Of a DNA stretch of 64,000 nt, positions 1 to 64,000 are shown piece after piece. Origin of the DNA: Panorpa germanica (taxonomy: Eukaryota > Arthropoda > Insecta > Mecoptera > Panorpidae); assembly GCA_963678705.1 (NCBI GenBank), contig OY783206.1, forward strand, positions 19,789,807 through 19,853,806. The letters run 5' to 3'. The notes below the pieces were generated by a model. That model was not told the origin of the DNA. It saw only the letters and a list, made by a program, of their open reading frames with translations, and made no database searches. The position numbers and the translations under genes were made by a program. The stretch's first letter is position 1. Each line of letters starts with the position of its first letter.

Positions 1-344
1 TCAAGGAACAATAAAATTCCAATATTATGTCTGCCTTAGCAGGGTTAAATAAAATAAAAACTTATTATTCTTTGACTTGACTTGATTATTTCGACTACCA
101 ACTGCTACAAAACATTACGACAGCACTGACCTAATCAACAAATAACTGATGCACAAATACATTTCACGTCATACAAATATGGCCGACCACCTCTAGCGCT
201 AAAACTACAATTTAAGTTTTGAATTACTATATTTCCGTCAACATTTAGATATTTAATAAAATAGACACGCCAATACACATTTATTAACATCAATTTCAAT
301 CAACAATTGAAAAATCGACCACTAAAAAATGAGGACACAAGCCC
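1..344 (-). repeat. Family a MITE, copy a1, cut by window edge
   Basis: The 5' half of a family a element in reverse orientation, ending in the terminal inverted repeat GGACACAAGCCC followed by AT. It differs at only about two positions from the matching half of copy a4 (8396-9009), so these two copies are a young pair. No coding capacity. Its distal half lies left of the window. Confidence 0.85.
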
Positions 345-943
345 ATTATAGAAAATTGAGTCCTCTATCAAATTGATAAGAACTATTTTTAACGTACGAC
401 GCACTGGTAAGGAGATATTGCAAAAAATATCTTATCGAAATGATGGTTTTGAATCCGTCACTCCCAATAAAACCGTATAGTCTCTACCTGTATAACATTT
501 CAAAACGTATGAAGCAAATAACTATAGGTAGAACATGTTTTTAATTAAATTACTTGACCCATTGGCTTGAATTCAAGTTCGCTCGATTAATTTTAACCGG
601 TCTTTGTGAAAATTGTAATCGATTAATAGATTGTACACTGTTTTATTCATCAAAATCTAGCGAAGTTTACTTTTACGAATACGTGAGAAATATTAAAGTC
701 CTGATTCAATGACAGTGCAACAAAATGGACAATCAGAACCACAAATATCCAATTATTTTTTAATAATTATTTTTCATCGAAATGAAATCAATGAAATATG
801 GAAGAGTAGGTTATTTGGGGAGAGAGAGGGGGTTATAGAATACTCACAATTATTACAGTCGTCATGAATAATTAAAACGGATCAAATCAATTTATAGAAA
901 TCTATTCATTTGACGTAATTTCTATACTATCTCTTCTGTGAAT
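345..943. other. Intergenic/intron spacer with old MITE relics
   Basis: No open frame or exon-like stretch. About 640-780 resembles a decayed internal part of family a (a CAAATATCCAATTATTTTTTAATAA-like stretch). Probably intron of NOS, whose remaining 3' exons should lie left of the window. Confidence 0.5.
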
Positions 944-1855
944 GGGCTTATGTCCTCATTTTTTAGTGGTCGTTTTTTGAATAGTTGATTGAAATTGATA
1001 TTAATGTGTACTGGCGTGTCTATTTTATTAAATATCTAAATATTGACGGAGATATAGCAATTAAAAATTTGAATTGTAGTTTTAGCGCTAGAAATGGTCG
1101 ACCATATTTGTATGGCGTGAATGCATTTTAACGTCAGTTATTTATTGAGTAGGCCAATGCTGTGGTAATGTTTTGTAGCTGTTGGTAGTCAAATAATCAA
1201 GTCAAGTCAAAGAATAATAAGTTTTAATTTTATTTAACCCTGCTAAGGCAGACATAATATTGTAATTTTATTATTCCTTGAAATAGCTGTAAATAATATT
1301 TGATATTTTGATATATAAATACATATAGCAGAGATTTATGAGCTGTAAGGTTGGTAACCTGTAAACTTGTCAGAGTTCTGTCAAGAATATATCTCTTTTA
1401 CACTCTGTTGTATAAAAGAGATAGCAACTAGCGGTTGTGATGTCACATGCATTTGGAATGTGTACAATGTTGAATTCCTTTAATGATTAAAGAGACAAAA
1501 TGACTTTTTTAATTGTCAATATCTCTTAACACATAAGAAGTTATTAAAAAATAATTGAACATTTGAGGTTCTAGTAACCCACTTTATCAATAAATATGGT
1601 TGAAGTTACGAGAGTTTGGCGGTGACTCATATTTAAAACAAGTTGTGGGGTATAAACTGCTGATATAACTAAAAAGCACTGACTCATTTATTTTTCTATA
1701 ATGTATATAGAAACGAATAAGACAAAATTCATTATCGTATTATAAATATATACCGCTCTTATAACCTCTTTTAAGTATACGTCACCGTCACCGTCTATCG
1801 TGATTTTGACTTATAGTACATTTTTATAGAAATTTAAGATATAGGAGACAATCCC
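944..1855 (+). repeat. Family a MITE, copy a2, interrupted by a family b MITE
   Basis: Starts GGGCTTATGTCCTC and ends AGGAGACAATCCC, flanked by AT on each side. Collinear with the other family a copies until the CACTTTATCAATA segment, where a family b element (1595-1815) is inserted; the family a sequence resumes at TAGTACATTTTTATAG. Forms an inverted pair with a1. Confidence 0.85.
1595..1815 (+). mobile_element. Family b MITE (b1) inside family a copy a2
   Basis: About 215 bp, terminal inverted repeat close to TAGTTCAAATCACGAGAG. Comparison with uninterrupted family a copies suggests insertion at a TA dinucleotide, as for Tc1/mariner-type elements. Other copies lie at 9981-10198 and 51717-51905. 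Non-coding. Confidence 0.75.
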
Positions 1856-2101
1856 ATTATCATTTCTCTGTTGCAACAGAACGTAAAAATACGCCAAAAG
1901 AGTGCAATTGAACGTTAGAAACAACTTACAGCTGTCAAGAGCAACGAATAAAGTTTTGATATTATAAATGTGATAAATAAGGAAAAAGAAAATCAAATAT
2001 TTATTATTTTACAGATTTTGATGATTATTCTATTGCGTAAAAAAGATGACTAAAAATTAACAGAAATTAAAATTTGAAATTCGTCAACTTTTGGTTATTA
2101 C

Positions 2102-2312
2102 CCATAGTCCTATATTGTACCACCGCTACAGTGAGATGCAGTTGCTTGTGGTGTGCAACAGGAGCTGAAGAAATACTGTAAAATCTTGTCTGCAATGGCG
2201 TTAATTGGGCGCACAAAAGAGCAGAATGTGGAGAACAGGAAGGAAACTGTTCCAAAACCTCCAAAAGATGTGGGAAGCGACTGTGGCGCCAATCCTCATA
2301 AGCGGACGAATC
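2102..2312 (-). CDS. NOS: NOS exon: FAD-binding RxYS segment
   Basis: Last NOS exon seen in the window. It follows a TAG acceptor and reads DSSAYEDWR near its start, then a segment with [12 protein letters not shown], the RxYS motif that contacts the FAD pyrophosphate in the ferredoxin-reductase fold. The proposed donor is CTATGG|GTAATA, leaving phase 1; ending one base earlier is less likely because it breaks the GTAATA donor also used by another exon. The NADPH-binding exons that must follow were not found between 1 and 2101, which is repeats. Confidence 0.88.
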
Positions 2313-2383
2313 CTATAACACAAAAATACTTATTTAACAAAAACCAGTAACACTATTTATTTATTTTATCTGTATTTTCTCAC

Positions 2384-2581
2384 TGTTGCTAAAATTTCCA
2401 GTTCTTTTTTCTCGGTTTCGTTACTTGTGCATCCTGCTAAGTATTGGAGAAGTGCGGGAGGTGGAGGTGTCGTTATGTCCAGGAATCTAGATAGTAACGT
2501 CCTTAAGGAACACGCAGGAAGACGTTCGTGGGCAGCCCAATTTCTAACAACGCCGTTCGATGTGTGGTTCTCCTTTAATAC
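2384..2581 (-). CDS. NOS: NOS exon: reductase connecting/FAD domain
   Basis: 66 codons in phase 0 between a CAG acceptor and an ACA|GTGAGA donor. Residues [10 protein letters not shown] and the [12 protein letters not shown] block match the helical connecting domain of insect NOS reductases. The intron towards the next exon is only 71 bp. Confidence 0.9.
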
Positions 2582-2763
2582 CTGAAGCATATTTCGGATT
2601 TAATTATATCAGCAACTATAACAGCTACGGCAAAACTTTGTAATAAAATAATATGTATAAAAGTATTGTTAATATTTTTATAGAACATCATTTCCTTGTA
2701 AAAGTTATGGATTTTGAGTAAATCGTATATTTGTATAAGTTTGTGTATAACATGTTGCCTAAC

Positions 2764-2889
2764 CTGAAGTTCTTGAGGCGTATCCGGAGATTCAACGCCT
2801 TGCAATCGAGACAATATACCGGAAACAAGATCAGGACGATTTGCACAAAATACACCAACATGGTCACCTGGTTCATAATCAAGTTCACC
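2764..2889 (-). CDS. NOS: NOS exon: reductase FAD-domain start
   Basis: 42 codons, phase 0 at both ends, TTTTTTAG acceptor and CAG|GTTAGG donor. Begins GELDYEPGDHVGVF, the conserved YEPGDHVG strand found in NOS and cytochrome P450 reductase FAD domains. Confidence 0.92.
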
Positions 2890-2960
2890 CTAAAAAATAA
2901 ATATAATTAATAATTACAAATATATAATTAAACCAAAGACTCAAACCTGTACATTCAAAC

Positions 2961-3215
2961 CTGGATATCTGTAGAAGTATCTATCTCCAGAAGAAGAGTA
3001 CTTCCAGAAGCAGTACCTCCATGTAAATTAGTTTTTCTTATTAATTTACAGGCTACAGCTTTCTTTCCATGACATCTTCTTAAACTTGGTGCTAATGGCT
3101 CTAAAGGTGCTTGTACAAAACGCACAGTATCTGTTGATAAAGTTTCGGATTGCAGAGCCATTGTAGCTTCGAGGAAGGTGTCATCATCATCAAGACAAAA
3201 TGTTTCACAAGCCAG
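2961..3215 (-). CDS. NOS: NOS exon: FMN-to-FAD linker
   Basis: 85 codons, phase 0 at both ends, AATAG acceptor and CAG|GTTTGA donor. Reads LACETFCLDDDD at its start, LSTDTVRFV in the middle and a STLLLEIDTS strand near the end, matching the segment between the FMN domain and the YEPGDHVG strand. The middle is variable, as in other insects. The upstream intron contains NDC1 on the other strand. Confidence 0.9.
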
Positions 3216-3620
3216 CTATTAAAAAAAACAATTACTTTAAGCATTTCATACGTGAATTTATTAATTAAGAAACTTATAAGTTAATTTAAAGTATCCTGGG
3301 CTCAATTCTTATTTATATTGGTAAAGTAGATTACTCTTCAGTTTCAAAGCTTGGAAGAGATGGCGCCACATGTACTATTTGATAGCAATGACATTTCTAA
3401 AGCGCCCGCCATTCTAATACGTAATTATTTAGTCAGAATGTGTAACCGTTAATAATTTAAATTAAAAATAAATAAATAAACATTAATCTATGTTATTACA
3501 ATCTTAAAAATATATATACATAAGCACTTGTTATAATAAAGTTCATAGTATGTGTTTTGTTGAGAACATCTTTTAAATTTAAGTACCGACTGAAACTAAC
3601 CTAAAAACAGTGTTAAAAAA
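3216..3620. other. NDC1 5' region inside NOS intron
   Basis: 405 bp separate the NOS acceptor from the NDC1 start codon, so the NDC1 promoter and 5' UTR must lie here unless it has an upstream exon. No clear TATA box; AT-rich with no repeat I recognise. Confidence 0.5.
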
Positions 3621-5315
3621 ATGGAATATTATACAATAAAATCAGTTAGCTGTTCTAGACAATATTTGTGGCGAATTACAGATTCAATTCGCCAAAGTGC
3701 TCTAATAGAAATATTTTTTATATTTCTATTTCTAATACTAAACAATATCAGTATATTTAACCCCGTAACATCAATCTTAAATATATTAGGCAAATGCTAT
3801 TCTTGGGTAGTTATTTTTTATTTCCTCGCTCAACTATTACTAGTATTTGCTGTTGGTGTTATTTATGGCAAAGAATATATCTCTAAAAGTGTTGCAGTCC
3901 GTAATATATCAAGATTTAGAAAGACTTTTGGATTGTTCCAGACACACAACCTCGGAAAATGTATTGTGACAGTTATGCTTGGATTTACTTCATTTATTTT
4001 GTGTATGACACTCACAGAAGGGTTCTATCCGAATTCTAAAACCCCTTGCCTTAATGGGGGGCGCTTATATTGTATCGTGGAAGAACGATACTTCTACATA
4101 TTAGCTGGACCTTTTTGTGGTGTCTACTTCTTTTTAAAACACTATTTTGCAGACAATTTTATACGTTTCCCTGTAATACAACAAAAAGTGTTTGTCCAGC
4201 TGAAATCTAGCATTAATGTTCTCGCGAAAGAGAGCCTAAACGGTGCTTTTAAAGTGTGCCTTTACTACTTAATTTTTTATTTCATATTCGGTAGCTATAT
4301 CAACAACAATTTGCAGTATATCCTGGATGCAGGAGTGAGCGACACACCGTTGCACAAAATATACAAACTTTTAAATCCATTTTTAATCATACATTTACTT
4401 AAATTTAGTTTCGTTTTCTTATTTACAATGAATTTTATAAAAAGAATGTTTGTTATTAACATAACACAGAATTTACAGTTTCCTATCGATGAAAATGATA
4501 CCCCGGAAAACGGTATCATGCTTAAAGATGCTTTTAAATCAGATTCTCCAATTCTGCGAAGCCTTGCCTTTCAAGATTTGTTCATTTTATCGGAAAATCA
4601 ACCTGAGAGACGTGTTCAAATATTCACAATTTCGATTCCTGGAGGACATGGCCATAACTGGAAGAATATTTCAGAACCGTGCTTGAGTTTGATCAACTCA
4701 TTTATTGACAACATCCACAAACTAAGTGCAAACGCTAATACAGCAAAACCTACGGATGTGCGATACAACCGACGAAATCTTGTTAATGAACTAAAACTGA
4801 AACGATCTACAGAACTATATAATATCTTTGCATCTCCTGGAGATAATTCTGAGCAAGAAAACATCGAGAAGAGTATTCTCATCAAGCTTAAAGAGAAATT
4901 ATTCGCTGTGTATCTTGTAAACTACATTTTTGGAGATGTTAATTACAATAATTTGAGAGTAATTACAACGGAATCTCAGAATGTTGTGTGGGCCACTAGG
5001 AGTTTAGCAAATTTACTAAGCGTTTCGTTAACAGAAGATCGGTATGGCGTAACACACGAAGATTTTGAAAAAGTCGTTACTATTATATTGAAATTAAGAC
5101 AGGCTTTAAATATTTTGAATTTGTTGATTATGGATTATAATAAGGGTAACAATCAGAAGACCCCTGAAGGGAGGATTAAGTTGTCGATTGAAACTAATGT
5201 TAGGAGCTGCTTGTATTTGATTTCAGAGACCTATAAACCATATTTCCAAAGCTTGAGTTTGTCTGATGAAACTAGGAAGCAGCTTAAAAACTTTGCTTTG
5301 TGGAACGAAGGATAA
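3621..5315 (+). CDS. Ndc1: Nucleoporin NDC1, intronless, nested in NOS intron
   Basis: 564-residue integral membrane nucleoporin that anchors the nuclear pore complex in the nuclear envelope and helps pore insertion. About six hydrophobic segments are visible (roughly residues 27-46, 61-82, 112-130, 148-166, 209-229, 255-276), followed by a soluble C-terminal half carrying the family motif (about residues 312-355) with LAFQDLFILSE, an RR pair and PGGHGHNW. Length fits insect NDC1. The start is the first methionine, before a basic patch and the first membrane segment. A single uninterrupted exon, antisense to NOS; either a retrocopy that became the working gene or an ancestral intronless locus. 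A polyadenylation signal lies at 5463. Confidence 0.88.
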   Translation: MEYYTIKSVSCSRQYLWRITDSIRQSALIEIFFIFLFLILNNISIFNPVTSILNILGKCYSWVVIFYFLAQLLLVFAVGVIYGKEYISKSVAVRNISRFRKTFGLFQTHNLGKCIVTVMLGFTSFILCMTLTEGFYPNSKTPCLNGGRLYCIVEERYFYILAGPFCGVYFFLKHYFADNFIRFPVIQQKVFVQLKSSINVLAKESLNGAFKVCLYYLIFYFIFGSYINNNLQYILDAGVSDTPLHKIYKLLNPFLIIHLLKFSFVFLFTMNFIKRMFVINITQNLQFPIDENDTPENGIMLKDAFKSDSPILRSLAFQDLFILSENQPERRVQIFTISIPGGHGHNWKNISEPCLSLINSFIDNIHKLSANANTAKPTDVRYNRRNLVNELKLKRSTELYNIFASPGDNSEQENIEKSILIKLKEKLFAVYLVNYIFGDVNYNNLRVITTESQNVVWATRSLANLLSVSLTEDRYGVTHEDFEKVVTIILKLRQALNILNLLIMDYNKGNNQKTPEGRIKLSIETNVRSCLYLISETYKPYFQSLSLSDETRKQLKNFALWNEG

Positions 5316-6065
5316 ATTATTATGTTTATGCATTTAGTTTTCTAAATATAAAATTAACGACTGCTTTTCTTTTTATTTATAAATGTCTATGAAACATATT
5401 CATTAATTAGATAACTAATTTTATTTTTAAGTTAAAACATTTACTGTAATTTTGTTTGTTTTAATAAATTTGTATTAATTTTTTTTTTTAATTATTTGGA
5501 GAATATTTTTTTTATTTACCTACTGCTACTACAAAGTAAGCATAATTCAATAACTGTATAATATTTTTATAAATAAAATCAACATATTTTTGTAAAATAG
5601 TGTATTAATCTTTGTAACCTGCTTTATATATTATTACCTGGTAAACATGGATGTTACCTTACATTCATGTAATATTTTAGTTGATTAAAACCTTGTAATA
5701 TTGAATCCAAAAGAGTTATTTTATTTCTTTATTGCTATTCTAAAACCTGTTAATCCTAGACCTGGAATCCTTATGATTTTATAATCCTTAGAAGTTGTAC
5801 TTAACAGAAGTTTAATGAGTATGACAATGTACAGAAGGGTTATATCATTGTTATTCTTTTATAAACATTGTTATAGATAAATATAATAAATATTGAAAAC
5901 GAATTTATTTGCATGTTATTGTAGTTATTAATTAGCAAAGATCTAAACCACATAAAACAGAAAATTATCGCAATTTTTGTGCTCTTGAATCTTAAAATGT
6001 AAACTGTATTTTTGCACGTTGACAATTATAATTATATATTCGTTATTTATATAAGTTTAACTTAC
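5316..6065. other. NDC1 3' UTR and NOS intron remainder
   Basis: AATAAA at 5463-5468 is the best polyadenylation signal for NDC1, giving a 3' UTR of about 170 bp. The rest is AT-rich NOS intron with no repeat I recognise. Confidence 0.55.
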
Positions 6066-6240
6066 GTTAAAAACTTCAGGAGCCCATTTTCTAAACGCTT
6101 GTTCCTGCCCGCACATTTCATCACCGCAACCCATACGAAGAAGCCTCTCACCTCCTAGTTCACCTAGAAGATTATCTACATACCCACCAAAAGCACAGAA
6201 ATTTGGATAAGCACTAGATCCTAATGCAAAAACAGCAAAT
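6066..6240 (-). CDS. NOS: NOS exon: FMN domain, C-terminal half
   Basis: 175 bp, phase 2 in and 0 out, ATAG acceptor and AAC|GTAAGT donor. Contains [19 protein letters not shown] and [14 protein letters not shown], the flavodoxin-fold segment that packs on the FMN isoalloxazine ring. Extremely conserved, so identification is secure. Confidence 0.95.
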
Positions 6241-6336
6241 CTATAATCAAAAGAAATTATTTTTTTAGTTACTACCATCTATTGTTAAATACTTGTACTA
6301 AATGGTTTGTACTTTAAATAGATTGATTGATATTAC

Positions 6337-6513
6337 CTGACATTGCTAAGTGGTCCAAATGTATCATCAGATGCTGTATCTGTTACAGAGCCTCTTAAAG
6401 ATTCCAAACGATCTAATCTTCGTCCACTGCTTCGTGTATTACCGGTAGATGTTCGTGTAATCTCGGTTCGACTATGGGCTTTTATAAATGATTTTGAAGT
6501 TGCCATTGCCACG
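6337..6513 (-). CDS. NOS: NOS exon: FMN domain, variable insert
   Basis: 177 bp, phase 2 in and out, CAG acceptor and TCAG|GTAATA donor. Reads SKSFIKAHSR then RLDRLESLRGS and ends TFGPLSNV. This is the region where insect and neuronal-type NOS carry a serine/arginine-rich insert, linked to autoinhibition in vertebrate constitutive NOS; a similar role here is inference. Confidence 0.92.
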
Positions 6514-7246
6514 CTGAAAATATATATTTTATGAAACATAAACTTTTGTATATTTTTCAGGCGTTTTATCTTTTTTAATCCATTTTATATAAAATATATT
6601 TCATTACTCTTTAGTAAGTAGTACCGTACTTCAGATTTTAAATTAGATATTTATTGACACTTTAAAAACGATTAAATATTTTATAACAGCTTTTACTTTT
6701 CTTATTATCGGTAAAGTAGAACTCTAATTTTTTTTAATGTTGTAATTTTTTATGATGCTACCCTTGCTTTTTAAGAGGTAGGCATTTAAGTTAAAAAATT
6801 GGTCGATTAATATACGCATTTTTGCTAAGTGGTTTTATCTTAGAGTACTTTTTAGAATTTTTGTTAGGTTACAGTACTACTAGCGTATAATTATATACGA
6901 GTATATCGCTTTATTCCTCAGAAGGATTATATTTACAGCTAAATTCTCAACAACTAACGCCAGCAGACCTATATCTTGCTTTACAGATTACCTAATCAAT
7001 CTGAGATGCTTTAATTAGTGAATTTAATGAATTATAAAAAGGGAAGACCTCCCTGGACGGATATAATTGTGGAAAGATATCCTGGAAGATTCGAAATTGT
7101 ATTATTATTATCTAAAACATCTTTTGTTTTTTTAAATTATATTTAATCTTGCTTTATATTTGTACTTCCGCTTCAAACAATCAATTGATTCATTTCCGGG
7201 ATGTAATAACTAACATTTCCGCTGATAAACACATTTTCTTATAACT
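6514..7246. other. NOS intron, no recognised feature
   Basis: AT-rich. No open frame with protein-like composition and no repeat shared with the rest of the window that I can see. Confidence 0.5.
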
Positions 7247-7872
7247 AGCTTGTGTCCTATGTCTTAATTTCTATAAAAGTGTACTATATATTGATAAAGT
7301 GGGTTACTAGAACCTCAAATTTCCAAGTATTTTTTAATAACTCCTTATATTTCAGAAGATATTAACAATTAAGAAAGTCATTTTTTCCATTTAATTATTA
7401 AAGGGATTCAATGTTGTACACATTCCAAATGCTTGTGACATCACAACCGCTGCCAACGTTACAGCTCATAAATCTCTGCTATATGTATTTATATATCAAA
7501 ATATCAAATATTATTTACAGCTATTTCAAGGAACAATAAAATTTCAATATTATGTCTGCCGTAACAGGGTTAAATAAAATAAAAACTTATTATTCTTTGA
7601 CTTGACTTGATTATTTGACTACCAACAGCTACAGAACATTACCACAGCACTGACCTACTCAACAAATAACTGAAGTTAAAATGCATTTCACGTCACACAA
7701 ATATGGCCGACCATTTCTAGCGCTAAAACTAGAATTCAAATTTTTAATTGCTATATCTCCGTCAATATTTAGATATTTAATAAAATAGACACGCGCCAAT
7801 ACACACATTTATTAACATTAATTTCAATCAAGAATTGAAAAATCGACCACTAAAAAATGAGGACACAAGCCC
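7247..7872 (-). repeat. Family a MITE, copy a3
   Basis: Full-length copy in reverse orientation, from AGCTTGTGTCCTATG to GAGGACACAAGCCC. The left terminus has lost the initial GGG. Just to the right (7877-7915) is a second, diverged terminus ending ATGAGTTCACAAACCC from a related subfamily. Confidence 0.88.
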
Positions 7873-8395
7873 AATAAAAAATCGACCCCTAACAAATGAG
7901 TTCACAAACCCAGTGACTTAAAGATTGTATTGTTGGCTTATACACGAAAAATACATGGCAGTCTCAAACATGTTCAGAAGTCTGACGTAAGTTTGTACCC
8001 TATTATTCATACATTTTCTTTAAAGTCGAAAAAATCTACTGATTTTGCATAATTTCTTTTATTCAAGCTTTGAACCCACCAACATTTTTTAGCGAATAAA
8101 TTAACCCTCAAAGGTCTAGGACAATATATTATACTCGAATCCGTCTAACCCTTCAATACGCTTTGCTTTCATAAAATAAGCTGATCATTCGGTTAACCTG
8201 TCCAGACTTGTTTTTAAAAATGATAAATATTCAACACACAAACTCGTTTAAACTTTTGATAGATTCAATTAAATAAAATAAGAGTTAGGTTATTACAGTT
8301 ACTTGTTTACTATAACACAAATACTTGTTCAAGTTATATCTGTTTACATCTGGTTAGCAAGAGGTTACGACCAAATGAGAAACAGTTGCCTAAAT
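7873..8395. other. NOS intron with fragment of related MITE
   Basis: 7877-7915 is a stub of the family a relative whose terminus reads GTTCACAAACCC. The remainder is unassigned AT-rich sequence. Confidence 0.5.
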
Positions 8396-9009
8396 GGGTT
8401 TGTGTCCTATGTCTTAATTTTTATAAAAGTGTACTATATATTGATAAAGTTGGTTACTAGAACCTCAAATGTTCAATTATTTTTTAATAACTCCTTATAT
8501 GTTAAGAGATATTAACAATTAAAAAAGGTATTTTGTCTCTTTAATTATTAAATTGATTCAACGTTGTCAATCACAATCCTTGTGTAAGGTTACCAACCTT
8601 ACAGCTCATAAATCTCTGCTGTATGTATTTATATATCAAAATATCAAATATTATTTACAGCTATTTCAAGGAACAATAAAATTCCAATATTATGTCTGCC
8701 TTAGCAGGGTTAAATAAAATAAAAACTTATTATTCTTTGACTTGACTTGATTATTTCGACTACCAACTGCTACAAAACATTACGACAGCACTGACCTAAT
8801 CAACAAATAACTGATGCACAAATACATTTCACGTCATACAAATATGGCCGACCACCTCTAGCGCTAAAACTACAATTCAAGTTTTGAATTTCTATATTTC
8901 CGTCAACATTTAGATATTTAATAAAATAGACACGCCAATACACATTTATTAACATCAATTTCAATCAACAATTGAAAAATCGACCACTAAAAAATGAGGA
9001 CACAAGCCC
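8396..9009 (-). repeat. Family a MITE, copy a4
   Basis: Full-length reverse copy from GGGTTTGTGTCCTATG to GAGGACACAAGCCC. Its 5' half is almost identical to a1 and shares subfamily bases (GATGCACAAATACATTTC) not seen in the other copies. Confidence 0.88.
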
Positions 9010-9072
9010 ATTGTTTAAATTTTTTACATACCTCTCATTGAAACGAATAGGCTTGAGTACTCATTACGGGGC

Positions 9073-9510
9073 GATTGATTGAAATAGATGTTAATAAATG
9101 TGTATTGGCGTGTTTATTTTAATAAATGTCTAAATGTTGAAGGAGATATAGCAATTAAAAATTTGAATTGTAGTTTTAGTGCTACAGATGTCGGCCATAT
9201 ATATGACGTAACGTCTGTACTATTAATAGTAAGTGTTAAATATGCTAACTCTTTTACGCTCTGTTGTATATATTTTATTAACGTTTAAAATTTACGTTTT
9301 ATGCTATCTGTTTGTGTAAAAGAGATAGCAACTTAGAGGACGTGACGTCACATGTCTTGGAATGTTCTACAACGTTGAATCCCTTCAAGGGTCAAAATAT
9401 TTTTTTTAATTGCTAATATCTTTTTACATTTAGGTAGTTATTAAAAAATAATTGAACATTTGTGGTCCTAGTAACCCACTTTATCAATATATAGTACAGT
9501 TTTTTGCATA
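9073..9510 (+). repeat. Family a MITE, copy a5, truncated
   Basis: Forward copy lacking both termini. Starts at the GATTGATTGAAAT stretch and ends at CAATATATAGTACAG, with internal deletions. It lies 63 bp from a4 in opposite orientation, so the two could form a hairpin in NOS pre-mRNA. Confidence 0.75.
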
Positions 9511-9980
9511 AGAAACAGATGGACGCAGTGTAGTTATCAGTTTGATATCGTACTATTTAGCCGCTGTATTTATATACTGATATTCCACAGCAACTTGTCG
9601 ACGGGTTCTTAATACCATTTAATTGAGATTGATTTAAAATTAAACCTTTTTTTTAATTATCAACTTTTTTTAATTAGTGAAAGCTTTTTTAACATAGAAC
9701 CGCTTGTAATCCTGTGCTTTACACCAATTAACGCCTGGGGGTTAGTCAACGGTGTAATTAGAGAGTTTAAGATGATATAATGACGGCCCAAAATACGCTA
9801 AGTGGCAAATCAAAGCTAATCAAGGGATGAAAAGAAAGAAATATAGAAAGAATTAATTATTAATTTAGAAAAAATTGGTTTTTTGCTTGAAAAGTTTTTT
9901 TAATTGTTATTAATGTAAAATAGGCGGCTAAATATTTAGCAGGGAATGTACTTCCATGTATTATTTAACGTAATATTTGT
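9511..9980. other. NOS intron, no recognised feature
   Basis: Low-complexity AT-rich sequence between two MITEs; nothing supportable. Confidence 0.5.
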
Positions 9981-10198
9981 TATAGTTCAAATCACGAGAG
10001 TTCGGCGGCTACTAATACTTAAAACAAGTTGTGGAGTATACACTGCTGATATAACTAAAAAGCACTGACTCGCTTATTTTTTTATAATGTATATAGAAAC
10101 GAATAAGATAAAATTAATTATCGTATTATAGATTTATACCGCTCTTATAACCTCTTTTAAGTATAAGTCGCCGCCGAACTATCGTGATTTGGACTATA
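9981..10198 (+). mobile_element. Family b MITE (b2), full length
   Basis: 218 bp with inverted termini TATAGTTCAAATCACGAGAG at the left and a CTATCGTGATTTGGACTATA-type right end. Serves as the reference copy for the family. Non-coding. Confidence 0.8.
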
Positions 10199-10442
10199 TT
10201 TATCGTTACGTTTTATTATTTACCGAAGTTTAACATATTTCTGTTACATTGTCACTTTATAAACGTAAATGATATGTAAAATCTTTTACTAATATATTAA
10301 ATTAATATGTATCATTATATAATCTTACATAAAAAGCTTTATTAATGTCAGAAAATGTAAGCGTAGTATTTGGTGCTTTTTGTTTTTGTTTAGAGCCACT
10401 TTCCACTCTGTTGACAGTTTTAATAGTACCTCGGCCTCATGT

Positions 10443-10740
10443 ATGTCTAAAACACCGCTGCTTTATAAGTTTCTATGATTATTTGAGCACGTACTCAATT
10501 TAATATGCTGTAATCTCTAAAACCAAAACATCTAACTAAATATATTTGCAAATTTGTAAAGAGATTCCACAAATTACGTTCGTTTACGTAATTTTTGTGA
10601 AATTGAACCTTCCAAATATATGTTTTTAATTTGACATATTATTCTATATGTTTCTTAACATTGTTTTTCATACAGTTTTCAATTTGAAGACAATCTTTAA
10701 TTATTGGTCACGGTTTTCGAATAAGCGGTGTTTTAAAGAT
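10443..10740. mobile_element. Putative MITE with AAAACACCGC termini (family i)
   Basis: The left end TCTAAAACACCGCTGCTTTAT is inverted at the right as ATAAGCGGTGTTTTAAAGA with few mismatches, 298 bp apart. Only one copy in the window, so the call rests on the inverted repeat alone. Confidence 0.5.
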
Positions 10741-11594
10741 AGAATATAGTTTAACTTATCAATTTCGCTATAGATGCTGATCTGAAATAGCACTTAGTAC
10801 AATTATTTAATGATAAAAACCATAAGTGCGGAATAATGAAGCTGCAAGAAAGATGACAAACAAAGATCATATTTAATTAGTTAAAGTTTATATCCTGCCG
10901 GCCATAGATTAGTAATTAACTTATACTTTTTTAAAGCGATGTCGTGCCTGTATTAATGCCGGTGGCAAACAATTTGAACATTTACTATAATGTAAATAAT
11001 GTAAGAAATTTCATTACATTAATTTGTTTTAATTCATTCAACATTTTTCATCAACAAAAAACCTATTTTGAGTATTGTAACAGTGAAAACTATCAACAAC
11101 AACAATTTAATAAATTTGGTTCTTGTTTAGAAATAGTATGCATTATTTTTCTTTATTGCTAGTTATCTTGGAGTATTATACGATTTTGGAATTTTGGATA
11201 GTTTCTTCAATTTTTAAAAAATCTGGCCAAGGTAGTGTTCATATTTTTTTCTTTTTTACCACGATGAGTGAAAGTGGACTGCAAGTAAAAATCTTTAAAA
11301 ATTTTAGGGAAAAAAATAATTTAGAATAATTTTTATGTAAAAACTACAGACATTCTGTGATTTTTAATGGTTGTTGTGGATAGCAGTGCTACTTAGGTTG
11401 CCGATACAAAAAAGAAATCAGAAATATTTGAAAAATTGTGGTCATGGTAGTTAAAAACATGTTAATTTTGGAGAAATGAGATACATTTTTTTCTTGAGTA
11501 GTCATGAGCAGGTCCACTCTCTGGTGCCCCCTTATCGTTGAATTTTAGGACACATTGTATAAATAATTGTAAATATTAATTAAACGTGTCTTAC
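10741..11594. other. NOS intron, no recognised feature
   Basis: Two short open frames here (10944-11162, 11123-11329) have AT-driven composition and no recognisable protein; I do not treat them as genes. Confidence 0.5.
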
Positions 11595-11656
11595 CTTAGT
11601 TTGTCTCCGTTTTCCCCATCTGTCATTTTCATTGCGTATAAATTTTGGGCGAAGGC
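11595..11656 (-). CDS. NOS: NOS micro-exon: FMN domain
   Basis: 62 bp, too short for an ORF listing, found from the conserved FAQNLYAMKM segment expected between the PPENGE exon and the SKSF exon. TTTTCCAG acceptor and AAG|GTAAGA donor. Phase 0 in and 2 out joins exactly to the neighbours on both sides. It sits alone, more than 3 kb from the upstream exon and 5 kb from the downstream one. Confidence 0.93.
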
Positions 11657-12074
11657 CTGGAAAATTAAAATTGTCTCTTTTAATTACTTCTTGAAGGTTG
11701 GATAATTGCTATTTTGTATTCATAATAAATGTCACCATTTTTTGTTAATTTTCTTCAAGAGATCCACAGTTTTAAATAAAAACTAGATACAGTTATCTAT
11801 CGTATACCCTTTTAAAGAAAATTGTTTGAAATAATAATAAAATTTGTGGCGTTATAATAACTAACAATTTTAAATGTAGTGTTTTCTTGCTCATATGCAA
11901 TTGAATTTTTATGATGACTTTTTAAGTTAATTTTTTAAGCCAATTTTTATAAATTTTGAAGGTATTGTCTTATAAACTTACTTTCCTATCCTTGAAGATG
12001 ATAATAGCAAAATATGACTATCGTAACTTTAACAGTTTCAAAATGGCGCGTAATTTAAAAGTCCCGTTCAAAAA
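11657..12074. other. NOS intron, no recognised feature
   Basis: AT-rich; nothing supportable. Confidence 0.5.
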
Positions 12075-12436
12075 GTGTTCCAAATGAGATAATACCTTTT
12101 CTATAACGTGCAATTTTTGTTTTATATGATTTTGGCTACCCAAATTTTATAGGTATATAGTATAGATGTATACAATTAATAAATATATAACATAGACGCG
12201 TGTTTTACTTAAAATAGAAAATATTTATCAAACGAAATCGTAAACTCCAAGAACATGCAAAAAGGAGAAAGAAGGAAAATGTATATCAATGAACCTCTGC
12301 ATAGTAAACTAAATGGATTAATATTCCAAACATAATGTTATGATTCTAGTTATTAAACAAAATAAAAATATTTGTATTTTCTTTTACGGTTTAAAAGATA
12401 TTTAGATTATAAATGGTATCACTTTATTTGGAACAC
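12075..12436. mobile_element. Putative MITE h1 with GTGTTCCAAAT termini
   Basis: Left GTGTTCCAAATGAGATAATACC and right GGTATCACTTTATTTGGAACAC are inverted repeats of each other, 362 bp overall. A single terminus of the same family sits at 19819, next to a NOS acceptor. Confidence 0.6.
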
Positions 12437-13899
12437 CATTAGATTTTTTATGTTTATTACGCATTGTTTTCTTACGCATTCTTTATCGTAGTATTTCGTT
12501 AAGTTTATTATATTTTTTGTTTTATGTAATTACATAATTATTTTCATTTTATTATCTTTCTCTTTCATTTAATTCATATAGCTATCTCTTTCCCACTTAT
12601 AGATTTTTTAAGTGCGTGTAAAACGTGTCAGCCAGTTCTGCCAACAGATATAAATAAAACCTGGTAATCCGTTGATAATCCACGTAATAGACCACATTAA
12701 GTATTTACATGTTAAACAACATAAAAACATTAAATAAAATAAATATAAATAAAGTAATAAATATTTTTTTTTTGTAAAACGTGCAATAAAAATAAATGTT
12801 TTTTTTTACGTTTTTACGTTGGTAGTACTTAATATTCTTTTATTACCGTTTTTAATTACTATTACCATGTCTGTGATTCCATTATTAGTGTTTATTTCTT
12901 TTAATTAGATACTTTCGTTTCTTTTAAATTGTAAAATATATGTGTTTAAAAAGTAACGGCAATTTAAAAGGTCCGCGCCATTTAATTTTCAAAAATCTTT
13001 TTTTTCTGTAAGATGGTAATACTGTACTTAATTACTATACCAAATATGAGCTAGATCGGTCAACCCGTTTGATTACAACAGCTGGTGGAATCAGTCCACT
13101 TGAGTATTTACAATGAATGAAATAATTGAACAAAGAGTTTGACTTAAATTTAGAGTTGTGAACAGGCAGGCGATATGGCTAATGTGCTACATGTGTTGTA
13201 ACATAAATTAAATATACACGTAACCCTCGTTTCAGTCATGAGGGTCAGTTATAATTGATCACGTCTAGAAATGAGGATTCAATTATCTTTGTTTCGGGAT
13301 ATTTGTTTAGGATTAGATGTCATTTGTTGTCTGGAATTGTAATTCATTTTAAGGTGAAACGATATTTGGTCATTTTTGATTCGCGAAATATAGATGGCGA
13401 TACTATACCGCAGGTTAAATATTATCAAAAAAAAAACATGTTTTTTATGTTTAAATCGTTTTACGTAAGTAACTATAAACGCGAATTAAAATCTAAAAAC
13501 GCAAGCCGTTAGATTAATAACGTATCTACATTTTAAGCTTTCTTACACTGACTTTTAATGAGTTGGAATCGCAAAAATACGTTTTGAAAATAAATATTGC
13601 CATATTTTCAAATTCAATTTCAATTTTTATTAACATTAATAAAATATTACCAGAAAACAGAAATTTGATTTTCAACATTTATGTACTAATTAATGATCTA
13701 TTTATAAACAAAGCTGGAACATTTATCTAATTCCTCAATAGCTCAATCGTATGCAAAGTTATTACACTTGTTTTTATACTTGAAAACATGGAGTGCTAGT
13801 ACAAAGCTGTAAATCGTTTGTCATTTAAGAACACTGTTGCCATCTATATCTAACTATATAACCATGAAGTAATGTTTCACCTTAAGTAGCACATATAAT
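12437..13899. other. NOS intron, no recognised feature
   Basis: Very AT-rich. One 85-codon open frame (13255-13512) lacks any recognisable motif and is probably chance. Confidence 0.5.
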
Positions 13900-14490
13900 G
13901 GGCTTGTGTCTTATGTATTAATTTCTATAAAAGTGGGTTACTAGAACCTCAAATGTTCAATTTATTTTTAATAACTCCTTATATGTTTAACTGTTACTAT
14001 AACAATTAAAAAGTAATTTTGTCTCTTTAATTATTAAAGGGATTCAACGTTGTACACATTTCAAATGCACGTGATATCACAACCGCTGCAGACCTTACAG
14101 CTTATAACTATCTGCTATATGTATTTATATATCAAAATATCAAATATTATTTACAGCTATTTCAAAGAACAATAAAATTTCAATATTATGTCTGCCTTAG
14201 CAGGGTTAAATAAAGTAAAAACTTATTATTCTTTGACTTGACTTGATTATTTGACTACCAACAGCTACAAAACATTACCACAGCACTGACCTACTCAACA
14301 AATAACTGATGTTAAAATGCATTTCACGTCATACAAATATGGCCGACCATTTCTAGCGCTAAAACTACAATTCATATTTTTAATTGCTATATCACCGTCA
14401 ATATTTAGATATTTAATAAAATAGACACGCCAATATACATTTATTAACATCAATTTCAAATCGACCACTAAAAAATGAGGACACAAGCCC
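13900..14490 (-). repeat. Family a MITE, copy a6
   Basis: Full-length reverse copy from GGGCTTGTGTCTTATG to GAGGACACAAGCCC, flanked by AT on both sides, with small internal deletions near its 3' end. Confidence 0.88.
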
Positions 14491-14754
14491 ATTTGGTAAT
14501 AAACGTGCGCGCCTATAAACTTGTTAAAATAAACTTTTTATTTCTAATTGGAATTTTGATTTTTGATGTTATGGACTAAAATGTCATTGTTTTTATTTAT
14601 TTAAATGTTATTCTAGTACATCAAGGTGCAAAATATTCCCCTTTTAGTCCTCGATTTATCCGCTGTGTACTCTGGCATCGAGTACATTTCCCCCCTTACT
14701 ACGCATGCGCAAAAACACTTTGAAATCGTATTCTACCAACACAACATCCCTTAC

Positions 14755-14859
14755 CTCCCCATTTTCTGGTGGATCCCCGTTTCCAAAGGTAGATGTGACA
14801 ACTAGAAGCAGTCCTTCATGCTCTATCGAAGAGATATCGTACTCATCCATACACATAAC
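14755..14859 (-). CDS. NOS: NOS exon: FMN domain, phosphate/ring-binding loop
   Basis: 35 codons in phase 0 between a TTTAG acceptor and a GAG|GTAAGG donor. Reads [18 protein letters not shown] then [13 protein letters not shown], a hallmark of NOS flavodoxin domains. The open frame runs on past the donor without homology, confirming the splice. Confidence 0.95.
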
Positions 14860-14935
14860 CTAAAAATAAATGTGAAATTGACAGATTGATAACCCTGATC
14901 CAAAGACAGTGCATTTTTCTAAGATTTTTACTTAC

Positions 14936-15080
14936 TTGTGCGTTGAAGGCATGCCCAAATATTTCGCCAAGTTTCTTGGCGTACATTTCAGCACGCCCCG
15001 TCTCCGTCGCATAGAGTACAGTGGCTTTAATTCTCCGCGACAAAGCGCGACCGAATAATTTCGATGTAAATTTGACAGCT
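14936..15080 (-). CDS. NOS: NOS exon: FMN domain start
   Basis: 145 bp, phase 2 in and 0 out, TTTCAG acceptor and CAA|GTAAGT donor. Begins [19 protein letters not shown] and contains [14 protein letters not shown], the phosphate-binding loop of the FMN site. The first residues complete the calmodulin-binding linker. Confidence 0.95.
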
Positions 15081-15466
15081 CTGAAAGAATAAGAAGTTAA
15101 TTTGATAATCACAAGAAGAGAAATAGAAAATATAACTTAGGAAAGCAAATTATATAGTAAAGTTTCATCATGTTACTTCAGAATGTGTCTAATTTTAATG
15201 TAAACATTAAATAAAATTGAAATTTGCATAATTGGTGTATGTTAGGTTGCGTAATATTAAAGGCAGGCGTATGAAGTTCAAGCAAGTAGTAGTACTTTAT
15301 CTAGTAGAATGTTTTGACATAAAACCTTGAATAACTATATATTTAGGGGTTGACATTTATAATATATATGTTTATTTCACAGAGTGAACCTTAACGGAAA
15401 TTTTGAACCAACCCCGAAGACTATAGCAATAATACTTGCGAAGATAATAACGTTTTTCTAAAGCTA
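15081..15466. other. NOS intron, no recognised feature
   Basis: AT-rich, bounded on the right by a TA that is the target duplication of the next MITE. Confidence 0.5.
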
Positions 15467-16251
15467 GGGCTTCACACGAAACGACATAAGGCGATAGTTT
15501 CAACAATCTCGCCTCGGTCTCGTTAGTATAGAAAAAAATAGGTATAGTTTTAGTCTCGATTTGGTCTCGTAATCGTTTGCTCGTCACATCTCGTTATTGT
15601 GAGCACTTACCCCTAAGATAGTCCTAAACAAAGTAATTCATTATATTAATTGACTAATTATTTTTTTTATTCTAAATTTTTCACACACTAAGCATGTCGC
15701 TTTACTCTCACCATTAATAGTATCAAATTTAAAATAAATTTAAACTTTGAAGAATTTTTTTTTATACACAGTTGAACGACTGATTCAATTTCACTTAATG
15801 CATCATCACTTTCATCTAATCTCGGCCTTTTTGTCAGGTTGACAGTACACTCAACGACTTTTTTGCGACACCTGAAGGCTAAAATGTCTTCAAACAATCG
15901 TATTGTAAATAATTTCTATTCACATTTATTTTTCTTGAAACATTCGTTTCCGTTCGGCTACAAAATGTTGTAAAAGACTTATAAAATAAAAGACTTAAAA
16001 GAATTATAAAATAAAATATTTAACAGATGTTTGTTTACCAGTTTTTATATTTCGTAAATTTACGACCTAACCTTTATAGTAATAAAAAAGGTTGAACGTT
16101 TATGTTTCTTGTTACTTTATTTTTGGAATTTTTTTAAAAATAACGTCAACGAGACCAGAGTCGAAACTCTCGGGTCTCGTCTCAATAGTTTTTAGAAAAG
16201 TTTCGTTTCGTTTTTACGAGACGAGAAAAGTCTCGTCCTCGTGTGAAACCC
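15467..16251 (+). mobile_element. Family c MITE (c1), full length
   Basis: 785 bp with termini GGGCTTCACACGA and its inverted counterpart GTGTGAAACCC, flanked by TA target duplications (15465-15466 and 16252-16253). Subterminal runs of TCTCGTCTCG-like repeats. Other copies: 40335-40780, 47163-48350, 60855-61315 and 63832 to the window end. Non-coding. Confidence 0.85.
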
Positions 16252-16502
16252 TATCTAAAGCGCTGCTTTAAAATTATGAAAAGATTTTTCTCGAAATTAT
16301 GTCAACCCTCACAAGTTAAAATTGAAATAGAAAAATAGGTTCCCGTGAAGCGTTGTATCTCCGTTAAATATCAGCATTTCTAGATTTAAAAAATAGTTTC
16401 AAGAAGCTCAAATTACGCGCTAAAAATATGTTAAAACAAATTTAAAAAATATGCATTACTTTACCCGCAATCAAATCCTAAAAATTTAGTATTTATAGTT
16501 AC

Positions 16503-16594
16503 CTTGCGATTTGCTTAAAATGGAATTTTCTTGTTGTTTTTTTACTTTTTCCTTCTCTGCCTTTTTTCCAGACGTGTACTTTCCAAGCAGCTTC
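16503..16594 (-). CDS. NOS: NOS exon: calmodulin-binding linker
   Basis: 92 bp, phase 0 in and 2 out, TTTAG acceptor and AAG|GTAACT donor. Residues AAWKVHVWKKG, a lysine-rich stretch, then FHFKQIAR. The basic amphipathic segment is the calmodulin site between oxygenase and reductase halves. Confidence 0.93.
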
Positions 16595-16660
16595 CTAAAT
16601 TGTTAAAGATTATAACATACTATTTTTGAGGCCATCTAAAATTTTATATATAACAAGTAC

Positions 16661-16775
16661 CTGGTATTCGTAAGAAGGCTTTAGGAAGTAGAGTGCCATC
16701 TCCTGGTGAAATACTGGAGTTACAGATCCTGACATTGGTGGGACGATCCAAACCCAATCTGCAGGGCAGCCGGAT
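16661..16775 (-). CDS. NOS: NOS exon: oxygenase C-terminal part
   Basis: 115 bp, phase 2 in and 0 out. Contains [17 protein letters not shown] and TPVFHQEMA, which line the pterin site and dimer interface in NOS oxygenase domains. The donor is CAG|GTACTT. Confidence 0.94.
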
Positions 16776-17831
16776 CTGTTATTAATTAATGAATTACTTC
16801 GGGATGCTCTCTAAACACATTGAACAGAGATAAAATCGTGGCTTTAATTTGATATATAACTTATTAAGATCCTATATTATAATGTTCCAAGTGTGTATTT
16901 ATTTGTCTATATGTTTACGCGATTCGTATGGTGGCTCGAAAACGGCTCAATTCATCTTTATGAAAATTTCCTATTTCAGAGAGAAAATAATTCTAACACT
17001 TTGGTCGACCTCCAATTTTCCACTGAATTTCCTGAAAACCCGTAATTTTGTAAAAAATAAATATTTTTTTTTACTTTTTGCTCTGTAACTTTCAATTCGT
17101 AAAAGATAGAAAGTTGAAATTTTGCATGTGTATTACAAATTAAAAAACTGAAAAGGGCATTGAGAAAGTTAGGGGGACCGGTAGTGAACTTTGGATAAAG
17201 TTCAAATTTTGGATTATGTAATATATAATTGAGTATCTAATTAATTAAAAATATTTCAAAATTTTATTTGGGGGACGGGGGCAGTTTTTGGCGAGAGTAA
17301 AAATTGTGCTAGAAAGTTGAAATTTTGTTTAGAGGCTAACCCTTGGTAACTAAATTCCCAAATTTTGGAAAAAGGTTAGTCAAATAACGAATAAATTTTT
17401 TTAGTCAGTTTATATGAAAAATTATTTGTTGTTATATGTAAAATTAATACAGAATGAGTTAAATATTTCAATTTAAAAATGAAATTAAAATTTGAAATGA
17501 AATTCAATTTTCTACGTATCTATTAACGTAGTACGTATACATTTATCGAAGTTATGCTAGTTTACACCTGGTGAGAAACGTCAGCCTAAACTTTTTAAGT
17601 TCTTTACACATCTCTCTTGGAAATGAATTATATTTTAGGTCATTTTAAGAAATTGATAAGGTAATAACAATGATTGACTTCACTAAGGCTACTTTTAATG
17701 AAAAGCAAATAACTTATCATATTTTCCGACGCATAATTTTTGAAAAGGTTAACATTTCAAGGCAAAGGTCATTCTTTTAATCTGACCTTTAATACGTTTG
17801 ATATTTCATGTTGATCGTGTTTCAAACTCAC
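16776..17831. other. NOS intron, unassigned
   Basis: 17080-17340 has phrases such as AGAAAGTTGAAATTTTG repeated twice, typical of non-coding transposon interiors, but no termini were found. The 16849-17088 open frame is not convincing. Confidence 0.45.
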
Positions 17832-18013
17832 CGTAATTTTTGTTCGTTTTCACAATGTTTCAAAAACGATTCTGACGCCGTGTGATGATCGACAATGGTG
17901 ACGCCCTTTTGTTGGAAGCTGTGTAGCACTGCGGCGTTGACCTCCACCAGGGCTCTGTCTTTCCACAAGGTGACCGCAGTCCGCGTGTCAAGGCCCATTC
18001 GAACTGCAACAGG
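17832..18013 (-). CDS. NOS: NOS exon: oxygenase, VDHHTASE segment
   Basis: 182 bp, phase 0 in and 2 out. The acceptor is TTTTCATAG rather than the nearer GTTGCAG, because only the former keeps the frame and supplies the [12 protein letters not shown] residues expected here. Contains [11 protein letters not shown] and [13 protein letters not shown], strongly conserved in all NOS. Donor CG|GTGAGT. Confidence 0.93.
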
Positions 18014-18176
18014 CTATGAAAACTCATGATAGAAATAAAAAAAGGAAAATTTAAGAAGCTCTTTATAGGGGTAACACTATGAATAATTTAAAATATTGTT
18101 CAAGCTTTTAGAAGCACAAACTTTATGAATACCTCGTAAAAGTATTTAGCCGAAGTTATTGGAATTAGCGGAGTTA

Positions 18177-18433
18177 GGCCTGTTGTAGTATGGCACCGTA
18201 TTTAAGGGACGGCGAATTCGGACGTAAATCGACGAGTTGGATGAGCGGCTACTATTCTCAAAGAAACTGACTGTGTGTGTCACAATACATACATACCACG
18301 TACCGATACGACAGCACTCCAAGCAACCTGTGTACTGTAGGGGGTGTATTGGAGTTGTCTTAAAGTAAAGCGTAGTGCCGCGTATACGTCCGGCCGAAAT
18401 TCGTCGAATTATGGTGCCATACTGAGACAGGCC
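18177..18433. mobile_element. Family d MITE (d1), short form
   Basis: 257 bp starting GGCCTGTTGTAGTATGG and ending CCATACTGAGACAGGCC, with TTA duplications on both sides (18174-18176 and 18434-18436). GGCC-type termini with 3-bp TWA duplications fit PIF/Harbinger-derived MITEs. Longer relatives: 42373-42803, 50898-51524, 63539-63831. Confidence 0.8.
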
Positions 18434-19256
18434 TTATGAGACTTTGAACCGACAGCCTTCAAAATGTGGAATGAAAATACTTTCTACACCATAACTCAGA
18501 AACAAATGGTCCGATCGAGGTAAAAATTGGAACTATGATATAAAACATACCGACATTGAATATAAATCTATTCTAGTACTCTCTCTACAACTTTTCGTAC
18601 AATAAATCTTTTTTATGCGTCTCCTAAGAAAAATATACCGTGGGCCATTTGTTAGTTTTCTTTGAAATTGCTAATAAAAGTGTACCGCTGAATATTTTTA
18701 AATGATTCCTGCTTTTTTCGAAAGAGTATACTTCCCATTATTTATGGTATTAACGGTATTTAACATTGTTTTAAATAAAATAGTCCAACGGATCAAATAT
18801 CATACCGAACTTAACGCACATTTAGTAAACTTTGTCAAGTAATTATTTAAAATTGTGTTATTCAAAGGTAGAATGATATACGTCTTGTAGCGGAGGTTTT
18901 ACACTACATATTCGTCAATATGTCAAGCGCGTCACTGTTGTCGATGTCGAAGTAACACTTACTAGAAAAAGAAACCAAGAAATGGCACATCATGCAAAAT
19001 GTTTGTTTTTAGAGGTGCATCTCCTGGTGAAAGGTTTCTTCCCTTTTCCGTATTCTCTTTCAGACGCGTACAACTGTGATATACATTTCCTATCACAACT
19101 TGAAGGTTAATGATTTTTGAACAATGGAAAAATTCACAAAAATATACTAATATGTAATAAAGAAATTCTGCGAGTTTGACGAAAATCGGCAATTAAATTT
19201 CTTCTCAAAAAAATAATACGTAATATTACCCCTGGAATGCAGTCAACTATAACTAC
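18434..19256. other. NOS intron, unassigned
   Basis: 18470-18760 has transposon-interior style text (ATAACTCAGAAACAAATGG) but no termini. No gene. Confidence 0.45.
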
Positions 19257-19431
19257 CTCGAGCATATTTTTCCTATGAGTGTCACAGAGATTTCTACAAG
19301 CAATTTCTGTGCTCATGTACCATCCGTTGAAGGCTGACGCAGTGAATTCGAGTCCTCCGCAATCGAAGAGCATGTTAGACACCGCAGGAAGAGCGTACCA
19401 GCGAAGATCCAGGTCCGCAAACCATTCGAAG
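19257..19431 (-). CDS. NOS: NOS exon: arginine-binding site
   Basis: 175 bp, phase 2 in and 0 out, TTCCAG acceptor and GAG|GTAGTT donor. Contains [19 protein letters not shown] and [15 protein letters not shown]; the glutamate of the STE motif binds the substrate guanidinium. The open frame past the donor is not conserved. Confidence 0.95.
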
Positions 19432-19502
19432 CTGGAATAAATATTTTTATGGTATATATTGTCACTCACCAATAATTTTATCATTAATTCTCTGATTCTT
19501 AC

Positions 19503-19784
19503 GTTGGGTGTGTAATAGGAACCTCAAGGACGAGCTCCTTAGGTAATTCGAAGTAGTCTGGATCATGACCTCCTGCAGATAAGACCAGGGGAAGAATATC
19601 CCACTCCGTCCCGGCTCCTTTCCAACCTAACCTTGTGCAAATCTCTGTGAATTCGACATTCATGGAGTCGCCACAAAGTGTTCCTTCTGGGGTGCGATAA
19701 CCGGCGTAGGAAATCAGTTGAGGATTCCAAATTCTGAAGTCGTGAAGGCCATCGGTTCGTTGAGGAAATATTGTGATCGCTGAT
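19503..19784 (-). CDS. NOS: NOS exon: oxygenase core
   Basis: 282 bp, phase 2 in and out, TTTTTCCAG acceptor and AAC|GTAAGA donor. Contains [39 protein letters not shown] and GGHDPDYF, all landmark NOS oxygenase segments. The longest exon in the window and fully open. Separated from its upstream neighbour by the 15.8-kb intron that carries the nested retroelements. Confidence 0.95.
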
Positions 19785-19818
19785 CTGGAAAAATGAGATA
19801 GAAATTTAGAAATGTGTA

Positions 19819-19866
19819 AAAGTGTTCCAAATGAGACGATACCATTTAAATTTAAGATATCTTTTC
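19819..19866. repeat. Single terminus of family h MITE
   Basis: GTGTTCCAAATGAGACGATACC matches the left end of h1 (12075). No opposite terminus found before 19980, so probably a truncated copy. It starts 35 bp from the NOS exon. Confidence 0.5.
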
Positions 19867-19997
19867 AATTACGGAATGAAATTAATTTTGTTGTTTTATA
19901 TATTATTAATTGAGTTTATAGAAATATGTGTGGGATATTACTTCCTTATATGCTAACCTTTTAACAAAGATCTGTGGGATGGGTGGCATTTCATAAT

Positions 19998-20446
19998 ACC
20001 AGAATACATAAGAGACAAAGATACAAGAAACATGAGAAGAATCGCAAGATTTAGATTAGGAAACGAAGAGAAGAGAAACAGATACTGGGCAAATAGAGAG
20101 GAATGGATGTGTATGGTGTGCGGAACGCAGATAGAAATGTTGGAGCACATTTAGTTTTCATGTGAGAAAAAGGTAGATAGTGAAAAGAATATTGTGCAGT
20201 TATTAAAGAGAGGCAGTGAAGGGAAGAAGTGGATGATGGAGATAAGAAAGAGAAGGAATAGATGAGTAGAAGCAGGAGGGAGAGTAGCAGAAAGAGGGAA
20301 ACAGTAGGGGTTTAAATTTATCTTTTTTTGTTTTTATTTTTTATTTTGGAAGGAGTGAGAATGGTTAGATATAACAAGAATCACAAATGTACTTAAGCAC
20401 AATTATATGTAATTTAAGACAGAAGAACGTAGTAAAATAATAAATA
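19998..20446 (+). mobile_element. 5'-truncated LINE, 3' end of RT protein
   Basis: Flanked by a 15-bp target duplication (19983-19997 and 20447-20461, GTGGCATTTCATAAT), so a true insertion. The plus strand reads RRIARFRLGNEEKRNRYW and a zinc-knuckle-like C-x2-C ... H-x4-C segment broken by a TAG, then a 3' UTR ending in a short A/T-rich repeat. This is the C-terminus of a Jockey/R1-like non-LTR retrotransposon. Confidence 0.85.
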
Positions 20447-20461
20447 GTGGCATTTCATAAT

Positions 20462-23400
20462 TCCTTGCTCACGTTTCTCATCAATATGTGATTCCTATCC
20501 ATTTCCAGCATTTGTCCTTTTAAATTCTATATAAGTTTATATAATATACTAGAAATATGTTCATAATTGTAAGCGCATACACCGCTGTTGAATGTCATCC
20601 GTTATTTTAATAATTATTAATTTTCGGTGAATCAGATTGATAATAACTATTTTTATCCTAAGACCTACTGATAAGAAGATATAGTAACAAAAGCGTTTTT
20701 AGAAAGTAGTTATTTCTTTTTGATTCGATTTCAGAAATTTTGCCTTTTCTTAAAAAAATAAATACAAAGACGTTAAAATAGGAGGACAACTAACCTCAGT
20801 ACGAGTTAAACGCGCTATTGACGAACTCTCTAAGACTTCCGGTTCAGAATATATAAGCATTTTAAAAAAGGTATTTTCTTTGCAGCGAAGACTAGGTGAT
20901 ACCTATTTTAAAATCTCGATTTCTCTTAAGTTATAAAAGATAGCGACTTAATATTTAATATACCGTAACTTCTGTGTAATGTCCTTTAACCGCATTAATA
21001 TAATAAAAGATTAGTTTTAAGAGATTACCCAGTAAACATTTTGGAGTAAATTCTACTTAATTTCTATTACATATCATGAGTTTTTTGTCTGGAACGTGTT
21101 CGTTTTCTATTCAGTCGTTCATAGGAAAGGCCCTTTTTATAACCTACAGAGATCGCAACGACGGTTCACTGCTGAATTAAAAGCGGAGTCGGTTTATGAT
21201 TTATGACCGGAGTTATAAACTTGACACTAGCAGGGGTAGCAGGGGTATAAAACTTAATGGAATTCTACTTTTTAGAGTCTGCAAAATAAAAATATTTAAA
21301 TGAAGAAATAAATAGATGTAATCTTTAGTACGGATCGTGATTTTTTTAATGAATATTATTCATCTTCAACAATACTCGTTATATTAGTTTTTTACATTGT
21401 TTTAGTGATTCAAAAATCCACGATCGGCAGGTCTGCGTTAGGTTTAAAACCTCTGTCTTACCATCGCTAGATACTATCTTCGTTTATATACATTATATTC
21501 GGGGATTGAGGGAGATAGCGTCTGTCTATTACCATTAAAGAAATATTTGTTGAAAAAGGATAGCATATACTTTAAAAATACTGAACGAAATATTATACAA
21601 GTGTAACGGTGAAAAATATATTTTACTTGTCTAACCGCATCTCGTTTCTCTCTCACTTTGGAATAAATGAGATGAAAATGAACTTAAAAAAAATATATCC
21701 ATGTGGGAAAGAAACAGAAATACTTAATGAATGATGTTGGAAAAAGAAAGAATATTATTATGAAAAAATTCTAACAACTAACACAAAATCTGTGACAGGT
21801 AGAGAACTTGTAAAGCGTTAGAATAGAATTGTACGAGTGACTCGAGAACTTCACCAAATAGGGCACTTCACCAAATTGTTTACTGGGTAGTAAAGAATAA
21901 GCTCTATTAAAGTTAGATAGATGAAATCGGCGCCGATTGATTCCAGAAAATTATAATTTGCATTATTTCGTTTAGAAAAATATCTTTTCATGTTGCTTCA
22001 TTCTTGTCTAATGCCTAATAACTCTAATTGGTTTATCCCCATTTCTCCTTCCCCTCCAAACCATCCATACCCCTCCAAAGTCTGATCAGACTTTGTGAGT
22101 CCAGCTTATAATTAGGATACCAGTCGGGTTACGTTCTTTGAGGCGCCTCCAACAAATCCCTAATCACAAATTCCTGTGGTTACTTTAGTTACATTATTAC
22201 ACACCGCGCTTACACAGCGCTGCTTGCTATGTCCCTAAATTCGATTAAACTAGTCTGCAACAAGTGCAATAACAAGGTTTGTGTTTAACCGCCCCTATTT
22301 GAACATTGTTTCTAATAAAGTTCACTCTAGTGCTCCTCTAGGAGTTTGTCGTGGAGTTTTATTTTATAAATAAGTAATTTACTGGAACGAATAGACGCCG
22401 ATTTGTTTTGGGTAATTTGAGTCACATTTTGAATATTTAACCAGCTTTGGTTAATCCGAGAAAAAGTTTTCTCTATTAGTTTTTGTGCTTCCGGTTAGAA
22501 AGTGAACATCTTTACCTTACTGTTTAATTCATCCTCTTCAGGCAGGGATCGAAAAACTTTCTTTTAACAGGTACCACATTCGAAGTTCTTTTCAATCGAT
22601 CAGTTTATTATTTATAGCCCGGTAAACAGAAGTATGTCGTTATTCCGTGATGTTATTAGTTGTTATTACAACATATATGGCTTTGAGTTATATCAACAAT
22701 TATGTAAGGATTAAAATATCGTTCAGAAACTGGATTCGATCCCAGGTCTTTTGTTTAGTACTCAGATGTTTTTCAAATAACTACCTCTGACCGATAAATT
22801 ATACTCCTACACTTATTTAGCGCCTATACCGTTGGATAAAGGAGCTGTTGTTCTCTAGCATTCCTAACCGTATTCATTGGTACTGCCTAGTCATTTCTAC
22901 AACAATTCAACCTCGGAATAAAAAGATAGAAGGCTGAAAGTTGGCATCCGGTTATAAGAAAATTCTAACACAGAATATATTAATAGAGAGGCAGTGCAGG
23001 TTATTACTTAACTTGCTGATAAAAATGTGAAATTTGGTACAGAGAAAGAACCACTTAAATGTCATTGTTTTATGCAGGATTCAATATGACGGCCGCCACG
23101 ATTGTATAAATGCAATATCTAAGAAACCGCTTAACATATTTTAACCACTTTTACAGTAAATGAAAGCTGATTAAATTTCGCAATATTTATAACAAATAAC
23201 ATTTTTATGAAAATCTAATAATTTGAGAGTTAGAAGCAGTTTTAAAAAGAATAAGTGAAATTACGTGCTTTCTTTCTCCGCGCTATATCTCGGGAAGGGT
23301 TGATCCAACAAAAAAATGTATAAGAATAAACTTATAGAGAATTGTATTATCTATAAGTTTTATTTTAGTCCCTAATAGCGTATAACGCATAGGAAACGAG

Positions 23401-23490
23401 TTATTTTCAAAAGAAGTTGAAGAACAGTGTTGTATAACTATAGAATTAAAAATTACTAGTATTCAAACAAGTTTGTTCTTCGTTGATTAA
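20462..23490. other. Long NOS intron stretch, mostly unassigned
   Basis: No exon or convincing open frame. 22040-22370 is less AT-rich than its surroundings and contains an AATAAA next to a GTGCTCCTCTAGGAG palindrome; it could be a solo LTR or 3' end of a retroelement, but I could not define termini. 22920-23350 looks like the interior of an old transposon. Confidence 0.4.
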
Positions 23491-23899
23491 GGCCCTCCGC
23501 AGACTAGTCGACTGATGTAAACGAAGGCTCCGAATCTGCCTGAACCGAATGGGAACGCAACTGTGTTGTTAGTGAGAGAATGCACGTGTATACGAGTCAG
23601 AGAACGCACACGGCTCCAATGAAGCTAAACTGATTTGAAATTGGTTTTGAGCGACTGGTTTTGAGTCACATGCTTTTGATGGTGAACATCATGAGCAGAG
23701 ATGTGCACAAATACTATTCAAAAGTATTTAAATACATACATACAAATACCTCACAATACGACACAATAAAATCCCCTATAATGCTATTAAAAATTCTATA
23801 GAGTCACGAAACAAGACTCGGCATGACTCGTTTTTCGTTTTCGTTGAAAACTTCGTTGCGCAACTAGTTTGGAATCAGTCGACCCGTGTGCAGACGGCC
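23491..23899. mobile_element. MITE j with GGCC termini
   Basis: 409 bp with inverted ends GGCCCTCCGCAGACTAGTCG and its counterpart ending GTGTGCAGACGGCC, flanked by TAA (23488-23490 and 23900-23902). GGCC termini and a TWA duplication place it with family d as PIF/Harbinger-like; inference. Confidence 0.7.
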
Positions 23900-24064
23900 T
23901 AAATTTTAAATCTATAATAAGGGCATTATTCTGTATGTTATTTTCAGCGGTGATAAAATTTCATCGCTGAATAATAACGTAACACGACTCTTATGACAGG
24001 AATGGTCATATGACGTCACTATTTACTGATGAAATTTTATCAACGCTGAAAATAACATACAGAA

Positions 24065-24171
24065 TGTAATGATTCTAGTAGTATGTCTGAAATCTAGTAG
24101 TATTAGATTTCATTATTATGATACAAAAACAAAATATCACTAGTCAAATTATATCTGATTAAAGCTTGTAG
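24065..24171 (+). repeat. 5' LTR of self-priming element, left piece
   Basis: Begins TGTAATGATTCTAGTAG and contains at 24147-24163 the 17 nt complementary to the primer site at 31748-31764. In Tf1 this would be the transcript 5' end; by analogy transcription starts near 24147. Interrupted at GTAG by the errantivirus; the remainder of this LTR is 31716-31746. Confidence 0.88.
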
Positions 24172-24408
24172 TGTTACCACGCGTGCCAGCTCTAAAGGCC
24201 ACCCAATATATCCCCTTATCTAATCTAAACATCCTGGGATAGAATTACAATTAAGTTAGTATATAAGTAACCATGTAATCTCGGACCACCAGTCTTACTC
24301 CAACCTCTGAATTGCCAGAAGGTCTTGTAATAAATATATTAATAAAATAATTGTTTAAAGTTAATTAAATTGTTTTTTTTATTAACTTCAGTAAATCAAA
24401 AGTTAATT
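24172..24408 (+). repeat. Errantivirus 5' LTR
   Basis: 237 bp starting TGTTACCACGCG and ending AAAAGTTAATT. TATATAAG at 24260-24267 is a likely TATA box and CCAGTCTTAC near 24289 an initiator; AATAAA at 24329 would serve for polyadenylation in the 3' copy. Confidence 0.92.
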
Positions 24409-24418
24409 GGCGCAGTCG
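24408..24418 (+). promoter_or_regulatory. Errantivirus primer-binding site (tRNA-Ser type)
   Basis: TGGCGCAGTCG, complementary to the 3' end of a serine tRNA whose acceptor begins GCAGTCG, as in 17.6 and 297. It overlaps the last LTR base by one. Confidence 0.85.
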
Positions 24419-24616
24419 GTAGGATATTAAGAAATTACAAATCGCTGTAAATTTTTCCATTTTAATGGATTAACTTAATAATTCGAAAACCTACACAATA
24501 ATACAGTTAAACTTAATAAATAGTTAAAGTGAAAATAAATAAATAAGTGAGTGAGTGAAATAATAAAAAAGGAACACGGGAGCACAAGACATACAACTAG
24601 ACGACCTGGAATCATC

Positions 24617-24648
24617 ATGCTTCTAGAACTGGCTGTAATGATCTCAAT
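24617..24648 (+). CDS. env: Predicted env leader exon
   Basis: A short open frame with an ATG at 24617 in the untranslated leader upstream of gag, running 10 codons plus 2 nt to a consensus donor CAAT|GTGAGT (GT at 24649-24650). The hydrophobic leucine/valine/isoleucine content suits the start of a secretion signal. Its phase matches the acceptor at 29779/29780 exactly. Subgenomic spliced env mRNA is known for errantiviruses; the pairing here is inference. Confidence 0.65.
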
Positions 24649-24747
24649 GTGAGTACCATTTTCAAGTATCCCTTCTTTTATTATTCCCTCTGATAATTAA
24701 ATAATACATAAATATAAGAATATTGAAGAAAAAATATATACATTATA

Positions 24748-25851
24748 ATGGCGTATAACACATTTATATCGTACATTAAAGAATTCAACGGAGACAATTC
24801 ACTATCAACGTTCTTACAAAGTTTTGATAACATGATTAAGAAATTTGCTTTACCGGATATTCCTGCAAACGCTGCAGACAACGCGTTACTATTACTTGCA
24901 ATAAAAAGTAAAATTGTTGGAAAAGCAAACGCATTAATAGAGTATAGAAACACCCATACTTGGGATGACTTAAGAGCTATACTAATATCGAACTACAATG
25001 AAAACAAATCGGAAACGACATTAACAAGAGAACTGATGTTACTCCGGCAAAGAGGAGATACTGCAATGATCTTTTACGACAAATGCAACAAAATCAGAAA
25101 TGATTTATATAATGTAGCACAAATTGAAGGATTAGACTCCCTAGTGAAGATTCATAAACTAAAATTATATGATAACTTAACACTAGAAGCCTTTTTGACT
25201 GGTCTTAATGAACCATTAGGATCACAACTCAGAGTTCAGAATATTACAAAAATGGAGGAGATTCTAAAAATAATCATGAGAGAAGACACTCTAAAAACAA
25301 ATAGAATTCAACAACTGAAACTGATGGGTGATATACCTAAACAATTTTACCCTCAGAGACCTCCACCCCAAAGACCACAATATAGATCATCATACCACCC
25401 TCAAAATAATTATAATCCACCACAACAAACATCTCAAAGTAAATCATGGTATCCCAACCAAAATAATTATAACCCATCTCAACAAAATAGACCACCCTAC
25501 TCAAACCAAAGAGCTGAACCATCAACCTCTTATCAACCTTTTAAAAAGCCTCAATCTCAACAAACGAAGCAAACGAATGTTTGGAACAAAAAACCCCAAA
25601 TGCCCATTCGAAAACATTGGACTCCTATGGATACAACTTCCACGGTCAGACCAACCAACAACTGGAAGCCAACTTTTAGTACACCAGGCTTAAACTATGT
25701 AGCCGAAGAATTAAATAACATAGAAGGAGAGTTCGAAGAAGAGCAAGAATATGAAAGAGTTGAAGAAAATGAAGAATATTATGCATATGAAAACCAAGAG
25801 GAAAATACTCAGGATTTTCTCGAACACCTGGGACCCACAGAGAACATATAG
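24748..25851 (+). CDS. gag: Errantivirus Gag
   Basis: 367 residues. The N-terminal two thirds is a helical capsid-like domain (about residues 1-195) typical of Gypsy-group Gag. It is followed by a Pro/Gln/Asn-rich region (about 200-310) with repeated NNYNP motifs and an acidic Glu/Tyr-rich tail. There is no CCHC zinc knuckle, as in many errantiviruses. The frame ends TAG at 25849 and overlaps pol by about 60 nt in the -1 frame. Confidence 0.92.
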   Translation: MAYNTFISYIKEFNGDNSLSTFLQSFDNMIKKFALPDIPANAADNALLLLAIKSKIVGKANALIEYRNTHTWDDLRAILISNYNENKSETTLTRELMLLRQRGDTAMIFYDKCNKIRNDLYNVAQIEGLDSLVKIHKLKLYDNLTLEAFLTGLNEPLGSQLRVQNITKMEEILKIIMREDTLKTNRIQQLKLMGDIPKQFYPQRPPPQRPQYRSSYHPQNNYNPPQQTSQSKSWYPNQNNYNPSQQNRPPYSNQRAEPSTSYQPFKKPQSQQTKQTNVWNKKPQMPIRKHWTPMDTTSTVRPTNNWKPTFSTPGLNYVAEELNNIEGEFEEEQEYERVEENEEYYAYENQEENTQDFLEHLGPTENI

Positions 25852-28800
25852 TACTAAATAACATTCAACATGACTCTCTGCCTTACATAATAGATCCAGT
25901 ACTAAATATAAAACTCTTATTAGATACAGGCAGCAACAGAACAATTATAAATCCAAAACTAGCATACACCACCATACCAGAAATGATAGAAAATGAAATT
26001 TTCACCATCAAAACTGCACATGGAACTACGAAACACAACCAAGTAGCTCATGTACAAACATTTCCAGTATTTAATTCGGAAAATAAATGTAAAATGTATT
26101 TATTTAGATTTAACAAAAAATATGACGGCCTTATAGGCTCTGATCTATTAAATACAGAAAAAGCAAAAATCGATTTTGAAAACAAACAATTGATTACAGA
26201 AAAAGCTATTATACCTATTTATTTCCAAGATGCTTGCGACACACAAATACATGAGATACAAATAAGAAATGAACATATGAATCGTGAAGAGAAACATCAA
26301 TTATGTGAACTCTTAAAAAACTACCCTGACCTCTTTAGAGAAAACCATGAAAAACTCAGCTTCACGAATCATATCAAACACAAGATTACCACCACCAACG
26401 AAGACCCTATTTATAGTAAGAACTATAGATATCCTTACGTCCATAAGAACGAAATTAATAGTCAAATTGAAAAACTATTAAATGACGAAATAATTAAACC
26501 ATCTAATTCACCCTGGTCTTCACCCGTCTGGATCGTACCTAAGAAAGACGATGCCAGTGGAAAGAAAAAATTTAGAATGGTGATCGATTATAGAAACCTG
26601 AATAATAAAACAGTGGATGATAGATACCCTATCCCGAACATCTCTGAAATCTTAGACAAGTTAGGTAGAAGTCAATACTTCACTACCCTTGACTTAGACT
26701 CAGGATTCCACCAGATCGAAGTAGATGAACAAGACATAAAGAAAACAGCATTCAACGTCGAGAACGGTCACTATGAGTTTACTAGAATGCCGTTTGGACT
26801 CAAAAGCGCACCAGCCACTTTTCAAAGGGTCATGGACGATGTACTAAGAGATCTAGTACCAAACACATGTCTTGTATATCTCGACGATATACTTATATAT
26901 TCCACCTCCTTACAAGAACACATGGAGAAACTAAGAAATGTACTTGATAGGCTCAGAAAAGCGAATCTTAAGATTCAAATAGATAAATCCGAATTCCTCA
27001 AGAAAGAAACGGAATTTCTGGGACACGTCGTTACACCAGAAGGCGTTAAACCAAACCCTAACAAGGTACATGCAATCAAAACATTTCCTATACCAAAAAC
27101 AGTGACAGAAATAAAATCATTTTTAGGACTCGTTGGTTACTATCGCAAATTTATACAAGACTTCGCGAAATTAACCAAACCTATGACAAAATATTTGAAG
27201 AAAGGTACAACAATCACACACACGGAAGAATTTGTCAAATCTTTTGAACTAATGAAAAACATCTTGAGCAATGCACCCCTGTTACAATACCCTGATTTCA
27301 GCAAAGAATTCAAACTTACAACTGATGCATCCAACTATGCAATAGGCGGTATATTATCGCAAGGTAATACCGGCTCTGATAAACCAATAGCGTACGCATC
27401 CAGAACTCTAAACGAATCAGAACAGAATTACTCAGCTATAGAAAAAGAACTATTAGCTTTAGTATGGGCAACTAAATATTTCAGACCATATCTATATGGA
27501 AGAAAATTTACCCTGATCACAGACCATAAACCTTTGGTGTGGCTTGATTCGCTCAAAGAACCAAACATGAAACTAATCAGATGGAAAATCAAATTGTCTG
27601 ATTATGACTACAAAATAGAGTATAAGAAAGGATTAGAAAACACCAACGCAGATGCATTAAGCCGTATCAAATTAAATGCATTAGACAACGATAATGTGAG
27701 CATTATTAATAATCCTGACTTTGATACTAGATGGGAAGAACTCATCGCAGAAATAGATGATGTACTTAAGGAAAATACCAACACCCCTACACCCACAACT
27801 CTACGTACAGAAACCCCTATAACAACTGTGAATAATAATGAACCAACGGATATACTAAATACACCAGTACCAACACCGATCCCCAATGACCCTATAGAAA
27901 TCAATAAGGAATCAGAAATAATCGAAATAAGCGATACAGATACCATACACTCGCAAGAAGATTCTAACACCGGAATACCCATAACAACTGATCCTTTGGA
28001 AACCAAGAAAAACCAAATAATTATTACTCAAACTCTCGGAAAAACAACAAGCAAAATACGAAAAATAGACAACAAGCAACAAATACATCTTGAAATACAT
28101 CAAGACCATATTCATCAAGAACTATTTATCCTCACGTTAGAAAAACTTGACCCAGATATAACATACTACCTTTTCTGTGACAATGAAATATACGAAATTT
28201 ATAATAAATTGAAAATTGAAACATTTATTCGTTATAAGATAATAAGATGCTTAAACCGAGTTGATATTATAACTGAATTAGAAGACCAACTCTATATTAT
28301 ACTACAAATACACGAAGGGAAGACCCACCATAGAGGCATTGACACCACACGAAAAATGATTCAAGAACGATACACCTGGAGCGGTATGAAAAAGCAAGTA
28401 GAGAATTATATTAACAATTGTCTCACTTGTAAACAACAAAAATACAATCGACATCCGATACAAGGACCACTCAAAATCACGGAAACACCGGAAAAACCAT
28501 TCGAAAAAATATACATTGATACTTTCGAAGTAGACGGACAGAAATTTCTAACTATAATAGATTCATTTTCCAAATACGCACAGGCATATGACATCATAGC
28601 TAGAACAGCAATAGAAGTAACAGAAAAACTATTGACCTATTTCACCCATCATGGCATACCCAAACAAATAACCATGGATGGCGGTGCAGAATTTAATAAT
28701 AACATCATTAAAGAATTACTAAATCTACACAAAATAGAAATGCATATAACTACACCCTATCGTCACGAAAGTAACGCCCCTGTAGAAAGACTACATTCTA

Positions 28801-29747
28801 CTTTACTTGAAATGTACAGAATCGTGAAAACAGAACACGATCTTCCCCCAAGACTACTTATGAAGTACACCCTTATAGGATACAATGAGACACCTCATTC
28901 CACCACCCAGTACAAACCTCGGGAACTAATAAACGGACATCTATGTACTAAATCACCTTTACTATTAAACCAAGATATGACACTTATGGATCTTTACATG
29001 CAGAACCATCGAGACCGAACTACGAAAATATATGAACAAGTTAAAAACCAAATACAACAGAAGAAAGAACAAACTATAAATCGTATAAATAAAGACATTC
29101 CTAAACCAAAAGTGAAACCTACTGATATAGTGTATTTAAATAAGAAAATTAAAAACCAAACCAAAAGTAAACCAAAAAACACAGGACCATATGAAGTCTT
29201 AGAAGTATCAGATAAGAATATAGCTACGATTAAACACCTTAAAACACACGTCACTAGAACTAATCATTTAGACAACCTAATGACAACCCCACTCAAAGTA
29301 AAATCAGTACTTCAGATAGAAAACGGAAAACTTCCTTCGAACGAAAAAACCGATTTCATTCTACACCTAGTACATGATCGTTACACGTTAAAAGACAACG
29401 AGCCCTCACACTACCAAGGATTCGCCAAACTAATAGCTTTGGACACACCATATTATGAATTTATACTAAATAAAGAAAAACGTATAAAAAACCTGAAAAA
29501 AGGTCTCTACACCATAACCGAAAGAAAAACATTCGGCAAAACTATTAATATAGTATGTAATAAAGAAAATTGTTTAGAGAAACTAAAATCATTCCTAACT
29601 CTCTTTGAAAAAGAACCAATGGTATACACCATCAGAATGCCAGCCATAGGGCAAGGACTTTTCAAACGAACCAAAGATGAAATTGAAACCGTATTTTCAA
29701 ACCACGGTACATCAAAACATACATATATAATGCATAAAATAGAGTGA
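25791..29747 (+). CDS. pol: Errantivirus Pol (PR-RT-RNaseH-IN), by -1 frameshift
   Basis: The frame is open from 25791, before the first ATG at 25983, and only that upstream part holds the protease motif LLDTGS (25917-25934), so translation must come from gag by -1 shifting in 25791-25851. Counting from 25983: RT with YLDD at about 299, RNase H with TTDAS at about 446, integrase HHCC zinc finger about 776-816, and DDE residues near 846, 899 and 935. A Thr/Pro-rich spacer lies between RNase H and IN. The C-terminus continues about 150 residues past the integrase. No stop or frameshift damage seen. Confidence 0.92.
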   Translation, partial: KPRGKYSGFSRTPGTHREHIVLNNIQHDSLPYIIDPVLNIKLLLDTGSNRTIINPKLAYTTIPEMIENEIFTIKTAHGTTKHNQVAHVQTFPVFNSENKCKMYLFRFNKKYDGLIGSDLLNTEKAKIDFENKQLITEKAIIPIYFQDACDTQIHEIQIRNEHMNREEKHQLCELLKNYPDLFRENHEKLSFTNHIKHKITTTNEDPIYSKNYRYPYVHKNEINSQIEKLLNDEIIKPSNSPWSSPVWIVPKKDDASGKKKFRMVIDYRNLNNKTVDDRYPIPNISEILDKLGRSQYFTTLDLDSGFHQIEVDEQDIKKTAFNVENGHYEFTRMPFGLKSAPATFQRVMDDVLRDLVPNTCLVYLDDILIYSTSLQEHMEKLRNVLDRLRKANLKIQIDKSEFLKKETEFLGHVVTPEGVKPNPNKVHAIKTFPIPKTVTEIKSFLGLVGYYRKFIQDFAKLTKPMTKYLKKGTTITHTEEFVKSFELMKNILSNAPLLQYPDFSKEFKLTTDASNYAIGGILSQGNTGSDKPIAYASRTLNESEQNYSAIEKELLALVWATKYFRPYLYGRKFTLITDHKPLVWLDSLKEPNMKLIRWKIKLSDYDYKIEYKKGLENTNADALSRIKLNALDNDNVSIINNPDFDTRWEELIAEIDDVLKENTNTPTPTTLRTETPITTVNNNEPTDILNTPVPTPIPNDPIEINKESEIIEISDTDTIHSQEDSNTGIPITTDPLETKKNQIIITQTLGKTTSKIRKIDNKQQIHLEIHQDHIHQELFILTLEKLDPDITYYLFCDNEIYEIYNKLKIETFIRYKIIRCLNRVDIITELEDQLYIILQIHEGKTHHRGIDTTRKMIQERYTWSGMKKQVENYINNCLTCKQQKYNRHPIQGPLKITETPEKPFEKIYIDTFEVDGQKFLTIIDSFSKYAQAYDIIARTAIEVTEKLLTYFTHHGIPKQITMDGGAEFNNNIIKELLNLHKIEMHITTPYRHESNAPVERLHSTLLEMYRIVKTEHDLPPRLLMKYTLIGYNETPHSTTQYKPRELINGHLCTKSPLLLNQDMTLMDLYMQNHRDRTTKIYEQVKNQIQQKKEQTINRINKDIPKPKVKPTDIVYLNKKIKNQTKSKPKNTGPYEVLEVSDKNIATIKHLKTHVTRTNHLDNLMTTPLKVKSVLQIENGKLPSNEKTDFILHLVHDRYTLKDNEPSHYQGFAKLIALDTPYYEFILNKEKRIKNLKKGLYTITERKTFGKTINIVCNKENCLEKLKSFLTLFEKEPMVYTIRMPAIGQGLFKRTKDEIETVFSNHGTSKHTYIMHKIE

Positions 29748-29779
29748 TAAAATAAAAAACAACAAAATCCTTGTTACAG

Positions 29780-31457
29780 GATCACCACTATCACGACTAC
29801 TACTACCAACGAATGCAAACTCCACAAAATCACAGACAATCCAGGACTCTACCCCATACAAAGAGGTACAGCCCAAAACATCAGAGAACACTGGACAATA
29901 ATTAAGAAAATTGATATGGAACCGTTAATAAAATATCATCAAAACGCTCATAACCTTAAGATATCAATGCAAGAACAAATAAAATATATAGAAAAACATT
30001 TACATGGCCATTCTACCGATATCCTAGATATCCTAGACTCGGAAATAAACAAGAAAATTCGACAAATATTACCTACAAGACGAAATAAACGAAGTATCGA
30101 CGCTATAGGTACTTTTTGGAAATACATAGGAGGAAATTTAGACCAAGAAGACGGGAAAAGAATAAACCTTGCACTCCAGACCTTAGAAGGAAACCAGCTA
30201 CAAATAAATAAAACTATTAATAAACAAATAAAATTAGCCAACACCATAACAGACGAGTTTAAACAAGCGCTAGAAACTCTCAACAAAAATCAAGAAAAAT
30301 CAAACGAACGGATTAAAACCCTAACAACTGCAATCAACCAAGCACAAGCAGTAAACATGAGACACATACTCATCACGGAATCAATCGGACTCATCGCCCA
30401 GTCCATGCAATTACTAATGCATCTACTGGAAAGAATTGAAAAAGATATTACCTTCGCTAGACTTAGAACAATTAGCGTATCCATCCTAGAACCCGGACAC
30501 CTACTAGGAGAACTTAAAGAAATAGAGAATTACCTCAATTCGACTGAACACATTAAACTACCCTTCAAAATAACGCTAGAAAACGTTCATACTTATGAAG
30601 AAATCAGTCAAGTGACAGCATATACACAACATGTGACTATTGTATTTGTAATAAAAATACCCCTTACCAACCCTAAAATATTCACATATTACGAAAACTA
30701 TCCATTACCAATACCATACTATAATCAATTCCAAATATTAATTCCTAAATCCAAATACCTACTTGTTAATGACTACTCACATATTGAATCAAATTCACCA
30801 TGCACTAAAATAAATAATAATCAATATTTATGCGAAATCAGAGAAACAATGAATACAGAACACACCTGCGAGACAGAACTCCTGAGAGGACAACCCCCAA
30901 CACAATGTCAACCCTTGACAATAGAACTAAAAGGACTGAAAATTCAGAACATCGACCCTAACACCTGGATCATCATTTCAAATGAAAAAATTAACAGCAC
31001 TCTACAATGCGAAGACACAAAGATGATGAACCTACAAGGAACCTATATATTAAACCTTGCAGATCAATGTAAACTTTATGTTTCAGGTAGAATAATTCAA
31101 CATATTAAGATTAAAGAAACTGTGGAAACCTGGAATCTGATGCCTTTACCTAGTGTACCCGAAATACAAAACAAACCCATCGACGCATCATTTACCATGG
31201 AACACTTAGATCTACACAACATCGAGAAACTACAACATACTCTAGCTCTACTACCAAGAGATCTCAAGATTAATGAACTACCCCATAATATACATATTAT
31301 ACACCCTATAATAACCCCATTTTTTATGACTATAATAATAACCATAATTATATACATAACATATAGATATTGTAAGAAAAATAAAAATAAAGAAATCAAT
31401 ATAATTGAACCATTAGACACAGAGAATCATACACCTTTTGCTACTTTTACAGCATAA
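29780..31457 (+). CDS. env: Errantivirus Env (baculovirus F-like fusion protein), main exon
   Basis: The open frame extends upstream of the ATG at 29916 to the acceptor TTGTTACAG|G (exon from 29780), and this upstream part is protein-like, so the ATG is not the true start. Counting from 29916, a furin-type RNKR site at residues 56-59 is followed by a fusion-peptide-like hydrophobic Gly/Ile segment, coiled-coil rich regions, paired cysteines, and one membrane segment near 463-484 with a short basic cytoplasmic tail. Acts as a membrane fusion glycoprotein in infectious insect retroviruses. No damage visible. Needs a spliced leader for a signal peptide. Confidence 0.88.
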
Positions 31458-31469
31458 AGTTGTATCTTC

Positions 31470-31478
31470 GGTGGGAGA
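31470..31478 (+). promoter_or_regulatory. Errantivirus polypurine tract (weak)
   Basis: GGTGGGAGA immediately before the 3' LTR, the expected place for plus-strand priming. It contains one pyrimidine. Confidence 0.6.
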
Positions 31479-31715
31479 TGTTACCACGCGTGCCAGCTCT
31501 AAAGGCCACCCAACATATCCCCTTATCTAATCTAAACATCCTGGGATAGAATTACAATTAAGTTAGTATATAAGTAACCATGTAATCTCGGACCACCAGT
31601 CTTACTCCAACCTCTGAATTGCCAGAAGGTCTTGTAATAAATATATTAATAAAATAATTGTTTAAAGTTAATTAAATTGTTTTTTTTATTAACTTCAGTA
31701 AATCAAAAGTTAATT
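31479..31715 (+). repeat. Errantivirus 3' LTR
   Basis: 237 bp, identical to the 5' LTR except CAACATATCC in place of CAATATATCC. Followed directly by the target duplication GTAG and the rest of the host element's LTR. Confidence 0.93.
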
Positions 31716-31746
31716 GTAGAAGTGAATCTTGAGTATTATTATTACA
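31716..31746 (+). repeat. 5' LTR of self-priming element, right piece
   Basis: GTAGAAGTGAATCTTGAGTA through ATTATTACA, identical to the end of the 3' LTR (35561-35591), proving the LTR was split by the errantivirus. Confidence 0.9.
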
Positions 31747-31747
31747 T

Positions 31748-31764
31748 TTTAATCAGATATAATT
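31748..31764 (+). promoter_or_regulatory. Self-complementary primer-binding site
   Basis: TTTAATCAGATATAATT, one base after the LTR end, is the perfect 17-nt reverse complement of LTR positions 24147-24163 (and of 35540-35556 with its copy). It lacks the TGG start of any tRNA-primed site. Matches the arrangement in Tf1, where the 5' end of the transcript folds back as primer. Confidence 0.85.
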
Positions 31765-31768
31765 CCAA

Positions 31769-34700
31769 ATGTCGAATCCTCTAAAACCGGAAAAATTTCA
31801 AACAGATCCAAATTCAAATACTGCAACAAGAGAATGGATATATTGGTTGAAAACTTTCGAAAATTATCTGGAAACCATAGAAAATCCTGATTCATTGAAA
31901 CTCCTGGTAAATCATATTTCTTTTAGTATATACGAATATATAGCTGACTGCAAAACGTATGAAAATGCCATTAACGCCCTTCGACTAATTTATGAAAAAC
32001 CAATAAATGAAATTTACGCTCGACACTTACTAGCCACGAGACGGCAACAACCGAATGAAACACTGGATACATATTTAAGAAGCCTCAGACAACTAGCAAA
32101 TGATTGTAATTTTAAAGCTGTAACTTTGGAGACCAATAGGGATGAGTTTATAAGAGACAGTTTTATAAATGGTGTAATTTCTACAACTATTAGACAACGA
32201 TTGTTAGAAAATATTACCCTAACGCTACAAGTTGCCTATGATCAGGCACGAGCTATGGAAGATGCTCAACTCCATTCTCAGTCTTACGATACTTCTGTAC
32301 ACAGTACGAATGCTGTTTTACAGGAAAACATTATCATCAAGAAACAGATGCCAGAAAATGATGTTATAGTAGCTGCCGCATCTCAAAAATGTTATTTTTG
32401 TGGGAATATTAAGCACAACAGAAACGTTTGTCCTGCTAAAGAATCCATATGTAGAAAATGTGGAAAGGTAGGGCATTATGCAAAAGTATGTCGATCCTCC
32501 TCTACGTTATCTAAAGGAGAAACTACTTCTCCTAAACGATTATCAGCAATAACATCTGTTGCTACATGTAAACAGTTATCTTCTGCTATAACTACAATTA
32601 AGATGGATGGTATACTCACTGACGCTTTAATAGATACTGGAAGCTCTGAAAGCTTTATCAATGCGGATTTAGCAAATCAGAGGAAACTAAAAGTTATCCC
32701 TTGTACTGGAAATGTCTACATGGCTTCTACATCATTACAGTCAAGTATATTTGGATACTGTAATGTAGAAATAGAAATGTTAGGGAATATATATAAAGGA
32801 ATCAAGCTATCGGTAATGAAAGAATTATGTACCGATATTATATTAGGAAATGATTTCCTCAAGCAACATAACTCAGTGTGCATAAAATTTGGAGGGATCA
32901 AATCTGATCTAAATATTTGTGGATTAACTTCCATCAAGATATCTTCCCCATCATTATTCGCTAATTTGACTCCTGATTGTCGGCCAATAGCTATAAAATC
33001 AAGACGCTATAGTGAAGCTGATAAGAAATTTATCAAGGCTGAAATAGAAAAATTGCTCAAGAAAGGAATTATAGAAACTAGTGATTCTCCATGGCGAGCA
33101 CAAGTTTTAGTCACATCTAATGAACATCACAAGAAACGCATGGTAATTGATTATTCTAGAACAATTAATCGATTCACTCTTTTGGACGCCTACCCACTAC
33201 CCAAAATAGACGAAATTGTTGGTAAGGTTGCTAAGTATAATATATTCAGTACTCTTGATTTGAAAAGCGCCTACCATCAAGTTTTAATAAAGAAAGAAGA
33301 AAGAAAGTATACGGCATTCGAGGCTTGCAATAATCTATACCAATTTCGTCGCATACCTTTTGGAGTAAATAATGGTGTAGCCAGTTTTCAAAGAACTATT
33401 GATAAGATAATACAAGCAGAAAATCTTAAAGATACTTACGCTTACATTGACGATGTAACTGTTTGTGGACATACTCAGGAAGAACATGATAAAAATTTAC
33501 AGAAATTTCTTAATGCAGCAAAGAAATTTGGCATAACATTAAATGCAGAGAAATGTACTTACTCCGTAACTACAATCAATCTATTAGGATATACTATAAC
33601 AAATAAAACGATTAAACCGGATTCTGATCGACTTAAACCCTTAGAAAATTTACAACCTCCTTTAGATATAGCATCTTTACGTAGGATTATTGGATTATTT
33701 GCATATTACTCTAAGTGGATACCTAATTTTTCAAAGAAAATTCAGCCACTAGTACAAAATAAATCCTTCCCAATGACTCCTGACCTAATAGAAGCTTTCG
33801 AAAATTTGAAAAATGATGTTAGGAACTCTTTAGTGATGGCTATAGAAGATAACGTTCCCTTTGTTGTAGAAAATGACGCTTCTGATAAAGCTATCGCTGC
33901 TACACTAAACCAGTCTGGAAGACCAATTGCTTTCTTTTCAAGAACATTGTCAGCAAGTGAGAGAAGACATTCAGCAATTGAAAAAGAAGCATATGCTATC
34001 GTTGAATCATTAAGGAAATGGAGACATTATCTTATAGGAAATCGATTTCAATTAGTTACTGACCAAAAGTCAGTATCATTTATGTTTAATAATAAAAGGG
34101 CTGGTAAAATTAAAAATGACAAAATAATGAGATGGCGACTTGAGTTATCATGTTACAACTACGAAATAATTTACCGTCCAGGAAAAGATAATCTAGCAGC
34201 TGATACTTTTTCCAGAATATGTGGCTTTACCTCAGGATATCAAAATTTCTCAAGGTACTGTGGTACTACTACACCAAACGATACACTAATCAATCTACAT
34301 AAATATCTATGTCATCCTGGAGTTACAAGGATGGCGCATTACATACGATGCCGAAATCTACCTTACTCTGTAGAGGAAATTAAAAAAATGACAGCTTCAT
34401 GTAAAGTATGTGCAGAACTGAAACCCAGATTTCATAAAAATGATTCAGGGAAACTTATTAAAGCTACTTCCCCTTTCGAACGACTAAGCATAGACTTTAA
34501 AGGGCCAATACCATCAGCTACAAGAAACAAATACATGCTAACAATTATAGACGAATATTCTAGATTTCCCTTTGCTTTTCCATGTTCTGATATGACGTCA
34601 TCTACTGTGAAGAAATGCCTTCAAAATGTATTTGATATCTTTGGCATGCCTTCCTTTATACATTCAGATAAAGGATCTTCATTCATGTCACAGGATTTAA

Positions 34701-35359
34701 AAGTCTACTTACATGCCAGAGGAATTGCTACTAGCAATACTACTCCCTACAACCCTCAAGGGAATGGACAAGTTGAACGATATAATGGCATTATTTGGAA
34801 AGCGGTAACATTATTATTAAAATCGACAGATACGCCAATTACGCAATGGGAAACAGTACTCAACACAGCTTTACATTCCATACGATCTCTGTTATGTACT
34901 GCTACCAATGCAACTCCACACGAACGTATGTTTACTCATCAACGTAAATCGTTAAGTGGTATTTCTATACCGACATGGCTAACCACTCCAGGCACTGTTC
35001 TAATGAAAAAGATGGTGCGAAACAGCAAATATGATCCATTGGTAGAAGAAGTGGAATTAATTGAAGCTAATTCAGAATATGCTCATGTTAAATTAGCAGA
35101 TGGAAGAGAGAGTACAATATCAGTTCGCCATTTGGCTCCTCGAGGAAGCGACATATTGTCAGAAAAATCTAATCTTCAAATGTCTGATGAAGAAGACGAA
35201 GGAAATATAACGCTACACCCACCAGAAACTACACCGATAGAAGATTTTAGACAAGAACCTGTTACAAATCCTTCTAACGATGACATACCCATTGTAAAGA
35301 AACCTCCCGAGCGAAACAGACGTCCACCGCCCCATCTTGCAGACTACGTACAACACTAA
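31769..35359 (+). CDS. gag-pol: Self-priming element Gag-Pol, single frame
   Basis: 1196 residues in one uninterrupted frame. Order: capsid-like Gag (about 1-190), two CCHC zinc knuckles (about 208-242), protease LIDTGSS (about 287), RT with FGVNNG and YIDD (about 559), RNase H with ENDASD (about 700), integrase HHCC finger (about 847-881) and DDE residues near 909, 967 and 1001, then a Pro/Glu-rich tail. Single-frame Gag-Pol is also the Tf1 arrangement, although the protein looks like animal K02A2.6-type Gypsy elements. All catalytic residues are present. Confidence 0.92.
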   Translation: MSNPLKPEKFQTDPNSNTATREWIYWLKTFENYLETIENPDSLKLLVNHISFSIYEYIADCKTYENAINALRLIYEKPINEIYARHLLATRRQQPNETLDTYLRSLRQLANDCNFKAVTLETNRDEFIRDSFINGVISTTIRQRLLENITLTLQVAYDQARAMEDAQLHSQSYDTSVHSTNAVLQENIIIKKQMPENDVIVAAASQKCYFCGNIKHNRNVCPAKESICRKCGKVGHYAKVCRSSSTLSKGETTSPKRLSAITSVATCKQLSSAITTIKMDGILTDALIDTGSSESFINADLANQRKLKVIPCTGNVYMASTSLQSSIFGYCNVEIEMLGNIYKGIKLSVMKELCTDIILGNDFLKQHNSVCIKFGGIKSDLNICGLTSIKISSPSLFANLTPDCRPIAIKSRRYSEADKKFIKAEIEKLLKKGIIETSDSPWRAQVLVTSNEHHKKRMVIDYSRTINRFTLLDAYPLPKIDEIVGKVAKYNIFSTLDLKSAYHQVLIKKEERKYTAFEACNNLYQFRRIPFGVNNGVASFQRTIDKIIQAENLKDTYAYIDDVTVCGHTQEEHDKNLQKFLNAAKKFGITLNAEKCTYSVTTINLLGYTITNKTIKPDSDRLKPLENLQPPLDIASLRRIIGLFAYYSKWIPNFSKKIQPLVQNKSFPMTPDLIEAFENLKNDVRNSLVMAIEDNVPFVVENDASDKAIAATLNQSGRPIAFFSRTLSASERRHSAIEKEAYAIVESLRKWRHYLIGNRFQLVTDQKSVSFMFNNKRAGKIKNDKIMRWRLELSCYNYEIIYRPGKDNLAADTFSRICGFTSGYQNFSRYCGTTTPNDTLINLHKYLCHPGVTRMAHYIRCRNLPYSVEEIKKMTASCKVCAELKPRFHKNDSGKLIKATSPFERLSIDFKGPIPSATRNKYMLTIIDEYSRFPFAFPCSDMTSSTVKKCLQNVFDIFGMPSFIHSDKGSSFMSQDLKVYLHARGIATSNTTPYNPQGNGQVERYNGIIWKAVTLLLKSTDTPITQWETVLNTALHSIRSLLCTATNATPHERMFTHQRKSLSGISIPTWLTTPGTVLMKKMVRNSKYDPLVEEVELIEANSEYAHVKLADGRESTISVRHLAPRGSDILSEKSNLQMSDEEDEGNITLHPPETTPIEDFRQEPVTNPSNDDIPIVKKPPERNRRPPPHLADYVQH

Positions 35360-35373
35360 AGAGGCTGGAAGAA
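35360..35373 (+). promoter_or_regulatory. Polypurine tract of self-priming element
   Basis: AGAGGCTGGAAGAA directly before the 3' LTR; purine-rich with a CT interruption. Confidence 0.6.
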
Positions 35374-35591
35374 TGTAATGATTCTAGTAGTATGTCTGAA
35401 ATCTAGTAGTGTTAATGTAATGATTCTAGTAGTATGTCTGAAATCTAGTAGTGTTAATGTAATGATTCTAGTAGTATGTCTGAAATCTATTAGTATTAGA
35501 TTTCATTATTATGATACAAAAACAAAATATCACTAGTCTAATTATATCTGATTAAAGCTTGTAGAAGTGAATCTTGAGTATTATTATTACA
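35374..35591 (+). repeat. 3' LTR of self-priming element, with triplicated 42-bp unit
   Basis: 218 bp against 134 bp for the reconstructed length of the 5' LTR. The difference is exactly two extra copies of a 42-bp unit beginning TGTAATGATTCTAG (35374, 35416, 35458). The rest matches the 5' LTR at all but about two positions. Confidence 0.92.
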
Positions 35592-35631
35592 CAGAATATG
35601 ACCCTAAATGTAAGTAATGCAGTATTTGAAC

Positions 35632-35723
35632 CTTATGTTTCCTTTGTTGGTGCTGTACTTGATGTGGTTGCAGATGGCTTCAAACATTCCACTGGTCGTC
35701 GTCACGTAGCGACAATCGAAAAC
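35632..35723 (-). CDS. NOS: NOS exon: after heme cysteine
   Basis: 92 bp, phase 0 in and 2 out, TTTTCCAG acceptor. Reads [20 protein letters not shown] and ends KGNI plus two bases, joining in phase to SAITIFPQ. The donor AAG|GTTCAA departs from consensus after GT. Only 27 bp separate this exon from the end of transposon k1. Confidence 0.93.
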
Positions 35724-36090
35724 CTGGAAAATTAAAAACAGAAATTAAAATTAATTCGTTTTCGAATTAAATTTTTTAATATTTTTTAAAATTCAGAAAA
35801 ATTTCGTTTAAAAATTATTACGTTTTCGAAAATGGTGGTTGGGGTTATGTATTAAATAAACATGAAAGTAGAAACGTCATCTCATTATAAAGTTAAAGTA
35901 CCTCCAACGTAAAAAGTTTATCCCTCGGTAATACGAAATATGAAATATAGGACAAACATTTTCGAGACTGTACATGTGAAAATGAATTTTAAAATTTTCA
36001 ATTTTTTTCAAAGAATTTTTTGTCTTTTACAATTATTTCTTGATGTTTCTTGATTTCCTATAATTAATGTTAAATTCATATTAATTCAAT
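35724..36090. other. NOS intron, no recognised feature
   Basis: AT-rich; nothing supportable. Confidence 0.5.
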
Positions 36091-36740
36091 GGGCCTGTGT
36101 CCTCATTTTTTAGTGATCGATTTTTCAATTGTTGATTGAAATTGATGTTAATAAATGTGTATTGGCGTATCTATTTTATTAAATATCTAAATGTTGACGG
36201 AGATATAGCAATTAAAAATTTGAATTGTAGTTTTAGCGCTATGAGATGGTCGACCATATTTGTATGACGTGAAATACATTTTAACGTCAGTTATTTGTTG
36301 AGTAGGTCAGAGCTGTGGTAATGTTTTGTAGCTGTTGGTAGTTAAATAATCAAATCAAATCAAAAAATAATATGTCTTTATTTTATTTAACCCTGTTATG
36401 GCAGATATAATATTGAAATTTCATTGTTCCTTGAAATAGCTGTAAATAATATTTGATATTTTGATATATAAATACATATAGCAGAGATTTATGAGCTGTA
36501 AGGTTGGTAACCTGTAAACTTGTCAGAGTTCTGTCAAGAATATATCTCTGCTACGCGCTGAGGTAGCAACATAGCGAATGTGAGGTCACATGTCTTGGAA
36601 TGTTGTACAACGTTGAATTATTAATATTTCCTAACATATAATGACTTATTAGACAATAATAGGGCATTTGAGGTTCTAGTAACCAACTTTATCGGTACGT
36701 AGTACACTTTTATAGAAATTAAGACATAGGACACAAGTAT
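36091..36740 (+). repeat. Family a MITE, copy a7
   Basis: Forward copy from GGGCCTGTGTCCTCATTTTTT to GGACACAAG; the last bases of the right terminus have decayed to TATG. Confidence 0.85.
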
Positions 36741-37669
36741 GATGGTGTAAAACTTAGCTTAACTTTATTCATTTCTTGGAGTATAATCTCCTTTTATTTC
36801 GAACTTTTCTCTCGATCTGCCATTTGCAACGTTGCCAGCACAAAACCCACATTTACTGAAGCTGCTGTTTTATTTAATTATTTTTGTAAATTGGTATCCT
36901 TGTGATAATTTTCATTTTGTAATAGTTTCAAATAATTGGTTTTTGAAAACCGTGTCACCATTTTTTCATGGTTAAAAGTTATGATTTATAAAAATTTGCT
37001 GTTTTTAAATAATAAAACTGCATGTATTTTAACTATAACTATCAATCCTCTAAATTTACTGTATTTATGCATTTTCCTGAAATAGCAGGAGGTCCTTAGT
37101 AGTCCGCTCTAGTGTGAAAGCACCCTTACTTCTATGTATGTGAATGTTAATAGCATTCTAACAAACCATTACGTATTGAGAAATTCAAACATAACCTAAA
37201 ATATTTATTTCAAGTTAACTATTAAAATATCTCTTTGTTTTTCGTTATTTTCCAAGTATTAATATTTAAATTTTCCCACACAAACAATTTCCATAGGTTT
37301 ATATATTTTCTAAAAATATTTAAATCTATAATCCTACGGATTAAATTCAAATCTATACGAAACATTTCATTCAAAATAACATATTGTTCAATACACAGAG
37401 GTTGCCCCTGAAAGAACCCAACCCGCTCGTCCTACTTGTAAGTAAAGTTGTATCGAGTAAGAGTAGTAGTAGGATGAGAAACCGCAGGCGAAACTTTAGA
37501 TAAATCTATTGAAATAAAAATGAAATGCTGTTCGTTGTCAAGCGCATCATTTGAGAACGGCTCGACCGATTTGGCTAATTTTTTTTGTTAAATGTTCGTA
37601 ATAATCTGAGTAAGGTTATTAGAGAAACAAAAATTGAAAATTTTGGCCTGAAAATTATTAAAAACTAAA
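36741..37669. other. NOS intron, unassigned
   Basis: No exon, open frame or repeat that I can define. Confidence 0.45.
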
Positions 37670-38075
37670 AGGCTTGTGAACTCATTATTATTATTATATA
37701 TATATTAACGTTTTTATTATTTGAAATAACCAATAGTTCACGAAGTTATAGTTATATCAAATTTGAATTTAGGTTTGCCGCTTGTTTTAGCTGTTTGATG
37801 AAATACACGACCCAGCTGTTAGTAATAAATGACGTATCACACATCCACTCGTATCTCTGTTGTATAAAAGAGATGGTAAATAAGCGGACGTGACTTACCA
37901 TGTAATGGAATTTACTATAACGTTGAATCCCTTTAATAATTAAAGACAATATTTTAATTGTTAATATCTCCTAAAATATAGCAAGTATTGACATTCCAGG
38001 TTTTAGTAGACGACTTTATTAATACGAGTATATAGTACAGCTTTATAGAAACTGAGTCACGTGGTTTACAAGCCC
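37670..38075 (+). repeat. Diverged family a relative (a')
   Basis: Starts GGCTTGTGAACTCATT and ends GTGGTTTACAAGCCC; the middle has the TTGTATAAAAGAGATGG and CGTTGAATCCCTTTAATAATTAAAG segments of family a but is otherwise different. Pieces of the same subfamily occur at 7877-7915, 61320-61422 and 62380-62520. Confidence 0.65.
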
Positions 38076-38191
38076 GTTTTGACTAGATCCATTGTATAAA
38101 AAATATCATAATCATAATTTCAAGTACCGTAAGAACACATCTCTTTGTATCAAGTTATAAAACTGGTGGTTTTAAGGGGGAGGTAAGGTTG

Positions 38192-38856
38192 AAACGATAT
38201 TTTTGATAATGTTTTTTGACGACACAGTTAATATATAATTATTTCTATAACTACTACATGATAAAATGACATTTTAAGAATACTTTGTGAAATTTTCATA
38301 AATAAATATCAAGAAATAAGTCATTGACAGCGAATCTCCACAGACGTCACAAAAAAAAGTAATATTGCGTTGTCACTCATAACTCATCACTAGATTTTCT
38401 GAAATCGAAAAATCAAAATGATTTCATTAGTTGATATGTTTCTGCAGGAACGCTGTCGAGTTTTTCTTTTTTTTATTGATTTTTCAATTTTTTACAGCTC
38501 TTAAAAGGCAAAATACTGATTTTTCATGAAAAAAATCAGAAATTTTGTTATTTTAAAACACGTTAAAATTAAAAAATTTAAAAAAAATTGACAGCGTTAC
38601 CTTGACATTTATGTAAAGAAGGAGTGTACAAAATTTCAAAAGCTTCGGTCCAGTAGATTTTGAGCTAGAGAGGGCACCGACTCTGAAAAAGCTTTGTGTG
38701 AGAAAAACGCATTTAAAAGTTTTAAAGTAACACGAAAGCAGACCAGAGAGGTGAAGACTTAAAACTCTATATCTCCAATAGTATTCCTCCAATCACCTTC
38801 AATTTTATACACAATAAACTTAATATGTTGTACAATAGTATAAATAAATTAAAAAA
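38192..38856 (+). repeat. Dispersed repeat family e, copy e1
   Basis: About 665 bp of non-coding sequence sharing long collinear stretches (GATAATGTTTTTTGACGACA, CACAATAAACTTAATAT) with 52627-53240 and, inverted, 54480-55037. No terminal inverted repeat or target duplication found, so the class is unknown. Confidence 0.75.
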
Positions 38857-39904
38857 AAAATGAAACCTTACCCTTTTGCTTTATACGCATTTAACAAGTT
38901 ACTACACAAACAAGTTTGCAGCAAAGTGGATTTTAGCTAAAAGTGATTTATACTTGTGTACAATGACTTCTAGCGTTGTCCTCTTACAAGCTGGTAATTT
39001 CCTTTCATGCTTTTTTGTATCTTCTATTCTTTTTCTTCATCCTACCACTTGTTTTTTTTGTTTCACTTCTCTCCAAGTATCTCTCTTTATTTGACACAGG
39101 TTTTCAGGTTTTCAGGTTGGTATTTTTTTTTTGCTATTTTTTTTATTTTTAGAGATTGGTACACCTTTCCGATTGGGTTTTCTAACGAGATGTTGCTTTG
39201 AGTTACACGTTTCACTGCTTTTTAAAGATATTTGGAATGTGATAATACAAAATAGAGGAATAACATGCATTTATTTATATATATTTTATAAATTACTAAC
39301 CAAAATATAAGACATCCCTTGAGAAAACAGCGAGAAAATTATTATATGTGCGCCACTCGAAGTGTTACCAATTGAAAATGTTGTAATTTCTTCAGTTATG
39401 AACATTTGGATTTAATATTTTAGGACAATATTGAAAACAGATTAAATTTCATGAAAAATAGTTTTGATTTTTCATTTCAGGCATAACTGATATTATTACA
39501 TCCCTGCTATGCTTAAACTAAGCATTATTACACTGGCCATACAGACATCAGACATTAATTGTAACCCTTATAAAAAGGATTACACATAGGCTACACAGGT
39601 AAAGAATACTTCAGATTTAGTCTAGCACTCAGTGAGTAAAGACACCGAAATTACAATAACTACTTATCTCTTTTGATCAATTTACCTCGTTGAAGGCTAA
39701 CGTACTTAGTTTCTTCACGGCACGGACAAATTATAAAAAACGGGCTTCGAGTATGTAAGCTAGTGGTATATTTTCAAATAAAAAAAAATAAGTTTAAATA
39801 TAAGAGAATACTTGTATTTCTAGAGTTTTAATTTCAGCTTATAAATATTGTGAAACAATAATAATACTTGCGATAATTATTAAAGTTAATTAATAACATA
39901 ATTA
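38857..39904. other. NOS intron, unassigned
   Basis: T-rich tract around 39050-39160; no gene or defined repeat. Confidence 0.45.
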
Positions 39905-40092
39905 GTAAAGGAGCAGGGAACATGAAGAGAGGGGGTCAACAGAAGAAGAAGCAGAAAGTATTTTTGGAAGTAGTAAAACTCTAGAATAGTTTAAGTTTGT
40001 ATTTATATAGGAATGAAATGTATTAGGAAATATAATACTGTAGATTGTAAAGCCGAAAGGCACACAATTAATATAATAAATAATAATAAAAA
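39905..40092 (+). mobile_element. LINE 3' tail, short insertion
   Basis: About 190 bp matching the end of the LINE at 58003-58563, including GCCGAAAGGCACACAATTAA and a terminal TAATAAA repeat array. Only 3' UTR remains. Confidence 0.75.
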
Positions 40093-40110
40093 AAATAATA
40101 AAGTTAACAA

Positions 40111-40300
40111 TATATAGTTCAAATTACTAGAGTTCGGAGGTGGACTCTTGATTAAAAGAAGTTAAAGAAGCCGTATAAATCTACGATGCGATGGTAAATT
40201 TTATCCTAGTCGTGAGAAAACAATGAGTGAGACAGTACTTTTTCATTATATCTTAGATTTACACAGAGCAACTTGCTTTAAGCATTATTCACCACCGTAC
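40111..40300 (+). repeat. Degraded family b MITE (b4)
   Basis: Begins TATAGTTCAAATTACTAGAG like b2, then continues with weaker similarity; the right end is not found. Confidence 0.45.
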
Positions 40301-40334
40301 TCTCATAATTTTAACTATATATTTTTTTTTAATA

Positions 40335-40780
40335 GGACCTACACGACACGAGACAAGGCGAGATTTAAAAAAATCCCGTCTCGTTCGTTTCAGTTTAGTA
40401 AATAAATGGTATCGTTTTAGTCTCGTTCTTGTCTCGTAATTGTACGTCTCGTCTCTTTTGCGGCAACTTAGTCCTAAAATGTCTTCAAACACTGTCATCG
40501 TAATCGCATTATATTCACGTTTATTTTCCCTTAAAATATTCGTTTCCCTACAAATGTTGTAAAATACAAAATTATAAATTAAAATATTTAACAGATGTTT
40601 GTTTACCAGATATTATATTTCGTATATTTAACCTTTTTTGTAATATAAAAAGGTTGAACCTTTATGTTTTTTTGAAATAACGTCAATGAGATCAGAAACG
40701 AGACTCTCGGGACTCGCCCTATGTGGCCTCGGTACCGTCTCAATAGTTTTCAGAAAAGTCTCGTACTCTAGTGAAGACCT
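40335..40780 (+). mobile_element. Family c MITE (c2), internally deleted
   Basis: 446 bp from GGACCTACACGACACGAGAC to CTAGTGAAGACC. Collinear with both halves of c1 but missing the middle. Confidence 0.8.
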
Positions 40781-41352
40781 AATTTTTAAACTACAACATT
40801 AGAGTTTTTGTAGAAGTTTTCCGGGTAGAATAATTATAATAAAAGAATAAGAACAATAAATATTATACAAATCCTGATGAGGGCCTTGTCAGGCATGCTT
40901 TACTTATTGGCAAGGCTTTAGTAGAGAAGGTAACGCGGTTGCCTGATAGAGTTCTACTCGCGTTAACAATTTTAATTGAAAATTGAGTGGACTTACACGA
41001 TCATTCAGCAATCCACACTTGTTTTCAAATATGGCAGCACTCGAAAATTCATTTGAACTATTGACACATTCGTTTAAATAAAATAAGAATTAGGTTATGA
41101 TTATTGATAGTTACTATTTTACTATAACATAAATACTTGACAACAATTGTTAATTACGGGTAATAAACGTTCTGATACGTTCACACTGAGCATTGTAGGT
41201 TATGTTTTAATGTCATAGTCTACAACGCATGTGTGTACGGTGCCTCGAAGTAAACATTTTTCTTTGATCTATTCGTTTATAGATTCCAAATGTTTCTCGA
41301 AACATTCGGAGGCAAACGCACAAGTGAAAGCCCTATTAAATATTTAACAAAT
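40781..41352. other. NOS intron, unassigned
   Basis: No gene or defined repeat. Confidence 0.45.
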
Positions 41353-41961
41353 GGGCTTGTGTCCTCATTTTTTAGTGGTTGATTTTCAATTGTTGATTGA
41401 AATTGATGTTAATAAATGTGTATTGGCGTGTTTATTTTATTAAATATCTAAATGTTGCCAGAGATATAGCAATTAAAAGTTTGAATTGTACTTTTAGCGC
41501 TAGAAATGGTCTGCCATATTTGTATGACGTGAAATGCATTTTAACGTCAGTTATTTGTTGAGTAGGTCAGTCCTGTAGTAATGTTCTGTAGCTGTTGGTA
41601 GTCAAATCAAAGAATAATAAGTTTTTATTTTATTTAACCCTGCTAAGGCAGACATAATATTGAAATTTGATTTTTCCTTGAAATAGCTGTAAATAATATT
41701 TGATATTTTGATATATAAATACATATAGCAGAGATTTATGAGCTGTAAGGTTGGCAGCGGTTGTGATGTCACATGCATTTGGAATGTGTACAACGTTGAA
41801 TCCCTTTAATAATTAAAGAGGCAAAATGACTTTTTTAATTGTTAATATCGCTTAACATATAAGGAGTTATTAAAAAATAATTGAACATTTGAGGTTCTAG
41901 TAACCCACTTTATCAATATATAGAACACTTTTATAGGAATTAAGACATAGAACACAAGCCC
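41353..41961 (+). repeat. Family a MITE, copy a8, full length
   Basis: Forward copy from GGGCTTGTGTCCTCATTTTTT to AACACAAGCCC, flanked by AT on both sides; one of the best-preserved copies. Confidence 0.9.
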
Positions 41962-42372
41962 ATTGATCGGCAACTGTATCGGCATGTAAAACATGACTAT
42001 ATCTTGTTCATTCGACAAACGGCGTCATCCCCTGAACGGGGTTACAAGCAATGCAGATCGTGCAGGGCATAGCCCAATGCATAAACCTTATTGACTCATA
42101 AAAAACCGATTCCTCGGTCGATTCGTTACTCAGTAACCCGCGGAGCCCGTTAAATTGAGTCGTAAAATTATGTTTTTTCAAAAATAAAGACTAAAATGCT
42201 TGGGAAATGGTTAATAAGTCTATAAAATGTGTTATTACCCCCACAAGGGATGTTAAAAATTGAACGATACATATTTTGTGTTCTTTTATGAAATAATAAT
42301 GAAAACATGGATGAAAACAAGAGGAAAATGTTGCGATTATTGTTGATATGCTTTATTTTAATTTAATTCTTA
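41962..42372. other. NOS intron, unassigned
   Basis: 42030-42150 is relatively GC-rich and may be a transposon fragment, but I cannot place it. Confidence 0.4.
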
Positions 42373-42803
42373 GGCTTGTCGCACACTGCAAGCGTATTTA
42401 TCCGAACCCTGTATATGTAATGAACCTTCGCACAAAACAAGCGACAAAGCCGTCCGAATACGGACGTTACGTACCTCTCGTAATGGAACCGTATATCAGC
42501 GAATTTTAACCAAGCAAATACATGTAAGGGACCGAGAAAGCAATAGTCTCGTTCATAACAGTGGTGTATCGATAAAAATTAAAATAAAAGTTTTTTCTCA
42601 TGATAAATTATGTTAGAGCAAAACAACTCCAATACACCCTACAGTACACAAGTTTGACTTGGCGTACTGTCGTATCGGTACGTGGTGTGTATGTATTGTG
42701 ACACAACACTTGCAAAGAACACAGGAGTCGGCTAGGAGTTTTAGCCGCTCAACCAAGCCGCCGATTTACGCCCGAATTCGCCATAGCTTAAACACGACAG
42801 GCC
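42373..42803. mobile_element. Family d MITE (d2)
   Basis: 431 bp from GGCTTGTCGCACACTGC to ACACGACAGGCC with TTA on each side (42370-42372 and 42804-42806). Shares the long CAACTCCAATACACCCTACAG region with d1 and d3. Confidence 0.8.
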
Positions 42804-45442
42804 TTAAACATTTGATAAAGATACAACCTTAAGGAGGAACAGGACGTTAACGTAAATGATGAAAACGTTGTGAAATTTGGAGGATCGATACAAATAGTTA
42901 AAATACATGCTGTCTCAAAATTTTATAGACCTAGGGTTCATAGTTTTCTTTTTATACATGATTAAAAATAGTCATTTTCCATACAAATCATAATTTTTAG
43001 CTCAATTTCACCACATAATATAACTTTTAACTATGAAAAAATGGTGACACTGCTTTCAAAAACTAGGTTTATATAAAATAATCTTTTCTGTAACTATTGC
43101 AAAAAGAAAATTATCAAAAGGATACCTATTTACGAAAATATTTAAATAAAACCTTTAAGAAACATTAATTGTAGGTTATAAGCCGGCAACGTTGCAAATG
43201 CCAATTTGACCGGGAAATTCAAAATCGGAATAAATGTTATATAAAATATAACAATTTATTGGTCAGAGAACCAAATCACGCATGCGTCAACACACGTAAA
43301 TTTGCAGCGTTGCAAAATTTATTATTTCTTTTTCAAAATATTTAATTCGTATTTAAATTGAATTAATATAAATTTGATATTAATTATATGTAATTTTTCA
43401 TTTATTCAACTATTATATGCATAAAAAATCATTTTAACTAGCAAATAGCAGTTTAATAGGGAATTGAAAAATTTATTTTCAATGGTACAGTCCCAATATT
43501 TGCTCGTCCCTTATGTACTTCGTATTTTGCATTTCGTATTACCAAGAGATAAACTTTTTGCATTGACGGTATGTCCTGTACCTCCTTAATATAAACTAAG
43601 TGTGTTATTTTGTAACGGTTGTTTGTTAATATTAGCAAATAAAAGCTTAAGCTTAAGTTCCATTTTCGCTAAATTTTATTCGCCAATATTAATAAACAAA
43701 TGAATATCAGACTAGTCCAATTCTTGATGCCTGACGTCGGAGAAATAGTTACAAAATAAAGCTGTAAATTGATATCTAAGAAGCTGAATTCAAAATAGTA
43801 ATTGAAGTTAGTATTGGTAATAGTAATAAAAAGTTGGAACAATGGCGGGTAATTTGAAAATTAATGGTAACCAATGAAACATAACTGAATTTATATAAAA
43901 CTGTACGTATTTTGATAAAGTTTGCTATCAAAACCACAAATGTCCAATTATTTTTATGCAATTCGCGATATTATAGAAGTTATTAACGATTGAAATAGTC
44001 ATTTTCATCTTATTAATAATTAAAGAGGTAAATTTACAAAAAAATACCAGAGTTTTAACGTCATTTATTCCTCCTTCTTCCCCACTAATATTGTCATCTC
44101 TGTCAGACAAGATAAGTGTAAAAGAGATGCAAAATCTAACGTCGCAGCGCTAACAGCTGTTGTAGTAGCCCGTGGTATACAACGATAAATAAATTCGATG
44201 ACTTATTAAATTTTACAGACTTTATACCGTCAAAAGTATTAAAACGGTAAAGTGAAATTCAAATTTTAAATAGGTATAACTAATTTAAGAATAAAAACAG
44301 TCAATCAGCTTGCAAATTGCAAAATTATTTTGATAAAGATTCGCTGTGAGTTTCGACGCCCAAAATGCACTCATTTTAAAATTAATATATATTAAAAAAA
44401 GTCCCAAGTTCGAGTTTTATATTAAATGTAAAAAATCTGATATATCTGCGCTATTTTATGACTTATTAAAAAAAGAAAATAGTCATCTTTTATTGGTACA
44501 TGCTTCTCACAATTAACATACATTTCCTTAAGCTCTAACTACGATACGTTCATAAAAAGGGCCGATTCCAACATTTTCAAATCTATTTCAGTTATTTCAA
44601 CGTCACCAAATGCAAAGAAACGTTTACATTATATCACAAAGAATATGCGCATAACATTTCAAAAAGATTTTCACATTTACAATGTAAATGTAAATCAATA
44701 TATGAAACATGTACCCAAGGGAGTCTTGTTGCAAGATGAAATGCATCTTCTAGTGCACTTTACGCCCCTTGCACTTAAATAAAATGGTTTACAAAACTGG
44801 GAAAGGATTTTCATCTTTCTAAGACAACCCCCTTGGGTCTACGATGCCACCCTACTTGGAAACTACATTCGAAACTTATGTTAGAATATATTATTTTATA
44901 GAGGTTCCAAACTTGAGATTCGCTATCAGTCGTTGTGTTAAATTAAAGGGCTTATTTCGTAATTTTTTTATGACGTCATGCGTTATGAATTGGATTCATT
45001 TGCTGTTAATATTGGTGCATATGTTTCCAGCGTTAAATTTCAATAATTCTGCAAAGATGTTTCGCTCTGTCTCTTGGCAAAAGCAATGCCCTTTTAAATA
45101 AAGCCTACATGGGCTACAATATATGGCCCCCCATAACCATAAAGAGGCCAGCATCATAATAGCGTCCACACCTCAAGCAGAGAGCTAAAACATTTGGCAA
45201 GCAATTGTGACAAGATGTAATTGATTTTTCTAAATAATTATGGTTAAGCATAATTTATTTTGTCACGCAATTGTGATTAGATACAATTTCTTAGCCTAGG
45301 GTCAACTAAGAACCCTAATGTACACCAAAATAAACAAATAATAAAATAAAGCGCTTGGAAAGCTAGCACCACGGTCAAGACGAAATTTAATATTAATATT
45401 AAAATAACAATATGTCGAACCTGCTTAGTTTTTATTTCTAAT
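42804..45442. other. NOS intron with old MITE relics
   Basis: 43770-44130 resembles a decayed reverse family a relative (ACCACAAATGTCCAATTATT, TTAATAATTAAAGAGG). The 85-codon open frame at 44844-45101 has no recognisable protein. No NOS exon is expected here. Confidence 0.45.
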
Positions 45443-45940
45443 GGGCTTGTGTCCTCATTTTTTAGTGGTCGATTTTTCAATTGTTGATTGAAATTAATGT
45501 TAATAAATGTGTATTAGCGTGTTTATTTTATTAAAGATCTAAATGTTGACGGAGATATAGCAATTACAAATTTGAATTGTAGTTTTAGCTCTAGAAATGG
45601 TCGGCCATATTTGTATGACGTGAAATGCATTTTAACATCAGTTATTTGTTGAGTAGGCGCAAAGTCAAGTCAAGTCAAAGAATAATAAGTTTTATGTTAT
45701 TTAACCCTGTCACGGCAGACATAATATTGAAATTTTATTGTTTCTTGAAATAGCTGTAAATAATATTTGATGTACGAGTATAAATACATATAGCAAAGAT
45801 TTATGAGCTGTAAGGTTGGCAGCGGTTGTGATGTCACATGTATTTGGAATGTGTACAACGTTGAATCCCTTTAGTAATTAAAGAGACAAAATGATTTTCT
45901 TAATTTTTAATACCTCTTAACATATAAGGAGTTATTAAAA
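45443..45940 (+). repeat. Family a MITE, copy a9, 3'-truncated
   Basis: Forward copy starting GGGCTTGTGTCCTC but ending at AGGAGTTATTAAAA, without the right terminus. Confidence 0.85.
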
Positions 45941-47162
45941 CCGACCCATTAAAGAAAATCAAAGTATGGTTGATAGTTACATAATTAACTTAAAAAACAA
46001 TAATCTGTTTCCTTTTAATTACTGTTTACAAATCAAAGTGTTAGGCTATAAAGTAAATCAGAATATTCTTTTAATAATTGAATTGTGATTTGATTTAAAA
46101 TATGGAACTCTATTTTAAATAAAATTATCCTGGACACAATGCAGTTAAGATATCAACCACTAGTATAAGAAGAACAAGAAGAAGAGGTAGTAGTAGAAGA
46201 AGAAGAAGAAGAACTTTCCATTTCTATAATGCAGCGCGAAAATAGTGAAGTAATAACTCTAAAAAGTGTTTTATTTTGTAATTGAACCACCCCCACAATT
46301 AATAAAACAAGTAGTTTCACGCGAACATTGAAATTAAATTAATTGTGAGTGAATATAAACTGAACAACTATCTGTCAAAATATATTTCTGGTGGTTTACA
46401 GTACAAGATGTTTGAGTTACATTTCAATGAACGTTTAATTTATTTCAAGTGAGACTTTATAACATTTATAAAACATTTAAATTAAAGTGTAAAATGATAT
46501 TTAGTGGGTCCTGGTTATATTTTAAGCCACCGCACAATCAATGTCAGTCAATGTTTGTATGTCATTGACTGATATTGTTCTCTGTGTGTCTCTTCCAAAT
46601 AATTTTCATAACAAAACAAAAATCAACAAGTATCCAACACGTACCATTACATTTCGCACATGTCTGTACTTGTCTGTATTAGTTTGGTTTCTATTGAACA
46701 CTGTACATTGTGTAGCTTCCATCAAATTTTAGCCTAAAATATAACCTTGATACCAAGTGTAGTGCAGTGTTTGCAGTGGTATGGCCATGGAGCTCCACAA
46801 TAAGATACACCTGGTGAGTTTTTCTTTTAAATATATACATATTTAACCTTATAGAATACACGACAAATGAAATTAGTGGCACGGCTGATGACGGTGGCGT
46901 TATGTGATAGAATAAAATGTATAAAGTTTTTCGTTTGCCATTTTTTTGACATATGTTAATGATGTTTATTATTCTCAATGCCTGTTAATTTACTTTTTGT
47001 TTCAATAACTACTGATTATATTTGATTTGTTGTGCATAAGAGTGTTTGACAGTAATATATGTATTCAATGGATAATATTTGTCAGTATATGTATGTCATA
47101 TAAGTATAATTAGTTTTTCTTCCAGTTATATCTGTAACATTATCTTGCTTCTGTGCTAGCAA
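45941..47162. other. NOS intron with GAA microsatellite
   Basis: Contains an imperfect (GAA/TAG)n tract at 46168-46214. Otherwise unassigned; no convincing gene. Confidence 0.5.
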
Positions 47163-48350
47163 GGGCTTCACATGAGCACGACACTTTTCTCGTCTCTAAC
47201 TAACAACAACATAAAGGTTCAACCTTTTTTTATTACAAAAAAGGTTAGGTCGTACGTTTACGAAATATAAAATATGGTAAACAAACATCTGTTAAATATT
47301 TTATTTTATAATTTTGTCTCTTACAACATTTTGTAGCCGAACGGAAACGAATGTTTTAAGGAAAATAAATGTGAATATAAATTATTTACAATGCGATTGT
47401 TTGAAGACATGTTGCCACATGAAAATGTTGATGCATTAAGTGAAATTGAACTGGTTGATCAACTGTGTATAAAGAAAAATGGGCTTGTGTCCTCATTTTT
47501 TAGTGGTCGATTTTTCAATTGTTGATTGAAATTGATGTTAATAAATGTGTATTGGCGTGTTTATTTTATTAAATATCTAAATATTGACGGAGATATAGCA
47601 ATTAAAAGTTTGAATTATGAATGGTCGACCATATTTGTATGACGTGAAATGCATTTTCACGTCAGTTATTTGTTGAGTAGGTCAGTGCTGTGGTAATGTT
47701 TCGTAGCTGTTGGTAGTCAAATAATGAAGTCAAGTCTAAGAATAATAAGTTTCCATTTTATTTAACCCGGCTAAGGCAGACATAATATTGGAATTTGAGT
47801 GTTCCTTGAAATAGCTGTAAAATATATTTGATATTTTGATATATAAATACATACAGCAGAGATTTATGAGCTGTAAGGTTGGTAACCTTACACAAGGATT
47901 GTGATGTCACATGCATTTGGAATGTGTACAACGTTGAATCCCTTTAATAATTAAAGAGACAAAATGACTTTTTTAATTGTTAATATCTCTTAACATATAA
48001 GGAGTTATTAAAAAATAATTGAACATTTGAGGTTCTAGTAACCAACTTTATCAATATATAGTACACTTTTATAGAAATTAAGACATAGGACACAAGCCCA
48101 TTCTTCAAGTTTAAATTTTCTTTTAAATTTGATACAATTAATGGTGAGAAAAAGTGGTATGCTTATTGTGTGAAAAATTTAGAATGAAAAAAATAATTAG
48201 CCGAAGTAATATAATGAATAACTTTGTTTAGGAATATCTTAGGAGTAAGTTCTCACAATAACGAGATGTGACGAGACTAAAACGATACCTATTGTTTTAA
48301 ACTAATCAGAATGAGGCGATCTTTTTGAAACTCTCGCCTTTTCTCGTCTC
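47163..48350 (-). mobile_element. Family c MITE (c3), carrying family a copy a10
   Basis: Reverse-orientation family c copy beginning GGGCTTCACATGAGCACGAC; the TCTCGCCTTTTCTCGTCTC subterminal block marks the far end but the outer terminus is lost. It is split at 47480/48100 by a10, and the flanks join to match c1. Confidence 0.82.
47481..48099 (+). repeat. Family a MITE, copy a10, with defined target site
   Basis: 619 bp, GGGCTTGTGTCC to GGACACAAGCCC, inserted in c3 with AT at 47479-47480 and again at 48100-48101. Comparing with uninterrupted c1 (around 15750-15770) shows a single AT at the empty site, so the family makes a 2-bp AT duplication. Confidence 0.92.
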
Positions 48351-48380
48351 TAATAATGACTGTGAAATTTTTATCTGTTA

Positions 48381-49080
48381 TACGAGGCATGTTTTTTAAG
48401 TAAGTACCGTTTTGCGATTCCGCCTTTGCAGCGCTACAATCGGCGTTCCGCGCATGCGCGCTGGTTACCTACATCTCTTGTCTACGCACTGACGCCATTA
48501 CAGTCTGATTTTTCATTGTATACGTTGTTTACTGAGTGTTTAAGATGCCTCCGACAATCGTGTGTCCCGCCGATTGTAAAGTACGGGCTGTTATACGATT
48601 TCTTAGTGCTAAAGGCGTAAAGCCGATCGATATTTATCGTGAGATTTGTGAAGTTTACGGACAAAACATTATGAGTGATGGAATGGTAAGGAAATGGGTG
48701 AGAGCATTTAAAGATGGCCGCACAAATGTGCATGATGAAGAACGGAGTGGGCGTCATTCGGTCTTTAATGAAGATTTTGTGCAGAAAGTGGAAGAAAAGG
48801 TGAGAGAAAACAGACGCTTTACAATTTCATCAATGTGCGACTGGTTTCCTCAATATTCTCGTAGTATTTGTGATACAGTGGTTAACAAGTCAGGCGGCAG
48901 AAATTTATGAGGAGGGTATTCAAAAACTGGTGCCACGTTATGACAAGTGCCTCAATATTCACGGACATTATGTAGAAAAGTTAAGGTACAGGCTTTCATG
49001 TAAAAATAAAATTATTGCGATATCTTTGCACGTCTTTTTTTAATTCCAAAACGGTACTTACTTAAAAAACACGCCTCGTA
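48381..49080 (+). mobile_element. Deleted mariner-family transposon
   Basis: 700 bp with 33-34 bp nearly perfect inverted ends (TACGAGGCATGTTTTTTAAG at the left) and TA duplications (48379-48380, 49081-49082). A full mariner is about 1.3 kb, so roughly half is lost. Confidence 0.93.
48536..48990 (+). pseudogene. Mariner transposase, internal deletion
   Basis: The N-terminal HTH region is intact (starts near PPTIVCPADCK; contains GMVRKWVRAFKDGR and DEERSGRHS), as in SETMAR-like mariner transposases. It then jumps near 48890 to C-terminal residues (IQKLVPRYDKCLNIHG) in another frame. The whole DDD catalytic core is missing, so it cannot transpose itself but keeps DNA-binding potential. Confidence 0.88.
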
Positions 49081-49082
49081 TA

Positions 49083-49787
49083 TCTAATAAATACTATGTA
49101 AATCAGTAGAACGAGTTCTTTTTAGATCTTTTAATTTCTTATTAAAATATTTACTGATTGACGTGTTTATTTTTTTTTAATATTCAATAATTGAGGAATA
49201 TGGTATAAAGCTAATTAAACTTATTTGGCATTCTTTAATTTTTAATCATCCTTTGACGGCATGGAGTAAGTTTAAAAGTTTGAAGGCTAAAAAGTAATCG
49301 ATTTTATTTATTGTTGTTTACCACTTTATGATATCACATCTTTATGTTGCTGTACAGTACGGACATTTTCAAAAAGCAGCCGTGCTTAACCTGCTGTAAG
49401 ATGTACCTATGTAAACTAACATGTTTATAACATGTGTACAATAAAATAGGTGGATATTCAGTGTTTCTTTCGCACGGACCCACGTTGACGTTGTCAAGTC
49501 GTGAATTTCTAGTTACTAGATTAGGCGAGAACAGTCAAAAACGATCAAAAGTAATTCACTTTCAACATATTTTATAGAAAGCCGAAAACCGCTTGCTGTA
49601 GTTTTCTTAACAGGACAATATTTGTCATAATCTCAATGAATGTTATATCACAAAACATCCGTTACCATTTCAAAATAGGGTTCGTATGTTCAAAATGCAA
49701 ATTTTCGACTTCTTAAAGAACAATTACACAATTTAGGTCATGATACTTTGATAGTTTTAAAGAAATTAAGGTCTACTTGTATCTCAC
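49083..49787. other. NOS intron, fragmentary repeat
   Basis: 49570-49650 shares AAACCGCTTGCTGTAGTTTT and ACAGGACAATATTTGTCAT with 56465-56545 (inverted) and 59085-59115, a dispersed repeat I cannot classify. Confidence 0.45.
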
Positions 49788-49950
49788 CTGTAGTTTAGAC
49801 CATTGTATTCTGCCGATACATCGCGATGCATTTCTCCAAGCTAACTTCGCTCCAAATGCTAATTCTGTCTCGGTCAGTTCGTACCCCCCACCACTTAAAA
49901 TTTGACCTTGAACTTGAGCCCATCGAGTCTCGTGAGCTGGTGAATTAGAT
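49788..49950 (-). CDS. NOS: NOS exon: heme-ligand cysteine
   Basis: 163 bp, phase 1 in and 0 out, TTTCAG acceptor and CAG|GTGAGA donor. Contains [29 protein letters not shown] and [13 protein letters not shown], whose cysteine is the axial thiolate ligand of the heme iron. The most upstream NOS exon found. The preceding exons (N-terminal hook, zinc/pterin region) were searched for by eye in 49951-64000 and not found, so they are probably to the right of the window. Confidence 0.96.
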
Positions 49951-50568
49951 CTGAAAATAAAATAAAAATGTATTTGAAATCTTAATTCATTTACACAATT
50001 ATATCATTTTTTAATCAAAATTGAATTAGGCACAATTTTATATAAATAAATGAGTTAAGGCACAAAAATGTAGTGGCAAATGGCAAAAACGTTAAAATTA
50101 AAATAATAAATAATAATACTGTTTGTTTTACCAGTGTATACGCTGCTTTACTTTCGTAATTAATTATATTCTTGTCCATATTATAATAGAATACCTACCT
50201 TTCAGTAAATACGTAAAATATTTAGCAGCATTTATTGAAATGTGAACCGCAGGTTATCCCACTACCCCCAGTTAATGACCGATATTTGCCCTAAGGGTGT
50301 AATTCTTAAGCTTTGAGGGTTATGCCAGCTACGCAAAGCAATCCCCTGATGTCCCGAAACTAAACAGAGCGCTCTCTTGAGATGCACTGGCGCGAAGCAT
50401 CCATAACGTATCCACAGACAGGGTCAGGGTGTCAGAAAATTAAGTTAATTTAACCCTAATGACTATAGGGCTGATAACCATTGACTTATACATTGAAAGG
50501 ATGAAGGACCTACACGTTAAGTTAATTAAGCGATATAGGCATGGGATATTCTGAAAGATATTACCTTA
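49951..50568. other. NOS intron with LINE tail
   Basis: 50035-50118 matches the 3' tail of the LINE at 53815-54412 (GTAGTGGCAAATGGCAAAAAC and a TAATAAATAATAAT end). 50245-50420 is less AT-rich and unplaced. Confidence 0.5.
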
Positions 50569-50720
50569 GTTTTTTTTATTCAGTTCATAATTTACAATCT
50601 GTCCCGAGAGACATTCATCAAATTTTGGTGATACATAAAAAGCACATGTGAGCTTGCCATCCACAGATGACGTACACTTTGGCCTAACCTGTTATATTGA
50701 TACGAGTTTTATGCAACTAA
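50569..50720 (-). mobile_element. Jockey-type LINE 3' end, fragment
   Basis: The reverse complement matches the 3' UTR of the LINE at 56934-57502 (GATGGCAAGCTC, GACAGATTGTAAATTATG) and ends in a short A tract at the left. No coding part remains here. Confidence 0.7.
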
Positions 50721-50897
50721 ACAAATAACTTCTATGCTGTTGGTAATAAGTCCACTGGATTTTTCCGTTTCAGCCGTCTTATTGGTTTATGGTGGTAGAT
50801 TTGTACAACTGATTTATTCGTAATTTTCGTAGATATTTTTTACTGATGACTTTAATTTCGTCCTTTATGTAAGGCGTACCTAGATCTTGGTGTATAA

Positions 50898-51524
50898 AGC
50901 CTGTCGCAGTATAACATCGTATTTAAGCGTGAATACGGACGTAAGTCGGCGGGTTGAATGAGCGGCTACTATTTTTAAAGCAAATCGACTGTGTGTGTCA
51001 CAATACATACAAACCCCATATCGATACGACAGTACTCGAAGCAACTTGTATACTGTAGGGGGTGTATTGGAGTTGTTTTGCACTAATATAATTTATCATG
51101 AGAGCAAACTTTTACTTTAATTTTTATCGATAAACCACTGGTATTCAAGTGCATTTATTATATATCTTAGTTCTGGTTGTTGTGAATTTTAATTTAGTTC
51201 TATCGTAATTGTTTGGTGGTTTGTATAAACTGAAACATGTTGAACATACTCATTCACAAAGCGATGTCGGTGATAGATCCCAAACGAAGCGGATTGAGGA
51301 GATACAACGCGCGTTCTTAAGTATTCCATTTAGTCTCAGGCGACAGGTTGCAGTTCGCTGTGATCGGTTCTAATGTGAGAGGTAGGTACCGCACGTATTC
51401 GGACGCCTTTGTAGCTTGCAGTGTGAGAGTCTCATTACATTTAGAGGGTTCGGATAGGTAAAGCGTACTACCGCGTATACGTCCGGCCGAAACGTTGAAT
51501 TATGGTGCCATACTGAGACAGGCC
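50898..51524. mobile_element. Family d MITE (d3), long form
   Basis: 627 bp from AGCCTGTCGCAGTATAAC to ATACTGAGACAGGCC, with TAA at 50895-50897 and 51525-51527. Contains all segments that d1, d2 and d4 have in part. Confidence 0.8.
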
Positions 51525-51539
51525 TAAAGCCAGTTTGGA

Positions 51540-51716
51540 ACATACCTTGGAAGGTTAGCGATTTGTTTGACCAGTTTATTTTGGAAATGTTGAAAGATTT
51601 CTATGTTAGAAGTGTTGCACTACCCCATAGCTGCATACCATATACCTATATCGGCTATAGTATGACCTTGTATAACAGTAGTTTGTTACAGGTGGATAGC
51701 TGCGATTTCCAGCCGA
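51540..51716 (-). pseudogene. Jockey-type LINE RT fragment
   Basis: The minus strand reads WKSQLSTCNKLLLYKVIL-like residues of the C-terminal reverse transcriptase region, with gaps. Cut on the right by a family b MITE. Confidence 0.65.
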
Positions 51717-51905
51717 GAACTTATACTTAAAAGAGGTTATAAGAGCGGCATAAATCAATAATACGATAATGAATTTTATCTTATTCGTTTCTATACACAT
51801 TATAGAAAAATAAATGTTCAGTGTTTTTTAGTTATACCGGCAGTTTATGCCCCACAACTTGTTTTAAGTATGAGTCGCCGCTGAACTCTCGTAATTTGAA
51901 CTATA
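51717..51905 (-). mobile_element. Family b MITE (b3)
   Basis: Reverse copy; the left terminus is trimmed (starts GAGAACTTATACTTAAAAG) and the right ends CTCTCGTAATTTGAACTATA. Confidence 0.75.
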
Positions 51906-52626
51906 CATAGGTATTTCACTGTCTCTGCTTGTGGAAGTCGTAGTTAATTCAATGTGACTGTGTGGGCAAGTGTTTTTTCTAAATGTGAAAGTTAGCTTAT
52001 TTTTTAACGTTATATTTTTGGGTGGTGCACACTGAAAATCGCGATACTGACACAACTAGAAAATTGTTAATTTTTTCGCTAGAATTGTGTATTAAAGTGA
52101 CTATATTTTATTTTTTTTTAAGCCCCATTCCCACTCACTGAGTTTTAGTGTTAATTTAAGATTTTAACCTAAAATGTAAGTTTCAGCTTGAAGATATGAA
52201 GATATAAAATTAATTATATTAAAAAGAATAATTTATATTAAATAAAGATAGTAATTATTACAAAATAATGTATATTACTGACGCATGAGGCATGCTTTCA
52301 TAAGTTCAAAATTATAATTAAGTTTAAAACTATAAACTAAAACTAAAAACAGCTATTATATAATATATTTCTTCGCTGACCTTTCTTCATATTTTCGGCA
52401 ACTTATTTATTCCGTGCTCATAGAATTTATGGTTCTTATCAGCAAAAAACTGAATCAGAGTCGACTTTAACTTATCATCAATAGTGAAAGAGTTACAATT
52501 TAAAGAGTTTTGTAAACTTCGAAACAAATCCCACTAAATTGACATAATTTTTTTAGTGCGATTCTACTTTCGATATAGTGTTGCTTCGTATGAACGCGGT
52601 CTTAAGTCAAAACAATACAAAAAAAG
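51906..52626. other. Intron or flanking sequence, no recognised feature
   Basis: AT-rich; nothing supportable. Confidence 0.45.
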
Positions 52627-53240
52627 CATATTTTCGATAATGTTTTTTGACGACACAGTTAATATATAGTTATTTCTATACTTACTACATGATAATATAA
52701 CATTTAAAGAATACTTTGTGAAATTTTCATAAATAAATGTCAAGAAATGAGCCATTGACAGCGAATCTCCGAAGACGTCACAAAAATAGTTTCATTACGT
52801 TGTCCCTCATAACTCATCACTGGATTATTTGAAATTAAAAAACTAAAATGATATCATTAGCTGATTAGTTTCTGCAGGTTTTCCTTTTTTATTGATTTTT
52901 CAATTTTTTACGGCAATTAGAAGTCAAAATATCAATTTTTCATGAAAAAAATCAGAAACTTTGTTATTTTAAAATACGTAAATATTAAAAAAAGAACTCG
53001 ACAGTAAAGAAAGAGTGTGTAAAATTTCAAAAAAATCGCTCCAGTAGATTTTGAGCGAGAGAGGACACCAACTCTGAAAAAGCTAAGTGTAAGAAAATCG
53101 CGTTTAAAAGCTTCAAAAAAAGACGAAACCAGACCGGAGAGGTGAAGACGTAAAACTCTATATGTCCGACAGTTTTACTCCAATCGACTTTAAATTTTCA
53201 CACAATAAACTTAATATTTTTAACATTAATATAAATAAAT
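52627..53240 (+). repeat. Dispersed repeat family e, copy e2
   Basis: Collinear with e1 at roughly 85 percent by eye, with a deletion around the TGCAGGAACGCTGTCGAG segment. Confidence 0.75.
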
Positions 53241-53814
53241 TAAAAAAGCTTTAACCACCCACCATCCCCTCCCCTTGAACAATTCTTTTTGAAATGGTCT
53301 CATTGTGTTTAAGATAAATCTCTAAAACTCCATGTGGAACCCAAATATCCAGCTTCTTAACCAGTCCAAGACATGTTACATCACCCCTATTAATAACCGT
53401 CTGTTGAATTTAATGTTTTTGTGAAGTTGTTAAACACACTACACCTGATATTTAAGCGCGTCGTTTAAAACACATGAAACTCAAAGCACAAGGACTGACT
53501 GACTGTATGCACAGCTTCGCGAAACAATTAAACAAAAGGCGACGTTTACAAGATTTATAATGACACAAAATTACATGTTTATGACGTCATAGTTGTAGAA
53601 CGTGCTACGAAATGGCTACGATTTGGATTCAACACCAGAGCGATTTAATTCATACATTGGATTGAAATAGAGTCGCTATTTTTACCATAATGTCATAAAG
53701 ATGTCAGTAACAATAGTTATAGCCACTTTGAAATAACTTTAAATGTTGGAAATAGAGTGTGGAACTGCACTTAGTTTTAGCACCATATATTTTAGAGACA
53801 TACTGTAAAACTAT
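53241..53814. other. Intron or flanking sequence, no recognised feature
   Basis: Nothing supportable. Confidence 0.45.
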
Positions 53815-54412
53815 ATACATATAAGGGAGGAGAGTAGAAAGGAGGGGAAAGGGGAGGAGGACCGAAAAAGAGAAAGGAGTATTTTGAAAGGACTGGAATG
53901 GTGATCGAGGAGGCAGAAAGAAGAAGAGAAAGAAGCGCAAGTGTGGAAGATGAGCTAAGGAGAAGGAACAAGGAGATACAGCAACAGGAAAGAATGGAAA
54001 AAATCGAAAAAGCAATTATAACAAAAGATACAAAAGGATTTAGGAGAGAGAGATACCAGAATACTTAAGGGAAAAAGACACAAGAAACATGAAAACGATT
54101 TCCAGATTCATATTGGGAAACGAAGAAAAAGGAAACACTTATTGAGCAAATAGTGAGGAAAGGATGTACAGGGTGTGCGGAACGGAGATAGAAACATTGG
54201 AGCACATTAAGTTTCCATGTGAGAAAAAAGTAATAAGCGAAAATAATATTATACTGTAATTAAAGGGAGATAATAAAGGGAACAGTTTAATGGTGGAGAT
54301 AGAGAAAAGGAGCGAGGAAAGGTGATGAATTAAGCACAATGATATGTAATTTAATTAGTTGAAGCAGAAGAATGTAGTGTCCAATGGCAAAAACAATAAA
54401 ATAAATAATAAT
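53815..54412 (+). mobile_element. Degraded LINE, purine-rich ORF tail and 3' UTR
   Basis: Strongly purine-rich plus strand. Broken frames read a charged coiled-coil-like segment (EEAERRRER, RRRNKEIQQQ) and then RFILGNEEKGNTY and CGTEIETLEHIKFPC, the same C-terminal domain as the LINE at 19998. Several stops and frame changes. Ends in a TAATAATAAT repeat. Confidence 0.75.
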
Positions 54413-54479
54413 AATAATATATTATACATATATTAATAATAATAATTGAAGAAGATATAAAATAATTGATGAAAATTTG

Positions 54480-55037
54480 AAGTTTATTGGAGTAAAACTG
54501 TCGGAGATATAGAGTTTCAAGTCTTCACGTCTCTAGTCTGGTTTCGTACTTCCTTGAAACTTTTACACGCGTTTTTCTTACACTTAGCTTTTTAAGAGTC
54601 GGTGCCCTCTCTATCTCAAAATCTACTTCACCAATCCCTTTGAAATTTTGCACACTCTTTCTTTACATAAATGCCGAGGTAGCGCAGTCAAGTTTTTTTT
54701 TAATTTAACGGTATCTTAAAATAACAAAGCTTCTGATTTTTTCATGAGAAATCGGTATTTTGTCTTCTAAGTACTGTAAAAAATAGAAAAATTAATAAAA
54801 AAAACTCAACAGGGTTACCTGCAGAAACTTATCAACTAATAAAATCATTTCGGTGTTTTGATTTCAGATAATCCAGTGATGAGTTATGAGTGACACGGTA
54901 AGGTACTTTTTTTTGTGACGTCTGCAGAGATTCGCTGCCAATGCCTCATTTCTTGACATTTATTTATGAAAATCACAAAGTATTCTTTAAATGTCATTTT
55001 ATCATGTAGTAATTAAAGAAATAATTATATATTAACT
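54480..55037 (-). repeat. Dispersed repeat family e, copy e3, inverted
   Basis: Reverse complement of e1/e2 and 1.2 kb from e2, so e2 and e3 form an inverted pair that could make a long hairpin. Confidence 0.75.
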
Positions 55038-56625
55038 GTATGTGTATACTCATCACACTTGCTAGCTCGTTACAAGCTAATTCCAATGTTCATTGTCTAT
55101 TTCTCATATAGAAAATTGTCTTGTAGTAAGTTTTGCACTTGTTAGCTTGTTACAAGCGAATTAAAGCGGTGCATTTTCTACCTGGTAATAGTTTTAACAT
55201 AGAACGGTATACCGTACATATGCTGCGATATGCTAGCACAGAAACGGCTTGTGAACTGACATAAGTAGTAATAGGGTTATAAGGTTACGACCTTTCACGT
55301 TTCTATATGAAGTTCCATCTTTCTTAAATATTTAAAATTCGTTTATTAAGCAAAATCCGTGGAATATTAATCATTGGTATCTTCCAAAGACACTTCTATC
55401 GACGCCTGACGTATGCAAAACATGGGGGTGTCTTTTTCGCGTCAGCATGTGTGATAATAACACGGCTAAAGCTGTCGAGATAATTATGATGTAGTACAAG
55501 GTGTCATAAGAAGGGCGAGGGGGCAGGGAGAATGCGTAGGTACATGCTACGCACGAAAATATTGCTTTAGGTGAACGTATTTACTTCTAATGTCACTGGA
55601 TCGTAAAATATTTATGTAAATGTTATTGAAAATATTAACAAAAGATTGGATTGTGTGAAGACTGCATGTAATATAGAAAATTACTTTTCTTAGGATCATA
55701 TTAATGTCGTTTATACGTAGAAAAAGTTTCAATACTCATCGCGGTACTACATTTTTAGATTTTGTCTTAAAATTTGTATTTGTAACATATGGATCCTACG
55801 CCAATACTAAGTGTTGATAAATGCATGCAATATTCATATTTGTATATCAATATCTTGCTTTTATTTTTAATTAATGTTAGAATTAAGATTTCTTTGTCTT
55901 AATTCATTTATATTTTATACCTAATTGTCTCATAAACACGATTCTCTGTGTGCAAACGATAATGTTTCTTATGTAAACATCTTTTGTTTATATGAGTCAC
56001 TTTACTAGGGTTCGACACTACGCATTTGGTCCTAATTCGTTCTTATCGCTTCAACATTCAAACCTACAGCACGCTTAACCTTTTGGTGCATATACATAAA
56101 ATAATAATTACACATATTTTTATTTATAACTAAAACCGTGAGTTACATTTACTTAGTGTCGTAACTAGTATTTTTATTAACTAAAATATTTAATCAATTA
56201 ATATGTGATTCAATAGTGTAGTTTAAAATAAATGTAATCTAAAAAAGTTCTGATGTTTTGCTGTGTCTTTTGATATAGATTGTTAAATAAAAAATTGCTA
56301 TTAATTACTTAATAGATAAAAGGTATTTCTTAATCAAATTGTGCGCCCAATAAGCTATAAGAACTGAGCGACATTTGCCGTTCGAGAACTTGGATACCGC
56401 CGACAGATCGCAGATACGCCGTAGCCAGCCTATAGATCTCTATAAGGTCCAAACTCCACAACCACTAAGGATTATTCATTGAGAATATGACAAATATTGT
56501 ACAGTTAAGAAAACTACAGCAAGCGGTATTCGTTTCTTTTATAAAATATGTTGCAACTGAGCTGCTTTTTTTAGTGTACACATCTTTCTGAAAGTTGACC
56601 ATGACTGCTATTGTAGGAACGTTCA
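55038..56625. other. Intron or flanking sequence, mostly unassigned
   Basis: 55070-55175 has a duplicated CTTG(C/T)TAGCTCGTTACAAGC-like unit. 56380-56460 is a GC-richer island of unknown origin. 56465-56545 belongs to the unclassified dispersed repeat also at 49570 and 59085. Confidence 0.4.
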
Positions 56626-57965
56626 TTCTTTTTTTAAAATTTGATTTCTATAGATTATTACAATCTGTCCTGTTCAGAGGACATTCAGTGATAAGTATGT
56701 AAAAATAATAAAGTGTCTTACGCGGGATGTGCCCAACGACTCATCCCTCAATTTCAATAGATCCTTGATTCTGATTAGTTGGTTAATAGGTCCTGAGGTA
56801 CTTTCTTTTTTTAGTCTGTGTATTATCAAATTATTGGACATACACAGCTGGCCAAATTTTTTGGATGTTCAAGTATTCTCTCTTTCTATGCTTTGATTCT
56901 ATGCACTAATTCTTCATTAACTGTGTATTATGTGCATAGCTGGAAGAAACGGTTGCAGCTAGAAGGTAAAAGGAGAGATATGTACTGGCTCCTGGGCTGG
57001 AAGTCTCAGTTATCAACCAGCAATAAACTACTGTTATACAAGGTCATACTGAAGCCAATTATGGGGCAGTGCCAGCAATTCTAATATAGAAATTCTACAA
57101 AGGTTTCAAAATAAACTGCTAAAGCAAATCCTTAACGTGTCGCGATTTGTTCCAAACTGGTTAACACATCAAGATCTTGGGGTTCCATACATAAGAAGTG
57201 AAATTAAGGATATCAGCAAGAAGTACGTACAAAGATTAGAAGTTCATCCAAATGAATCAGCTGTACAACTTTTCCAGCATAAACCGGTTAGACGACTGAA
57301 ACGTAAAAATCCAATGGACCTACCAAATATGGTATCGAGTAGGTTCCAAATTTACTTAATATTAATGTAATAGGTTAAGGGTGAGTCATCGATGGATGGC
57401 AAGCTCGCTTGACATATTTATATATATTCTCAAAATTTGATTAATGTTCTTCGAGGACAGATTGTAAATTATGTATGTTGTAAAATAAAAAAAAATTTAA
57501 AAAACTGTGTATTATGTTGTTAGGTACAAACCGTGGTGCATTCATGACAATCCAAAGCATTTTGAACTGAAATCTTTGGGTTATTTCAATATTAGAGGTA
57601 GATGCAGTACCCCATAGTTGGATACCATATGACCATACCGGTTTAAGTATGGATTTGTAGAGCAGGAGTTTGTTTTTTGTGTTAAGTTGTGACTTAAGTC
57701 CTATCAGCCAGTACATCTTCCGCAGTTGTAGTCCTATCTGTTTTCTCTTTGTAACTATGTGCTTCTACCAAGTAAGCCCCATGTCTAGGTGTATTCCCAG
57801 GTACCTCACATGGTCAGCCTGCGGTATATTGACATTGTTTAACGTGATACTTGGCAATTTTCTAGTAAAGTTGTGAATATGACATGTATTGATTTTGTTT
57901 CGCTGGCTTTGATTCTCCAATCCTTTATCCATGAAGATAGTTTGTCCAGATTTTTCTGTAGTATA
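56626..57965 (-). pseudogene. Jockey-type LINE 3' region, split by another LINE
   Basis: The minus strand, from about 57965 down, reads the RT C-terminal region: YWLIGLKSQLNTKNKLLLYK, KPVWSYGIQLWGTAS, NAPRFVPNNIIHS, then after the insertion VNEELVHRIKA, and ends in a 3' UTR and a poly(A) (poly(T) on plus near 56628). Stops and small indels mark it as dead. Confidence 0.8.
56934..57502 (+). mobile_element. Jockey-type LINE inserted in the opposite LINE
   Basis: Flanked by a 15-bp target duplication AACTGTGTATTATGT (56919-56933 and 57503-57517). Two overlapping frames read YWLLGWKSQLSTSNKLLLYK, KPIMGQCQQF, then VSRFVPNWLTHQDLGVPYI and RRLKRKNPMDL; a small deletion has shifted the frame. The 3' UTR ends in an A-rich tail. 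5'-truncated. Confidence 0.85.
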
Positions 57966-58002
57966 GTCTAGGCATTAGCTGGATAATTATAAGAACGTTC
58001 TT

Positions 58003-58563
58003 GCAGTGAAGGGAAGCAGGAGAAAGAAAGAAGTAGCTGCGAAACAGTTAAACTTCAGTTCAGAAAAATAGAGGATTTGCGTAAAGGAGATAAAGACAAG
58101 AGGTGGATGACGGAGATAGAGACTATAATAAAATAGTAAAGGAAGAGAGTCAAGAAAATATAGTGAAGTAAGAGAGTCAAGGAAATAGTAAAGATAGATC
58201 GTTTATGCCTGTAATAGACATAAGTGGAGAAGTGAAAACGAAGAGAGAAGGCAGGAAGGATAGTGAAAAGATAATAGAGGGTTTGTCGAGAGGAGACAAG
58301 GAAGGTATGAGGTGATAAATGAAGATACAGGCAGTAAGGAAGGAGAAGCAGGAAACGGTGTGAATAAAGGAGGAGTAGGGGACATGAAGAGAGAGGATCA
58401 AGAAAAGAAGAAACAGAAAGTACTATTCGAAGTAGTAATAGTCTAGAATAGTTTAAGTTTAGTTTTAACTTTGAATTTATATGAAATGCATTAAGAAATA
58501 TAATAATGTAGATTGTAAAGCCGAAAGGCACACAATTAATATAATAAATAATAAAAATAATAA
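58003..58563 (+). mobile_element. LINE 3' end with intact target duplication
   Basis: Flanked by the 12-bp palindromic duplication AAGAACGTTCTT (57991-58002 and 58564-58575). Purine-rich, decayed coding remnant followed by GTAAAGCCGAAAGGCACACA and a TAATAAATAATA tail, the same family as 39905-40092. Confidence 0.8.
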
Positions 58564-58575
58564 AAGAACGTTCTT

Positions 58576-59335
58576 AAGAGCGTCACTTTGAACCTCTTCC
58601 ATGTCTGACCAGCGTACAGGACCATGGTTTTATATAATTTAAACCTACAAATATGTTATTAGTAATAGCCTTATGTTAAAAGCACTTTACTTTCGTTAAA
58701 CATATCTACCAGAAGTACAATCTTCTTCCGGTAGGAGAGCTTGATCCTAAACGAAGTTTAATAATCTTCTGATCATGTAACAACGCAATTATTTATAAAC
58801 TTTCTGTTTTCTGCTTCACTTTTAAATGTGTTTTCTGTATGTAAAGTTTTTTACATTTAAAAGAATGGGGATATCACTTTATAATGAGGCCTAATGTAAG
58901 AAAAAATACATGAGAAAAGTTTAGAACGGAAATTAGGAACGTGTAGAACACGGAAGGAGATCCTGGTGCGTATTACGTCGATATATCTATGTTCTTAAGG
59001 ACTTTCACAAGGAGCAGTCGTTCGTAACCTATAGCAAGATCTCTCGGTGTAAACTAAATAAGAGATTGTAAAAAAGTTGCTCAGTTTTCTTTACAGGACA
59101 ATATTTGTCATATTCTCAATTAATGATTCCAAGTTTTCAAAACAATCGTAAGAAAATTACCTTTGTTAAGCTCAGCGCTGCAGAGTCAATAAAAGAACAT
59201 TCGACTCCGACTCCGGATAGCTTTATTTATCCGACTTCGATACCGACTCCGACCAATTTCAATACTAAGACATTTTGATGAGTGTGTAATACAAAAAGAA
59301 AAGGATATACATGCTAAACATGGTCTTGTTATTTA
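58576..59335. other. Intron or flanking sequence, unassigned
   Basis: 59085-59115 is the unclassified dispersed repeat. No gene. Confidence 0.45.
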
Positions 59336-59968
59336 GGGCCTTATTCTGTAAGTTTTCAAAAAATCGACCTTATTTTTTCAGCGGTGGAAATATTTAATTT
59401 TTTCATCGCTTGAATAAAGTTGCCTAGTCGTAATATCTAAAGTGGTATTCTGTATGCAAAATTTTCCAAAATTTGAAAAAGTATAAACTGGTATTGATGA
59501 CGTATTTTAAGACGTCATTAATTTTAAAAATATTCGTCCAATCACGGCATTCAGAATATTCAAATATTTAAAAATTCAAACACTTGACAAGTACGAATAC
59601 ATGTCAATTGTTCAAGTCAATTGACAAGCACCATAACCTCACTTTCTGATATATTTATATTTGTATATTCCTATGACTATACAAATATACTGTGTATATA
59701 TATAAATATATAATACAAATATACTGTGTATTAAAAAATTTGTACTGAAATTCGAATTATAATTCGCATTGTTTGACAGTTCTAAGTAATACAGCGATGG
59801 AAAATTTTACAAGGCACCTTATAATTTGGTCGATTATATTTCAGCGACAAAAATAAAATCGATGGAAATTTCTTACAGAATACCAAATAAAAAATCATCG
59901 CTTTTGTGACGTCATTTTACAGCGATGAAATTTTTTCCCCGGTGGAAATACTTTACAGAATAAGGCCC
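59336..59968. mobile_element. MITE k2, larger relative of k1
   Basis: 633 bp with inverted ends GGGCCTTATTCTGTAA and TTACAGAATAAGGCCC inside a longer ATTTAGGG...CCCTAAAT palindrome. Subterminal TTCAGCG(A/G)TG(A/G)AA motifs recur at both ends, as in k1. Confidence 0.78.
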
Positions 59969-60854
59969 TAAATGTTTTTCTAACACAAGAAATGTTGTTC
60001 GCTATGAAAACGATTTTACTTAATATGCCATGTTTTGTGACATATTTTTACTGCTCTTTGAGAAGTAAATCTATCCTTTCGCGCATTGCCATACTCACAA
60101 AACCTCTTAAGAAGATCACTTCAACAATTTTATGTTCTTTGCAATGCTTTCTGACCTATTTATTCATATTTTATATATTCAAATTATTTATTCGATACTG
60201 TAATACTTAAAATAAGACTAATTTTAGATTAAATATTACTAGGTTCTGCTTAAGAAAAGGTATTATATAAATGTAATGTAACAATCATATGTTATGTTTA
60301 GTGGGTTGATTTGAAAATAAGATTGAAATGAATCTAAATTTTAAAAACCGTTTAATATTAATTTGATGACTTGAATTTCATTATATGCGAATTTGTAAAT
60401 AATTTGAATCTTGTTGAAATTTGTTGCGAATTTGTATCTCAAGTTCCATTAAAGTTCTAGTACAAAACTGCGACTGATAATACATACAAATATCCAGTTT
60501 TCTCATAGCATAACACACTTTAATTTGGGTTGTGAACAATATCTAGAAATTCTAGAAATGTATATTACCTGTACTGATAAAGTTAACTATCAGGAGATAT
60601 AAACGATTAAAACATTCATTTAAGAATCAGGATGAGTTATTTTTTAATTTATAATATTTAACGCTGCGTGTGTACACTGGGTCTTTTAAGGAACACTTGA
60701 AATTTCAAACTCCTATTTCTCTCTCATGAGTACAGAGCGCGCTTCACCTATGCCCCCTAAAAAGCTAGGTAGTGGTGGGGACTTAAGGTTCCAACAGCGT
60801 ACGGATCTGTCAATTTACCGGCATAGGCGAGCCAGTGAAATTTGCCACTGTTCC
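59969..60854. other. Intron or flanking sequence, unassigned
   Basis: The 72-codon open frame at 59992-60210 is not convincing. 60700-60840 is GC-richer and unplaced. Confidence 0.4.
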
Positions 60855-61315
60855 CTTTCATCTAATTTCGGTCTTTTTTCAAGTTGACATTACTAGAACG
60901 TACACTTAACGACATTTTTGCGGCAACTAAAGCCTAAAATGTGTTTAAACAATCGCATTGCAAATAATTTATTTTCCCTTAAAATATTCGTTTCCGTTCG
61001 GCTACAAAATGTTGTAAAACAAAAAATTATAAAATAAGATATTTAAGAGATGTTTGTTTACCAGATTTTATATTTCGTAAATGTACGAACTAACCTTTTT
61101 TGTAATAAAAAAAGGTTGAGCGTTTATGTTTCTTGTTAGTTTATTTTTCTTGGATTTTTTTTTAAATAACGTCAACGAGACCATAATCGACACTTTTGGG
61201 CATCGCCGTAAGTGATCTCGGTACCGTCTCATTAGTTTTCAGAAAGGTCTCGCTTTTACGAGACGAGAAGCGAGATGAGACAGCGAGTGGAAAGTCTCGT
61301 GCTCGTGTGAAGCCC
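60855..61315 (+). mobile_element. Family c MITE (c4), 5'-truncated
   Basis: Matches c1 from the CTTTCATCTAAT(C/T)TCGG segment to the right terminus CTCGTGTGAAGCCC. Confidence 0.78.
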
Positions 61316-61319
61316 TATC

Positions 61320-61422
61320 TATAATGTTGCGACTTATTTGTATCTTTGAGGTCCTGATAGCCAACTTTATCAATATGTAGTACAGTTTTATATAAATTAA
61401 CCCATGGTTCACAAACCTATTC
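61320..61422 (+). repeat. Right end of family a relative
   Basis: Reads GAGGTCCTGATAGCCAACTTT ... TGGTTCACAAACC, the same subfamily as a' (37670-38075). It abuts c4. Confidence 0.6.
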
Positions 61423-63369
61423 AAATATTTATAAGATCTGGAGTACTCTCTGGTATATTCCTACATCGTAAGAAAATGAATTACAACGCTACAACAAAAA
61501 ATTCAAACAAAACGAATGACTCAGGTTTGCTCTCTTGATGAAAAGAAGATCACCATTTAATATTTAAAATATAATTTAAAGTTAAATTGAAAAAAGATTT
61601 AAATAGAATTACAATTGCATTTACTTTGTGATAGTTTATATTTTAATTTGAGTTCTATTTTGTTTGTACTAGTTCCAATCGGAAATTCTCAATAAAATGA
61701 TTAAATTGATTTAGTAGATATTACTGGAGGCGCACACTGAAGATAATACTGTCTTTGTCGTAGAAGAATGAAATAATTGTCTGCAAATACTTTCAAAAGT
61801 TATTAGCACTTAAAGCAATACATTTATAAACATTTACAATACATAATTAAGTATGAGTATACTTAAAATAAAGAGATTAAATTAGTTTTATTGATAAAGT
61901 AAATTAGGTTTTTGAGACTTTGCCTACTTTTAAATATCTGCCTATTGGGGATGTAACGAATATTCGCATTCGCAATAGATTGCGAATTGTTTGCGAATGA
62001 ATTTAGCAACGAAAAGTGAAAAGAATTTATAATATAATAATGCAACGGATTCGGTTTACAATATTTTTATTTTGGTTACTACTCGAACTTGCAATATAAA
62101 ATTACAATCATATAATAACCAAAATAAACTTTGAACTTTTTAAACACACAGTGGAGTTAAGAAAATTACCAAATTTTTAATTATACTAAACTACTTTAAA
62201 TGATATCTTTACTGAGAACACAAATGATAGAATTTAATTATATTACAAAGTTAAGCATTTAGTAAATAAACGATTAACGCACGATCAACATGTGAGATAG
62301 TAATTGCTTACTTTTGGCGCCATATTTAAAAAGTCGATACTCGCACTCGCAATGTAGAAAATCCCTACTGTTACCTACGATTTGTCATCTATTTTATACA
62401 ACAGAGACGCATACGAGTGTGTGTGTGATACGTCATTTACTACTAATAGCTGGGTCGTACAAACCCATGAACCTGCACTCATAAGAAATATGTCGAGTTT
62501 TGTTTTAATTCGCTCATTTAATTTATTAATTCTATAACATCGCAGAGTTGTTCTTCATCCCCACCCCACCCCCCTTCACTCTGATAACAACGTCTCTGAT
62601 TATATACGAATTTTATTTCAAATTAAATAAAGAGATAATGCAATATTAATCAACAAAAATAATAAGAACGTAAATAATTATTTTAAGAGCTATACCCCCT
62701 CCCGCCCGTTCCACCCCAACTCACCCTCTAATTGTCATCAAATCTTGACAACGTCTTAATAATATTTAATTCCACCCTTTCCATATAATCAACCCCTGGT
62801 ACTAAAACCACAACAAACTCTTAAAATAAACTGTTGATCCATCATTACCACCACTCATTACCAGCGAAAGTGGTTTAGGGTGAGTGACGTGGAGGAGGAA
62901 GAGGGGGTGGTAACTAAATGGACAAATGACAAAGAAAATAAGTAAGATTAACTCAATCACGGAAAGCCCATAATAGGGGTAATTTGAAATGGATCGATAA
63001 ACAAACCCCCTGATTCTTCACCACCCTATCTTCCATTTCCACTATTTACCCCCCACGATCTCCCGATTTACGAGGCGACGTAATTAAATCGTAAGACATG
63101 TAAGTCATCAACAAATAAAACTATATGTTATTTTAACGTTTTAGTAGAAAAAAATAAGCTGATTTCACAAAATAATTGAAGAAGGGAGAAGAGGGCGTGG
63201 CTAAAGAAGTTGTGGAGGGGGATATAAATATTATAGCACGTATCTATTGGAATAATAAATACATTTTATATTATTAGAGTAATTTCGAAAGTAAATATGA
63301 TTCAAATATATCACGACGCAATTGATTGAAGAGTTTGACAATAAGGATATTTCCAAGGACCATCGAAAT
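61423..63369. other. Intron or flanking sequence with C-rich stretch
   Basis: 62380-62520 is a reverse fragment of the a' subfamily (GATACGTCATTTACTACTAATAGCTGGG). 62555-62960 is unusually C-rich on the plus strand. No NOS 5' exon recognised. Confidence 0.45.
62695..62717 (-). other. Putative G-quadruplex motif
   Basis: On the minus strand (the NOS transcript strand) four G runs of at least three with loops of 6, 1 and 1 nt fit the G3+N1-7 pattern. A second, weaker C-rich block is at 62559-62574. Confidence 0.55.
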
Positions 63370-63538
63370 GTGCCTGCGCACTTATTTTTAGTGGTCGTTT
63401 TTTAATTGTTGACTGAACTATAGGTTAATATATGTATATTGGCGTTTCCCTTTTTTTAAATAACCCAAAGCTGACGGAGTTATAGCTATACCGAATTTTA
63501 GTTTATAGCTTGTATTAGCTCTGTGAAAGGCTTGTCGC
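63370..63538 (+). repeat. Left-half fragment of family a relative
   Basis: TTTTTAGTGGTCGTTTTTTAATTGTTGA through GACGGAGTTATAGCTATA follows family a in order but is diverged; cut by a family d element. Confidence 0.6.
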
Positions 63539-63831
63539 ACACTGTAAGCGTATTTCAGTGAATTTTGACCGGAAGTATACGAGCTGCTACGATTTACCTA
63601 TCCGAACCCTGTAAATGTAATGAACCTCGCACACTGCAAGCTACGAAGCCGTCCGAATACGGGCGTTACGTACCTCTCACAGTGAAAGCGTATATCAGCG
63701 AATTTCAGCGAATTTTCAAAATCAGCGAACCAAACGAATACATAGAAGGTATATGAGTATCAATAAATATTGAAGTAAAAGTTTTTTCTCATGATAAATT
63801 ATGTTAGTGTAAAACAACTCCAATATACCTA
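63539..63831 (+). mobile_element. Family d MITE (d4), cut by family c copy
   Basis: Begins GGCTTGTCGCACACTG like d2. Stops at CAACTCCAATATACC, inside the block that continues as CTACAG in d1-d3, where a family c element begins at a TA. Confidence 0.75.
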
Positions 63832-64000
63832 GGGCTTCACACAAAACAAGATAAGGCGAGAGTTTCAAAAATCTCGCCTCGTTCTCGTTAGTTTAGAAAA
63901 AATAGGTATCGTTTTAGTCTCGGTTCCGTCTCTAAATTTTTAAATTTCTAATTCAAAATTTATCACACATTAAACATATCGCTTTTTTCTCATCATTAAT
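63832..64000 (+). mobile_element. Family c MITE (c5), runs off window
   Basis: Begins GGGCTTCACACAAAACAAGA and follows c1 to the window end. Confidence 0.8.

What the first reader, a model, noticed from the sequence alone, without database searches (positions are those of the whole stretch)
31747..31764. Tf1-like self-priming in an animal Gypsy-class retrotransposon
The 17 nt starting one base after the 5' LTR are a perfect reverse complement of a stretch inside the same LTR (24147-24163 and 35540-35556). The site does not begin TGG and fits no tRNA. In fission yeast Tf1 and vertebrate/fungal sushi-type elements, the transcript's own 5' end folds back to prime reverse transcription. Here the protein looks like the animal K02A2.6-type Gypsy lineage, so self-priming may have arisen independently or been overlooked in insects. 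The single Gag-Pol frame is a further Tf1 parallel.
Basis: partly seen in the sequence, partly recalled or inferred. Interest (0 to 1): 0.88.

Follow-up and report, generated by a model that had tools for sequence, protein, structure and literature searches.

The report
Animal retrotransposon that primes itself
A jumping gene in what looks like an insect genome seems to start copying its RNA into DNA from the folded-back front end of that RNA instead of borrowing a cellular tRNA, a trick known from fission-yeast and related elements but seen here in a separate animal lineage.

Summary
31748-31764 is an exact 17-nt reverse complement of 24147-24163 and 35540-35556, beginning one base after the 5' LTR of a Gypsy-class element (TG..CA LTRs, 5-bp target duplication, one intact 1196-aa gag-pol frame). 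The 5' LTR is split by a younger errantivirus-like insertion. The only relative whose DNA I could obtain (L001, 51% protein identity) has the same arrangement: a perfect 14-nt inverted repeat at the same +1 offset. Of 14 pairs compared, 11 are identical, 3 changed on both sides and none is broken. In both elements the LTR arm ends in ATTAAA, a polyadenylation-signal hexamer. Self-priming is therefore the best explanation (about 0.8), but not Tf1/sushi membership: no chromodomain, a separate RT clade, and no extra Tf1 'pretzel' duplexes. Clade relatives occur in insects, crustaceans, molluscs, nematodes and cnidarians. Main gaps: the RNA 5' end is unmapped, host tRNAs were not tested, other genomic copies could not be read (the genome tool did not complete in 17 tries), and only two elements have DNA. 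A bolder reading, not excluded: one stem both primes reverse transcription and hides the 5' poly(A) signal.

The parts
24060..24064 (.). target-site duplication CAGAA of the self-priming element (left)
   Evidence: same five bases at 35592-35596
24065..24171 (+). 5' LTR of the self-priming element, first part (starts TGTAATG)
   Evidence: 105 of 107 bases equal to the 3' LTR
24147..24163 (+). LTR arm, inferred self-primer: AATTATATCTGATTAAA
24158..24163 (+). ATTAAA, inferred polyadenylation signal at the 3' end of the primer arm
   Evidence: sequence; the same ATTAAA ends the LTR arm in L001; function inferred
24172..31715 (+). younger errantivirus-like element (gag, pol, env; TGG-type primer site) inserted in the 5' LTR; GTAG duplication at 24168-24171 and 31716-31719
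31720..31746 (+). 5' LTR of the self-priming element, second part (ends TATTACA)
   Evidence: 31728-31746 equal to the 3' LTR in 19 of 19 bases
31747..31747 (+). one-base spacer between LTR and primer-binding site
   Evidence: same one-base offset in L001
31748..31764 (+). primer-binding site, exact reverse complement of the LTR arm
31769..35359 (+). single gag-pol frame, 1196 aa: zinc knuckles (weak), protease, RT, RNase H, integrase
35358..35373 (+). purine-rich tract before the 3' LTR, inferred plus-strand primer
   Evidence: sequence; inferred
35374..35591 (+). 3' LTR, 218 bp, with three 42-bp units where the 5' LTR has one
35540..35556 (+). second copy of the LTR arm
35592..35596 (.). target-site duplication CAGAA (right)

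Best explanation
This is a Gypsy-class LTR retrotransposon of an animal clade without chromodomains that starts reverse transcription from its own RNA. Shown: the 17 nt beginning one base after the LTR exactly complement a stretch 36 nt upstream within the same LTR (counted without the insertion), and a diverged relative keeps this with matched changes. Inferred: transcription starts at or near 24147; the first 17 nt fold back on the primer-binding site; the RNase H of the element's RT (as in Tf1) cuts after the ATTAAA; the new 3' end is extended through U5. The short cDNA then jumps to the 3' LTR copy, which is possible because the poly(A) signal lies in the primer and the 3' end of the RNA therefore lies beyond the cut, leaving a stretch of shared R. 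When the plus strand copies the RNA primer it rewrites the primer-binding site, which would explain why the complementarity is perfect and why it should end at the RNA's 5' end.
For: Exact 17-nt complement at the position where a primer site must lie. L001, 51% identical in protein, has a perfect 14-nt pair, LTR arm 372-385 and 437-450, also one base after a TG..CA LTR. Of 14 pairs compared, 11 are the same, 3 changed on both sides, 0 broken. L001's leader folds into this stem (z -2.33, 5 of 200 shuffles as stable). No TGG at the LTR end, and no tRNA family among the 4 Rfam matches at E<=5 in 23900-36100. The inserted element in the same window has a TGG-type site and no such pairing. Weaker: of 205 clade proteins screened, four are annotated with 21 or more residues upstream of Gag. 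All four read N-L-[IFL], as a complement of A[AT]TAAA would; the motif was noticed after looking, and shuffling each extension gives 0.178 (P0034), 0.090 (P0077), 0.130 (P0023) and 0.071 (P0024). P0034 and P0077 also have N-K-A near their start, as AATAAAGC would be read.
Against: Only two elements have DNA. The RNA 5' end is unknown, and by eye L001 has no TATA-like sequence about 30 nt before its arm. The extra duplexes that Tf1 needs are not found: the best stems are 5 and 6 bp, reached by 996 and 941 of 1000 shuffles. Pairing energy alone is not striking (18 of 500 and 61 of 500 shuffles). A free search for complementarity in the four extended proteins is not significant in any of them (information score reached by 80, 340, 73 and 361 of 500 shuffles for P0034, P0077, P0023, P0024; by run length 69, 415, 93, 420). 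Proteins with shorter extensions (for example P0130, P0305, P0018, P0251) lack the motif. Host tRNAs were not tested.
Confidence: 0.8

Rival explanations
1. The stem is an RNA switch that hides the 5' poly(A) signal, so that only the 3' LTR signal is used, as proposed for the HIV-1 poly(A) hairpin (recalled). Priming is by some other RNA.
For: In both elements with DNA the LTR arm ends in ATTAAA. The complementary arm follows only the 5' LTR, so the 3' copy of the signal is free.
Against: A masking stem need not start exactly one base after the LTR, the place defined by the first copied base, yet both elements have that offset. No TGG-type primer site is seen there. The pairing runs 11 nt (window) and 8 nt (L001) beyond the six-base signal.
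Confidence: 0.08
2. A cellular RNA other than the 3' end of a tRNA (a tRNA half as in some Copia elements, or a small RNA) primes, and the LTR match is secondary.
For: Half-tRNA priming is reported for some Copia lineages (PMC6317226 passages). Host tRNAs could not be checked, as the genome search did not complete.
Against: The outer part of the site differs between the window element and L001 while each matches its own LTR (3 of 14 pairs changed on both sides), which a shared host RNA does not explain. No tRNA family match near the site.
Confidence: 0.06
3. A true member of the Tf1/sushi chromovirus group.
For: Same kind of primer site; single gag-pol frame.
Against: No Chromo or SH3_Tf2-1 domain at E<=1, where Chromo is found in 4 of 4 and SH3_Tf2-1 in 3 of 4 chromodomain-bearing controls. 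In the RT-RNase H tree the clade is cut off from all 8 chromodomain rows used by a branch with support 100 and length 1.72. No pretzel duplexes.
Confidence: 0.02
4. A chance or palindrome-derived match in AT-rich DNA.
For: The window is AT-rich and has real hairpins (12 of 20,000 random positions reach 14 nt).
Against: A second, diverged element repeats it at the same offset with both-sided changes.
Confidence: 0.03

Closest known systems
Tf1/sushi group of chromoviruses (Tf1, Tj1, Tosmo; fungi, vertebrates, non-seed plants)
   Same: primer-binding site after the 5' LTR complementary to the 5' part of the element's own RNA; some have a single frame (passages of PMC10085805 and PMC4600332)
   Different: here no chromodomain, a separate RT clade, none of the two extra duplexes, a longer primer match (17 nt against 11 nt in Tf1, recalled), and a primer that ends in a poly(A)-signal hexamer
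TAR lineage of plant Copia and Tcn1 chromoviruses (predicted self-primers)
   Same: met by the same rule: at least 10 bp complementary to the LTR, starting 0-5 bp after it (PMC6317226 passages)
   Different: Copia class or chromodomain class, from plants and fungi; for one Tcn1 element, SM-Tcn1, an earlier paper found neither a tRNA site nor a self-primer (PMC2864245 passages)
Mag lineage of animal Gypsy elements
   Same: animal, short LTRs, several with a single frame (PMC3286476 passages)
   Different: Mag elements in Culex have tRNA-Leu or tRNA-Ser sites, one tRNA-Arg; named Mag sequences were not in my tree
Fungal GalEa Copia elements with a Conserved Hairpin Site
   Same: no tRNA site; a hairpin at the LTR boundary (PMC5445492 passages)
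   Different: both hairpin arms lie after the LTR, and the authors found no LTR complement

Membership tests
Gypsy/Ty3 LTR retrotransposon | protease, RT, RNase H, integrase in this order between LTRs | tested here: met
Gypsy/Ty3 LTR retrotransposon | TG..CA LTRs with a short target duplication | tested here: met
   CAGAA on both sides
Self-primed LTR elements (functional class, rule of PMC6317226) | at least 10 bp complementary to the LTR, starting 0-5 bp after it | tested here: met
   17 nt at +1; 14 nt at +1 in L001
Self-primed LTR elements (functional class, rule of PMC6317226) | primer is the 5' end of the element's own RNA | not testable with these tools
   no RNA data; no 5' end mapped
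Tf1/sushi chromoviruses | chromodomain after the integrase | tested here: not met
   no Chromo hit at E<=1; four chromodomain proteins as positive controls all hit
Tf1/sushi chromoviruses | RT groups with chromoviruses | tested here: not met
   clade cut off with support 100 from the 8 chromodomain rows used; no row was a named Tf1 or sushi
Tf1/sushi chromoviruses | two further duplexes between U5 and bases next to the primer site | tested here: not met
   longest stems 5 and 6 bp, no better than shuffles
Mag lineage | primer site for tRNA-Leu or tRNA-Ser | tested here: not met
   no TGG at the LTR end; tRNA sequences themselves were not compared
Mag lineage | RT groups with Mag | not tested
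tRNA-primed element | site complementary to a host tRNA | tested here: inconclusive
   no tRNA family match at the site, but the host's tRNAs could not be read (genome search did not complete)

The most novel reading that the evidence does not exclude
A whole animal clade of chromodomain-free Gypsy elements, from cnidarians to insects, has evolved self-priming apart from Tf1/sushi, with one RNA stem doing two jobs. The primer's 3' end is the poly(A) signal itself, so the fold both primes reverse transcription and silences the 5' copy of that signal, and each round of copying rewrites the primer site from the RNA's own 5' end.
Probability: 0.35. Interest if true: 0.78.

Novelty: new variant of a known kind. 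Interest (0 to 1): 0.62.

Why it matters
In the passages I could see, self-priming in Gypsy elements is tied to the Tf1/sushi chromoviruses and their plant and fungal kin. If an animal clade outside them does it too, it arose more than once or is much older than thought, programs that look for tRNA-type primer sites would miss this clade's sites, and these elements might escape silencing by tRNA fragments (inference). The overlap of primer and poly(A) signal is a simple testable design.

Tried and rejected
Other copies in the host genome: the genome search 'own' was asked 17 times with the same request and never answered, so copies, solo LTRs and host tRNAs could not be read.

More DNA of relatives: viral contigs gave no relative by protein or alignment, nor any match to two RT-motif patterns. 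A pattern of the two arms gave four contigs that are not relatives (best tblastn E 0.22). Genome contigs gave one, L001. phages gave two records, neither a retroelement by its match. plasmids gave 114 records, 20 listed; three of those (H3-H5) look like distant Gypsy sequence, and the listed rest are mostly annotated transposases. I looked for LTR pairs in two of them (L006, L007) as further controls and found none.

N-terminally extended proteins as a window on the leader: a hint only; no single case is significant by complementarity. Pretzel structure: not found. Rfam: only weak microRNA hits on the flanking inverted repeat. Papers: Levin 1995, Lin and Levin 1997 and Atwood-Moore 2006 are not held; Tf1 details are from passages in later papers or recalled. 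A first control on the inserted element used a boundary several nt off and was redone.

Full report
OBSERVATION. Bases 31748-31764 are the exact reverse complement of 24147-24163 and of 35540-35556; no other place in the window matches at up to two mismatches. The first is the stretch just after the 5' LTR of a Gypsy-class element; the other two are the same place in its two LTRs. The LTRs run TGTAATG...TATTACA. The left one begins at 24065 after CAGAA, and the right one ends at 35591 before CAGAA, so a 5-bp target duplication brackets a complete insertion. Between them lies one frame, 31769-35359, with zinc knuckles (weak), protease, RT, RNase H and integrase.

NESTING. The left LTR is split by a second, errantivirus-like element: LTRs 24172-24408 and 31479-31715, 236 of 237 bases equal, a 4-bp duplication GTAG, and gag, pol and an env of the Baculo_F/Gypsy type. 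Its own primer site begins TGGCGCAGTCGG, a tRNA-type site as I recall it. In its first 25 internal bases the longest match to its LTR is 6 nt, and at most 4 nt within the first 3 bases. It serves as an in-window negative control. The loop between the arms is 36 nt, counted from coordinates.

CHANCE. At 20,000 random window positions, a perfect inverted match of 14 nt or more to the preceding 217 nt, starting within 3 nt, occurred 12 times, and of 17 nt or more 8 times. The samples overlap and include real hairpins. Energy alone is a poor guide in such AT-rich DNA (18 of 500 and 61 of 500 shuffles pair as well).

A RELATIVE. Of 23 stretches that matched a pattern in the bacterial genome collection, one encodes a relative: L001, a 3949-base contig in a metagenome-assembled 'bacterium', which I take for a contaminant. 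Its first 145 bases recur at its end (99%), as expected for a tandem or circular form. Between the coding end and the next start codon lies an LTR that I read as 237-435 (TGTCATAA...CTACA); only one copy is present, so its ends rest on the TG..CA rule and the purine tract. One base after it begins TTTAATCAACAATA (437-450), the exact complement of TATTGTTGATTAAA (372-385). Pair by pair against the window, 14 pairs: 11 identical, 3 changed on both sides, none changed on one side, none broken. L001's leader folds into this stem (-19.6 kcal/mol; shuffles -13.8 with sd 2.5; 5 of 200 as good). In both elements the LTR arm ends in ATTAAA followed by G, that is, in a poly(A)-signal hexamer (its function is inferred).

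HINTS FROM PROTEINS. Proteins are the only trace of the other relatives. I screened 205 clade proteins for annotated residues upstream of Gag. Twelve had no recognisable start motif; 13 had the motif after residue 8, of which three (P0035, P0247, P0286) look misplaced. Four have 21 or more upstream residues (P0024, P0023, P0034, P0077). All four contain N-L-[IFL], as AAT-TTA-[AT]T[TC] or AAT-TTA-TTA would be read, i.e. a complement of A[AT]TAAA. I noticed the motif after looking; in shuffles of each extension it occurs in 18% (P0034), 9% (P0077), 13% (P0023) and 7% (P0024). P0034 and P0077 also have N-K-A near their start, as AATAAAGC would be read, and in these two the highest-information stem is the predicted one. 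But a free search for complementarity is not significant in any of the four (information score reached by 80, 340, 73 and 361 of 500 shuffles for P0034, P0077, P0023, P0024). Shorter extensions (for example P0130, P0305, P0018, P0251) show no such motif. I treat this as a hint that the primer site mirrors the poly(A) signal across the clade, with the AATAAA form matched by TTTATT.

THE CLADE. The search with residues 1-1000 gave 1350 matches at E<=0.001, best 120 listed; not all 1350 need belong to the clade. Named hosts in the list are Armadillidium, Loxostege, Macrosiphum, Hyposmocoma, Pieris, Ischnura, Biomphalaria, Actinostola and Trichuris; Periplaneta, Pycnogonum and Myxine appear in the second search. 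In an RT-RNase H tree of 47 rows (quick method, SH-aLRT support) the window element lies with the 14 relatives that I chose and one row that I had filed as 'other' (P0148), on a branch with support 100 and length 1.72. The 8 chromodomain rows, the 19 remaining other rows, three more rows and the errantivirus-like element lie outside. Long branches are present elsewhere in that tree. Among the 16, P0034 and P0023 come off first in an unresolved fork; the window element groups with P0003 and P0073 (Macrosiphum; 93), and L001's protein (P0118, identical to the L001 frame in 1162 of 1162 residues) with P0110 of a sea anemone (100). So the window element and L001 lie well apart within the clade. 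No named Tf1, sushi, Mag or Cigr-1 sequence was available; the clade may be one already listed under another name (for example one of the Cigr, Tor or MolGy clades named in PMC6238403, passages).

MECHANISM. Shown: position, complementarity, matched change, absence of a TGG site. Inferred: the RNA begins at or near 24147. The pairing stops there, and a self-copied primer site should end where the RNA ends. The 17-nt end folds over the 36-nt loop onto the site. RNase H cuts after ATTAAA, and the RT extends into U5. The 3' end of the RNA should lie some 10-30 nt beyond ATTAAA (general knowledge of poly(A) sites), so the short cDNA shares R with the 3' LTR and can jump. Tf1 uses a primer at the 5' end of its own mRNA paired to a site after the LTR (passages of PMC10085805 and PMC4600332; the original papers were not held), but Tf1 adds two duplexes that I do not find.

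RIVAL WITH MERIT. The stem would also bury the 5' poly(A) signal, while the 3' signal, which has no primer site downstream, stays free. The two roles are compatible. The exact one-base offset from the LTR in both elements favours priming as the primary role, since the end of the LTR is set by the first base copied.

NOVELTY. Passages of PMC6317226 describe self-priming in Tf1/sushi and predict it for Tcn1 and the Copia TAR lineage; the passages name no chromodomain-free Gypsy lineage. PMC10085805 calls it a common feature of the Tf1/sushi group. The titles and abstract beginnings listed (20 of 143 listed; 20 of 424; 15 of 16; 20 of 22), and the passages I read, do not describe it in a chromodomain-free animal Gypsy clade. 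The library is open-access only, I read passages and no whole paper, and Repbase-type notes were not seen. Hence 'new variant of a known kind' rather than a categorical novelty.

LIMITS. No RNA data, one DNA relative, no host genome, no host tRNA test. The host is inferred to be an insect from the errantivirus-like element and the nearest named relative; it was not identified.

Noticed in passing
window 24172-31715: A nearly pristine errantivirus-like element (gag, pol, env with Baculo_F/Gypsy domains, LTRs 236 of 237 bases equal) is inserted inside the other element's LTR with a GTAG duplication.
   Followed up: partly
window 23928-24065: A 61-nt inverted repeat (85% complementary, 16 nt between the arms) looks like a small hairpin transposon; the self-priming element inserted at its right end. 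Rfam gives weak microRNA hits there, probably false.
   Followed up: partly
window 35374-35500: The 3' LTR has three 42-bp units where the 5' LTR has one, although the compared rest of the two LTRs is nearly identical.
   Followed up: no
window 3621-5315: Intact 564-aa frame matching the nuclear pore protein family Ndc1_Nup.
   Followed up: no
L006 (NZ_CP087956.1): 'Plasmid unnamed3' of the Wolbachia of Corcyra cephalonica (5332 bases) carries protease, RT and RNase H-like genes and matches residues 410-1058 of the window's gag-pol at 31%; probably a moth retroelement. A Bacillus licheniformis 'plasmid' (L007) also matches, at 24%.
   Followed up: partly
L001 (JAAESD010000556.1): A contig of a bacterial MAG looks like an animal retrotransposon unit with overlapping ends.
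   Followed up: yes
window 28813-28913: ARAGORN calls a tRNA-Tyr on the minus strand inside the pol frame of the errantivirus-like element; probably false.
   Followed up: no
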